Shown here: positions 1 through 64,000 of the stretch, piece after piece | How the letters are laid out: each line of letters opens with the position of its first letter | Numbering within the stretch: the first letter of the stretch is position 1 | Notes under the pieces: model-generated | Told to the model about the DNA's origin: nothing | What the model saw: only the letters and a program-made list of their open reading frames with translations | Databases searched by the model: none | From: Apiotrichum sp. Y4204 | Lineage: Eukaryota > Basidiomycota > Tremellomycetes > Trichosporonales > Trichosporonaceae | Length of the DNA stretch: 64,000 bases | Reading direction: 5' to 3' | Assembly: GCA_025531455.1 (NCBI GenBank) | Contig: JAMYHL010000022.1 | Coordinates: 734,438 to 798,437, forward strand | Made by a program: the position numbers and the translations under genes

Positions 1-1075
1 TTGAATGACCCCAACCCAAGCATCGAGACTGACAATCTCTAGGAAATGAACGCCATAGAGAGCTCGCAGAAGCAGAAGGCCCAGGCATACGGTCTTGCCA
101 AGGGCGCCCTTCAGAACCTTCAGAGGAAACGAACGTAAGTTGTGTTGACTTTCACTCGCAACTTACATTCCAGGGGCAACCTCTCCCAGCGCAGCCTTGT
201 GGACGTTATCAAGAAGGAGCACATTGTTGATGGGTCCGAATACCTTGAGACTCTGCTCGTTGCAGTTCCCAAGTACGTGGACAACGTGCGATCCAGACTG
301 ACCGTTCAGGAACCTTACCAAGGACTGGCTGAGCAAGTACGAGCGCTTGACGCCTATGGTTGTGCCGCGCAGTTCTCAGTGAGTGTAACGACGCCTGTGG
401 TATTTGTATAGAACTAACACCGCCATCAGGGAGGTTGCCAGCGACGACGAGTTTGTGCTCTACACCGTCACCCTCTTCCGCAAGGTTCGCGACGACTTTA
501 TTCACAAGGCTCGCGAGTCACGGTTAGTCAGAACTGCAGTCCTTCGAACTAACCTCAGGTTTATTGTTCGCGACTTCAAATGGGATGATGGAGCGCTGGA
601 GAACCAGAAGACGGAGCTTGTCCAGCTCGAGAAGGAGGAGAAGGAGCTCTGGGTGAGTCGCCTGAGAGGGGATATGACGAGCGATCAGTGAACTGACAGT
701 CGTAGACCGACCTCCTTCGTCTTTCTAGGATAAACTTTTCGGAAGCGTATCAGATCCTCGCCCATCTTAAGACCGTTAGGCTGTTTGTGGAGAGTGTACT
801 GCGGTACGGTCTGCCCGCTGACTACGCCGCCGTCATTGTCAAGGTAAGCTAACCTCGCATCCATGAAACTTCAGCTTACCCCTCAGCCTGAGCCCAAGAC
901 AGCCGTCAAGACGCTCAAGCAGCTCTCGGCGCGGTACAACTACCTGGCATCGGGCAAGGCCAAGGAGAAGAAGGGCAAGTCGTCGGGGCTCGAGGAAATG
1001 GGCGAGTGGGCCAACGTGATGGAGCAGGAGTACTACGACTTTGTGCTGTTTGAGATACCCAAGGTGGAGTTTTAG
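1..1075 (+). CDS. VMA5: V-type ATPase subunit C (3' part; 5' end outside window)
   Basis: Subunit C of the V1 sector, part of the peripheral stalk that links V1 to V0 on vacuolar and endosomal membranes. Visible exons are 43-134, 174-272, 310-378, 430-522, 559-652, 706-843 and 887-1075 (the last acceptor could also be 874; both keep frame). The spliced protein shows family landmarks in order: GNLSQRSLVDVI, SEYLETLLVAVPK, TKDWLSKYERLTPMVVPRSS, VTLFRKVRDDFIHKARES, RFIVRDFKW, RINFSEAYQILAHLKTVRLF, VESVLRYGLP and a C-terminal QEYYDFVLFEIPKVEF. The ending matches the usual end of subunit C, so the 3' end is intact. Bases 1-42 look like the end of an intron (CTCTAG), so the first part of the gene lies to the left. 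Identification is by family similarity; the exon structure is inferred. Confidence 0.92.
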
Positions 1076-2110
1076 AGAAGCAATGCATGTGTTTTTTAGT
1101 CTGCAATAGCTTGGAGCAAGTCGAGCTTGTGATAGCAGAAGACCCATGATATCGAGCCACTGCATCATCACATCTGTCGCCACCATTTCGTGTTAGGTAA
1201 AGCGCATCTGCTCGCCTGGTCTGATGATATTTAGGCCCAAGACGCTGGGAGCTGTGGACGGAAAGCCCATTGTTAAGGTCACCGTGGCACCACTTGCCAA
1301 AGTTGTTCCAGGTCCCATGGCAGTACAACTTGCAGAAGAACCAACGACAAGCATTATCGATGCAAAGTTCACCGATATCTGGCAGTGACGCAACACCAAC
1401 ATTGGGAGATCAATCAGAGGTGGATCCTTCGTACGCGGCGATCCGTGCGGCAGCGGAGAGCTGCACCCCCCAGCACCTATGCATTCCCGTACCCTCCGAG
1501 CAGCATCATGCAAACCCCCCGACTTTCTAGTATATGCAAGCGGCATAGCCCAGTGGTCTAGTTCATAGATCCAACATATGCTTAGCGGTAATCATCGGTC
1601 TCTGTATCGATGGCGACGGAAGTTCGAATCCCCGGCGGTGGAAGAATGTTAACGTTACATTGTCTACACTGCAAATCTCGGGGGGCCACCCAGGTAAACG
1701 CGGCTTGGGCCCGGCTGTATCCGTAGTTGCTCCTCTGCCCGTGGGAGGCGGAGCTACGGTAGCATCACACCTGTCTCCCCGGCGGTGGGAGGGGACTATT
1801 GGCACGTTCCCTTTTTGTAACTGCTTGCATACATCAGTTCCCAGAGGCCGCAGAGAGAGCAGAGAGGAGGATATGATGATGGTCCACACTCGTGTTGTGA
1901 TGGTGGCGGCAGGCCATTGCCACCCAGGCTGCTGGCAGCCAGGGCGCGTCGGCCGATCGCGTGAAATCCCACTCCCCGCCCGGCCCGCCCACAGGACCAG
2001 AGGCGGCGCAGGCTGTCACGTCATACTTATCGCCAAGGTAGATAACTCCCATTGCAGATAACACCTACTCTCCCAACTCGACTTCCTCACTTCTCACCAT
2101 CACCCACGCC
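1076..2110. other. Gene-free interval between VMA5 and the DENN-like gene
   Basis: About 1 kb holding the VMA5 3' end and the promoter of the next gene. No open frame here has a recognisable product. A tRNA-like patch near 1540-1640 (A-box-like TAGCCCAGTGG, B-box-like GTTCGAATCCC) does not fold into a cloverleaf and is not called. The string CCCCGGCGGTGG occurs twice, near 1634 and 1779. Confidence 0.5.
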
Positions 2111-3946
2111 ATGCACGCCACCATGCCACCAACATTCCCCCCGCTCGCAGCGCTGCTGCTCACACATTTCCACGACCTGACAGGCCAGGAGGTAGTCTAC
2201 TATGTCTCCCTCTCAAACGGTGCGCTATCCACAGTACGGAGCTGACAGCAGATGCCCTCCCGCCAACACTCATCGAGCACGCCACCCTCCCATCAGGCAT
2301 GCACCTCCGCTCCGAGGACCTCGTGACCTTTTCGCACGGCCGCCTCCCCGGCGCCGGCCTCTTCCGCTCGCGCGAGAAGGAGGGCGGGCGCGGACGGCGG
2401 ATGGGCACCCTCGGCGTCGTGCTCGGTGAGTACCTGTGCGATTCGCCGCCTCCACTTTCCTTTCTGATGGCAAGCACCCCCCAGCGGACCAGAAGCGCTG
2501 TTCGACCTCGCCGCGCCGCTCGAGAATTTGTATGACCGCCTAGAAGGGATAGAGGACCCGTTTGCCAAGGACGGCGCAAGTGCTGCTGCGACAAAGGCGC
2601 TGCTTGATGGCGTGTGGGCCGAGTTCCGCGCCCCGAGCCTCGACGCCCCGCACGCCGTAAATGCCAAAACGGTCGCTGCGAAGCTATCAAAGGGTGTGAG
2701 CGTGAGTCTCACTCCTGCGTATAACTGCAGCCCGCTGAGCTGTCAACACCGTAAAGCTGACAACAGCCTGCGAGCCCGGTGACATATCTTCCGGCACTGC
2801 TCGGCATGCTCGGCCCCGCGCTCGTCACGGTGTACAAAGCGTCGCTTGCGGGGAAGCGAGCGGTGAGTGCCGCTGTCATTTCAGTGCTGATCGACAGCTG
2901 CTCTACGCCCAGCCCCCGTTGCTGCCCCTAGCGGCGTTTGGGTGGTGTATCTGGGCCATGGGCCTCCCTCCAGCGGCTGCGGCGACTGCCGGTGCCCGCG
3001 CCCCCGTCTGGCTGGGTCATGTTGGACTGATGCAGCTCGACGAGGTGAAGAAGCGGACAGGCGGATGGGTCGCAAGTGAGTGGTCGTGACGCAGCTGAGG
3101 CGTATAGCACTCCGTGTCAGGTTCAGTGCAGTAATTACAAGCAAATCGTTTCTGACAGTAGCCACCTCTGATCTTGTTTACAAGAATCACACAGATGCGT
3201 ACGACCTCCTCGTCGACTTTTCCGAGTCCATATCGTCTAATGAGGACGACGATGTCCGCGCGCCCCGCGACGTGCCTCCACCCACACCAAAGGTCATTAC
3301 GACCATACCGTCCCCCATCGGTGGGAAGCCAAGAGCCGCAGAAGTAACGTATGCGTTCACCGATCTCGGACTCTACCGTTCCCTGGTGCTTCTCGACCAG
3401 TCGCCAAATAGCGTTCATGCTGAAACTGTGGGGTTCAGCGCCACGTCGCGGACGGGCGGCATGTGGCTCGTCGTGTTTGAGATGCTCGAGCGTATATGGA
3501 GCCTGTGCGCCGGCGTGTGCGAGTTTGCGATCGGCCGCGGCAACGTCGGGTCAGGACCCATTGCGCTCGACCACGAGGAAGATGAGCATCTTCTACGCGC
3601 CGACTTGGCGGCCCTTGCCGAAGAGGAGGCGAATGTGAGCAGCGACGACGAGGACTATGTCGATGTCGCGGCAAGCATACCTGACGAGGCGGCGCGGCGC
3701 GGCCGCCTCATTCTCGACCAGCTGCACCACAACGCGCACCACCTGTACGCTAAGCTCGTTCGGACGGCGGCTGGGAGTTGGGAGCTGAGCGACGACAACC
3801 TCCGCGCTCTGACTGGCGCATCGCGCCTTACCTGGAGCGGCCGTAACGGCGCCGACACGCGGCTCTGGCTGGATCTTGCGCGTACATGGAACGTCGAGCC
3901 CGCCATCGCTGCGGCACCTGAGGCCGATGCGGCGGCAGACAACTAA
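2111..3946 (+). CDS. LCHN/Anr2-family protein (DENN-like, DUF2347/DUF4484 type)
   Basis: Proposed exons are 2111-2219, 2249-2425, 2475-2695, 2767-2862, 2898-3075 and 3159-3946 (522 aa). The N-terminus (PLAALLLTHFHDLTGQEV, then TLPSGMHLRSEDLVTFSHG and MGTLGVVL) matches the start of the LCHN (DENND11) / yeast Anr2 family, where a short beta strand is followed by an LPSGxHxxxEDLVYF block. Later blocks also fit: PVTYLPALLGMLGPALVTVY, YKASLAGKRALLYAQPPLL, then GGWVAIATSDLVYKNHTDAY. The C-terminal third is acidic (residue runs of E and D) and ends in the DUF4484-like LVRTAAGSWELSDDNLRAL. The family is distantly DENN-like and probably acts in membrane traffic, but its molecular role is not established. 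The first intron would be only 29 nt (or 32 nt) long. A second ATG at 2123 could also be the start. Confidence 0.75.
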
Positions 3947-5675
3947 GCTCCGGGGGCATGCGTGGGGCGCCACTTGTGCAGTCTGCTCTGGATGGTAGGG
4001 CATCCTCCAGACTCCGTGTCCCCTCTCCTTGTCGCGTGCCATGTCATTGGTGCACATGCAGACCATAGTTGACACGGCGGGTTTTCCGAGTGCCCTCGGA
4101 GTAGGTGGGGGCAAGTGGGCGTCATGGTGGCACGGGCGCGGCGCCAGCATGCCAGCAGAGCTGATGCGCCATGGCGCCGTGGCGACAGGAATCATCGCTG
4201 TCGGCGTGGACAAAGCACATCGAGGTGCGGCAGCGGTAGCATCTTGGAAATCTGTGAGGCCTTTGGAACTTGTAGACAATACTCGGTGTTCGCGGGCTGT
4301 ACGTGCAGCTTGCAGCGCATCCTCGCACGTGTCATTCTGATAGAGAACATGCCACTGGCAGGTGGCCATTGCTACTGGTGCGTATGACCTGCTGCCTCGT
4401 CGACAGTTGCCAAGTTGTGCATTGCGTGCCCTGGAATGCCTGGAGGCCTGGAGGCGTCGCGGAGGTTGATTGCGGGCCCCGTGTGGCCGTGAGGGCCAGT
4501 GTGCCCAAGTTGGGCGGACAATGATACAGTCGTGGAGATGGGCAAGACGCCAGGGGAACATGGCTTGGTGCTGTAATGCACGCACTCTATTATCCCCCGA
4601 GATCTGAGATCCCGAGCCCCGAGAAGAAACTAGCAGAACTACCAAACGCTAGAGGAGCCCAAGTCGGGGGTCCTGCCAAGGTGATCATCAAGAGACCGAT
4701 CGAAACTCGCCGCGTACCCGCAGCGCGCCGCGGGATCCTGCCGCGCGCGCACTACTGGCCGTGAAGATGGGTATATGCTGTGCTCTCCTGCCCCACTTGC
4801 GGTATGGAACACGCCCTTTCGGTTGTGGTATCGACCCTGGGGAGACATGTCCTGAGGCGCAGAGGCGCAGAGGCGGTCTCAGCCAGCTCAGCCAGAGTGC
4901 TCTATCGAGCATTGAGCTGGCATTGCGGCACGGCAGCTGGCCAGCCAGTGCAAGCCCCGGGGGGGGGCATGAATGAATGGATACGGTGGTCCTGACAACT
5001 CCGCGCTCCGCGCACAAATGAAGCAATCCGGATCGACTGCCTCCTTTCCGTCCTCTGCGCACGCGGAATGCATGTCGTCAGCTTCGCAGACGGACAAACC
5101 TAAATGCTGCTCAACGGCCGGGTTGGTAACGGGAGGTGGGAATGGGAATGGAAGCTGGCAGAATGCTATGCAAGAGTGCCGGGGCTGCTGGCGCCGAAAG
5201 CTGAAAGTTGGCTTGTTGCTCGTTGCCGCCGTTGCCGCGTGCGAGAGAAACACAAGAATCCACAATCAGATCCAACTTGCACCTTTCAACAATTCACGAC
5301 AGCCAGCACCAGGACACCAGCACACATCTATCGCATCTTTGCGAGTTTACAACCTACCATCTTCATCGCTCTGGTCTGCATATCCATTCACACCCATCGA
5401 CGCCTAGCCGCCATCCCCCATCCATGCAATAGGCCGCTGCCGCCAGTATTTCTCCGCACGATACGCCTCGCGCCGGCCGCCGACGGACCACGCGGACACC
5501 ACCGATATAGAATCGCGAATCGAAAGCACAGCGGAGAACACTACGCCTCCATCCTCCACCTCACCCCCATCACCTCCGTCACCTCCGTCCTCACCACCTC
5601 CGCTACCCACCTCACCACTGCCAGCGCTCTCCCATCGCTCCTCCCGCCCACCCCATCGACATCCCCCACTGGCCC
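3947..5675. other. Long upstream region of SCP1
   Basis: About 1.7 kb without a recognisable gene. It contains a short tandem (GAGGCGCA-type repeats near 4855-4880). From about 5270 onward it is a C/A/T-rich leader-like segment with CACCTCCGT repeats (about 5560-5610). The last part probably belongs to the SCP1 mRNA leader or promoter. The leader is open in one frame encoding a Pro/Ser-rich stretch, which I regard as non-coding. Confidence 0.5.
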
Positions 5676-8600
5676 ATGTCTTGGCTCGGCGCCCCCACGC
5701 CACCGGGCGCACACACCCTGCGGCACCGCCGGGGCGCGGACCCGTCCCCGGCGTCGGCGTCGGCATCGGCCTTGGGGGGCCCGTCCTCCCCAGCGCGGCG
5801 TGAACGGAACCAACGGAAACCCAAGCCCGCACGCGCAGCGGCCGCGGCGGCGCGCAGTAAACTTAAATTACCGAATCGCTCCCACCCCCACCAGGCGTCG
5901 CTCAGCCATGCGCGCGGACTTGTGCAGGCTGCGTTCCGGCAGTTTGGAGAGCACTGCGCAAGAAATCAGGTAGGTGCTGTCTGAGCTGTGCGCCGTGCGG
6001 AGGCGGAGGAGCTGCATAAGTTGTGGGAGGCCGGGGTGCGGAGGGATGCTCTGGCGGACATGGATAAGGACGCCGCCCTCCGTTCCTCTGAACACGGACC
6101 CTCGACATACGCTGGGCGAAAGCTGAGAGCTGGAGAGCTCTTCGCCTGTGGTTCTCTCGCCATTCTGCTTGCTCCGGGTGCAAGAACCATCCCCATCGCA
6201 GTTCCACACAGAGAGATACGCGCCCCGTACACACGCACACCCTCAACCAGTTCCCAGCCGAATGGATTGCTGATCCGTCCCAGATCCGCACGCTGCTCAT
6301 CGACTGTCTAGTCATGACCAACCTGTTTTATCCCTCGTTCGCAATGTTCCTCGAGCGACATTGGAGCCCAGGAAGCGGAGTTGTGCAGCAGGCACGCGGG
6401 CCAAGTCCCGCACCGAGTAACGGGCCCGGGACGTGTGGCAAAGAGCCATCGCAGTGCACACCGTGTTGGCTGTTTAACGGGGGCCTTTCAGAAACAATAT
6501 TCCCGCCGCCACCACCGCTAATACCGAACGTCGAGTGGGGACCATGGTGGTCAGCGCAGAGCGGGGCAGCAGCAGGCGACGCGCAGTGGGTGCCCTCTGC
6601 TGTCGGAAGTTCCTGTTCCGATACCTCTGTGGAACTGCTTCGCGTCGCATGGGCGGATGTGGGAGATGTCCTCGACGCAGAATACGAAGCTGGATGGACT
6701 CCCCGGGACGACCAGATTGTCGCCAGTGTGCGATCGCTCGCTGACCACTGGGACAGCGAGGCCGACGAGCCCGAGGCTGCACGCTGCGTGCGCCACCTCG
6801 TTGATCGCGGAGGCATGGCTCGTGCGGATGGCCCTTGCTACACGATCGCTCCCCGCAACGCAGATCGTATACCGGGATCCACTGACCTTGCCGCATTGTG
6901 GGGTCGCAAGGCCGAGGACGAGGAGCAGATGTACCGCGGTCTCATCATCCCATTCCACAAACCATCCAACATCTCTGCGTTTGAGGCAGCATGGTCGCGC
7001 CGCCTGGCAGAGGCCATGGCGCCGTTCGGCGCCGAAGTCTTCACCGAGACGTATGCTGGCGGAAAGACGATCGGCTGCTCGACCATTGTCTCTGTAAGTG
7101 GACGCGCTTCTGATCGTCATGTGGTGTATGTATGCGTAGGTTCCTAACAAAGCAGTTCTCGCCGTCCCCGCCCGAACCAGCGCCTTCTCCCATCTCGGCT
7201 ACCCCACCCACGTTCGTCTTCGTGCTGTACGGCGTTCTTTTTGTCGCACTCCTGTGCCAGCTATCGAGCGCAACGAAGGTGCATTCCCGCTTCGGTCTCG
7301 CGTTTACCGGTATTGTCCAGCTGTGCTGCTCCACCGTCATGTCCTTCTCGGTTCTTGCCCTGCTGGGTTGGAACGGGTGGGGGTGGAGCAACAGTCAGAC
7401 CGTCCTCCCGACCTATGTGCTTCCGTTTGTCATTGTCGTGGTTGGCGCGGAGAACATGAGTGCATTGGTGGGTGACGATCTTGATTCACACTAACCCACC
7501 AGACAAAGGCAGTCTTCTCCGTCCCCTTCACGTACTCGGTGCCGGTCCGTATTGGCATCGGTCTGTCCAAGGTGGGATCGACAATTGCCCTCACCTCTCT
7601 CGTCGACCTGTCGCTCCTCGGTCTCGTGTGGCTCTGTGTACACCTCCAGCCTGTCCGCGAATTCTGTGTCTTCGCAGCGGTCGTAATCGTCACCGACTGG
7701 TTCATGCTGCACACGTTCTTCCTAACCGTGGGTTAAGAGTCTGGCTCCTTCTAACCCTCCAGGTTCTGTCAATCGACGCGCAGCGCCTGGAGCTCGCAGA
7801 TGTGCTTGCATCCAATGGTGGTTTGTCCTCCGCTGAAGTGGAGAAGCGCGAGGAGGACAAGATCCGCCGCCGTGCATCCCGCAAGTCAACCCGTTTCAGC
7901 TGGCGGTCAGTCCTTCGCGCCCGCACCGCGAAGAGCGGAAGCCTCCTGCTCCTCCTAACATCTCTCGTTGTGCTGTACTACTACACTGAGCCGGGACGAC
8001 GGACAAAACTGCGCACATCCGCCGAGCTGTACGGGTACAAGCCGACCAGCACGTCCTCACTCGCACCCAGCGCCCGCCCGTCCATGTTTGCCACCACTGC
8101 AGCCGATCTCGGTTCCTTGTCTGTCTCGGAATCGCTCTGGCGTTCTCTCAACCCTCAGGGTCTGTGTTCAGTGCGCATCATTCAGCCTCCCTCATCGATT
8201 GTTGTCTTCCCTCGCGTTGGCCACTCGCTTCTCCCCGCCGATATCCGCAAGCTGTCGCTCCCGAACAAGAAGTTCAAACTGCCGCGCTTGGAGCCAGTGT
8301 GGTACTGGGTCAAAATGGGTCTTCTTCCCCAGGCTGCCACCTCCTTTGCGCTCTACGGTCTCCTGCTGTATCTCCTGAAGGACTCGACTCTGCTCGCCGC
8401 CCAACGCAATCGCCTCGGTCGGGGAGGTGAGCCGCTCGGATCCGATGAGGAAACGGACGACGGAGGGACCGTCCCGAAGGCTGACAAGGCCTCCCTCACA
8501 ACGGGCGTCGGAGTGCACATGCTGCCAGCAAGTCACGAGTCGGACGTGGACGTGATCGCCACAAGTGCAGACGGACGGCTGGGTCTGTCAATCGGCGTGG

Positions 8601-10540
8601 ACAATTCCATCTGCATCTGGCGCTTTGCGGACGACGACCGGGCATCAGGTACCAGAGAAATGGTTCCTACGGCATTCATCAACCCCGGCGACCCCATCGT
8701 CGCCGCCGCCGTGAACAGTGACCGACAGTTCGCCGCGATTGTCACGCGTAACGGACAGGTCCAACTCTGGTCCACACCCGAGGACGATCGTAAAACCGAG
8801 GCTTTGGGGCCAGTGCAGGTCTGCTCGGAGGGAATCCGTGCAGTTGCGCTTGCATTTGACGATAGTCCGCTGAGCGCGGAAGACCCGTTCATTGCGTCCC
8901 CCACTGGCCGCGGACCGCAGGGCCGGCCCACTCTCCTCGTCGCCACCTCTGACGGTGCGATCCAGGCAATCGCTCCCGGCAATCGGGTTGTCGACATCGC
9001 ACCGCCCGCCACGAAGGACAAGCGCATCCAGTGCCGCGTCGATATCCTTGCCACCAACACCGCCCCGATAGCGATTGTCAGCGGTCCAGACCAGATGACA
9101 ATGTGGCGCAAGGAACAGGGCGAATGGTCGTCTATTACCCTCCTGACCACACTGGACGCGACGGACCGCGTCACTGCTGTCGCGAGCGGGATCGTGGACT
9201 GGCAGCGTCCTATTGATGTGATTGCTATCGGCCGCCGCTCTGGCCGTATCGAGGTCTTTGACGCGGATGGCGAGCGCATCGCGGATGAATTCGGACAGGA
9301 CGGCGATCCCATTCGTAACCTTGCCATCGCTGCCCCAACTACCACCAAATGCTCCACATGTGACAGCCGCTCAACCGACGGCTTCTTCATTGTATCTTCG
9401 ACTGTAGACCGTGTTTACATCGACCGTATCCTCCCTCGGCGAGCCGACTCCTTCTGCCGCTGTCCCCCACCCCCGCGCCGCGCCTCAGCCATCGAGGATA
9501 CTCTCTCACGCACGACAGCCTCGCCCACTGTGCTCCCGCCGTCCCCAGTTCGCGCGCGCACCACATCTGGCGGCTTCAACCGTCTCTGCACACCGTCGCC
9601 AATGAAGGGCGGTGGTCTGGCGCCCCCGACCACCAACGGCGAGTTCCCGGTTTCGTCGCATGGCGCGCGCCGCCTGAGTGGTTTCAGGGAGAGCAACGAG
9701 ATTCCCCGGCCGCCGTCCCCTCTTGAAGCTCAGGGATCTTACACCGCTTTATCCTCGCTCTCCATGTCAGCTGCAGACGACAGTGTTGGCTCGACCCCGG
9801 CCAGGACCGGATGGGACGAGGCCGAGGTGGTGCCCCTCGGCGCCGTGGTCGCCACTGACGGCGGATGGTCGGTCATCGACCACCAGCTGATCGGTGTTCG
9901 CCGCGCAGGTGCTGGCATCGACGACTCGCAGTGGCACTTGTGGATCGTTGATCTCCGCGCACCATGGAACGGCAGTTCCTTACTCGTCGAAGCCGCAGGC
10001 CTCGACGTCCTCGAACACCGCACTCGGGCAGTCACAGCGCCGAGGCAAGGCCACCCCCCTCCTCCCGGAGACGACGGCGAGATGCCGATGCGCGCGCGCC
10101 GCGCCGAACGTATCCTCTCGCTGAACGGCCGCGCCTCCTTCCCCTCCCCAACCAGTAGCTTCACCGTCCCGACACACCAGCCACTAGGCTACGTTGCCGT
10201 ACGCCCGTTCCGCAACGCAGGCCAGCGCGCAGTGCTCGCAGGCTTTGGCAACCGCATCGGCGTGGTCACTGTCCCCGCGCCGAAACGCGCAGCCGCCAAC
10301 CTCGGCACCGTGCCGACCATAAATCTCCCCCCGCGCTCCGGCGCGCCTCCATCCCCGGCCCCGCGCGTCGTGACCCCGCGCCGCGCCGGGTTCCCCGCCC
10401 CACCACCCCGCCGTGCCGACGCGGCTCCCCCTCTCCCCAACTCTACTTCCACATCAAACCCCAGCACTAACCCCACTCCATCCCCGTCCGGACAGGGACA
10501 CAACGGAGCGCCGTGGCTCCACCCCTCGCCCAAGCACTAG
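5676..10540 (+). CDS. SCP1: SCAP-type SREBP cleavage-activating protein (sterol sensor)
   Basis: SCAP homologues escort the SREBP transcription factor from ER to Golgi when sterol or oxygen is low. Exons are 5676-5969, 6284-7093, 7156-7467, 7503-7727 and 7763-10540 (1472 aa; every intron is phase 0). After a basic, low-complexity N-terminus comes RTLLIDCLVMTNLFYPSFAM, the first membrane segment. A lumenal loop of about 250 residues follows, then the sterol-sensing domain (about residues 385-550). This shows HSRFGLAFTGIVQLCCSTVM, LPTYVLPFVIV, GAENMSALTKAVFSVPF, REFCVFAAVVIVTDWFML and TVLSIDAQRLELADVLA, all typical of SCAP. Two further hydrophobic segments precede a cytoplasmic region with WD40-like repeats (for example ADGRLGLSIGVDNSICIWRF), the SREBP-binding part in known SCAPs. 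The start codon is uncertain. The first intron (314 nt) is unusually long for this window. Confidence 0.9.
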
Positions 10541-10959
10541 ACTTTCCACTCGTAGTGTCGTGTTGTTGTATAGCACCCATGGATAGAATGTGGCATCAGG
10601 GACATGTGAAGTGCACAAAATGACTGACGCGTCGCAGGCGCTAGGCACCGGTAGTGAGCATTTGACAAATTCAACAGCTTCCTCTTGTGGTCAATAATGG
10701 TATACTCGCATATGATGGTACATGCATGAGGCGCCTACAGAGTCCCTCGGAGAGCGTGATCATGGCGGCGTGGGCGGGGACGTGCGGACGCGGTGCTATA
10801 AGGCTGGGACGCGGGGTCCATAGAACGTGTGCAGGGGCTGAGCGCGAACAGGCTCGTGCTCAAGAGCCACTAAGGATGGGGAACAGATAAATGTAGGTGT
10901 GAGCGTCTCAGCTCTATAGGGGAGCAGACAAGGGAGGGACAATAAGACCGTTACCGGCT
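10541..10959. other. Convergent 3' interval SCP1 / SNF7
   Basis: A 419-base tail-to-tail interval that should hold both 3' UTRs. It is AT-richer than the flanking exons (for example around 10655-10700). No gene is seen. Confidence 0.5.
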
Positions 10960-12222
10960 CTACATGGCCAGCTCGGCCTGGAGCTGGCGGAGCTGGGCCT
11001 CCTCGTCGTCCTCGTCGACGGCCTGCTTGTGCGCCGGGACGGAGACGTGCGCCGGGGAAGCAGGCGTGTGCAGCGGGACGTGATCGGCGCCCTTGAGGCG
11101 GTCGTCGAGCTCCTCCTGCTCGAGAGCCTCGAGTTCGGCCTCGAGCTCGTCCTCGTCGATCATCATGCCCATGCCCATTGGGTTCGAAATGGCCTCGGAA
11201 ATTTCGTTGGTCGTCTCCATCTGCTCCCGGATGTTGTCCATGACCGTGTCCACCTTGTCGACCTTGCTGCGGGGTTAGCGGATGAGATAGGGAATGAAGA
11301 GCGAGAATGGGCGATGGACAGCTCGAACACCGCTTGGCAGCTGACATAGCGAGGGCAAGGACACTTGCGTCTTTTCTTGCCCGCCCAAAGTCTTCTCCTA
11401 GAAGCAATACCCACAGTCCGGTGTGAATCGATTTCAACGCGTCCGCTCCCTTCTTCATCGCTGCCATGGTCTCGGCGTTGAGGTTGGCCGACTCGATTGC
11501 GTTGACCTGAAGGGTTAGTCATTGCCAGATGATACACAATTCGGGATGGCGGCGATGATGGGGGAAAGTCGGTGAAGGTAGAGGTCGGAGGAAGAGAGAT
11601 AACGGCGGAATACGAGTTCGTGAACATCATCCACCAGCTCCCAGACCACCATTTCGTCATCAAGAACGACGCTCGTCTTCTGCACGCCACCTTACACCAT
11701 GTCCACCGATAATTTCCCCACAAAGCAAGGTCGCCATCGCCGCCATCCAAGGTTCCACTGACTTGGGTCTCAAGAGTCAAACGTGTGCCTGCCAAACGGT
11801 CCAGCTGGTCCTCGTACGCCTTCTTCTGCCGGAGCGCGGCTGCTGCCACTGCATATGTCAGCCAATACGTCGTGGAAGCAATATCAGGAAAGGCAGGTAG
11901 TGGTGGCAACATGGCGAGGCGGTTGTGAGCGGTGGCGAGCGGCAACTAGAGTGCTTGTGCGTCGCTGGCAAAGCTGCACCCTCGCCCGGCCAAAGATGCT
12001 CTCTCCTTGCTCCCCACTACGCGCTGGGCCATCTCCCTACTTACATCGCTTGTTCGAGTTGACATTTGCGCGAGCCTTCTTCATCTCCTCGTCAATCTTC
12101 GTGTGGAGATGCTGCTCGCGCTTCTCGATGATGAGCAGCTGCTGGCGGAGTTCGACAATGGCATCGCGCGCGCCCTCGCGGTTGTCCTTGCGCCCGCCAA
12201 ACCAGCTCATCCAAGACGACAT
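10960..12222 (-). CDS. SNF7: ESCRT-III subunit Snf7/Vps32
   Basis: Snf7 polymerises on endosomal membranes for multivesicular-body sorting and other scission events. Minus-strand exons are 12222-12045, 11848-11763, 11506-11415 and 11266-10960, giving 220 aa, the normal family size. The N-terminus MSSWMSWFGGRKDNREGARD is the amphipathic lead-in. The alpha-helical core follows (IVELRQQLLIIEKREQHLHT, KKAYEDQLDRLAGTRLTLET, NAIESANLNAETMAAMKKGA, KVDKVDTVMDNIREQMETTN), then the acidic C-terminal part DEDELEAELEALEQEELDDR. The first intron acceptor is ambiguous by 6 nt. Introns 2 (256 nt) and 3 (148 nt) are long for this window. Their sequence stays open in one frame that also covers exon 2, which is presumably chance. 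The gene is head-to-head with MAD2. Confidence 0.93.
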
Positions 12223-12480
12223 GATGGGGTGCGGGTGGGGTGCTGTGCGGAAGGACGGGGTGTGAGATGTGAGGTGAAGAAGATAAGAGTTGGTCAGAAA
12301 TGGCCGGAATAACGATTCGTGAGTGTCAGTGTAGTGGTTTGGTGGTGGTGCTGTGTGTGGTGTGCTGTTGGTGTTGTGGTGGTGCCTTGTGCAGAGAGTC
12401 AGGGGGCGAGAGCCCAGAGGAGTGTCTGACTGGGTCTTTGGCTGGGTGGCCAATCGTCATCATTTAATATCAGCCTCACA

Positions 12481-12527
12481 AAAATCCACCACCTAAAATG
12501 GTCAGCCTGATATGGTTGGTGGATTTT
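12481..12527. repeat. Inverted repeat with 11-bp perfect arms
   Basis: AAAATCCACCA (12481-12491) is the exact reverse complement of TGGTGGATTTT (12517-12527), with a 25-base spacer. It lies mid-way between the SNF7 and MAD2 start codons. Confidence 0.85.
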
Positions 12528-12645
12528 GTTTATTTTGCTTCCGTTGCCGCTCGAGAACCATAACCCAGACCTGACGTGAGTGACTTCACAGACAGATATC
12601 AAAACAACCACCCAGTTGCTTTTGAGCCTCTTCTCAATCCTATTC

Positions 12646-12668
12646 CTCTCTCTCTCTCTCTCTCTCTC
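12646..12668. repeat. (CT)n microsatellite in MAD2 leader
   Basis: An uninterrupted CT dinucleotide run ending about 20 bases before the MAD2 ATG. Confidence 0.9.
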
Positions 12669-12688
12669 CCCTTCACACTCCCCTCACA

Positions 12689-13620
12689 ATGGCAACAAAA
12701 CAGGCGACACGCCAAAATCAGGCGATTACGCTCAAGGGCTCCGTGGCGATCATCACCGAGTTCTTCGAGTACGGCGTCAACAGCATCCTCTACCAACGCG
12801 GCGTGTATCCCTCCGATGATTTCCAGTGAGTTTAGGGTGGAGGAGCAGCGGGTGGAGAGGCATTTGACAAGACCTGGGTGGCGCAATCTGAACTGCACTA
12901 CCCATGATAACATTGTCCACTTCTCTTTTCTCAAATGAGCCTCACTCACACGCAGTATGGTCAAGAAATACGGCCTCCCGATGCTTGTCACGTCGGATGA
13001 CGGGCTGCAAGAGTACATCAAGACGATTCTGCAACAAGTCCACGGTGAGTATGGGATGAAGGGTTCGATGTGCCCCGAGTATCACCCGGCAACATACCAT
13101 GTGCTCACACGCAGACTGGCTCTTGTCAGGCAACCTGAGCCGCCTGGTGCTGGCGATCAAGTCAGTCGAGACGGACGAGACGCTCGAGCGCTGGCAGTTT
13201 GACATCTACAACGAGGACGCAACGAACGCCGCAGGTGATGGACCCCTGCCTGGAGGTCTGCCTGCGAGGGCGCAGCGCAAAAACAAAACGGAGAAGGAGG
13301 TCCAGGGCGAGATTCGCGAGATCATGAAGCAGATCACGAGCAGCGTCACCTTCCTCCCCATATTGGACGAGCCATGTGAGTGTGGGCGCGCAGCTACATT
13401 GCAATCAAGTTGAGCTGCGAGACATTCCTACTGACACACAGGCACATTCACTATCCTCGCTTACACAAATGACTCCCCCGATGACGCCGTTCCCGCTACG
13501 TGGGGCGACGCCGACCCGCATCTCATCGACCGCGGCAAGGTCGAGCAGGTGCGCCTCCGCAGCTTTAGCACCAACGTGCACTCGCTCGAGGCCATGGTTA
13601 CGTACCGCGTTGGAGAGTAG
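12689..13620 (+). CDS. MAD2: Spindle assembly checkpoint protein Mad2 (HORMA domain)
   Basis: Mad2 binds Mad1 and Cdc20 to restrain the anaphase-promoting complex until kinetochores are attached. Exons are 12689-12825, 12956-13044, 13115-13375 and 13442-13620 (221 aa). The whole protein is one HORMA domain. ITLKGSVAIITEFFEYGVNS and YQRGVYPSDDF are followed by VKKYGLPMLVTSDDGLQEYI, a block ending in ERWQFDIYN, then ITSSVTFLPILDEPCTFTIL. The C-terminal safety-belt segment is VEQVRLRSFSTNVHSLEAMV with the final strand TYRVGE. Length and blocks agree with Mad2 across eukaryotes. There is a basic, lysine-containing insert (QRKNKTEKEVQGEIREI) where other Mad2 proteins also vary. Confidence 0.96.
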
Positions 13621-13863
13621 GCGGATGACTATAGAGGGTTAGGATTGGGCCTCATTGTATATATATTACGCAGATCATAGACACTACAGTGGCGGCGACT
13701 CTCGGTTCTGCACTGATTGGCGTTTCAGAAAAGCTGACCCAGTGGCCTGTATAGAAGTAACCTGACTCTAACTCCTAACATCATGAAGAAAGTGCAATGC
13801 ATTGGGTATCATCCGCTCTCCCAAAATCTGCACATCCTCTTACATCTGTCGGGTCAGCCACAA

Positions 13864-15406
13864 TCAGGACTCGGTACCCACCATCTTGCCAGCAGCGCCG
13901 CCGAAGCCATCGTACTCCTTGCCCTTGAGGTGCTTGCTGCCTGTGAAAATGGCCGCGTCAATCAATGACGCAACGGTGAGCACACCGCCAATAATAGCGC
14001 AGGTTCTGGGCTGTCAGCTTAACCTAACGGGAGAACAAAAGCTACGCACGAGGTGACAAAGTGCGCGAACGGCTGGCGGGTCTCCATGTGGATGACCTTC
14101 ATGGGCGAGATCTCGTAGTTCACAAATAGGCCGGGAATAGGGTTGGTGCTGTGCGTCGTGATGTGGCCGCGCTCGTCGCGGGTAGGCATCATGCCGTGCG
14201 AGAGGTCGCGCTCAAACTGCGTCGCCGAGTACTGGTTGGACGGAATCTCGTCGCCGTTGAGCTGGACGAACGAGGTCGAAACGACCTTGGTAAAGTACTG
14301 GAACATGTAGTTTCCGTCTTCTGTCTGTCAGCGGGTGTGCTAAAAGGAAGAAGCTACCCACCGTTCTGGCGATGATTGTCCGTCGAGCTCAGCGGGTCGA
14401 CGATCGCGAGCTGGCGGCGGAACTTGTTCTCGCGGCGCTCCATCTCGTCCTTGACCTTCGCGGCGTGGTCGTGAGCAAAGTGCCACTTGTGGATCGTGTG
14501 GCCAAAGTCGTGGTGCTGGTTGCCCTTGAGGTACGGCACGAGCTCGTGGATGTTCATTCCGTGGCGCATGAAGGTCGCGCCGTGCGAGAACTGGACGTTG
14601 CCAATGACCTTGTTGACGAGGATGCGGCCGGCGACGCGGCACCCCTCGGCGTTCTGCGCGACCATCTTCTCGGTCCAGCCCTCGGACACGCACTGCTCCA
14701 TGCTGTCCGGGTCGTGGAAGCTCCACCCCTGGCGGACGTACGCCTCGCGCACCTCGTCACACGTGTTGCAGCACCCGCTCTCCGGGGGCGTCGCGCCATA
14801 ACATGATCCACAGTAGTTCGGGTCTTTGCCAACAGCCGCACGCTCAGCGTCGCCCTTGAGCTGGCCGACCTTTTCGGACGAAATCTCCTGCCCGTCGGGA
14901 GTCAGACGCGTTTTCATGATATTGTGCGACAGGTCGCTCTGGCGCTCGCCCGAAATGTCCATCACGTCGATCGAGAGCACTGCCGTCAGCTCCAGTTAGC
15001 AGCTGTACCCACGAGAACACGGCACACGGGGGAATGAGACGTCCATCTCAATGACCAACTTCTCGCCCCGCGAGCGGTCGACGACAATGGACGGCTCGAT
15101 CCGGATCCGCCGGTAGTCGATGAACTCGATTAGGACCGACGCGAGGATGATGGAGAACGAGATGAGCGTCACTGAGAGTAAGCTCGGCCGAAACGTATCA
15201 AAGCTTACAGAAAGCACCGGTGCGTGTCCTGATTTTGACATCTTCCATCGTCTGTGGGTGAGCTCCGCACTTCGACATGACGACAGCGGCCGTGGCGCGC
15301 ATCGGTTGGTGCTGGACGCGTCTCGCCCACTACACTCGGCTGCGGCACTTACCTTCCCAAAGGCATCCATGCCCTGGAAGGCGCCCATGAATCCGTTCCG
15401 TCCCAT
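13864..15406 (-). CDS. ERV46: ER-Golgi cargo receptor Erv46/ERGIC3
   Basis: Erv46 pairs with Erv41 and cycles in COPII and COPI vesicles to retrieve or carry cargo. Minus-strand exons are 15406-15353, 15251-15209, 15171-15013, 14979-14362, 14320-14050 and 14005-13864 (428 aa). The first membrane segment is in ITLISFSIILASVLIEFIDY-like sequence near residue 40. The lumenal domain follows, with the diagnostic PCSLLSIDVMDISGERQ, a Cys-rich block (YCGSCYGATP, GCCNTCDEVREAY) and GCRVAGRILVNKVIGNVQFS. The second membrane segment comes after PFAHFVTSTCAIIGGVLTVA, followed by a short cytosolic tail. The family normally has two TM segments near the ends and paired lumenal cysteines; both are present. 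The gene is divergent from CCT1 and convergent with MAD2. Confidence 0.94.
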
Positions 15407-15991
15407 CGTGAGGTCGTGGGTGTGAGCCGTGCTTGTGAAGGAGTGGAGAGGAATGAAGTGGTCAGTGTTCCGGCGACATCGCTCGTCTTGTTCCGCGTTT
15501 CGGTTTTGCTGTCGTCCACGTCGTTAATGTTATCAATCTGGCGCGGCACAGCGCATTCAGGGTCCCCAAGGAGAAGACAAGGATCGGCGGTGTGTGGAGG
15601 CCACGCATACCTCGCGTGTTATTTAGTTTTGATCACGTGAATTCAATGTGCCAGGTGTGATCTGCATGGTCTCCACGCTGATCCATTCTTTCGTTGTTTC
15701 CATTTCATCTAGCACAATCTGCTCCCGACCACAGCAGCAGCATCTCTGGCAGTGCACGTCGCTCGTCAACGCGTCGTCGCCGCCCGAGATGTTGGAAACA
15801 GTTGGAAACAGACAGCAGCAGCAGCAGCGACATCTCCACACCTCTGCTCCCAATAATTTCTAACACCTTCCACCGCCCTCATCTCGCCTCTTACTACTCT
15901 CCGGCAGATTATCGGCGACCCGAAAAGCGTACCACACGCACATATCGGGAACAACACTCTTAATCACTCCAAGATCGAAACGTAGCGCAAA
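15407..15991. promoter_or_regulatory. Divergent promoter ERV46 / CCT1
   Basis: A 585-base region between two start codons. It holds a direct tandem GTTGGAAACA x2 at 15791-15810, followed at once by a CAG/GCA triplet run (about 15812-15829). The repeated GGAAAC could be part of a degenerate heat-shock-type element, which would suit a chaperonin gene, but spacing is not canonical. Confidence 0.45.
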
Positions 15992-17921
15992 ATGGCGGCT
16001 TCCATGTACCAGCGCGACCCCCGTGCTGTGAGTCGACGAGACGTGATGGGGATACTCGCGACGACCGCATACTCACTATCCAGGGCCTCTTCCTCGGCGG
16101 CACGCGTGTGAGCGGAAAGGAGGTGCGCGACCAGAATGGTGAGTGCTCCACGCTCCACGCCGCGAGGGATGCTCATGTATAGTCACTGCTTGCTCGTCGG
16201 TCGGCAACATTCTCAAGTCTTCCCTTGGACCTGTTGGGTATGTTGTTGTGTTGTGCTGCTAGAACTCCTTGGACCTTAGCAGCATCTGCCGACTGACATG
16301 CTAACGACAGTCTCGACAAGATGCTCGTCGACAACGTTGGTGACATGGTCATCACCAACGACGGCGCGACCATTCTCTCCCTTCTCGAGGTCCAGCACCC
16401 CGCTGTACGTCTTTCGTCCGGGCCCGGATGCAGCTAACCCACTAGGCCCGTATCCTTGTCTCGCTCGCGACCCAGCAGGACAAGGAGGTCGGTGACGGCA
16501 CGACGTCCGTTGTCCTCCTTGCTGCCGAGCTCCTCCGCCGGGCAAATGAGCTCGTCCACAACAAGATCCACCCCACCACCGTTATCGCCGGTTACCGTCT
16601 TGCGTGCAAGGAGGCGTGCCGCTTCATGGCTGACCAGATGTCCACCAAGGTCGACAAGCTCGGCCGCGAGGCGCTTATCAACGTCGCCAAGACGTCCATG
16701 AGCTCCAAGATTATCTCTGCGTGAGTTGGATGTGGCTGACATGCGACTAACTCGCTCAGTGATGACGACTTCTTCGCACCCCTTGCCGTTGATGCCATGC
16801 TGGCAGTCAAGACTGTCAATGCTCGCGGCGAGAAGAAGTACCCTGTCAAGGCTGTCAACGTGCTCAAGGCTCACGGCAAGTCGGCTCGCGAGTCCTTCAT
16901 GGTCAACGGCTACGCGCTCAACTGCACCGTCGCGTCGCAGGCGATGAAGACGCGCATCCAGAATGCCAAGATTGCCTGTCTCGACATCAACCTCGCCAAG
17001 CAGCGCATGCACCTCGGCGTCCACATCACCATTGACGACCCCGAGCAGCTCGAGGCCATCCGCGCCCGCGAGTCGGAGATTACGCTCGAGCGCGTGCGCA
17101 AGATTCTGGCGACGGGCGCCAACGTCATCCTTACCACCAAGGGTATCGACGACCTGGTGCTCAAGGAGTTTGTCGAGGCCGGCGCGATGGCCGTCCGCCG
17201 CTGCCGCAAGGAGGACCTGCGGCGTATCGCCAAGGCGACTGGCGCCACCCTTGTGTCGTCGCTTGCCAACCTCGAGGGTGAGGAGACCTTTGAGGCTTCA
17301 TCGCTTGGTACCGCCGAGGAGGTCGTTCAGGAGCGTATTTCGGACGACGAGCTTATCCTCGTGCGCGGAACAAAGGTCGTCAACTCGGCTTCCATCATCC
17401 TCCGCGGTGCCAACGACTACATGCTCGACGAGATGGAGCGTGCTCTCCACGACGCACTGAGCATTATCAAGCGCACACTGGAGTCGGGCTCGGTCGTTCC
17501 CGGTGGTGGTGCCGTCGAGACCGCGCTGTCGATCTACCTGGAGAACTACGCTACGACGCTGGGCTCTCGCGAGCAGCTGGCCATCGCCGAGTTTGCCGCT
17601 GCGCTTTTAACGATCCCGAAGACGCTGGCGATGAACGCAGCCAAGGACTCGACCGACCTCGTCGCCAAGCTGCGCGCATACCACAACGCCGCGCAGCAGG
17701 CCGCTCCCGGGGACCCGAAGCGCGCGCTCATCTACTACGGCCTCGACCTGCTCAACGGCGAGGTAGTCGACAACCGCGCGGCGGGCGTGCTCGAGCCGAC
17801 CATGTCTAAGATTAAGAGCCTCAAGTCGGCGCTCGAGGCCGCCACTTCTCTGCTCCGCATCGACGACTCGATCACCGTCCAGCCGGAGCAGAAGCAGGAG
17901 GAGGACCCCCATGGGCACTAG
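15992..17921 (+). CDS. CCT1: CCT/TRiC chaperonin subunit alpha
   Basis: This is one of eight subunits of the cytosolic chaperonin that folds actin and tubulin. Exons are 15992-16027, 16084-16138, 16183-16237, 16311-16404, 16446-16720 and 16760-17921 (558 aa, normal for the family). Group II chaperonin motifs are intact. They include [19 protein letters not shown] with [20 protein letters not shown], the ATP-binding [31 protein letters not shown] in the apical part, and the C-terminal nucleotide-contact [15 protein letters not shown] with [10 protein letters not shown]. The alpha subunit is indicated by the N-terminal [15 protein letters not shown] and overall match to TCP1-alpha. Introns cluster at the 5' end, with one long 3' exon. 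Confidence 0.95.
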
Positions 17922-18640
17922 TTAGAGGAGGATGGCCGGAGTGGGATTCGTATATAAGTAGATGATCATTGCATTCGGTTGGCTCTAGATTCTGGTGCAG
18001 GCCTTAACAGGAGAATTGGATACAGGGTAGGTGTACTCGTTAACTACTCATGGTTCCCCTAGTTTCGATCGTGAAAGTGACGATGTTCTGCTGGTACCGT
18101 TGTGTACTGTAGGACATCTCTTGATGCAATCACCGCACATACATGGCACTCGTCCCTTCAAATAGCAGCAAAGGCGCGCTACACAAGATGCACAATCTTC
18201 TGTTCGTTTTCTGACCAGGACATCCATTGATACTGTTGCTCCACAGACTCCGCCACTGATGTACTCTCGTACTTCTCATTCATACATTCCATGTTCTCAT
18301 GATGCCAAAGTTCACAACTAATTCAACGTGGTGCGAAATGAGATTCGGGCATATGGGCATAGGCGGGCATGTCCTCCACATGGCCGTCACGGCCGTCATG
18401 TTAACATGCTACCGATCATGCTCTACGGCAAAGGGCACGTGGTTAACCACAAAGTTCCACAGTCTGGGCCTTCACCACTCTCCGAAAATGCTCAAACGGA
18501 CTCTGTTCTGCGACTCGATTCTGGCTATGACACAATGCATTCTCACACGAACTCAATGCGAAATGGGTGTGACCGCGCTGGCACACGACCCCGAAACTTC
18601 TCTGGTGTCTGATTTTACTGTACGGCTCATCTCTAGAAAT
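17922..18640. other. Convergent interval CCT1 / HSP90
   Basis: About 720 bases between two stop codons that should hold both 3' UTRs. It includes a perfect 12-bp palindrome CATGTTAACATG (18397-18408), next to a near-palindromic GGCCGTCACGGCCGT stretch. No gene is seen. Confidence 0.5.
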
Positions 18641-20812
18641 TTAGTCAACCTCCTCCATGGAGCCACCGGCCTCCTCGAGAGCCGGGGTCGAGTCGGCGGC
18701 AGCGGGCTCGGGGGCACCGACGTCGTCGGCGTCGATGGACAGGCCAAGCGAGATCATGCGGTTGATGCGCGAGGCGAAGTCCTGGGGGTTGTTGAGGGTG
18801 AAGCCCGAGGTGAGGAGGGCAGTCTCGAAGAGGAGGACGGTGAGGTCGCGGACGGTCTTGTCCGACTTGTCCTCGGCGACCTTTGTGCGGAGCTCCTTGA
18901 TGATCGGGTGGTGGGGGTTGAGCTCGAGGGTCTTCTTCGAGGCCATGTACGAGGACATGGACGAGTCACGGAGGGCCTGGGCCTTCATGATACGCTCCAT
19001 GTTGGACGACCAGCCGAACTGGCCAGTGACGAGAACACAGGGCGAGTCGTAGATACGGTTGGAGACGACAACCTTCTCGACCTTGTCACCGAGAGTCTCC
19101 TTGATGGCGGAGCAGAGGCCCTCGAACTCCTTGGCCTCCTTCTCACGCTCCTCCTTCTCCTCGGGGGTCTCCTCGAGCTCGAGGCCCTCCTTGGAGACAC
19201 AGACGAGCTTCTTGCCGTCGAACTCCTTGAGCTGGGTAACGGCGTACTCGTCAATGGGGTCGACAAGGAGAAGAACCTCGAAGCCCTTCTTCTTGAGGAC
19301 CTCAAGGAAGGGAGAGTCCTTGACGGCCTCGAGGGACTCGCCGGTGAGGTAGTAGATCGACTTCTGGACCTCGGGCATGCGGGTGATGTAGTCCTTGAGC
19401 GAGGTCATCTCGTCAACCGACTTGGTCGAGTGGAAGCGGAGGAACTCGGCGAGCTTGTTGCGGTTGGCAGCGTCCTCGTGGATACCGAGCTTGATGTTCT
19501 TGCCGAAGGCGGCGTAGAACTTGTCAAAGGCCTCCTTGTCCTCGGCGATCTCGGAGATGAGCTCCATGGTCTTCTTGACAAGGTTCTTGCGGATGACCTT
19601 GAGAATCTTGTTCTGCTGGAGGGTCTCACGCGAGATGTTGAGGGGAAGGTCCTCCGAGTCGACGACACCGACAACGAAGTTGAGGTACTCGGGCATAAGC
19701 TCGTCGTTGTCCTCAGTGATGAAGACACGGCGGACGTAGAGCTTGATGTTGTGGCGCTTCTTCTTGGTCTCGAAGAGGTCGAAGGGAGCACGCTTGGGGA
19801 TGTAGAGGATAGCCTTGAACTCGAGCTGGCCCTCAACCGAGAAGTGCTTGACGGCAAGGTCGTCCTCCCAGTCGTTGGAGATGGACTTGTAGAAGGCAGA
19901 GTACTCCTCCTTGGTGACGTCGGCGGGGTTACGGGTCCAGATGGGCTTCTGCTTGTTGAGCTCCTCGTTCTCGGTGGTCGTCTCCTTGACCATCTTCATC
20001 TTCTTCTTCTTCGAAGACTCCTCGTCCTCAACCTCCTCAATCTTCGAGTCGGAGTCCTTGACCTCCTCGTCCTCGGGAACCTCCTTCTCGACCTCCTTGG
20101 TGACGACAAGCTGGATGGGGTACGAGATGAACTCGGAGTGCTTCTTGACGATCTCACGGATGCGCTTCTCCTCGAGGAACTCCTTGAGGTCCTCCTTGAT
20201 GAAGAGCTTCATCGAAGTACCACGGCCGAGGCGGGGGCCAGTGGTGTCCTCGGTGATGGTGAAGGTGCCGCCAGCGGCCGACTCCCAGATGTACTGCTCG
20301 TCGTCGTTGTGCTTGGTGGTGACCTGGACCTTCTCGGCAACGAGGTAGGACGAGTAGAAACCGACACCGAACTGACCGATCATCGAGATGTCAGCACCCG
20401 ACGAGAGGGCCTCCATGAAGGTCTTGGTGCCCGAGTTGGCGATGGTACCAAGGTTGTTGACGAGGTCGGCCTTGGTCATACCGATACCAGTGTCGCGGAT
20501 GGTGAGGGTGCCCTCCTCCTTGTTAGGAATGATGCGGATGTAGAGCTCCTTCTCGGTGTCGAGGACGGACGGGTCCGAGATGGACTGGAAGCGGAGCTTG
20601 TCAAGAGCATCTGTACGGTGTTAGTAATCATGTACGATTTGATTTCTCCATCGAGCTGGAGACTCGTTCTGAGACTCACCGGAAGAGTTCGAGATCAGTT
20701 CACGAAGGAAAATCTCCTTATTGCTGTAGAAGGTGTTGATGATAAGGTCGAGCAGCTGGGAGATCTCGGCCTGGAAGCCGTAGGTCTCGGTTTTGGGAGC
20801 AGCGGAAGACAT
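18641..20812 (-). CDS. HSP90: Cytosolic heat-shock protein Hsp90
   Basis: This is an ATP-dependent chaperone of kinases, steroid-receptor-like clients and transcription factors. Two minus-strand exons, 20812-20680 and 20610-18641, give 700 aa. The N-terminal ATPase domain has [35 protein letters not shown], the nucleotide-site [19 protein letters not shown] and [18 protein letters not shown] charged linker ([12 protein letters not shown]) precedes the middle domain, with [20 protein letters not shown] and the catalytic-loop [19 protein letters not shown]. The protein ends in MEEVD, the TPR co-chaperone docking signal of cytosolic Hsp90. The antisense strand is open for most of the gene purely because of codon bias. 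The promoter has a heat-shock element (see 21266). Confidence 0.97.
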
Positions 20813-21265
20813 GATTTCTAGATTCTGGACTCTGTCAGTACGATGATCATGACATTGGGGGATGAGCAGCGCCGACTGCCAGCTTGCAGGACGGGAGATG
20901 ATGGGGGTGGGGTGATGTGAGCGCGTGGCAGGCGCTTTGCGACGCTCCACAACACCTCTGCCGACCACACCACCGATTCCTCATCATCCGCGAGCTTGAC
21001 CGCGCCGTCGGTCGTCTGCTGTGTACTCACAAAGTGCGTGTAGGATGAAGATGAGATTGAGGAAGGATAAACTACTTTTGCTAGACCAAAAAGGAGAAGC
21101 AAGTTGCGGAGGGAGACAATGTCCTTTTAACTAACATTGACCTCGTCGACCCCATCCTCGACCGGTGCTGCTGGCGCGTCTGCGGGGGACATGCTGGCTG
21201 GCGCGGGTGGACACTTGCAGGTGCTGGCTGATGCTGGCTGGTGCTGGCTGGTCCGCTGGCAATCT

Positions 21266-21275
21266 GGAACGTTCC
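21266..21275. promoter_or_regulatory. Heat-shock element
   Basis: GGAACGTTCC contains the inverted nGAAnnTTCn pair recognised by heat-shock factor. It lies about 455 bases upstream of the HSP90 ATG. A further GGAA follows two bases out of the ideal 5-bp phase. The site match is seen; HSF binding is inferred. Confidence 0.6.
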
Positions 21276-22240
21276 ACGGAAAAGTAGACCACCGTACAAA
21301 CAATCCCACCGTACACCGTGGACTTTTTTTTTTTTACTCCCGTTTCTCCAGCCAGGACGGTCAGAGCCAGAATCTTCTTCAGCCGCGTGGAGCTACGTCA
21401 TTCCATGTACGCCCTTTGGTGCACAAGCGGTGATGATCACCCTTTCACAGCCCGCCAGCCGGCCAAGCTGCAAAGATTGAGCCGGATATCCATTTTTGGC
21501 TGGCTGGCTGGAGGCAGCCGGGGTGCTGGCGGGGGGGGGGCGCCACTTGAAGCTTCTGGGCGGTGGACGCTCACGGTGGATCCAGTATCATCTGCCTTCC
21601 CTGTGGATGTCGAACATCCGGAAGTGATCTGCAACCTGCGACACGATCTGCGACATGTTACACCAGACTAGCCTAGTGGAACAAAGTGAACAACGTGCTG
21701 GCAGCTGGAAGCTAATCGGCGCGAACCGTAGTCCTCTCTGGCACGAGTGAATGGCGAATCGAGCGGTCCGAACGCGCGAACGGGTTAACGCGTGGTACTG
21801 ACGATAGCGTGTGGAGCACGTGGACATCCTCCCCCAACAGGCAACAGGAGGCCCACAGGATATCAAGAGATCAAGAGCTCTTGCCAGACGTTCTGAAGCA
21901 GATGAGGCAGATCATCACCATCACTCCCTAACATTCGATAAGGTCAGTTAGGGCCTGGACGAGATCTGGATCTGCAATAGTGTCTTGTATTGGTTAACGA
22001 GGCTTTTGTGGACGCTATCGCTATAGGACTTCCAAGAACGCCACTCGGCAACTGCCTCGATATATACCTCTCTCCCAGCTTTGAGTCTATGCTCGGCAAA
22101 CGGCGGCTGATATGGAACGCGCAGTAGTGTAGTGGCATCACGGTGCCCCTCTCGAGCACGATGCTCGTTGTTGTGGGGCAAGGCGAAGCTGAGACTAGAC
22201 TGGGAGTGCATGAAGACTAGGATAATTTAGTCAAAGTGCT

Positions 22241-22367
22241 ATTCCCGTTCAGTGCCCAGCCAGTCGGTGTAATTGTGAAATGGTGTTTGTAAATGAACCA
22301 GAGGTATTCCCGTGATTTTTGGCCTGCGTGGCCAGCATTCCCGTTCTGGCCGCCACCGAACGGGAAT
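22241..22367. promoter_or_regulatory. Cluster of ATTCCCGTTC elements in the galactose-gene promoter
   Basis: Exact ATTCCCGTTC occurs at 22241-22250 and 22337-22346. The exact reverse complement GAACGGGAAT is at 22358-22367, and a variant ATTCCCGTG at 22306-22314. The last two exact copies form a perfect 10-bp inverted repeat with an 11-base spacer. All four lie 250-380 bases upstream of the ATG at 22619. The arrangement looks like a multi-copy upstream activating element, but no known regulator is assigned. Confidence 0.55.
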
Positions 22368-22618
22368 CTTGTCACACCGAATGTCATATATCGCAACCAT
22401 CCAAGTCGCCGATCGCCGAGACCGGCGAACAGTCCGGTGCCTACAGTGTGCATACGGTTCATGTTCGCGGAGCAACTGCGCCGAGACAACCCACAACCAC
22501 ACCACTGAGCGCGCTACTCCACGCCGAAGCCATAAAACTATGCATTAAAAAGACCACCAACACCTGGTTCTTTCCCACGTTCCCCCATCCCCTCCCTCCC
22601 CTTCTTGCTTGCACTACC

Positions 22619-25600
22619 ATGGTCGAGTTTGAGCCGACAGAGCACCCGCACCGCCGATGTAGGTCGATCTCCTTTGGCATGGACTAACCTCGGAGTCAAC
22701 CCCCTACTGGGGCGCCATGTGCTGGTTTCCCCGCACCGCACGAAGCGTCCTTGGAACGTGAGTACGAATTGAGGCGGACGGCGTGGAGCAGGTTTGGCCT
22801 GTTGGTACGCCGGACGTCGGCCAGCAAGAGCTATGCCCAGAATCGCCGCTGACATCTGCAGGGACAGACCGAAAAGCCGTTCAAGGAGAGGCTTCCGGCC
22901 TACGACGAGAAGTGCTACCTTTGCCCGGGCAACACCCGCATGGGTGGCATGGTGAACCCGCAGTACGAGGAAACCTATGTGGGTACAGTGGATCGTGCAG
23001 CGGAGCGGCACACTGATTGCAGATCTTCAAAAATGACTTCCCCGCACTGCTCGAGGATCCTCTTCCCGTGCTTGACGGCCCGGCTCCGGCAAAGGACGCG
23101 TCCTCGACGTCGATCGACACGCTGTTTGCGAGCGAGCCGACCCGCGGGCGCTGCTCCGTCGTCTGCTTCCACCCCCGCCACGACCTCACTCTCGCGCGCA
23201 TGTCCGAGCCCGAGATTGTCGCCGTCGTCAATAAGTGGCGCGACGTGTACCTCGCCGAGGCCGACTTCCTCCGCCAATCGAACAGCCCCGACGGCTATGT
23301 CCAGATCTTCGAGGTACGTCCGCTTGAGCATCATGGTTGAAGCTGACGGCAGAACCGCGGTGCCATGATGGGCGCGTCCGCTCCTCACCCGCACGGACAA
23401 GTGTGGTCGCTCTCCTACGTCCCCGACGAGCCGGCCACCGAGCTCGCCAACCTCGCGGCGTACGCCAAAACCCACGGCCACAAGGGTGCGAACGGCGTCG
23501 CGAACGGCGTCGCTAATGGGTCTTGCCCTGCGCCGTGCCGTGGCGACGGCGAGCCATGCATGTTGTGCACCTACGCGCACACAGAGGTGACGAAGGGCGA
23601 GCGCGTCGTCGCGATTGACGAGGAGAGCGGCTGGGTCGCGCTCGTGCCCTTCTGGGCGGTGTGGCCGTTCGAGACCATGCTGCTGCCGTACAAGCGCCAC
23701 ATCCCTTCCCTCGCACAGATGACGCCGGCCGAGGACGAGGGCCTCGCACGCGTCCTCAAGACCCTGCTGGTCAAGTACGACAACCTCTTCAAAGCGCCGT
23801 TCCCCTACTCGATGGGCCTGCACCAGGCGCCCCTCCCGCCGACCAACCCCGACTCGGACCCGGCTCACACACACTTCCACTTCTACCCGCCGCTTCTGCG
23901 CAGTGCGAGCGTGCGCAAGTTCCTCGTCGGCTTTGAGATGCTCGCCGAGGCCCAGCGCGACCTCACTGCTGAACAGGCCGCTGAACGTCTCCGAAACCTT
24001 GACGACATGCACTACCACGACATTGAGAGTCGTGCCGCCTCGCGAGCGGTGTCCCGCGCCGTCTCTCCCGTCCCTGGAGCAATGCGGCCACTCGCACAGG
24101 CACAAAAGGCCAACACGGACCTCCCGGTGCCCAAGTTTAAGGATCTCGCGGACATCTACCCCGCATCTACGGTCCCGCGGGAGGCGAAGCGCTGGGATGA
24201 CCTCGCCCAGCAGTTTGTGTCGCTGTACGGCGCGCCGCCGAGCCACATTGTGCGTGCTCCCGGCCGTGTCAACATCCTTGGCGAGCACGTCGACTACTCC
24301 CTCTTCCCCGTGCTCCCTGCTGCCATTGAGCAGGACATGGTGATTGCTCTCAAGACGACTGCGTCTCCGCGCGTCCGGGTCTCGAACACCTCCAAGTCGT
24401 TCAAGCCGGCAGAGTTCACCTTGTCGTACAAGGGGTCTGCCTGGGATGCGGGTCTTATCCCGCCAAATGAGGGCGGAGGATGGGAGAACTACCTCAAGGT
24501 CGCGATCCTCGAGTGCCTTGAGCGCTACTTCCCTGATTGTAAACCCAAGTCTGGCTCCAACGGCCCCGTTGGTCTCGACATCCTTATCACGGGCAACGTG
24601 CCCCCTGGTGCTGGTCTTAGCGTAAGTTTCTGGTCTGCAACTCAGCTCACACTTAGTCATCCGCTGCGTTTGTGGTGTCTGGCGTGTTGTCTTTCCTCGT
24701 GGCCAATGGCCTCGTCGACGACGTCATGAAGGGCGATGTCGTCGCTATGGCCATTGCCAGCGAACACCGCATGGGTCTGCGTACCGGCGGGATGGACCAG
24801 GCCGCCTCAGCGCTCTCCCTAAAGGGCTCGCTGCTGCACATTGCCTTCCACCCGAACCTCGAGACCAACCCCCTCCCGCTCCCCGACGGCCTCGCAGTCG
24901 TTATCACCAACTCGCTCGCACCACACTCCCTCGCCGACTCTGCACCGGAACGGTACAACCTGCGCGTTGTGGAGGTTCTCTGTGCCTCCCGCCTTCTCCT
25001 CAAGGCATGGGGTGTCAACAGCCCCCGTACAACCGCGACGGGCAAGGACGCGCGCATATGGCTCAAGGAGGCGATTGACATGCTGGAGAAGCAGGGCTCC
25101 GAGGCGGAGCTCTACCAGCACGCGCTGGACGACCTTCCGCGCGTCCTCGGCCGCGACGGACACGACGTGAACGGCTGGACACGCGAGGAGATGGTCGCGG
25201 CGAGCGGGCTGACTCCGGAGACTTTCTCCGCCGCATACCTCGACTTCATCCCCGTCCGCGCGGACCGCTTTAAGCTCCTCCAGCGCGCAGAGCACACGTT
25301 TGCCGAGTCGCTCCGCGTCACGCGTTTCGTGGACATATGCCGTGCGAACCCTGCGAATGCCGGCGCCGAGCTCGGCGCGCTCATCAACGCGTCCCACGAG
25401 AGCCTCCGCGACCTCTTCGAGGCGACCGTCCCCGAGGTCGAGGAGCTGCGCAACATCTGCCTCAAGCACGGCGCACTGGGCGCACGCCAGACCGGCGGCG
25501 GGTGGGGCGGCGCAGTTATCTCGCTCCTCCCCGTCGCTGCTGTGCCTGCGTTCCTTGACGCCGTGAAGAAGGACTATGCGCCCTTCCGCGGACTCTCGGA

Positions 25601-25667
25601 ACAGGAGCTTGAGGAGGCCGCGTTCGCGACCCTCCCTGCTGTCGGCGCGGGCGTGTACACTGTCTAG
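22619..25667 (+). CDS. GAL7-GAL1: Bifunctional galactose-1-phosphate uridylyltransferase / galactokinase fusion
   Basis: A single continuous reading frame of 929 aa joins two consecutive Leloir enzymes. Exons are 22619-22658, 22696-22757, 22862-22978, 23023-23313, 23353-24621 and 24657-25667. Residues 1 to about 394 are a complete GALT: zinc-site CYLC (Cys52, Cys55), FHPRHDLTL, GASAPHPHGQVW with the nucleophile-bearing His-Pro-His at 182-184, and VPFWAVWPFETMLLP. A linker of about 35 residues, rich in RAVS-type repeats, follows. Residues from about 428 are a complete galactokinase (about 500 aa). It has APGRVNILGEHVDYS, the GHMP loop PPGAGLSSSAA spanning the last intron, RTGGMDQAASAL with the presumed catalytic Asp near 640, and GARQTGGGWGGAVISL. 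There is no stop, promoter-sized gap or splice site that would separate them. An internal ATG at 24082 just before the kinase domain may be a relic of its former start. The order (transferase then kinase) and function are inferred from motifs. Confidence 0.92.
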
Positions 25668-26303
25668 TGATCCTGGTTATGTTTCTGTATTGTTTGTTTG
25701 ACGGGGGTGTTGGGTTATTGTTATCTTGGATGGACTGTCATGCAAATTGGTTCTAGACCTAGAGGGGACATTGTGCAGTTGGTGCAACGTGCTACCAGTA
25801 ACTTGAGGCCAGGGCGACTCATTGCCCACCACCCACTCGATTTCTCTCATCGTCCGTATCTCCGCGAACGTCGGAATCACGCACAGCGCTGATCTCTCAG
25901 CTAGCTCGGCTGAGATGAATGCTGCAGTAGTAGTGGTCAGCAAATTAAAACATCGTGCGTCCGTACATTCCGTGCATTCGATATACATTCCGCAAACAGA
26001 GGTGGCAGTGCCCGATGCGGGCTTGCGGCGATGCCAGGCCGAGTGGCTGGGATAGTCGTCCGCCAGGAAGTCGCGCCCGTCCGTGCCGACCGAAGCGAGG
26101 GGCATCGCCACTGACCCACACTCACTCTGGGTGACGTCAAAGTCTATCTTTTCGCATCGCATCGAGCATTGAGAAGCTAAGAAAGAGCTAAGGTCGATCT
26201 TCGAGATTATATATAACATACAGGCTGACCTAGTTCTTCATGCACTCCCACCAGCTCAGCTTCGTTATCACTCTCACGTCTATTTATCTGCTTACCTCCC
26301 ACG
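25668..26303. other. Interval between the galactose fusion gene and the LURP-like gene
   Basis: About 640 bases. It has a TATATATAA-like element near 26209-26217, about 90 bases before the next ATG. Otherwise no recognised feature. Confidence 0.45.
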
Positions 26304-27127
26304 ATGAAGGCCAGTTCCCCACAACGCCTCCTCGATCCCGTCGACCCGCCGATCGTGCTGCATCGGGAGTACATCCGCGACACGCCGACGACGCTGGTGA
26401 TCAAGCAAAAGGTGTTCAACACCCGGGGCGTGAGTGGCAGCTTGACCTGCTTGTCACTGATTGTAGGACGACTTTATCATCTCGGACACGAACGGAAACG
26501 ACGTGCTGCGATGTATGAAGAAGGGCATAACGTCGTTCAAGGAGAAGAAAGGTGGGTCCATCAAGTCCTATCGTATCTGACGGCAGTCCTTGCGTCGATT
26601 GACCATGTGCCGCTGTACGCACTGAAGACCAAGCCGTGGACCATCAAGCACAAGACGCTCGTCGAGGACGCACAGGGCGAAATGGTGTTCAGCATCACCG
26701 AGCAGTGGTCGTGTAAGCTGGTCCGACTGTACTTCAGCTAACCCCAGGGGCGTCAAAGTTCCAGTGTACGGTCGACACACCGAGTGGTCCCGTACGCCTC
26801 ACCGGAACCCGGAAGCTATGGTCGTACGCTGTCCAGATTACGATGGACGACGGGACTGTTGTGGCGACTATTGCGCGGGAGTACTTTAGTGACACGCAAG
26901 GAATGTTGAAGAACCGCGAGACGGTGAGTTGGATGTTGTATTCGGTACCGAACGAAGAGACAGAGGGGTGGAAAGGAAGTTGTTCTACTCACCCTACCGT
27001 TCTCAAAGCTGACGGACAGTACTACGTCACAGTTGCTCCTGGCGTCGATCTGTCGCTTATGGCGATAATGTGTCTCTCGTACGACGACCTCCTCCGTGCC
27101 GAGGCCAGGAGACACTCGGCAAACTAG
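26304..27127 (+). CDS. LURP-one-related / tubby C-terminal-like protein
   Basis: Exons are 26304-26429, 26467-26551, 26587-26712, 26748-26923 and 27020-27127 (206 aa). The protein is close to a single LOR (DUF567) domain. A strand-rich barrel is suggested by TLVIKQKVFNTRG, then DDFIISDTNGNDVLRCMKKG, then PWTIKHKTLVEDAQGEMVFS. The end is the typical hydrophobic central helix segment YYVTVAPGVDLSLMAIMCLS. The family resembles phospholipid scramblases and tubby; its biochemical role in fungi is unknown. The last intron (96 nt) keeps the frame open, so unspliced mRNA would add 32 residues. Confidence 0.8.
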
Positions 27128-28047
27128 TCTCCAAGAGCTGGCTCTCAGTGTCTTGACGGAGGAGTGTTTTGATAATCGTTTGTTTTGTACTATTCTTTGA
27201 CAGCCAGTTTGTGTATAATAGGCCGTCCTGTACCATACAGTACGATGCAACACTAAAGAGGTTCGATGCCGCGCCAGATCGACCAGACTTGCATGCCTCT
27301 CGTCTAAGACCCAGGTTCGAGAAGCACTCGCGCGACCGCCACGCCCAGAGAACAATGCACAGCAGGAAGAGTACAGGACACAAAGCCGGGCCCGAGGCAG
27401 GTGCCACAACCCAGTGCCACAGTGCCTCTCAGGTCCACGCCGGGCGCCGGCGCCCGGCGTCTTACCTATTTCGCGTCACGTCAGCGCCCATCGCGCAGCC
27501 GGATCCTCTCGTATCTTTGTGCACTCCCTTTGCGCCAAGCGCATCGTGCGTATGCATAGATGTAGCACAAGATGAGATAGGGATGGTTGCCGAGATAAGA
27601 TGAGAGATAAGTAACTGTAAGATGCATGTTGTGAGAGGTCTTGAGGTGCCGCCACACACCACCATACCCACTACGATCGCGCTGCCAAACTGTCTTTGTC
27701 AGTCGAGGGCACCGCACTTCTATACCTGGAACGATGCACAGGGTCAGAAGCATGGAATTTGAGTGACATATTGCGGCCCGAAGATTCCGCTGTACCACGG
27801 TGGACTGTGCGCTTGCCCTTGTGTCATTTGGGGTGGCCCCTCACAGATTCTCTGAGGTATGGAGTGGGGTGCATTCTGAGCGGCAGCGCGCCGACTGTCT
27901 TTATAGTCTTTATAACGCCTTCTGGCCTACAGTTACAATTATATACATCTAGTAGGAAGGCCGTGTTCGCAACGGCCAGAGCTGGACCAGCAATTTTCAC
28001 GGGCATCTATAGGGGTAGTGTTCGATGGGAATGATGTAAAACGCCGT
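27128..28047. other. Convergent interval LURP-like gene / MFS exporter
   Basis: About 920 bases between two stop codons. It contains a perfect 24-bp GC-rich palindrome (27437-27460). No protein gene is recognised. Confidence 0.5.
27437..27460. repeat. Perfect 24-bp palindrome
   Basis: The half site ACGCCGGGCGCC is followed immediately by its exact reverse complement. All but two of the 24 bases are G or C. There is no spacer, so it could form a cruciform or be a two-fold symmetric protein site. Confidence 0.9.
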
Positions 28048-29951
28048 TTACATGTGCATTGCCGGGTTGCCAATCTTGAGCATGTTGTGGTTGCGGATAA
28101 ACGCGCCAAAGATGACCGCAAACGCGAGGGCAATGAACAGGGGGATGTACGAGGCAGAGATGGCCTCCAGGTACGCGCGGATGACACCGGGGCGGAGCTC
28201 CGGGGCGATCTGGTAGATCGCCATCGTAGATTGGCGGACTTGGGCAAATGGCGCTTCCGGGGCATACTTGGGCAAGAGCTTGTTGAGGTAGACGGACTGG
28301 ACAGTGTTGACAATACCGATACCGATAGCGGCGCCCGTGAGCTGGAAGAAGGACACAACACTGGTAGCCTGGGGAACGAGGTGTGGCCGGGTTGCGTACT
28401 CGGCCTGCGCGGCGAGGATGACGTTCTGGAAGGTGAGACCGATTCCGAAACCCGAAAGAATCTGGTAGCCGATAACTTTGGCGTTGGGCGTGGTCTCGCG
28501 GATGGTGTAAAGGAGACCGAAACCGACAGCCGCGATAGGAGGGCCGAAAATGAGGAACCAGTAGTAGCGACCAAACTTGGCGACGTAGCCACCCGAGACG
28601 AAGATTCCAACACAGGTGATGATCATGAAAGGAATGACGGAAATGCCACTCTTCTCGGGGGTTTGGCCACGCGCAGCCTGGTAGAAGAGGGGGAGCTGGT
28701 AGGTACCGCCCAGCATCGACATCATGAGCATGAAAATGGCGCCGGAGCAACCCAGGATGGTGCGGTTGCTGAGCAGCGAGTAGGGGATGAGGGCGTCGGC
28801 GTCGATGTAATATTCCCAGGCAAAGAAGGCAATCGTGAGGAGACCTCCCAAAGTGAAGAGCAGAATAATACGCCAGCTGCTCCAGCTGTACTCATTGCCA
28901 CCCCACTGGAGGGCGAGAAGGAGACAGGTGACGAACAGGAGGGCGAGAGCCGACCCGAGCCAGTCCATGCGCCTCAAGGTCGCGAGCCAGCCTGTAGGGA
29001 GATCGCGGTCGCCACTGCTGTCGGGCGCACGAGCAGGGAGGGCAAAGATGATCGCGGCAGCAGCGGCACCACCGGCGGGAAGGTTGATCCAGAAGCACCA
29101 GCGCCACGAGAGACGCTGAGTGAAGACACCACCAAGGAGTGGGCCGATGATCGAGGAGATGACAAAGACGAAGCCGAAGCCAGCCATGAAGGCGGCGCGC
29201 TTCTCGACACGAACGACCGCAGCAATGGTCGCGATGGTGGCGACGAACATGCCCGACGCGCCCATGCCCTGAATCGCGCGAGCAATAATAAGGAAGGTCA
29301 TCGAGTTGGCCAGCGCGCAGAGCAGCGAACCGAGTTCGAAGAAAAAGATGGCGCCGAGCAGCACGTACTTTGCCTTAAAGTACGTGAGCAGCTGGCCGAC
29401 GAGCATGATGAGACCGCATTGAGTGAGCTATAGTGTCAGTACGGCGTCGATCACTGTTCAACCCACGAAATAGGCAGTAACGATCCAGGCGACCTGCGAG
29501 AAACTGCAATCTTATCAGCATTGTTCACGAGATCCAACAGCGACGGCCGGGGCGATCGCCCGTAGTTGCGGTGGCGTTGTCATATACTCACGCTTTGAAC
29601 TCTGACACAATAACGGGAATGGCAGTGGATACGATGGACTGGTCAAGGGCAAACATCTGCAGCCGTCAGTCTCGGTCTCTGCCACCGTGTACCCACAAAT
29701 ACAGCAAGCATAAGGGAGAGGAACACAGCAGCCAGACGCGCGCCACTAAGGAAACCATCCTGCGGAGGACCGTCAGGAGCCACCTCCTGGGTTTCTGTGG
29801 TCGTGCTTGTCGGGATCGCCTTCTCGGCGTCCTCGACCTGCTCGGTATCCCGCTTGATCGACGACATGGACCCGTTCTTGGACGGTGTGGCCGTCAGTGT
29901 CATTCGGTCCACAGTGAGGGTCGATGGGTCGCTGAGCGCCGACTCCTTCAT
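28048..29951 (-). CDS. 14-TM MFS exporter, DHA2 drug:H+ antiporter type
   Basis: Minus-strand exons are 29951-29697, 29656-29592, 29503-29467 and 29427-28048 (578 aa). A hydrophilic N-terminus of about 65 residues leads into many hydrophobic helices. DHA2 landmarks are ALDQSIVSTAIPVI in helix 1, GQLLTYFKAKYVLLGAIFFF (motif A region), IQGMGASGMFVATIATIAAV, and motif C GFVFVISSIIGPLLGGVF followed by LSWRWCFWINLPAGG. Relatives export toxins, drugs or fungal metabolites from the plasma membrane or vacuole; the substrate here cannot be read. It stands alone with no neighbouring biosynthetic genes, which argues against a metabolite cluster. AP-1-like sites lie upstream (30323, 30485). Confidence 0.9.
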
Positions 29952-32435
29952 AGTTGAGTAAAGAGCGGACTATGTGCAATGGGTGACGAGGTGCCGTAGA
30001 AGGGATTGATAGAGAGAAGGACAGTGAGGAGAAAAGTCGCAGATAACAGCTGTGAATGAGATTTATTGTCTTCGGTGTGTCGTGGCTCGATGAGTGACTC
30101 CCTTATATAAATTATCGAACGAGATGCCCGTCGGTGTCGAGGACAGCGAGCGCGTGGGGGGCAGCCTCTGTGTGCAAAATGGCCGAGTGGCTGTAGACCT
30201 GGAACGCGCGGCGCAAGCGCACGGCACGGCACGGCGAGTCGAGCACAGATCTCGTCCATACACCTCGCATCACTGGAATGGATGAGAAGGCCGGCCGCAG
30301 TGTGGCAGCGGCTTGGCCGGGGTGACTCAACTCTCGTAGGCCATCGGCACCAGTCCTACACTGACCTCACTCAGTGGGCCGTTTGAACAGTTTCGGAACC
30401 GAACCTTTTCAAAAACATCAGAAAAACCAAACAAATATCTGCAGCCCCTCGGTAAGGTTGTCGCGCTCGGGATAACGTTGCGGCTGACTCGACCAATGTG
30501 CCGTGTGGGGCCAGGCGGACAGGCAAACTGCGGGGCTTGCGCAGAGTGGGGATCCACATGTCCGCGGCCAAATTTAATGACGATAACCAGTGAGGCACGC
30601 CCCCGATGCCTCGAGATACAGTTGCCAAGCACTACACGGTTGTTCTGAAATGGGCGCTAGACTTGCATGACCGACGGCCAAACCCCTGGGAGAAAGATTC
30701 TGGTTGCGTCGGATTCTCAGGGCATTGTCCGGGCGTGCTTTTCCTGCGGCCCTCTGCCAAGAGAGGAATGCTGCGACGCCTCCGAATCCACCCGTTCAGT
30801 AATCCGCCTGCATCTCCTTGATTGAATCACTTGCCCGCCGGTAACTTTTGCAGGTGTTGCTTGTCAAAGTAGTAACCAGCCATGCAGAGTGGCGAGTCTC
30901 GCCGACCTCGCTAATCAAGGTGGTAAACGACGGACATTTTAAGTTTGCGAATGCTTAGGTCTGCTCCAGCTGCCCAGGCCTTGAGGCTGAGAGCCAAAGG
31001 GTTGTAGTAGATAAAAATGGAGCCGCCAAGGTTTCAGGCACGCCGATCGACAAGAACAGGCTGCAGTAGTATGTGTGCATTCTGCTCCATTCTGCCCATC
31101 AGCGGACCGTGAGCATATCAGGAGGCCGAGGCCGAGGTGCCCGAGCCGAGGCCGAAGCGTCATCGTCGATGCAGCAGATCGGCCCATGGTGAAACCAGTG
31201 CATACCACCTTCGCCGCCCATGCGGTTCTGCGACATCTCGTACATACCGCAAAGCTCAGGGTGTGTCCGCGGGGTAAGAGGAACGGAAAGAGGGAGCGGA
31301 GCGTCGGCAGAGGACTCTGGAAAGAGGGTGTCCAGCGGCGTGTCCTCTTCGCATCACCTGTGTGCCGTCGAGCGAACCAAACACGAGCGTACGAACGTTC
31401 CTACAGCGCCGTTGCTCACCAACGCGATACTCGGATCATCCCGGCCTCCCGGGACGGACTGCGGCATCACGTGGGGTATGTGTGTGTGCCGGGTGCCCAC
31501 TCGAGTCGTACATCTGCGACGGCGTCCGACGCGCCACGCCGAGATCGTCATCAATGGTCGTCGTCCCCCATGCGGTCAGATGACCAGAAACCAAATTGTG
31601 CTGTGGGCTGCGCCTGCGCCGAGCAGCTGGATCATCGTCTCCGGCAAGGGCTACGCAGTGGTGACTGCCACGGGCATTCGGAATGGGCCGGGACACAATC
31701 AGATACCACGAAGCGACGCCAAGGAGCTACGATAGCTACGATTCCCTCAGGAACTGCTTGGAGATCACCAATATCTACGGCAGAGCATTTGGTATTTCGC
31801 CATATCTCGGCCTGTGGGCCGCGCGTTTGTACGTACCCGGCGCGGTTGTAACCTGACGACCGCAAGCATGCATATCATCGGGTTCCACATCTCTCCGATC
31901 AACAAGTGACTCACTCCGGATCCTCGCGATAATCATGATCAACACGGTCACATGATCGACACAAGAGGGTATAGGCCGTAGTATATAGGGGGCTTCTTTC
32001 GTCGCGCGACTCTCTCGTGCCCCTCGCGTTTATTTTTTTTCTTTCTCTTTGACTTCCATGTGATTATGATGTCATTTGTCACATCAAACGATTTTTGTCC
32101 GGAGTATTGACCCGTCTCTGACACCCGTGCTCTCCCCGCTTAGACCACCCCACGAGCCAAACCGGAACCATTGTGTGGCGCGGAAGGACCCAACAGTCGT
32201 CCATGCCATGCACCCAACACGAAAGACTATCTGGCAACCAGAAGACCACTCCACCCCGTAAACACCTGGTCTATCTTGGATCTTGGATCCTACACATACA
32301 GTATCCTTGTTACTCACACACTTTTGGCCACCCGTCGTCTGCTTGCAAGGTTCGGCGCCTACTTGATCCATACCACCACTTCACCACCTCACGAGGGAAC
32401 AGCAGCGATAATACCCCATCAGCGATTATCTCCAC
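29952..32435. other. Long divergent gap MFS exporter / Rab18-like
   Basis: About 2.5 kb without a recognised gene. It contains the 5' leader of the exporter, TGACTCA (30323-30329) and TGACTCG (30485-30491), a CCAAT at 30493-30497, and GAGGCCGAGG tandem repeats near 31120-31155. Open frames in this stretch show no family features. Confidence 0.5.
30323..30329. promoter_or_regulatory. AP-1/Gcn4-type site upstream of MFS exporter
   Basis: TGACTCA is the palindromic bZIP consensus, about 370 bases upstream of the exporter ATG. A related TGACTCG lies at 30485. The match is short and could be chance; control of drug exporters by bZIP factors is known in fungi. Confidence 0.3.
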
Positions 32436-33739
32436 ATGAGCACCGATACGCAATATCCCTCCAACCTCAAGCTCCTGCTCATCGGAAACTCGAGCGTCGG
32501 TAAGTCTGCGCGCGCAACTCTCATTGGCAACCCAATATCCCATGTTCTATCCTCACGAGGTTCCAATGGACCCATGGCAAGATAAGCCAAGGTTTCTCTG
32601 TCCTAGGTCTGCGGTCAGAACGCGCCGCATGCGGCCTCTTCGCGGGTTCGCCACCCAACTTGGGCAAATTCCCATTCCATACAACGCGTCGTAGTGCTCC
32701 ACACGCGGGCGTAATACACATGCCGCCAGTCACTTCGATCATCAACTTACCTGCACAGGCAAGTCATCGTTACTTCTCCGGTTCACCGATGACGATTTCC
32801 TATCTGAGGAGGAAACGACGGCCACCATTGGCGTAGACTTCAAGGTCAAGGCGATCGAGATCGATGACCGCAGGTTCAAGCTGTCGATATGGGTGGGTAT
32901 TAGTGCAGGAGGAGCGCAGTTGTCGCGGACAGTTGTCGGCAATAATTGCGCGGGCGATTGAAACCCGCGAGACCGTGCTCTTTGGCGTGCAGATGCTAAC
33001 TCGTCAGGACACTGCCGGTCAGGAGCGGTTCCGAACATTGACCTCGAGCTACTATCGTGGTGCCCAGGGCGTCATTTTGGGTACGTTGAAGGTCTAGGCA
33101 GCTGCCGTGACGGTGGATCGGCCGCCGGAGTCGCATCTCCCAGGCTGTCAGCTGTTGCGAAACCAAGGCTCGAGTACTGACATACAGTGTACGACGTGTC
33201 GTCACGCACCAGTTTTGACGAACTGATGCGGTGGTTCCGGGAAATCGACACGTACTGTTCCGAGGACGTTGTCAAGATCATAGTTGGGAACAAGGTGGAC
33301 AAGGTGGGTACCGATGTCCCGGCGATGGTGCTGGTTTGGATTTCATCGTCAGCACTGTTCCCTCGCTACTGGACATTGTCACCACAGAAGCTGACAGTTC
33401 GCAGGAGATGGCACGCCAGGTGACCACCGAGGAAGGCCAGGCGTTTGCCGATCGCATGGGCACACTCTTCGTCGGTAAGGCCCCTCAAGTTGTTCCACAA
33501 TGTTGACCCCAGAATGCTCTGCGAAGACAAATCTCCATGTCACGGATGCCTTCCAGGAGCTCGTCCGACGCGTGGGTATCTTCTCGGGCCGTTCGAATGC
33601 CTAATTGCACACTAATACATTCCAGATTCTTGCAACCCCTCAGCTCTGGACTCGCGGGCCGCAGCCCGTGCGCAACCCCAACTCGATCAACCTGAGCGAT
33701 GACAGTAGCTCTGGGCTGCTCGGAGGATGTTCGTGCTGA
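32436..33739 (+). CDS. Rab18-type small GTPase
   Basis: Seven exons, 32436-32499, 32759-32892, 33008-33080, 33188-33303, 33405-33474, 33513-33571 and 33626-33739, give 209 aa. All G motifs are present: [12 protein letters not shown] (P-loop), TIGVDFKVK (switch I with the invariant Thr), [20 protein letters not shown] (switch II), GNKVDK and ECSAKT. The closest family by pattern is Rab18 ([40 protein letters not shown]). The C-terminus CSC is a double-geranylgeranylation signal. Rab18 acts at ER and lipid-droplet membranes in animals; the role here is inferred. The first intron (259 nt) lies inside the P-loop coding region. Confidence 0.9.
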
Positions 33740-34235
33740 GCCCCCGGATTCTTGCCATTACCCTTCTGTGGTCCAGTCGTTTCCACGGTATGATCACGGT
33801 TTGATCTCGCCACCATCCTCTCGCCAGCATGGGTACAAGTCGTCGCCAACTGACGTCGGGCAGCCAGCTCCCGGCGGCACAGCGGCTGGGGGATACACGT
33901 GCCCACACTGCTCCTCCCGATTTCATTGTCAGCATCGATCCCTTGTTGTACAGCAGTTCCGCCCTCGTCGGACAGTTCGTAGAAGTAGACCATCTACATT
34001 ATTCATGGTAGAGCATATGTATCAGTGCCGAGAACCGTTGCGCGATACTGTAGCTTGCCTGTTTCTGCAGCCAAACAGGAGTAAAAGCTGTATGAGCAAT
34101 ATCCTCATAACGGAGCAGGGCCCCCAAGACCCAATCAGCCTTTTTCCGACCGACATTTCTCAAAGTGGAGGTCTTTCAACCAGCCATGACCGGCGCGCAT
34201 CTCACACCTCATCATCACCCACACCTCATCGCACA
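33740..34235. other. Interval Rab18-like / mitochondrial protein
   Basis: About 500 bases. It stays open in frame with the downstream start but has no protein features. It is probably the 3' UTR and promoter. Confidence 0.4.
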
Positions 34236-35027
34236 ATGTTCACACGTACGCTTCGCCCACTGGGCCTCCGCCTCCGCCTCGGGGTGCGGTACAACTCGAC
34301 GCTGCCAGAAGGCACGCAGCGCGACCCCGCTCACCCGCATCTCTACTACCACCTCTACCCGTCCCCCTCCGCCCCCGAGAGCATCATCGTGTCGTTCCTC
34401 CCCCGCGTGCCGAAGGAGAACAGCGCGACCTTTCTCGGATCCCTCCCCGCCACCCCGGGCGCGGGACTCGACAGCTTCCGCGAAAACCCCCGGTTCCGGC
34501 CGCTCTTGCACTCGGCCATCCTCGAGGCCATCAAGCAGGGCAAGGCCGAGTCCGTCTATGATGAGGCGGCGGCGAGGCCGAGTGATGGATACATGCACGT
34601 TACCGGTGAGTTGATATGGTGGCGATTGAAGTTTTCGGAGGGATGGAGGAAGATGTGACCGAGTGAGGACACGGGCGAGGAGTGGTTAAGTGGCGAGGTA
34701 GCCTTCAAGGAGAGGTGTGGCGGGGGAGCGCAGCGCAACTCGTATACTTATGCCACCCAGATGAGCGCAAGATTCCTCCTCCGGGACGCGTTGCCGACGC
34801 GGATGATCTGCTGGCAAGTGTGTTCGTCAAGGACGGCAAGGTGAGCAGCGATCGTCTGGCTTCCTTTCGTTCGGCACTGATTCCAGGTCGACGCCTCGAC
34901 GTATGAGCCGCTACAGACGTACCGTCTCGTGTCGCCCGAGGGAGTCATGCATCTCCCGCGGGGAGTAGACGAACATGTCATGGAGGTGCTGGATCGCACT
35001 GATCGCGAAGAGCAAGGCCAGCAGTAA
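34236..35027 (+). CDS. Uncharacterised mitochondrial-type protein
   Basis: Exons are 34236-34605, 34761-34840 and 34887-35027 (196 aa). The N-terminus MFTRTLRPLGLRLRLGVRYN is Arg/Leu-rich without acidic residues, a textbook mitochondrial presequence, with likely cleavage near RYNST. The body contains LYYHLYPSPSAPESIIVSFL, FRPLLHSAILEAIKQGK and DADDLLASVFVKDGKVD. The order suggests a small alpha/beta matrix protein. I do not recognise a named family. Codon use (C-ending codons dominate) and three consistent splice junctions support a real gene. Confidence 0.7.
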
Positions 35028-35500
35028 CCGTTGGCGTCATGGACGAGTACTTTGTGGAATGTAGGATCCTACACCGAGCAAATGATGGCAGAACAGTACA
35101 GTATGAGCTACAATACACCCAACCGCATGCACAACCCTCAACCTCTCACCTGGCCTTTGGCTGCTCACCCACTGCTCATATAGTTCGCATGTACGAGATA
35201 CATCATCTTCAGGAACTAGAGGCCGCGCAGTTGCTGCACTACGGTACTACGGACGGACGGTCGGGCAGCAAGTAATAATGACGAGATGGTATATGTCGGA
35301 AGCCATGGCAAAGATACAGAGGCATGTATGTGCGTGTGGTGTGATATGATCAGAGTGGGATGTTATAACCAGAACTGAGGTAATGTTTTGGTAGCGACAG
35401 GAAATAGATAAAGGGAGGAAGACACAGGTCAACAGGGTAACTTGGCGTTTGTCAAGGTATCTTGGCGATCATCGGACCACGGTCTTGAAGCGAAAGCTGA
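35028..35500. other. Convergent interval, mitochondrial protein / RRM gene
   Basis: About 470 bases of 3' UTR-type sequence. Nothing else is recognised. Confidence 0.4.
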
Positions 35501-37764
35501 CTAGAAGGAGCCACGCCCGTCACCGAACACGTCGGGAATGCTCGAAGCATCATGGTAGCGAGAGCGACAGTCTTTCGCCGAGTTCACTGAAGCAAACGAG
35601 CTGCCCGAGGACGACGCTGACAGACCCTGCTGAAAGTCGTTCGACTCCCACCGCGAAGCCATGTTGCTGTTGCCAAAGGATGGGTTGGTGAAGGCCGTAC
35701 GAGTGTTGGTGACATCAACTGAGGGACGGCGAGACGTTTGCTTGGTGGGAGTTTCGTAATCGCGACCCATGGACGCGTCAAACAGGGGCTGACGGGAGAT
35801 AGAAGTGGTCCGCAGCATTGACTGAAGCGCCTCGACACCGTCAGTCGACGGGCGGCGGTAAGGGGAGAAGTCAAAGGTGGGAGAGGTAGGGCTGAGTGTG
35901 TTGAGAGAGGGAGTGCTAGAGGTCAGTGTCGTCACAGCAATCTCACTCACTGGTGCGAAACATCAGACGTGCGCCGACGCAAGAAGTCGGTGGATTGACG
36001 ACGACGAAGTTCTTCCTCGCAAGCCTTCATGTGTTCACGCAGAGTGAGGTCATCAATCTCGACCGGGGCAACGGGGGAGATGGTGGAGACGGGGAAAGGG
36101 GTCGCACGAAGAGTGCGATTGGGCGATGGTGAGGTGAGGACGGGGTCCATTGGGCGAGTATTGTTGCTGTGCTTCTTCAGCTGCTTCTGGTTCTGGATAT
36201 CAGCGGGAGTCGTGCGCATGCCACTAACCTCGGAGTCGGCGATGCGAACTTGAAGGGGCTTGGAGCATCCGGAGATTTGAACCTTGAGATCAAGCTGAAG
36301 TCAGTACAGGTCAATCGCAACACTCACTCGGCGGATAGCCTCCTCTGCTTGGGCACGGCTCTGCAGGCTGCTGTCAGTATGACCTTCCCTCTGATACTCA
36401 CCGAACCATCGCCGTCCCACGGCGGTTGCCCTGGTCGTCGGTCAGGAAGCGAAGAGAGGAAATGATGCCAGGATAGAATAAGTCTTGCATTTCCTGTGGA
36501 CGGGTGAGCCACCTCCAATAGTGAGTAACTTACAGCCTCAGTAATGTCGAGAGGAATCTCGGCAACGTAGAGATTGCTTGAGTGGGGGTCCTCGAGGGCT
36601 TTCTGCTTGAGGTGTGGGGTCTCTTTGCCATGCTGGCAGGTAATGTTGTTCTCCTTCATGTAGGCCATGAATTTGGTGGCGGCAAGACTAGAGTCAAACA
36701 TGACAAAAGCATAACTGCGAGTTGGAGTCAGTAGCCTCACTCAGCTGTCACCTACGTCCTGGACGAGCGACGGGCGCCGTCGGGAAGCATGTCCGCGGAA
36801 TCCGGAGCAGTATTGCCATTATGCTCAACCTTGACAGACACGACGCGGCCAAAACTCTGGCCGATCTTGCGAAGCACATCCTCCGTAGCAGTCGAGGCAA
36901 GCTCGGGCAGATAAACTGTGTTGTTAGTCATTTGATGTGGGACAGGTGTCACATACCGTTGCGGCCTTCGCCAATGTCGCTTGTGACGGCGGGATAGAGG
37001 CTCTCGAGACTGGTGGGTTCGACCTGGCGGATGTCACGACCGTAGTACACGCGGGCCAGCCCAGGGGAGCTGACAGTGCGGCGAGGAGCGGGGGAGGCGT
37101 CCTGGTAATAATGGCACATAGAGGACATTGAAGAGGTACCAGGCGATCCCTTGTTCTTAGTCCAGTCCACCGTGATAGGGTCATGCTCCTCCCCCTCATA
37201 GGAAGGACCGAGAGAGTCGAACTTGGGAGACTTCTTGTCATTCGTGTACGGTGTGGAGGTGTCAAGATGCTTGAGTGCGAGTTTGGCGCGGTCAGTCTTG
37301 TGAATGAGGTTGTACGACAGGGCGTCCTTGCGAGCTTCCTCCGAGGGAAGAATGTCGGGGGCAGCAGACGAGGCTGAACCGTTTAGAGTGTTAACGTCGC
37401 CAGTGCCGCTGCGCAGGAGAACAGGACGAGTAGGAGTGCCGAACTTGGCGGTGGGTGTGGTTTTCGCAGGAGTTGTAACTGTAGGGACAGTTGTAGGGTA
37501 GCTGGCAACGGGGGTGAAGGCAGTGAGCCATCCGTGACCAAGCGAGTTGGCAACTTTGGGGGGTGAGTTCACTATCTCGGGAGTGTTCGAGGGGGGGCCG
37601 GGAATGATGGGCTCGTCATGGTGATCGTTGCCAGCGTGGCTGAAGGGATAGACACCAAGCTCGCAGGTGGAAGGAGACGACGTCGCAGTGCCAGAGGAGG
37701 ATGCGGTGGCGTAGCCTCCGAGTATGAAGGTCGGGGCGGAGGGATTGAGACGTTTGACGGTCAT
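35501..37764 (-). CDS. Tandem-RRM RNA-binding protein, RBMS/MSSP-like
   Basis: Eight minus-strand exons, 37764-36957, 36915-36756, 36714-36534, 36493-36402, 36367-36328, 36294-36229, 36192-35951 and 35915-35501, give 667 aa. The first 270 residues are Ser/Thr/Pro-rich and look disordered. RRM1 (about 271-355) starts VYLPELASTATEDVLRKIG and contains the RNP1-like TYAFVMFDSSLAATKFM. RRM2 (about 360-445) starts SNLYVAEIPLDITEAEMQDL and contains NRRGTAMVRLQSRAQAEEAI. The short gap between RRMs with a Gln/His/Gly patch (ITCQHGKE) resembles the RBMS/MSSP family and fission yeast Msa1. The C-terminus is again disordered and Ser-rich, with possible phosphorylation sites (RRPS, RRRQS). The start is placed at the first ATG after a probable 5' UTR; upstream is strongly pyrimidine-rich on this strand. 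Confidence 0.8.
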
Positions 37765-40761
37765 GTTGCACAAGGAGCACCTGAGAGTGTGAGCCAACGC
37801 CCACGGAGAACAAAGGAAGCCTCAAGACGCGATAGCTAGTCGCTCAACGCCACTCCGAACGCCGAGGAAGATAGGGAAGGTGGAACAAGCACTCACAGAT
37901 GTACGCCACGGGCGACAAAACGTGTGGTTGGGCGGGGTCCTAACGTCCTAACAGGAAGGCGGTGACCGGACAGGGATGGGTAATGAGAAGGATGTGTGGA
38001 AAGACAATGAAAGAGGTGCAAGGAAGAGTGGGAAAGAGAAGCGAAGAGGGGATGAAGAAGAAAGAGGATGGGAGAACAAAGAAAGAAAGGGGGCTGTCGT
38101 TTAAGAGGGAAACGACTGAGAGAAAGTAGGAGACGAATGGAGTGGGTTGACTGAAGACGGAGGAAGACAAACTTGTATAGGTGAGCGGGAGCAGCGAGGA
38201 AGGTGAGTGGACTGGCCGTCTGGATGGGGGATTTGGTGAACTCAGTGAGCATGGCAAGGCAGGAGAGCAGAGGCCAGAGGGTAGAGGGAAGGCGAGGAAG
38301 ACAAATTAACAGTGGGTCAACGGCGCGTTGCTCTTTGTTGCTGGCAAGCGTGTGTGCATGTGCATGTGCATGTGTGTGTGTGTGTCTTGTGCGTCACGCG
38401 CTGGTGGGGGCTGGAAAGAAGCCTGCCCCGCGACAGGGGACGACGGATGTGCGACCTGGCCTTTTGGCCTCTGCTCGTGTTCGTCCTCATGCCCCCTGCA
38501 CGCGTCGTGAGTGAGCCCGTGAGGTCGCGACCTCGAGAGCCTTCCGCTCAGCACTGAACGGCACTACTTGCGATGATCCGGATGGCCTTCGCGATCTTCC
38601 CTCCTCGCGTCGCACCACGAGCTGGGCTCGCATGCGCTCGCACCCAATCGGCAACACATCCGCGATCATCGACGACGCGAGGGGATCACTCTCACGCTTA
38701 GTGTATAGATCGCCGTCCTTTGGCACGTCATCGAGACGCGTCGAGGTACCTATCCCATATCCCATATCCCATACGCCCCACGATAACTTCAGCCGAGCCA
38801 GAGATCATGAACTTAGCACCTACCATCTACGGCTTGCGACCCTCGAACGCCTTTTCAACCGAAGCTGTGTGCCGATTTGGTGAAACAGAACAAACACACG
38901 ATGTACTCGATGCATGGCATGACTGGCATGACTTGGTGAGCATGGTGAGTGATGGCCAATTGCGCCGCTTGCCGATGCGTGATCGCTGATTGCCGTATAT
39001 TGCTATCGACGGCGCGAGAAGGGATCAGCCTTGCAAGCTTGCAAGGGCCACGCCAAGCCCGATCAGACCATCAAGTCCATTACCCTGACATGGAATGATG
39101 AAGGATGCGAGATGGACGATGGAGAATGACAACAGGCTCACATTACGCAGTGATTCCAAGCCATCTCGATATCAGCAGGTAACCAGCAGTCATCTTGTTC
39201 TGTAAGTTGGCAGCGTCAGGACTGCTCACTTGTCACCCGCGTTGAGATGGGAGTGGCATCCTTTTTGATTTTTGGTTATCCGGTGTCTCACGGGATTGAC
39301 GGATAACCGCTCTAGTCCGTTCATTGCCGGCGACAGACTGATCAGCGTGCTGAAACAGGATATCGCATGTGTTTCGATGATGGCGATGCTTGCGCATGGT
39401 GAGTTGATCGCTTAAATCGCCTACAGTGTTGTGAGATGAACGGCGGTCGGGCCCCATGGCTGCTTTGCTAGAGAACTATAGTGATGGGCGTGATAGACGT
39501 GATGGTCGATGGTCACGATGATCATTAACGAGGTCTGCCTGGCGACTGGGAAAAAACGGCCAAATCGGGTAAAACGCGCGCACAGACCGCCTCACCGTTA
39601 CTTAGTTCCTCACAGGCGACCTCAAAGGCTTGACGCGCTGTTGAGATCAGCATTGCTGCGACGGCACCGACCGACCGATCACTCTTCTCCGCCGTGGTCT
39701 AAAGAAAGGTCTCAACAGCCCGCCTGAGGGCCTGCTCGCTGCTCAGGCCTGGGGGGGTGGGGGGACGTATAGAGGCTTAGCTGTGGTGGAAACGTGCGAG
39801 TGCCGGACGGAATCACATCGACACCAAGAGCCTAGCTCGGGCCTCTAGTCAGTTCTTGGTTGCGCGTATCGCTACGTCATCTGTCCGTCCGTCCGAACGC
39901 TGACAGTAGGTTTAAAGAACTGGCCGCCACAGACTCCCGTATCAGTTGTAGAGTTGTTGAACGGTTAACGCCGGCAATGCAGTCCTCGTAAACAGGACCG
40001 GCACGATCCTCATGGGACTGCTTTCCAAGATCCCGCAACGGATTATTGGCTCTTGGGCTGCCATCCAATGGACAGGATTTTGCAGTGAACATCTGTCCGT
40101 TTCGAGTAACGGAGCTGGCAGCGGACGAAAAACGACTGGAATGTCAGACCGCGGAATGTCGGAGACTCATAGCGTTACGCTGTTAGAGGTCAAAACAGAG
40201 GACGCGTTTACTGGACGCGACGGCACTCATATCGCGCGCATATCCTGCGGACGTGGTTAGTACGATCAAAGAAAACCGATTTCCATATATGAAAGGCAGA
40301 GGAGAGTACCGCAGTTGGCTACTCCGCAATTGGTGCCGTGGCCAATCACTGATGGTACCGAGCTGAGGAGTGAACGGATATGGTACCAGAGAATCGAGGT
40401 GAGACGCGTTAAGCATTACACTCGCGACGCGGTGAGAGAAACACAGGGCGGAGCACGGCCGAGAAACACGTTCAGTCGTTTCCCTCCTTGGCACAAGAGC
40501 GAGTCAGTCATGAGGTATCGTTCAGTTCCAAGTCTCGGTAGCCACATTGATTGTGACACCGACCTTGACCCAACCCTGCCGGAGTCGCCGCCCGATACTG
40601 CGATCCTCCGCCTATCACCACTGTTCGAGCAGGATCTCCGCCCCGCCCAGACCGACCCCGCGGACGACGCATCGCGCTCGTCCGGTAGATTGCAGGTTGT
40701 TCATCCTAATGTCTACTCATCCCACACAGTCAGATGTCGGTATGTATGTGTGGTGTTCTTT
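37765..40761. other. 3-kb gap between RRM gene and NDUFA11
   Basis: The first few hundred bases (to about 38250) are pyrimidine-rich on the minus strand and are likely the RRM gene leader. Beyond that no gene is recognised. A TG/CATG microsatellite sits at about 38350-38387, and three tandem copies of TATCCCA are at about 38751-38773. This is one of the longest gene-free stretches in the window. Confidence 0.5.
38350..38387. repeat. TG-rich microsatellite
   Basis: TGTG and TGCATG units run into an uninterrupted TG run. Confidence 0.85.
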
Positions 40762-41650
40762 TTATGCGCTCTCCTCAGCCTGCTTGGGCTTCTTGAAGAA
40801 GCTGCGGCGGAGCTGCTCGCGCTCCTCGCGGGGAAGGTTCTGACGGCCGTCGCCGGTGAGGGCCTGTATGTCAGTTCAATAATCTCAGGTCAGCTCACGT
40901 TGCCGGCAGCGTGGAAGGTGCCGATCAGAGTGGCCATTCCGGCGCAGGCGCCAAAGGCCATGGGCAGGGAGCGGGCTGGCATTAGCTTGGTCTTGAAGGT
41001 GGGCCGCAACTCACCCCTGGCACCGGCCAGGAAACCGGCCGCGCAACCACCAGCGGCACCGTTCAGAGCGTCATCGGTCTACGCGTCAGTCCTTCTGCCA
41101 TTTATACTTCATCCAAAGTCCCTCACCTCGCGGACGTTGGCAACGTAAGACTGGGTGAACGAGAACGCGAAACCCATTCCAGCTGCGATGTTAGATGATG
41201 TCCCGGCCATAGGTGTTGTTCCATGCAGCCCGCGCTGCTCCGCGCCACATACCGAACAGGCCGATAGTTCCTCCCGTGCGGGTGAAGATACCCATAGCTC
41301 CGCGGTTGTGCCTGTAGGTGTCAACTGTTGTTCTGTTCGCCGATAACATGGTATCGTCGGCGATTCTCCATCCGGGCAATAACCTGCCGAGTAGCGCCCA
41401 CAACCGGTGGACGCGACGGCCTCGGACGTTATGCCAGATGAAGCTCGCCATTGCGCGTGACGCACTTGCCAAGAGCGTTCTGGACTGCCGAGACGAGGAG
41501 ACCGACACCAGCCGACTGGAGAGTGACGGACATCGCTGTGCCGAGGGTGTCGTGCTGGTGGAAGAGATGGGCATGCTCGGTGACGGAGGGCGCGAAGAAG
41601 GTGCTTGCCGATGTGCCCGGAGGCGGGAGGAGGGGGTTGCGAGCCGCCAT
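40762..41650 (-). CDS. Mitochondrial complex I subunit NDUFA11 (B14.7, about 21 kDa)
   Basis: An accessory membrane-arm subunit of NADH:ubiquinone oxidoreductase, with a Tim17/22-like fold. Minus-strand exons are 41650-41466, 41311-41253, 41182-41127, 41078-41015, 40975-40899 and 40863-40762 (180 aa). Landmarks are HDTLGTAMSVTLQSAGVGLL, VSAVQNALGKHNRGAMGIFT, RTGGTIGLFAGMGFAFSFTQ and NGAAGGCAAGFLAGA, with repeated small-residue helices GxxxG. These match the fungal 21.3-kDa-type subunit. An in-frame ATG at 41713 would add 21 residues. The C-terminal tail is charged (REEREQLRRSFFKK). The presence of this subunit implies a proton-pumping complex I, as expected for a non-fermentative basidiomycete. 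Confidence 0.87.
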
Positions 41651-42590
41651 CGTCGTGTGTCTAGAGGGATGAGATGGGGTGGTAGAGGGTATGTCGGCGA
41701 TCTCGATCTCCACCGTTATCGTTGTGGACGTTGTTGCTACCAGCGCGAGCTGCCGGACCAGTCTCGGCGGTCAGCCATGCTCTCAGCCAATGCTCGAGTG
41801 GGTGAAGCAACGCACCGAACGGAGAACAGCCCGGGCGTCCGTCTATCGCGGAATTATCGGCGTGTTGAGGGGTGGCGGTATCTCGCGTGATATCTGCGCG
41901 ATAACCATGCAAGGTAAATTCAGGGCTGGTGTGCTGGTGACCGATGGTCGGGGTTAGCCGATTGTCCACCCCTCGACTAGTGCTTCCGGTGTACCGGTGT
42001 GAGACTGGTATAATACTATGATGTGTATGGTGTTGTGATAAGGCTGCTTCCCTTGATCTGGGTCTCCGGAGCCCTTGAGCCTCTGACGTCGTCTGTAGGA
42101 GCTCAATACGCGCGCCAGTGCGGTTGTTCCAGACGCACTGGGTAGTGGTCTAGTGCAGAAGTGCAGAAGTGCAGATGAGCAGCAATAGTTCCGCCTCTCC
42201 GATTGTTGCTGGTGATAGCGTGATGTGACCTCCCAGCTCCCAGGGCACAATGACCCCCGCATCGGACATGATACCCAGGTGGCAGGCGAGCGGGAGAGTC
42301 GTCCGTTCGTTCACTTGGGCCCCTCCACTGCAGCCCAACCGACCATCCATCCATCCAGACCATCCACAGCAACCAGGTTGCTTCTGAAGCTCAACCATCA
42401 TCCATTATCGCTCCTTATTTTCCTTATTTCCTCTCCTCCTACCATCCTCTTCCCATCTCGGGTCCTCTCCCATCGCCATCTGCATCTCCCTCGCCATCTC
42501 TCATCTTGTTGAATCTCTCTTTCAATCGAGACACATATCCGGTTTGCCGCCACCCATCACAGCCCTCGATTCACCCACCAATCTCCCATC
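41651..42590. promoter_or_regulatory. Divergent region NDUFA11 / UBC8
   Basis: About 940 bases. It holds a tandem GTGCAGAA-type repeat (about 42151-42175) and a pyrimidine-rich leader before the UBC8 ATG. No other gene. Confidence 0.45.
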
Positions 42591-43843
42591 ATGATAAGTA
42601 TCCCGATTAGGTGTGCCTGTCCACCCAGGCTGCCGGGTGCCATCACACCAGACCGTGTGCTCACTGCTTCACAGTTCTCCCAAGCGTCGAGTCGACACCG
42701 ACGTGATGAAGCTGTGAGTGCATCGCGGGGTGCGAGGGTGCGTCAATGGGGTCTAGTGCCCAGACCCTACTTGCCACCCATTACCGACCCCTCACACCGT
42801 TACACCCTTGCTAAACCAATTAGTCTCATGTCGGACTACCAGGTCACGCTCGTGAACAACAAGATGAACGAGTTCTTTGTCAAGTTCCATGGCCCCGCGG
42901 AGAGTGAGTAAGAGCATGCCTGATTCTTGCGACCGAGGTCCGGTCGGGTGCTACCTGCCCTAGTTCCGGTCAGGTTGTGCCCGACCTCCACATATTCATG
43001 CCGTGACCGTTGCGCGACCCATTGAGACTATGATGCTATTCGAGTGGAGCCGATGAAGCGATGGAGACCACAGGCGTCATTCCCTTCCCGTTGTCAAAGC
43101 CTTCATGCATGCTAACAATGCAGCACCCTTCGCTAAGGGCGTTTGGAAGATCCACGTCGAATTGCCAGAGCAATTCCCTTACAAGTCGCCGAGTATCGGC
43201 TTTATGAACAAGATCTTCCACCCCAACATCGATGAGCTGTAAGTCAGCTCCTCCGAATCTACCGCCAGTCCTGACCTTTCCAGGAGTGGCAGCGTTTGCT
43301 TGGACGTCATCAACCAGACTTGGTCACCCATGTTCGGTAGGTGTTAATCATGTTGTGCGGGATGGGCACAGGATCGGACCTGTTGAGTGTGCCGAACATT
43401 TCCGTCTCGGGGGCTCCGATGACGAATGACCCCGCATCGCGATGCACTGACAGCTGACGCTATCTCCAGAACTTATCAACATCTTTGAGATATTCCTTCC
43501 CCAGCTTCTTCGTTACCCCAACCCGTCTGACCCGCTCAATGGCGAAGCGGCGGCTCTGTTGATGCGCGACCCCAAGGCGTACGCAAAGAAGGTCGAGTCG
43601 TATGTCGACAAGTACGCCTCTGAGGGCGATGCCGACCGCGCGGGTGACCACGATGCGGACGATTCGATGCAGCGCTCCAAACCTTCTAATGGTAACGGTT
43701 CGTCAAGCAACGGCGCAGGGAACGGCCACTCGAATGGCGCCAACGGTCACGATGACGATGAGGCAGAAGACTCGGACGAGAACATGAGTGACATGGGCGA
43801 GTTCAGTGACGACGACGAGTTCATGGGCGAGATGGACGACTAA
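42591..43843 (+). CDS. UBC8: Ubiquitin-conjugating enzyme E2, Ubc8/UBE2H type
   Basis: In yeast this E2 works with the GID ligase to degrade gluconeogenic enzymes. Exons are 42591-42610, 42675-42713, 42824-42903, 43124-43238, 43284-43336 and 43470-43843 (226 aa). After [20 protein letters not shown] come [40 protein letters not shown], and the active-site block [17 protein letters not shown] with the catalytic Cys, then [19 protein letters not shown]. The tail is long, Asn/Gly-rich then strongly acidic ([15 protein letters not shown]), as in other Ubc8 proteins. The first 20-nt exon (donor GTGTGC) is the least certain part; the conserved KRRVDTDV block is secure. Confidence 0.9.
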
Positions 43844-45612
43844 ACGCAATGGCAGCTATAACGGTGGTTTACGCCACTAAGAACCCAGAGCTGCCAGCTG
43901 CTGCTATCACTTCGGTAGCTCAGCCCAGCGCGCCTTTTTGGTCTTTGGTCACCCAGGCTCACATCCCCCAGCACCAGCGCGCAGCACGCCCCATTCCTCA
44001 CGGGCATCCTCACTCTTCTCTATCTCTGTCCAATGTTGTATGAATCTCATCACAGTTATGACTCTTAAGTCTGGTACGACCTGGTGCAGTGTTGTGAGTG
44101 CGCCATCTGCTGACCTGTGAAAATTGTGGGAGTTCTTGTGTGCAGGAATCAGCCACACCGATGGGTAGATAATCAATGACTGATAGACAATGGGATGGGG
44201 CGGCGTGAGAAGCCGCCAAGCGAGAGCAGGCATCGAGGTATATGTGGAGGCAAAGCTTGGGGGCCATTCGCGATTGAAAGCGACGAGTCAACGAATGTAT
44301 GGAAGCGAACCGCAAATTTATTGCAGGATGGTAAGAGCCTCTGCAGCTCTGAACACCAGAACGCCCTTGCTCACCACCAAAGCCGCTGCCTTCACGCCAT
44401 CGCGCCATCCTTGCTAGTTCCTGCTTCCTTTGCGCCCCGGCAGGCAAGCTGCGCGAATCAGACAGTTTGCAACTGGCGCTTCCCACTCCCCAGTTGCAGA
44501 TCCCCCGCGCGCCCGCCGGTGGGACCAACCTTCCGCGTCATGGGACACGAATACCGGATCGCTGACGATCCTCGCCGCCTCGGCGCCTCGACCGCTTTGG
44601 TCGCCAGTGTCTGGATATCTGGAGTACGCCCTGGCGATACTAACCGGCAACAGCCGCTCCCACGCCCCACGATCACTCGCATGGTCCGGACGATCATTCG
44701 CGACGATCATACCCCATGCGGCTAACCAAAGGCCAAGAATCAAGGTGCGGAATGGGAAGCGGAAGACGGCGCCGCCCTCCTGGCCTCGATGGATGGCGCG
44801 ACGCGAGGGCCGCGCGATCGATGCGAGTTGTCTGTCGCTAGAGGCTGCGCTAAGAAGCCTTTGCTAGTCGCTGATCATTGATCATTGCAGATCGCGGGTC
44901 GTGCCGAGGATCGTTTCGTTACCGCTAGGGCGAGCCTGCTAAGCACGCGTCGCCAATTCGCCACTTGCTGAGAGTTTGGAAACCCCCCCCCCCCCCCCCC
45001 CCCGCCCCGCGCGGCGCCGTTCTTACCGTTCTTATCGGGCACCTCCTTGCGCGTTGCCCAGCTGAGCATGTATGCGACTGACACACTGATCCACTGATGC
45101 ATGCTTGATTCGCCATCAGCGGCCCCTTACCCACCACATTCCCCCTTGCAACCGCCTCTGCCGCTGCCATCTTGGCAACCTGATTTACTGGTGTCTCAGG
45201 CCTGGGCAGCTCAATACGATCAGCACCTAACAGCCCGAGCGCGTCGCCAGGTAGACCGGCCGCCAGAGAAGGCCAGAAAGAGGAATACCGCGTCCTGCCA
45301 TTTGTGCGGACTCATCCTTGCGGACCGCGCTGAACGACCGTGAATGTTTGCTCGACTTCCTCTACGTGGGACGGGCCGAGCTCTTCATAGCTTCACTTCT
45401 TCTTACTCTTCCGGCAGTCGATACTTGCAGTCTACATAACTATTCCTCTTCATCAGTTGACTCTACATCTCAGGACACTCCCCACGCTCCTTTCTTCGTG
45501 GCAGTCGCTGGCCGACTCTGCCCTCACGGCGTGATGTCGTCCCGCGTAGTCCCCACGACTGAAGGGTACCCCACTGAACTGAACGAGAGAATGCTAACTT
45601 CAGGCTGGTTGA
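43844..45612. other. Gap between UBC8 and the membrane protein gene
   Basis: About 1.8 kb with no recognised gene. A 21-C homopolymer lies at 44983-45003. The last 250 bases are pyrimidine-rich and may hold the 5' leader and signal-peptide exon of the next gene, which I could not place. Confidence 0.45.
44983..45003. repeat. Poly-C tract (21 bases)
   Basis: An uninterrupted run of 21 C followed by GCCCCGCGCGGCGCC. It is prone to length variation and assembly error. Confidence 0.9.
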
Positions 45613-47520
45613 CCAGGGCGTGAGTATGCTCGCCGCTTCCCCAGCACAAGTGACGACCCGCCCGCCCGTCGTGACACCTCTGGCACCGATTTCGGCTTCC
45701 CGGCGCGCGCCTCCGTCCATCCAACCGCCTGTCCAGGCGTCTGCGCGTCCAGCAACTGTCTCCTCGGGCGGCGCAACTTTCTCTCCGTCCCAAAGTGCTG
45801 GTTCGGCACCTTCTGGATCCGCGCCCTCGAGGCGCGTATCGACCCCCACAACGTTGGTAACGGGCGAGAATGTACCAGATCGGCGTGCACTGACCCCAGC
45901 CTGACTGTGAGCGCCACTTATACCAACGGTAACGGATCCAACACTACCGTCAACGGTACCGAGAGCAAACTGAATGTAACGACCGGAAGCGGCGTTCCAA
46001 CCGACACCTCGGACCAGACGACGCTCATCACTGCAATTGTCCTGCTCACAGTCGGCATCGCGGCGATCACGACGGCCGGCGTCATCGCCTTCGTATGGCG
46101 GCGCCGTCGCGGTCGCGAGAGCGTCCCGGCCACATTCGTGACGTACATGCGCCACGGGCGGCACGGCCGGCCTGGCGACGACGACATCTCGATCACGAGC
46201 TCCTGGCATGACGGGTGTACGTGGCATGACCTCGGGCAGGGGACCGGCGGCGCCAATCTCTGGCGATACTCTGCCATCGACCTCGCCGGGGACATGTACC
46301 CGTCTTACGGCGCGCAACATCAGCAGTGGGTGATGCCTGGCTCTCAAGATCGACACGATTCCCAGTATCTGGGCTCTCCTTTTGTGCATGAGTCGTACCC
46401 CATCGCCGCACAGTACCAGCTTCCCCACGCCGACAAGAGAGCGGAAAAGCATACTCACACTCTTTGGCGGAAGACAAGCCGCAAGCACATTTCGGCGTCT
46501 CTAGACTTCATTCCGTATCGTGGCCCGATTGAGAAGCCCGCCCTTATCTATCCATGCAATGCTGCGTGGCTCAACAGACCGCTCCCGCCGCTGCCAGCCG
46601 AAACCCAGGCTCTCGCTCAGCGGTTGTCCGCGAACGGATTGGGTTTGAAGTTTAGCAAGACCAATGTATACCCCGCGTCTCAAGCTGAACATGGGCACGC
46701 CTCATTCACGGCCTTCCCTGGTTTCGCTCTTTCATCGCAGACGCCGCCCTCGACATCGTCGTCGGCAACCCCATCTTCACAGCTCTCACCACGGTCCAAC
46801 TCCCGACACTCGTTTTACCGCCGCCGTTCGACTATATTCTCGTTTGACGCTGCGCGCCATTCATCTCCATTCCATTTCGACACGGCGTTGCCTTCGCCGC
46901 CGCTTTCGCTTGTGTCAGGACCCCGCAACTCGATGCCACGCCTCTCTCATCCGTCTGCGTCAGCCACATCGCTCTCCGCCCGCATTCACGATACCGGCTG
47001 TCCACCAGATGGACATGTGGCCTCAGTCATCAGTGACCGCTCGTTCCTCTCCCGCCACTCTCACGCGTCCTCCGCATCCACCGCGGCTGCCGTCACGGGA
47101 TTTGCATTCAATGCCCGGCGCAGCGCCGCCACCATGCTCCCCGCCGATGCTGTGCCAAGCACTTTCCCGTCTCGCGCGACGACGCCGACTCTCCTGGATC
47201 GCACTCGCAGCTACCGTTACATAACGCAGAAGCGGAGCAACACCCTCCCAACGCTCAAGGTCCTCCGTCGGCACTCGACGACCAAGTCGTCCCGCTCTGT
47301 GCGTTCCGCCAAGGCCAGAGCGCAGCAGGTTCCCGATCGCCTTGAACGGAATTCCGCTTCCGCGCCCCCCTCCGCAGCCGATCCCGTTCAAGCGACACCG
47401 TATCCCTTTGTCGGCTTCGGATCCGGCCCAGTGACATCGGGCCATGCATCTCTCACGAGTCTGCGGCGTGTACACTCGCAACCAGACAAGCTGTACAAGC
47501 TGGAAAAGGTCAAGCTGTGA
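45613..47520 (+). CDS. Single-pass membrane protein with Cys-rich ectodomain (5' end unresolved)
   Basis: An open frame runs without interruption from 45613 to the stop at 47520 (635 codons), but no start codon with a signal peptide was found. A first exon probably lies upstream, with a possible acceptor at 45616. The predicted ectodomain has seven cysteines (ACPGVCASSNCLL, KCWFGTFW, ECTRSACTDPS), then an Asn/Thr-rich stalk with several N-glycosylation sequons. One transmembrane helix follows (TTLITAIVLLTVGIAAITTA and following), then the stop-transfer WRRRRGR. The cytoplasmic part (about 440 residues) is Ser/Pro/His-rich and disordered, with a basic C-terminus (YKLEKVKL). The layout resembles a cell-surface sensor, but no family is recognised. 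A second frame over 45620-45904 is Ser/Pro-rich and is an alternative for the N-terminus. Confidence 0.6.
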   Translation, partial: PGREYARRFPSTSDDPPARRDTSGTDFGFPARASVHPTACPGVCASSNCLLGRRNFLSVPKCWFGTFWIRALEARIDPHNVGNGRECTRSACTDPSLTVSATYTNGNGSNTTVNGTESKLNVTTGSGVPTDTSDQTTLITAIVLLTVGIAAITTAGVIAFVWRRRRGRESVPATFVTYMRHGRHGRPGDDDISITSSWHDGCTWHDLGQGTGGANLWRYSAIDLAGDMYPSYGAQHQQWVMPGSQDRHDSQYLGSPFVHESYPIAAQYQLPHADKRAEKHTHTLWRKTSRKHISASLDFIPYRGPIEKPALIYPCNAAWLNRPLPPLPAETQALAQRLSANGLGLKFSKTNVYPASQAEHGHASFTAFPGFALSSQTPPSTSSSATPSSQLSPRSNSRHSFYRRRSTIFSFDAARHSSPFHFDTALPSPPLSLVSGPRNSMPRLSHPSASATSLSARIHDTGCPPDGHVASVISDRSFLSRHSHASSASTAAAVTGFAFNARRSAATMLPADAVPSTFPSRATTPTLLDRTRSYRYITQKRSNTLPTLKVLRRHSTTKSSRSVRSAKARAQQVPDRLERNSASAPPSAADPVQATPYPFVGFGSGPVTSGHASLTSLRRVHSQPDKLYKLEKVKL

Positions 47521-49938
47521 AGTGCGGTTGTTTGTTTATCCAACTCCAAATCATCTGTAGCTATGCGTCAAGAATCTTCCAAACGTGGCACTTGCGTTGC
47601 GTCGTTACCGCAACAATACAACCTGAGGGTGAACGACGTCGCCCATACGAATCATGCTGTCATGTTCCCACACTGCTGCTCGCCACGTTACCTTTTCGCA
47701 TAACCTACGATAGCTACGATCGGTACTTTAATGCCTTCCACGTTCCGGTTCCTTCGCATCTCTCATACGCTCGTATTCTATACCCAAACAGTTAGTCCCA
47801 CCGGGCCTCCACGTCTTCATGTTTACTACTTCCACGTTTTGACCCGACGCTGTCGTCAGCCTCTTGTGCGGTCTAGCTTTCGTGGGGCACTGCAACGGAG
47901 CGGATCGCATTCGATTCGGGGTAGTAGCCGGCACTTGAGATTCCCCGCTGGTCAGGTGGTCAGTTAGTGGTGAGGATGGGCCGACTTTAGACATTGGGTG
48001 CTATCATCATCACAGCCTTACCGTTGATATGAGCGGTGGGGCTGTGAGAGAATGGTTCCACGAGGTTTCAGTTGGGGCCTGGCCGGCCTGGAATGTCCCG
48101 TTTGGCAGTTGACAACCGCGGTATAGACCTGTGTTAAACGCTGTTGCTGTGTCAGCAACAGAGGGACTAACACTTACGATCTTCGTACATGATGACGATC
48201 GGATGCTCCCATGCTCCTGGTCCTTGGCTTGCTTGGCAATAGTGGAGGGGTATGCTGATGTTATGATGGCATGTATGGCGTGGCGTGGGTGGCAAACTAT
48301 CCCAGGCCCCAGGAAAACTATCCCAGACCCAGGACGTCCGTCCTGCGATCCTGCGATGCTGCTCCGACGCTCGCCGGGCCGGAGAATGGAAGATGGCCAG
48401 GAGGTGATCGACGCCCGTGCCGCGTGCCGCATGCCAGAGTCGCAAGGGCGGAAGCGCCGAACGGCAAGGAGGGAGAGGGCCAGGCAACGGCCAGAAGCGC
48501 TGGAATTCTCGGTGCCGAGTCAGCTTGCCAGCTGGAGGAATTGAGTAATGAAAAAAGTTTATTTTTGATCCCGCGACTACGCAGAAAGGACGCGCGTCGT
48601 TGTCAATTTCTCGGCACCACCCGGACCACCCGGACCACACCGACAAACAGAGTCGTACAGTCACACAGGCCCGAGTGCGTGGCCATGGGTGGGCGGTGCC
48701 TGGCATGCCAGGTAGGCTACCCCTGTCCGCTGGCCGCTGGGCGCCAGCAACGGCACCCACTCCACTCTGGGTCGTGGCTGGGCCTGCGGCCTGATTCAGG
48801 TGGCGGCGTGAATCGGTCGCCCCGTGCGTCATCCACGTCCTCCCTGCACACTAGGCTCCTGTTTGCTCCAATGCTCTTTTGCTGCGGCCTGTGCGGCCCT
48901 TCTCCCCGTCTGCGATTGAATAGTGTCGTCCGACGAGTCGGTTTATCAATTTTAGCACAGCTGTGGAGCGCGGATAATCGACACGACACCATATGGAGGA
49001 ACGTATGGAACAAGGGGCAGGTTCGCACCCAGGTATCTCAGGAGCGCAGGGAAGCAGGAGCGCTGGAGCGCTGGAGCGGTGCCACCGTGTTGACCGGCCA
49101 GCATGCCGAACTGGACGATGGCCCTCGGCCTCGGTCAAGCCAGCTAGCCAGCCAAGGAAGATTCTGGCGTGGAGGCGCGGTTAGGTCTGTTGATCCTAAG
49201 CTCCGTCGTCCCTCTCGCCCCGTGCCCTCACCCCTTTTCCAGACCGATTTTGGGCACAGGTCATTTATAATAACAATTCCAATTACGCTTGGCTGAGACT
49301 GTAGCCACCACCACCACATCGCATCTCACATATCCATCAGGCAGTTCTCACTCATCTGCAACTAATCGACATCGATACTTCAGTGTTACTCTTCTCTCAT
49401 CACACCGACACGAGTGTTCACACAGCGAGCGACACTTTCCTTTCATCGATACACCGAAGCGCCTTGGTCATCCTCATTCCATCCTCGATCGACCATCCTT
49501 TCCCCTCCACTCGAGGTGGCTCGGTGAGTATCGCCTCCGATTGAGTCGGCATCCCAATTTCCACGAGCAGGCTACCCTTGTTGCCACTGCACTGCTATCT
49601 CACATCACTGAGACATCATATGAGGGTCTCTTCTCAGCAGAAGGCAGATGGTCGTTGAAAGGCAACGACCCCCTTTATCACTGTTTGGTGGCGCGAGAAG
49701 GTTCCCTGTCAACGGAGCCTTATCCTTTCACCCCAGCACCATCCCCATTCCCTTCTTCTCACCACTGCCTTCCTCATTCCTCCCTTATCTCGCACCTTTG
49801 CATCTCCTCGTCTCTCTCTTTTCTTTATCATTTCTTCTCATCACCAGACCGAACATTTTGCTCACTCTGCGTTGCAGCACTCAGCGTCTCGCTATCTCTG
49901 AATACCAGCAACCACTCGGTCACCCCGACTTTGCCACT
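47521..49938. other. 2.4-kb gap upstream of the bZIP gene
   Basis: No recognised gene. From about 49280 to 49938 the plus strand is pyrimidine-rich, consistent with a long 5' leader of the bZIP mRNA. An ATG at 49648 is in frame with the bZIP start and has no intervening stop. Confidence 0.5.
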
Positions 49939-52049
49939 ATGATGGCTGAGGTCAACCCCAGTGTGCAGCTCCACGAGCTGCTCGACTTCGACCCCGTCCC
50001 AGACCTCGTTGGCAAGCCCATGGACTTCGCCGACTTTCTGAACCTCGACGGTCTTGATGGCATGGACTCGTTTGACGAGTCAGCAAGTGCTGCGGACAGT
50101 GTGAGTAATGGTGATCGGAAGCACTGCATTTTCGACCAGCGAATATTCTAGTTTTCGTGCTTACACCACAGTCGCCGCAGACAATGTCTCCGAACCACAC
50201 ACCGTCGCCCGTTGCCATGGCCCCGAGTCCGCCTCACTTCGAGGACGATGCATTCGCATTCATCCTTCCCGAGGAGAAGAAGCTTCCTCTCGGTGGTCCG
50301 ATCACGATGGGTGAGGTTCAAGTAAAGCAGGAGATTGTGGAGCCTGCTCCCGCTCCGATCGCTGCTCTTAGCGCCCCTGTAGCGCCTACCTCTGCCGCCA
50401 CGAGCGTCACCCTTCCCGCCGCACAACAGGAGGCTCTCCAGCAGCTTTTGGCCAACTTTATGACCTATCAGCAGCAGTTTGGCCTCGTCAACGCCGAGGG
50501 TGTCACTAGCTCTGTCGGTACCAGCACTCCTGGCAGCAGCATCAACCCGTCGCTCGTTTTCTCCACCGCTTCGCGCGCTCCGACGGCCACCACCTCTTCC
50601 CTCACTCCCGCATCTGCCGCCGCTTCCATCGTCACTCCCCCCGTTGCCACTCCTGCCGTGCAGGCCGTGCCGCCTGTGGCCGAGTCGGTCGATGAGCCTC
50701 TCGTCGCCATCAGCCCAGGAGAGACTCCCGATCTTTCCGGCCCCAGCCGGACTTCGCGTGCTACGTCCATCATGAGCAACGATGCTCTTGGGATTGACGA
50801 CAAGATTGACAAGCTTGTTCCTCTGTCGTCTATCTTCAGCACTGGCCGCGGAAAGGGTGGCAAGAAGGGTGGCGGCATGTCCTCTGTAGTGCGTGGTGAG
50901 GACGAAGAGCTCGACGACGACGAGAGCTGGCGCCCGTCTCCTGAGGAGTACAAGAAGCTCAGTTCAAAGGAGAAGCGCCAGCTTCGTAACAAGCTTAGCG
51001 CTCGTGCCTTCCGCACTCGTCGCAAGGATTACATTGGCACCCTCGAGGCCCACATCAAGGACCGCGACTCGGTGATTGATGCCATCCGTGCTGAGCTCCT
51101 CAACAGCCGTGCCGAGAACCAAGACCTCCGTCGTGAGCTCGACGCTCTCAAGTCTGGCGCTATGAGCGTTCTGCACCCCGAATCGGCGGAGAAGCTCGGC
51201 CAATCGCCTGCTATGCTCAAGGCTCTCGCCCAGGCCGACCTCGCGGTGCCTGCTCAGCCTGCTCCCGCCCAGCAGGCAAGTCCGGCACGTCGGCCCCAGG
51301 CTGACCGCCCAGTCGTCAACACTCGCAAGGACGTCTCTGCTTTCGACGCTCGCGGGTTCTGGGGTGGAAGCAACGACAACATGCTCGGCGGCGGCAACAC
51401 CATTTGCCACACCGTCTTCAGTCCCGAGCTCACTCTTCCTCCCCAGCCCAACCTCAACCCTCTCCTCAACAATCTGCCCGCTCCTGCTGAGAAGCCCGTC
51501 TCACTCAGTGCCACCGGCAACCGCGACATTGACGCCTCCTCTTTCGCAGACTGGGCTGTCGACACCCCCTACAACATGCGCTCCATGGACAGCTACCGCA
51601 TGCAGCTCTGGTCCCGGTTCGCCCGCGAGGCCGCTGCCGACAAGGCAGGCGTCCCCGCCGAGCTGCGGCCCAAGTTCCTCGTCGACCCAAAGTCCAGCCC
51701 CTCTGCCGCCCCTGCCGTTGCCGCGTCAGCTGTCGAGCACATTACTTCCAAGCTCTACTCGTCGTTCTGGTCGGCCTTCTCGGGCTCATCCTCCAAGATC
51801 GACACGGAGAAGCTCGCAGCGGTCGTCACAGGCCGGGCCCGCCTCGCCGTCGTCGACGAAAAGGCACCGGCCAAGCGCTCGGTCTCATCTCAAACCACCA
51901 CAGCCGACGACCTAGCACACGCTATGGCAGGTCTCAAGGTTGCAACTGGCACGTCTTCTCCTCTTGAATCGCTTCGCGTCCGCGAGAACCCTCTTGGTGC
52001 AATGGCCGGTTTCTTCAAGCAGTCCAGTCCTCTCCCGACTCGTGCTTAA
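49939..52049 (+). CDS. bZIP transcription factor
   Basis: Exons are 49939-50100 and 50172-52049 (679 aa). The basic region KEKRQLRNKLSARAFRTRRK (about residues 320-339) is preceded by PEEYKKLSS and followed by a leucine zipper of about six heptads (YIGTLEAHIKDRDSVIDAI and onward). The core N-x7-R spacing is kept. The residue before the Arg is Phe, as in Pap1/Yap1-type factors, but the surrounding NKLSARAF differs from Yap1. The N-terminus is acidic with aromatic residues (LLDFDPVPDL, FADFLNLDGLDG), a probable activation domain. Long Ala/Ser/Thr/Pro-rich stretches are disordered. The target genes cannot be read. An upstream in-frame ATG at 49648 would add 97 residues, including a hydrophobic stretch; I take this as leader sequence. 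Confidence 0.88.
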
Positions 52050-52543
52050 TCTTTGGAAGGCAAACCTGATTGGTACCCTTGACATAAAAAACACAAAAAA
52101 CACGATATTGCATTCACGCACGAACGACATGGACGACATCTGCATTAGCGCGTCGAATCGCGCTGGCGCTGAACGACGCAGCGGCCAGCCAACGAAACCA
52201 CGCATCACAACACCACTATTACATCAACCCCCACCGCCATTCATCATTGTATACCATACGATTCGTGTTGTGCCCATAGAGAGAACCCCTCCATAGTTTG
52301 AGCAGTAGTCAGTAGTCTTCCCAACTCAGGAAATGAATAAAGTGTGAACATTCCGGAACCCGTTACACGAGCAAGTGCCTTAGGGATTCAGTGCCTCTCA
52401 CCTCACAGCACAGAACACCGCCAGAGTTTGTTGGAGGTCACCTGAGCATAGTCATTGACTCTCCTGCTCCTCTCCGTGTCGTCAACAGGTATATAAACCC
52501 CACTTCGCCCCACAGCGCACCCCAAGATAGGATCCTATCCACA
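52050..52543. promoter_or_regulatory. Promoter of the small secreted peptide gene
   Basis: About 490 bases. It contains a strong TATA box TATATAAA (52490-52497), 47 bases before the ATG. A perfect 14-bp palindrome GATAGGATCCTATC (52526-52539) lies 4 bases before the ATG and includes a GATA core on both strands. Confidence 0.6.
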
Positions 52544-52750
52544 ATGCGTTTCCCTCTCGTCGTTCTCGCAGTAGCGTACACTGCCATCGCCACCCCTCTG
52601 CCCGTGCCCATCGCGAACCCCGACGCCGCCCCCCTTCCCGACTCGCAACCGGCCAATGACCCCCGTGGGTGGAAATGTGTTTCCCCGTCCTGGCCGTGCG
52701 GCGGACGATGCGTCAGGACCTGGGGCCAGTGCTTGAATCAAATGGGATGA
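52544..52750 (+). CDS. Small secreted cysteine-rich peptide
   Basis: A single-exon frame of 68 aa. MRFPLVVLAVAYTAIATPLP is a clear signal peptide. A Pro/Ala/Asp-rich stretch (VPIANPDAAPLPDSQP) looks like a propeptide ending near DPRG. The C-terminal 26 residues hold four cysteines in a compact Trp/Gly-rich module (KCVSPSWPC, GGRCVRTWGQC) that could form two disulphides. No CaaX box, so it is not a lipopeptide pheromone. No family is recognised. A secreted signalling or antimicrobial role is possible but only inferred. The TATA box at a typical distance supports real expression. Confidence 0.55.
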   Translation: MRFPLVVLAVAYTAIATPLPVPIANPDAAPLPDSQPANDPRGWKCVSPSWPCGGRCVRTWGQCLNQMG

Positions 52751-54250
52751 ACTGCCGGTCGACCCGGGCTGCGGTTGGTGGGAGGTTGGGAACGATGTGG
52801 AGTGTGGGAAAGGTGTGGAGCGTGAGTATGTTGCACGGGTGGACGGAGCTGACCTCCAGTTCGGTGCTCTCGGGGAAAGGACCCAGAGACTGGAAGATGA
52901 TAACGAAGATGGAGTCGGGATCGAGTTCCATACAGTACATGCAGCCCCAGAAATGTTGACTCAGCCACTCTGCACATCCTGCATAGGAGAGAGATCGCGA
53001 TATCGCAATCTGATGAATCAAGCCAGCCATCCGGCTTCCAGGCTAGTGGTGCACATGGGGAGGTTTGAGTTGTGCCGTTCGAGCTCACATGACGTGGCCG
53101 TCACAGGCACGCGACGCGAGTAGTGTTGTCATACTCCGCCTACCCCACCGCCGATAGCGTGTTTACATCTCGGTCAAAACAATGCCTTGATGCCAGCCGT
53201 TTCGTTGTCAGAAGGCATGCTTCTGTTAGTTTCTGCGCAGCCGGTAGCGGTTCGTAATCTCGATGCCGTCGAGACGTATATAGATCCGATGTGATGAGAT
53301 ATCTGACTACCATCTCTACCAGTTCAATCTTTGAAGAACCAAACTCCAGTTCCAGCATTCACCCACGCAGTCACTCACTGTCCACTGGCCTCGCCTCGTC
53401 ACTCATCGGAGTTGTCAAGTCGTTGAACCCCCCTACAGCCTTGGCGCGATCGCATTCTTATCCTTGGAAATTTCCGACGCCCCTGCTGTGGACTCTCTCG
53501 TCCACTCACAAACTCCCCGACTCGTTATCATCGAGGTTCGCTTTGCCTGTCGATCCCTTTCCGCACTCCCGCACTCCTGAGCGCCTGAGCGACGATCGCT
53601 GATCCTCGTTCCTCGTCGCTCCCTTTCCAGACGAAAATTTGCGGATTGCTGAACGCTCTCTACGTCTGCATGGGGTCACTTGCCCTACATCCCTACAGAA
53701 GCCTCTCCAACCCAACCGCCGACCGGCAGTAAAGTCGACCACACGCCGCTCGTGATCGGTGTAGCCTCGGCGCCTCCGCAGCTCACCCACCCGTCCGACC
53801 GCACCATCCCTGCCACTTCAGCCAACAGCACCTCTCATCCCTGCGCCAGACCCTCGCCCTCCCTGCGCCTAGCAATTAGGAAGAAAACTCTATTGCATTC
53901 TAGCACTCGGTAACTGGGCTAGCTGGGTTACAGCTTTGAACTTGTTACGCCTCTTTCGTGACTGAATTGCAGCAGCCGTGGTTGTTGACAGCAGCGCAGA
54001 GACCAGTTCAGGCGCGTCGCAAGCTACCTCGAGACGCGCATTTGCACGGTTGACCTCTACGATCTGTGAATCGGCCTCGAGCCAGTGTTACGCCCGGAGT
54101 CGGTCGGAGTACAGCTGGTGGCCAGGAAGGCTGGCGTTGCCCTTGTCCCTCTCATTCCCTTCCCTGTCATCCATCATCCAGGTCCCATTCCCACTCCCCT
54201 GGATCCCTGAAGTACCAAACTTGTATCTGGCCAGCATCAACAGACGTGTG

Positions 54251-54285
<35 letters not shown>

Positions 54286-54619
54286 CAGCATCAAGTTCAC
54301 ACTGTGCAATTATCAACACACACGCCTTCGCTCTTCGCATCCTTTACCCATCCCACTGTCTCGTCTCGGCAGCACAAAGTGCAGCATTCACACTCGTTTC
54401 ATTTGTATCTTTGTCCAACATCCCCTCTTAGTCTCTCCATTATCCTCTATATCAAAAGATTGTTTCTACTCAACTTGCTCTCGAACCCATCGGCAACATC
54501 AATCACAGTAATCCCTTCCCAACCTCGCCGGAACTCTTCCTCGCTCTGGCCTCCTCCGTTTGCTTTCTCTGCTGCTTCGAACCAACTCATTGCCCCTCTA
54601 CTCCCTATTTATCATCAAC
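52751..54619. other. 1.9-kb gap between two small genes
   Basis: No recognised gene. The second half is pyrimidine-rich on the plus strand and includes a (TG)16 microsatellite. It may contain a long leader for the tail-anchored protein gene. Confidence 0.45.
54252..54283. repeat. (TG)16 microsatellite
   Basis: A 32-base uninterrupted TG run about 340 bases upstream of the small membrane protein ATG. Confidence 0.92.
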
Positions 54620-55024
54620 ATGCTCAGAATTAACAGTAAGTCGCGTAACCCGTTCGCGCAAGCTCATCCCCAGCCCCGGTTCAGGAGCTGCCCTGCGTCG
54701 AGCCCATGTCGGAGAAGCGCACACTTGAGATTCCCAGCATCATCCTTAGTACGTCCCGGAGTTCACTGCGCCCCTTCCGGTAGCTCTCTGATCTGACCCG
54801 CAGCCGAGGCACCTTCTACCCGCACTCGCTCTCCGTCTCCAAAGCCTCCAATCATCCTCCACAACCCCGCGTGTGCGACATACCCACCACCGCGCGGCCG
54901 CATGCTCATCGGGCAGACGGTGCGCACCCTCGCCCTTGTCGTGCTCCTCTCTCTGGCCATGTATCACCTGTACAGCAACTTCGAGACTGTCGTCCATTCG
55001 CATCCCGTCGCGGAGCAGCTCTAA
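54620..55024 (+). CDS. Small tail-anchored membrane protein, unknown
   Basis: Exons are 54620-54635, 54674-54748 and 54804-55024, giving 103 aa, with both introns having CTGAC/CAG-type ends or close variants. The sequence starts MLRINTPVQELPCVEPMSEK, then a Ser/Thr/Pro-rich stretch (STRTRSPSPKPPIILHNP). One hydrophobic helix follows (MLIGQTVRTLALVVLLSLAM) and a short tail (YHLYSNFETVVHSHPVAEQL). With a single C-terminal helix and no signal peptide it would be tail-anchored. I do not recognise the family. The exon structure is inferred from frame compatibility and is the weak point. Confidence 0.55.
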
Positions 55025-55722
55025 ACCCCTTACAGCCGGAGCGAACAGTGCTGATGGCTGTGGGCAGCATGTGACTGCGCACCATGGTCCGAGCTCCCCC
55101 GCCCAAGCCCGTTCTTCATGCATCACGCCAACCCACCCAAACACACAGGCGTCCGGCCACAGATACGAACCGACATGACCGCCGCCCGCCTAATCACCGA
55201 GCTGAACGGCATTTCTGATCACTCAGGGACTTTTCGGGTTATTACTGCATCTGCTGTCTGGACATTTTGGAGAGTTTCTCGTGCCCCTCCTCGTAGAATT
55301 GTATATTACGCCCCGTTGGCAATGCAACCTTTGTTATCACGTTCATGTGGGTGTGTAGAGTGTCGGACGACTTAGTCGCGTGCTGTGGTATGTGTTTGAG
55401 TAGTCAAGGCGGCAGGCAACTGACGCGACTGAGACAGTACGCGCTGAGACAGTACGCGTCGTGGCACACCTTAGGATGGGTGGGTCATGAGGGTTACTGC
55501 TGGTGGGCATCCGGTACTTGTCAAGTCGAACTCGCAGACACACGTTATACTGACGTTGTCCAGTGGTTAGCGCAGGGATAACAGTGTCATCTGTCAGTTC
55601 TAGCTCGGTTGAGAAACAGTACGCTGTCAGTGAAGCTGGCCGAGTCCGCTTTCTGCGAGTCCCGCCCGACGACCCTTCTCTTCCAAGTCTATCCCATGCA
55701 TAGTACACAGTCCGTCCACATC
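55025..55722. other. Convergent interval, tail-anchored gene / TIF6
   Basis: About 700 bases with a duplicated ACGCGACTGAGACAGTACGC-like segment (GAGACAGTACGC occurs twice near 55431-55460). No gene. Confidence 0.45.
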
Positions 55723-56775
55723 TCATGCGTAGTGGTCAATGAGCGAGTCGCGCATCTCGTTGATGACCGCGGCCGAGGTCTGGCCCTGGAGGCGGAACGT
55801 AGCCTCAATGACGGACACCTCGGTCGCTGTCGTGTCAAGGCCGGTGAACGCGCACCAGTCGTTGACGACCATACCGGCGCCGATCACCTCGGAACCGCGG
55901 TTGACGGTTCCGGCGACGAGGGGCACCTGGAGAAGAGAGGAGAGCTCATCAAGCTCGGAACGGGAGGTTTTGGGGTGAACAAGACCGCCCTGTGTTTGTT
56001 AGTATGGGGATCAGTCAGGCTGCTGCGATCCAGATGCCACAGCAGCACAGATATGGATACCCACCTGGTTGGAGAGGGCACAGTACGATCCGACGAGGAC
56101 GTTTCCGGCAATGGTCTGACGGAAGACCTCGACCTTGAGTGTGTCGGCGATGATCTCCTCAGTCTCGCGGTCAATGTCGGGGTGGACGAGGGCAACATAG
56201 TCGTTGCAGGCAATAACGTTGCCCAGCGCGGAGAGACGCTCTTCGACGCGCTGGATGGCCACCGTCGGCGGGAGCGAGTTGCGGAGGTGCTGCAGCTCCT
56301 GGTCGGTGGTGGTGGACGGCACAAGGAGGCCGTGGCGGTTGCCGGCGGTCAGGCGGCCGACAATGCGCGTCCCGGCAATGGTCGTGTGCACGATCGGGAC
56401 GACGTCTGCGAGCTCGGCCTCAAACGTCGAGTAGAAGTTTGACGAGGATGCGAGGGCCGTCAGGCAGTAGCTGGTTAGTCAGCGGCGGTTCAAGGTTAGT
56501 GATAGAGCTGGAGCCGCTGTACGCTCGTGAACTGAGCAATGGGGTTCTACGAGTTCGCCTTCCCTTTGAAGAATGGGAGCCCCAGCTGAATTGCGTGCGC
56601 TCCAGCTGCACGGCCTCATTGCTTGCTCCCTGTCTGCTCCATCACAGGTCACTCGACACGCACGAGTTGGTAAGCTTGGCGAAGACGCCGATATCGGTCG
56701 AGTTCTCGAACTGGCAACCTGCAGGTCAGCTTCTGATAGATACTCAACACGGCTATAGCACTCACGGAGAGCCAT
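55723..56775 (-). CDS. TIF6: Eukaryotic translation initiation factor 6
   Basis: eIF6 binds the 60S subunit in the nucleolus and cytoplasm and blocks early joining with 40S. Minus-strand exons are 56775-56766 (only 10 nt), 56718-56664, 56470-56065 and 55989-55723, giving 245 aa, exactly the conserved length. The five-fold pseudo-symmetric pentein repeats are recognisable by blocks such as [80 protein letters not shown] and LIDHYA at the end. The first exon carries only MAL plus one base, so the ATG is set by the match of MALRCQFENS to the family start. Head-to-head with the PCI gene. Confidence 0.96.
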
Positions 56776-57418
56776 GGTGGAAAAGGTCTAGGGGTTCGGG
56801 GTGTGTTGTTGTAGTTGTACTGAGGGGTCTAAGGATACGTCGAGCACGAGGTCGAGGTACGTCTATTACTTGTTGGTGATAAAGCGCGGAGTTGCTGGGG
56901 GGTCGAGGTCTGGTGTGATCCGGCCTTTTAAGTCGTCTCGAGAGCGATTATACTTGGCGCGTGAGTGAGTTGGAGGGAAGATCTAGAGAGAGCAAAGAGT
57001 CAAGAGTCGATGAGACGAGGATGGAGCACCGCCTGCACCACAATGTGTCGATGTCTATGCAACATTTCCCCTCTGCCTGCAATCTTCATCTCGGATCCGA
57101 AAAAAGTGCCTGTGTCGGCGTGATGACAGCAAGACCAAAATATTGATAGCAGGGGGGTGCATTTAAAATGTTCAGAAGAGGGGGCACGATAGATCCACGC
57201 GCTCTTCGTGTGCTGTCGATCATTTGGGATCACCAGCCAGGATCACCAGCCAGCCAGCCACCAAAGCTCTCCACATCTGTGGAGTTGGGAGATCCGCGAC
57301 ATCAATGTCTGTGGTTAAAGTGCCTCAATTCCACAAACCAACTATTGTCCATCGTCCTCATCGCGTCGGTTCCCATTCACCCCCACCTCTCGCCGCCCTA
57401 AGTCATCCCACGCGCGCA
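56776..57418. promoter_or_regulatory. Divergent promoter TIF6 / PCI protein
   Basis: A 643-base region between two ATGs. It contains a short CCAGCCAGGATCA-type tandem near 57233-57260. No specific site is recognised. Confidence 0.5.
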
Positions 57419-58815
57419 ATGAAGCTGAACGAGTACGTTCACGCGCTGGCGCTTCCGCTCGCAAACGAGGACGTGCAGCAGCTTCTCCGCCTCCTCGACT
57501 GCCGAAACCGCGTCGCGCGCGGCTTGTCCCAGACCATCGCCCCCATTGATGTGAGTCGCGATGCGATGACAATATTGCCAGCTTTATACTGTTTGAATAT
57601 AGCTGACTTGCAGGACAAGCGGCTACAGCGCCCGGGCAGCTCGCTCCCCGAAAACTGGGATGGTATCGCGGTGCGGCACTGCGCGGCTGTGCTCGCGCTC
57701 TACGCAAACGACTACGTGACGGCGTACACGCACCAGTCGGCGCTTGTGTCCCTCTTCTTCCGCTGGTTTCAGGAGCAGCCGGCCTGGCCTCTCCCGGTGC
57801 TGTATCTCCTGTTGCGGGATCTGCGCGAGCTCGCCGAGCAGGCGGACACGACCACCTATGCCGCGACCGGGCGCATGCCCGCACAGGAGGAGTGCACACG
57901 TACTGTCTCCAAGGCGTTCTCCATCTGCGTCACAGACCGCCAGTTCTCTGGATCTCAGAGCCGCAGGACGGGCGCGTACCACACCGCATGTCTGAGTATC
58001 AAGTGTTATTTCAAGGTGTGTTTCTGCTGTGGACAGCGCTGTAGGCAGTACTCACACCCCAGGTCGGCAAGCCAAACCTGTGCAAGAACATCATCCGCGC
58101 AGTAACCTCTGACCCCCTGACCCCATCCGTTGACGAGGCGCCGCGCACCGACCAGGTGACATGGCACTTCTACATCGGCATGCTGGCCTTCCTCGCAGGC
58201 GACGACAAGAAGGCGTACGATGAGCTCAGTTGGGCCTTCCTCAACTGCCCCGTCGAGGCAACACGGAATCAGGAGTGGGTTCCCTCTTTTCGCTGACCCA
58301 ACTAACGCCAGGCTGATTCTCACCTATCTCATCCCGTTGCGTCTTCTGCGCGGCTCCTTCCCGCGGCCGGCACTGCTCGACGCGCATCCGCGTCTGAAGG
58401 AGGTGTACGCGCCGTTTGTCGCCGCGATCCGCAACGGCGACATTGAAGAGTACGACGAGCGCCTCGAGTGGGCGCAGCCGCGGCTCGTCGGCATGAGCAC
58501 GTATCTCGCGATCGAGCGCGCGCGAGAGGGGTGCCTCCGTGTGCTGTTCAAGAAGGCGTGGCTTGCCAGCGATAAGAGCTCGCGCGTGCCTGTGTCGACG
58601 TTCCAGACTGCGCTCAAGCTCCACGGCGTCGTGGTCGACTCGGATGAGGTCGAGGGCATGCTTGCCAACATGATTTATCGCGTATGTTGTTTTCCGGGGA
58701 TGTGGCGAGGCTGACATGGCAGGGCTTCATTAAGGGATATATATCGCACGAAAAGCAGATGGTTGTGCTTGCGAAGAACAACCCGTTCCCGCAGCTTGCT
58801 TCCATTCCGAGGTAA
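57419..58815 (+). CDS. PCI-domain protein, PCID2/Thp1/Csn12 family
   Basis: Exons are 57419-57550, 57614-58015, 58063-58274, 58312-58681 and 58723-58815 (402 aa). The family includes the TREX-2 subunit Thp1/PCID2 (mRNA export) and the COP9-associated Csn12. The N-terminal half is helical repeats (HCAAVLALYANDYVTAYTHQ, LPVLYLLLRDLRELAEQ). The C-terminal PCI winged helix shows SRVPVSTFQTALKLHGVVVD, EGMLANMIYRGFIKGYISHE and the hallmark KNNPFPQLASIP. The last block (GYISHxxQxxVxxKxNPFP) is shared by PCID2 and Csn12, so which of the two is meant cannot be decided by eye. Convergent with the large gene to the right, with only 178 bases between stops. Confidence 0.85.
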
Positions 58816-58993
58816 ACATTGCGACTAATCAACCTTATACCCTCTACATTGTCACCCCGCATCTAGCTCTCTTATTCACATGTTGCACACGGAATGCGCT
58901 GCATTCTGCCGCTATGTATTTTACAAACGACGGCGGTAGCGCTATGCTGGCTGGGCTTGCCACAAGTCACACTCAACCTCTTATCAATCGGAC

Positions 58994-61900
58994 CTAGAAC
59001 AGGGTCGCAGGCATCTCCGCAGTTTTCTTCGCCTTCTTTATCACATATTGAACTTTCTGGTCACGCGTGGCCGACTCGGTGGCAAGCTGCTTGGCGGCCA
59101 TGCTGAGCTTGGTGTACGATTCCAGGACAGCCTTCTGGGAGTTGATCACAGCGTCGAGGTGCAGCTGGCTGCTCGGTCAGGCTCTGTGTTGAATAGTCGA
59201 CGTACCTCTCCTTGGCCCATTTCTCTGCCGTGGCCATAGTCGCCGCCTCGAGGCGCCGCTGAGTAGCGAGGACCTGCTTGCCAGGGTTTTGCAGGCGTTT
59301 GTTCGTCAACTTTTGGATGACCTGCTAGTTAGCAAGGAATGCAGGGTTCACCTCACGTCGGTGGCGCGGAGGAGCAGCTAAGAGTCAGTCGTATGTCATT
59401 TCGGAACCTTACCTCATCGATTTCATTGCGAGGCCCCGGCGAGTTCGAGAAGCGGAGTTTCTTGACTGGACGGTCGCGGTCCGAGGCGTATCCATAGGAG
59501 CGCTTGGTAGGTCCCGACGTGATAACCGTTGAAGTTGGGGTGCGGACAGATGTGGGATGTTCAGCAGTGTGGGCCTTTGGAGTGGACATCGCCGCAATTT
59601 CCCGTTCAAAGGAAGGCTCGAGCTGCAAGTCAGTCTCGTTGACAGAGACCTCTGCATGTTCAGTGGAGGTCTTCGCCGCCTTTTCGGTAGCCAAGGTGCT
59701 CGGGCTAGCCTGACCGTGTGACTCGTTGGCGGTTAAAATGATTCGCGTTGAGCGCGACGGGGCTGGATCTTCAGGATAGTCAAATGTACGTTGGAGAGGA
59801 GCGGTCTTGGCTCTAGACATGGGGGAGATCGGCACGGCCTGCGTCACGACGGAATTCCTATTGGCCTTTGTCTTTTCCGCCGAGGGATCGTCAGCCTGAG
59901 TGAGTTGGGTATAGTCCATCCTGTGTTCCACAATGCCAGACGTCGTCTTCTTCTTGCCCTTTGTCGGATTGTTGACAGTAAGTTGGTTCTTGATTGCCCG
60001 AGGAGACGCCGGCGATTCGGGAACGTCGGCAACGATTATTGCTGAGACATGGCGCGGGTTGGACTGGATATCTTGGAGAGCGGGTGGAACACGCTGCACC
60101 TTGCGGCTGCCGACTTTCGGAAGCTTCAGTGGAGGGCTGGAATCGATTGGGTCGCTTTCGGGCACCAGAGTAATATCGTCCTCGGCAGTTCCACCATCGG
60201 GTGCTGAGTCCACTACCTGAAGGTCAGTGGAAATACCATTTGTGCTTTACTCACATCACTGAACACATCTGACACCTCGGGTTTTTGAGGCACTTTGTGA
60301 CTCTTTCCTTTCCTGGTGGTACTGTCCGCAGATTCACCGGTATTGGGCTGTCCGCGGTCTTCCTTCCCCCACGGCAGAAGCAATTCAGCTTGGGGGTCGT
60401 CCGTATCACGGGCCGAGTTCGCAGTTTGATTCTTCTGTTTTGACGCAGGCTTGGACACCTTGGTCGGAGGCAAAACCGCTACCTTCTCGGTTCGATTTAC
60501 GCCGGCTTTGGCTGCCATGTTGGCCCCCTTCACTGGCTTTGGAAGAGGAGACTCATCAACCTCATCACTAGGAGCAAGTCGTGGAGTTTCAACGCTCACG
60601 AGCTGCTTCCTGGGAGTGGGTGCAGGTGGGAGGGGAGCGGTAGGTTTCTGCGCTGGGGTACGCAACTGCGGCTTCTTCATGGGTGTTTCTTCTTTGCCCC
60701 TCATCGCTGAAGATTTGGTGCGACGCGTAGTGGAATTAGCTACATGGATCAGTGCCGTTTGAGAACAAGTACCTACTAGTGCTCTTCTTTTGGATGACTG
60801 GAGAGACTGATGTACGCTTGGGAGGGCTGCTCGGGATGATTGTCTCGGGAGCCACAGAGGAGTGAGGATGGTCACTCAGGACCTCCTGAGAAGGGCCAAG
60901 TTCGTCCAGCGCAATCTGCTTTGCTTTGTCCCTCGCGGTTATTGCTGACGCACGCGATGGGCGGGAAACAGAAGGTAGCTTGGTGTCCGATGAGGGAGAG
61001 GTCGGGGAGCTGCTAACGGGTAGTGCCTTGCCCTTGTTCGTGGTGGCCGTAATATCCTTGGACTTGGGTTTCTCTTTCTCAGCCGTTTTAACAGGAAGTT
61101 TGGGAGCGACCGCCTTGGGGGGACGGAACGCTGTGGACGATTTCGGCTTTGGCTCAGCGGTCTTCCTCTGGATGCCGTCCATCGCCGTGTCGGACTCGCT
61201 TTCCTCTTCACGCTGTACGGTAGGCAGTAGGTCTTCGTCGCCAGGAGGTGAGATCCGAAGTGGGGATCCCACAGCGGTTTGATCAGAGAACAGAGCCTCT
61301 GCCTCCTCCAGAAGCCTAACAGTCTGACTGTCGAGGAAGCCGTCTTCCGCGCCCTCTAATCTCAATCAGCGAAACATTCGACAAAGGCGACGCATGACTC
61401 ACGGTCGTCTTCCACCGGAACTTCAGCAGAACTAGCTTTTGATGGCTCGGGAGCCTTGAAGCGGGCCAGCTGCCTGACCATGGTTTGATGAAAATCGTCC
61501 GCCTGGTCGGCATTGATCCCCAAAGTGACTGTACGAGGCGCAGCGTTACTCTCAGTTGGGCTTATCCTGAAGGTAAAATCTAGAAGAAGTGAGCATTTTG
61601 CAAACGGCAACCCAGTACCTCCGACAGTGGCTTGGCGAGTAAAGCCTTCAATGCGGTTGAGTGCAAACTCGCTGGGCTCCTCGACGCCGCTGTGTAGATA
61701 TAACTGATGCGTTCAGTATTACCCCGGGGCTCCTCTCTTACATTAGCAACCAACACCCATTGATCAAGGTAGAGGATGACTTCACCCTTTTTCAGACGAC
61801 GCTGAGCGCGATCGCCCTGGATGAGGTCTGCCTCATCAACTTCTACCTTGGTTAGCTGAAAGCCACGAGCTCTAGGAACAGATTCGTCGTCCGCAATCGC

Positions 61901-63187
61901 GTTAACCAGCTTGAGGAAGTGCTGACAGTTAGACTGCCACGGCATGAGGACACTTACGAGGGGCTTGTAATGATCGTTGCTGCGGCCATCCTCCATCGTT
62001 TGCACCATAGTTTCGAAAACGCTCGCGGGCCACTTGCCATCAAAAATCTTGTGAAGGAATTGGTGTCTGTTGGCAGAATCCAGCGCACGGCCCATAACAG
62101 AGATTACTCGAAAGAGATGGAGTGTCAACAGCCCAACTGCTGTTAGTTCACCGCATACAGCGTGTCACCACAAGGAAGTAACAGAGATCTTTTAGGGGCA
62201 GATGGGGACATACCAGAGGAGACGGCGAGGAGGTCCCGAAACGCTATACTGGTTGTCAGTCAAGATAAATGCGTTGTTCCTTACGCCCAATCGGATGTGT
62301 CTTTCATTATAACGTTAAGCCCTTCTTGGTTCTTGGTATCCATGACAATCATTTCGAGGACAGAGGATACCTTATGGTCAGCACGAGATGTATTGAGAGT
62401 AGCCCACCGTAGTCGAAGCATCAGCGCCCCCCACTCGACCTCCCTGGAAAGCGAGGAGTGTGCGTCTAAGCAGGTGTAACCATTGCTGGCTGTGAAGTTC
62501 CTTGCAAACTGCAAGTTAGCGCGGATACCAAAGCAGCGGCATACCATACTGAGCATCAGGCTCGATGCTCTACAATTGTCAGAAGCTGTACAACCGAAGG
62601 AGAGGACAAACCTTGGCGGCACTAACGGGTTAGCGATATGGCACAGTGCGCAGACACTCACCTCTCAACCAGAACCTCGATCATCCTGGCAATACGTTCA
62701 GCATCACCTTGGGGTGTTTCGTCCTTGAGAGCTGCTAAGACCGAAACTGCTTCCAGGTCCAAACTCTCAATGGCAGGCAGCATTAGCTGTTCGAGAATCA
62801 AGTTTCCGACTTCGAGGAGGTACGTTGCAACGTAGGATGATGTGGAAGGGGTGGCGCTGATCTCCTCAACCTGAGAATAAGATCAATAGTCTGCCTATAA
62901 ACTGTCTTACTTCATCGACAAAGTCCAGAAATTGTTGATAAGCTGGAAAGGTAATCGAAGTTGGAGAATGGACCGCCGGCTGTGTCCAGATCAGAAAGTG
63001 AGGGGGGTAATCGTCCTCTTACCACAATGCCATCAAGAAGTCCCTTCCCTCTGTTCAGAATGTCTTGATTGCGCTTGACCCCCTTCGCTTTCTTCTTTTC
63101 TAGATAGTTCGACAAGGATTGGTGAGCTTTCTCAAAAGGCGTTGCCGCCGATTTGACAGAACCGCCTAAGGAAGGCTTGCGCGGCAT
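58994..63187 (-). CDS. Large 18-exon protein, candidate SYCP2/Red1-like meiotic axis protein
   Basis: Eighteen minus-strand exons (63187-63023, 62979-62911, 62870-62662, 62621-62612, 62569-62545, 62508-62481, 62443-62285, 62248-62214, 62136-61958, 61921-61742, 61703-61619, 61579-61403, 61355-60777, 60739-60255, 60216-59413, 59377-59357, 59321-59206, 59168-58994) join in frame to 1166 aa. Residues about 55-300 are helical and armadillo-like (LLEVGNLILEQLMLPAIESL). Residues about 300-435 look like a PH-type fold: alternating strands (GEVILYLDQWVLVANLYLHS, DFTFRISPTES, RTVTLGINA) closed by a helix (DQADDFHQTMVRQLARF). Residues about 440-1060 are charged, Ser/Pro-rich and disordered. The end (about 1065-1166) is a predicted coiled coil (VLATQRRLEAATMATAEKWA). 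That order is the SYCP2/Red1 layout, but no direct sequence match is claimed. Two exons are tiny (10 and 21 nt). Confidence 0.7.
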
Positions 63188-64000
63188 GTTGAGCTTGGCA
63201 ACTGTCGTGCTGGTCGTGAGGAAGGTGACGGTCAGGTATGAGACGGAATGAGAGGATATGAGAAAAGGAGGAAGATGAGCAGTCAGAGAAGAAAGCCTTC
63301 TTTCAAGGTTAGCTCCTCACAGAGAAACCCGGGACGATAAAGATGTCGAGTTATGGATGGGATGCTGAGAGTGGTGAGTGGAACTTGGGATGAGAACTGC
63401 AGGAAGAGAGAAAAGAGCAAAGAGAGCGGAAATGATACAGTGTTGTGTGAAGCATATGAAGAAACGTTCAAACTGAAGGAGGAGCAAAAAGTGTCTTCCT
63501 CCCCAGCCAGTTGGGAGAATAGAGGAGAGATGAGAGTGCGGCAGACAACTGCGATGATCATGCTCATCGTGCCAATCTGATTGTCCAAGTGTCTTCCTTT
63601 GAAGCTCTGTAGCTTCCCAATCGACGTCATCACCCCGCCATCCTCACCATGTACTGGGGGGTACCTTAACATGGACGGCTAGACCGCCAGCCAGTCGTCA
63701 CCATCTGCATGGGAACGAGGCAAAAAGGTGGATAATTGTCGGCAGAATGGGCGCGGCGCCTGGTTGTCTTCGAGTGATCTGCATACCTGTACGATCTGCT
63801 GTCTACTGTCTTCAGCTCTTCAGCTGAACCCCCCAGGCGGGGATTCCAATTTGCCACTCCCCCTTCATTGCTTCATCCTCAGACACGGCAATACGCGGCA
63901 ATATCCCCTGCATCCTCGGACCGAAGATGATGCGTTGAGGAACCTTGCTTTCCAGCTTTTTGCGCTATCTCGAACTCGTGACATCCCTCTTGTGCATCTG
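63188..64000. other. Upstream region of the large 18-exon gene
   Basis: About 810 bases to the window edge. The minus strand is pyrimidine-rich up to about 63500, consistent with a leader or promoter. No other gene is recognised. Confidence 0.45.

Follow-up and report, generated by a model that had tools for sequence, protein, structure and literature searches.

Gene structure and domain content

The stretch of Apiotrichum sp. Y4204 DNA analysed here (64 000 nt, hereafter the window) contains, at 22619..25667 on the forward strand, a single gene in which two Leloir enzymes, GALT and galactokinase (GALK), are fused. Its six exons give a spliced length of 2790 nt and encode 929 aa followed by a TAG stop codon, with a predicted mass of 101.3 kDa; the product is laid out as a complete GALT, a linker of 28 aa and a complete galactokinase, all within a single frame. 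Exon 1 (22619..22658) provides the start codon and is followed by exon 2 (22696..22757), by exon 3 (22862..22978), which carries the CxxC zinc site (22913-22924), and by exon 4 (23023..23313). Exon 5 (23353..24621) extends in an unbroken frame from the His-Pro-His motif of GALT, through the linker (residues 398-425; 24034..24117), into the N-terminal region of the kinase, with the remainder of the galactokinase and the stop codon residing in exon 6 (24657..25667). All of the introns are bounded by GT...AG and measure 35-104 nt, with donors of the GTRNGT type in 5/5.

Pfam matches cover both halves of the protein. The GALT half returns PF01087 (residues 3-194, 204 bits) and PF02744 (239-392, 193.8 bits), for which the curated cut-offs are 22.1 and 29.2, respectively, and the kinase half returns PF10509 (456-504, 70.6 bits), PF00288 (564-646, 46.5 bits) and PF08544 (827-900, 39.1 bits), each again above its curated cut-off. 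The zinc site of GALT reads CYLC (residues 52-55, with C52/C55) and H182-P183-H184 is present within SAPHPHGQ (residues 179-186; 23377..23400). Both the CxxC and the His-Pro-His elements align with E. coli GALT structures, and H184, the second His of SAPHPHGQ, aligns with a Gly position in structure 1gup. In the kinase half, the galactose-binding signature RAPGRVNILGEHVDY (residues 471-485; 24253..24297) is identified by Pfam, by motif and by alignment to yeast Gal1, with GEHVDY beginning at residue 480. The sequence PPGAGLSSSAA (24601..24668) is interrupted in the DNA by intron 5 (24622-24656), with GLSSSAA intact in the protein within residues 587-597, and TGGGWGGA lies towards the C-terminus (residues 872-879; 25491..25514). 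A motif scan and alignment to yeast Gal1 (2aj4) find GEHxDY, GLSSSAA, GMDQ and GGxWGG, which we take to be the catalytic motifs of galactokinase, all present. Amongst solved structures, the GALT half matches those of human and E. coli GALT, and the kinase half that of yeast Gal1.

The earlier note, made from the letters of the window alone, had described one six-exon frame containing all GALT motifs and then all galactokinase motifs with no stop between them, and this description is borne out by the gene model, Pfam and the motif scan. It had also named a termination site within the linker as a possible objection; the linker falls wholly within exon 5 and contains no stop.

Two further features of the gene were observed. 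A 12-bp repeat at 23488-23513 codes for an NG-rich insertion within the GALT half, the length of which varies among relatives. Additionally, an antisense open frame of 582 aa (22975-24723, reverse strand) crosses the fusion gene and is probably a side effect of GC-rich codon usage.

Constraint on the open frame

Exon 5, with a length of 1269 nt, was open in 0/2000 shuffles. The 84 nt linker is a short, GC-rich segment in which further frames are likewise open; because it stays open in 63 % of shuffles when taken alone, its openness in a single genome counts for little. Taken together with the homoeologue and the relatives of the gene, this openness becomes strong evidence.

The genome is 48.9 Mb in size and the region around the fusion gene is duplicated, with positions 7361-37163 of the window corresponding to a second contig, C112 (G000:C112:556100-585800), in five collinear blocks of 92.6-94.1 % DNA identity separated by short gaps. 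This duplication fits a hybrid or diploid genome, and such genomes are described, in the available parts of PMC7026411 and PMC12820176, for C. mucoides, C. cutaneum B3, one C. dermatis strain and two Trichosporon species. The homoeologue on C112 retains the fusion, with all six exon lengths identical and 0 internal stops. Identity between the two copies is 95.4 % over the coding sequence, with lower values for introns 1, 2 and 4 (79.5-88.5 %) and higher values for introns 3 and 5 (97-98 %).

Nei-Gojobori dN/dS between the copies is 0.048 for residues 1-394, with 8 non-synonymous changes, and 0.093 for residues 441-929, with 15. All 5 changes across the 28 linker codons are synonymous (binomial P 0.003), as are all 6 within residues 390-430 (P 0.0008). 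As changes within the linker are synonymous only, the linker is read as protein; both halves and the linker thus evolve as protein, with purifying selection acting on both halves. Chance openness of the linker, although it accounts for so large a share of shuffles when the window genome is taken alone, is disfavoured by this synonymous-only pattern and by the recurrence of the open junction elsewhere.

Fused and separate relatives

A database search with the whole protein, with scoring limited to the 7996 candidates that had the most words in common with it, returned 35 matches: 28 containing the kinase only, one containing GALT only and six with domains of both enzymes. These six are P0001, P0002 and P0022-P0025, the last four having the two enzymes in reverse order. 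P0001 (CcaverHIS002_0208780 of Cutaneotrichosporon cavernicola), which represents the nearest named relative among the matches listed, is a protein of 930 aa with 74 % identity over 100 % of its length, and it resembles the window protein in domain order and in possessing a linker of 28 aa. P0002 (jgi) crosses the same junction, with a sequence that is incomplete within GALT, and the best 120 of 8000 matches to the GALT half added P0094 and P0127, both of which also span this junction. The linkers are in frame in 6/6 sequences, at 28 aa for the window, its homoeologue and P0001, 31 aa for P0002, 40 aa for P0094 and 27 aa for P0127. According to the available part of PMC10568926, gene models for Cutaneotrichosporon, strain HIS002 included, were built with RNA-seq hints, which lends mild support to the joined gene of C. 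cavernicola being transcribed as one.

Elsewhere in the order the picture includes separate and doubtful genes. Vanrija albida has a separate GALT (P0036) and GALK (P0003), each with its own start codon and listed on contigs of unequal size. Trichosporon asahii has a separately annotated GALK (P0162) with its own N-terminal start, in a model whose middle looks mis-predicted, and no T. asahii GALT occurs in the best 120 of 8000 GALT-half matches. For C. oleaginosum, the annotated GALT P0037 (375 aa) falls inside the fused clade of the GALT tree. Compared with related sequences, it is missing an internal stretch and finishes in an unrelated tail; the gene model looks truncated, and as such the annotation may be faulty. 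Among the matches listed there is no kinase and no fused protein from C. oleaginosum, and likewise no fused protein from C. spelunceum, which is represented only by the divergent stand-alone GALT P0051. A similarly divergent stand-alone GALT, P0050, exists in C. oleaginosum; no counterpart of P0050 or P0051 was found in the Apiotrichum genome. Two further GALTs, P0097 and P0120, lie outside the fused group and end shortly past the conserved HY.

The apparent model errors amongst relatives, as exemplified by P0037, are what might favour the reading of the window gene as an artefact, that is, two genes wrongly merged by assembly or gene prediction. Against this, the same frame recurs on a second contig, in C. 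cavernicola, whose genome was assembled separately, and in three more database proteins, so that an artefact is strongly disfavoured and can be considered extremely improbable. The joined architecture, which the earlier note had proposed to look for in related genomes, is therefore found in P0001, P0002, P0094 and P0127; its worry over an assembly error is answered by the copies on C112 and in C. cavernicola, and its core proposal of a GALT–GALK fusion is upheld, each half being intact by Pfam and constrained by dN/dS against the homoeologue, and the fusion recurring in P0001.

The reverse-order proteins P0022-P0025 similarly join the two enzyme families in a single polypeptide, known only as a prediction. 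They differ from the window protein, however, in having the kinase N-terminal and the transferase C-terminal, P0025 being without the first part of GALT. These proteins are probably bacterial and probably represent a separate joining event. A search of bacterial genomes, in which all search patterns derived from the kinase part and the best 80 of 591 loci were considered, found both enzymes in one open frame in 0/80 cases, as did a repeat with motifs. Amongst these 80 loci, both genes lay on one strand in 67 (36 in the order GALT to GALK and 31 in the order GALK to GALT) and on opposite strands in three, with one gene only in the other 10. In the genomes of four of the 80 loci, one case had equal open-frame lengths for both matches, but with three stop codons between them, and 119 genomes of one bacterial order yielded two matches at E <= 1e-200, both with internal stop codons. 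A fungal precedent for joined Leloir enzymes is provided by yeast Gal10, a fusion of epimerase and mutarotase, although here it is two other activities that are joined.

Phylogeny and origin of the fusion

For the trees, 33 GALT and 35 GALK sequences were selected by hand from the matches. In both the GALT and the GALK tree, the six fused sequences cluster together with 100 % ultrafast bootstrap, and FastTree support for this group is 0.999 and 0.997 in the two trees. The group also takes in P0037 in the GALT tree and the fragment P0158 in the GALK tree. Its nearest outgroup differs between the two, being V. albida plus P0049 for GALT (84 %) and the fragments P0156 and P0161 for GALK (99 %). 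P0156 and P0161, as well as P0163-P0165, start inside the kinase, and so the junction lies beyond the part that they cover. A single fusion inside the Trichosporonales is the likely reading of these trees, and we infer that it arose once, in an ancestor of Apiotrichum sp. Y4204 and C. cavernicola.

With regard to how the two genes came to be joined, the tail of V. albida GALT contains SRVPSP, which is found again at the start of the linker in P0001 and P0002, whilst the N-terminus of V. albida GALK, minus its Met, resembles the end of the linker. Linker ends that resemble a GALT tail and a GALK N-terminus are what a head-to-tail joining would give, and loss of the stop between adjacent, co-oriented GAL7 and GAL1 genes is a plausible origin. 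For nine Tremellales pairs of GALT and GALK, a count made by eye and incomplete, the listed contig size is equal, which suggests that the members of each pair share a contig and does not imply adjacency; sizes are unequal for V. albida (as above), Naematelia encephala, Kockovaella imperatae, Calocera viscosa and Cryptococcus neoformans Bt63. In Cryptococcus, the available part of PMC8022950 describes GAL1, UGE2 and GAL7 clustered with a transporter, along with unclustered paralogues elsewhere. The same enzymes are there encoded by separate genes, whereas in Apiotrichum they are fused and galE homologues are located on other contigs.

Predicted structure and activity of the fused protein

The C. 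cavernicola protein was modelled using 40 aligned rows, which gave a mean pLDDT of 82.4 and two mostly well-folded domains. Values below 50 occur at residues 407-427, in the region matching the linker, at residues 25-38, 173-178, 217-234 and 359-378 of GALT, and at residues 588-592 of the kinase, and the linker is accordingly predicted to be disordered. With a pTM of 0.57, the arrangement of the domains in this model is not to be trusted. In a Foldseek comparison, one half of the model matches yeast Gal1/Gal3 and the other matches human and E. coli GALT, and the simplest reading would be that of two ordinary enzymes on a tether. On the sequence evidence, it is very probable that the gene specifies one polypeptide with two working Leloir enzymes, an N-terminal GALT and a C-terminal galactokinase, connected by a flexible tether of ~28 residues; we infer that both halves are active and that the mature protein is in one piece.

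A different outcome would be for the fused frame to yield two enzymes, via translation from M414, proteolysis of the linker or alternative splicing. The predicted disorder of the linker would suit cleavage, M414 lies within the linker just ahead of the kinase, and 43 GT-AG pairs of intron-like length surround the junction. Conversely, the linkers of P0001 and P0002 are without Met, and those of P0094 and P0127 each have one, at other positions, whilst the next Met of the window protein, M499, is already past the galactose-binding motif. As to splicing, the sole GTRNGT-type donor within exon 5, the type used by every modelled intron, is at 24250, in the kinase part; a hidden intron of the linker, which itself contains no such donor, is therefore improbable despite the 43 weaker pairs nearby. 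Since the coding sequence of the linker is, in addition, constrained, production of two enzymes is considered quite improbable.

A real fusion might also have seen one half adopt a new role, the kinase half becoming, for example, a Gal3-like sensor or an N-acetylgalactosamine kinase. Bit scores for the kinase half leave some room for this, with human N-acetylgalactosamine kinase (214) and yeast Gal3 (211) near to yeast Gal1 (230). The yeast Gal3-type sensor is without part of the GLSSSAA motif, however, and this type of residue loss is absent here, GLSSSAA being intact. Moreover, the kinase half clusters with annotated galactokinases of Tremellomycetes, and the exon-by-exon search of the genome gave no galactokinase beyond the fusion and its homoeologue that could supply the activity, making a change of role very improbable.

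With two ordinary enzymes on one chain, the kinase half would convert galactose and ATP to galactose-1-phosphate, which the GALT half would then use, together with UDP-glucose, to form UDP-galactose and glucose-1-phosphate. Known GALT enzymes are homodimers, and the working form is therefore probably a GALT dimer bearing two kinase domains. If the protein is uncleaved, the two enzymes would be held at a fixed 1:1 ratio. Channelling of galactose-1-phosphate between them is speculation. That the fusion is an adaptation, whereby GALT on the same molecule consumes galactose-1-phosphate by proximity within a GALT-dimer scaffold and so keeps this toxic intermediate low across the clade, is an idea that we regard as rather unlikely.

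Genomic surroundings and the source of both enzymes

Searches of the whole genome with PF01087 and PF10509, run exon by exon with only the best candidates being scored, found no GALT or GALK beyond the fusion and its homoeologue. The fusion is therefore probably the only source of both enzymes, and would thus probably be obligate in Apiotrichum sp. Y4204. Homologues of galE (UDP-galactose 4-epimerase) scored above cut-off on contigs C9, C159, C138 and C124. A test of the neighbouring genes identified an HSP90 gene (18641-20620, reverse strand) and an MFS/TRI12-type efflux pump (28048-29427, reverse strand), between which a small gene at 26305-27127 gave no Pfam match for its last open frame, the only one searched. 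A link to a GAL cluster was rejected on the location of the galE homologues on other contigs and on these two non-GAL neighbours. Checks of Rfam, of tRNAs and of contig ends found nothing.

Status in the literature and significance

No description of a GALT–GALK fusion was found in titles and abstract openings of the papers listed by searches of the open PMC literature, and no words beginning 'galact' occur in the available text of three Trichosporonales genome papers (PMC12820176, PMC7026411 and PMC10568926). As far as their available parts indicate, PMC3898844 deals with separate enzymes in combination, and in PMC11355724 reporters are driven from the GAL7 promoter, neither concerning a GALT–GALK fusion. 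The statement of the earlier note that no such fusion has been described in fungi consequently stands for this literature, but the protein as such is already deposited: the C. cavernicola sequence exists as a database entry only, as a 'hypothetical protein' at NCBI and under a UniRef name beginning 'Galactose-1-', with no fusion label seen. What is encoded here is thus a real, conserved and apparently unreported enzyme fusion, the parts of which are ordinary and the joining of which is unusual.

The interest of this fusion rests on its proposed metabolic logic. In galactosaemia, the toxic intermediate is galactose-1-phosphate, formed by the kinase and removed by the transferase, and how these two activities are balanced has been a question for many years. 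A natural and conserved fusion that would hold the pair at 1:1 lends itself to asking whether cells are protected by stoichiometry or by proximity, and might serve as a single-gene tool for galactose conversion. For the Trichosporonales themselves, it would constitute a case of Leloir genes passing from separate to physically joined.
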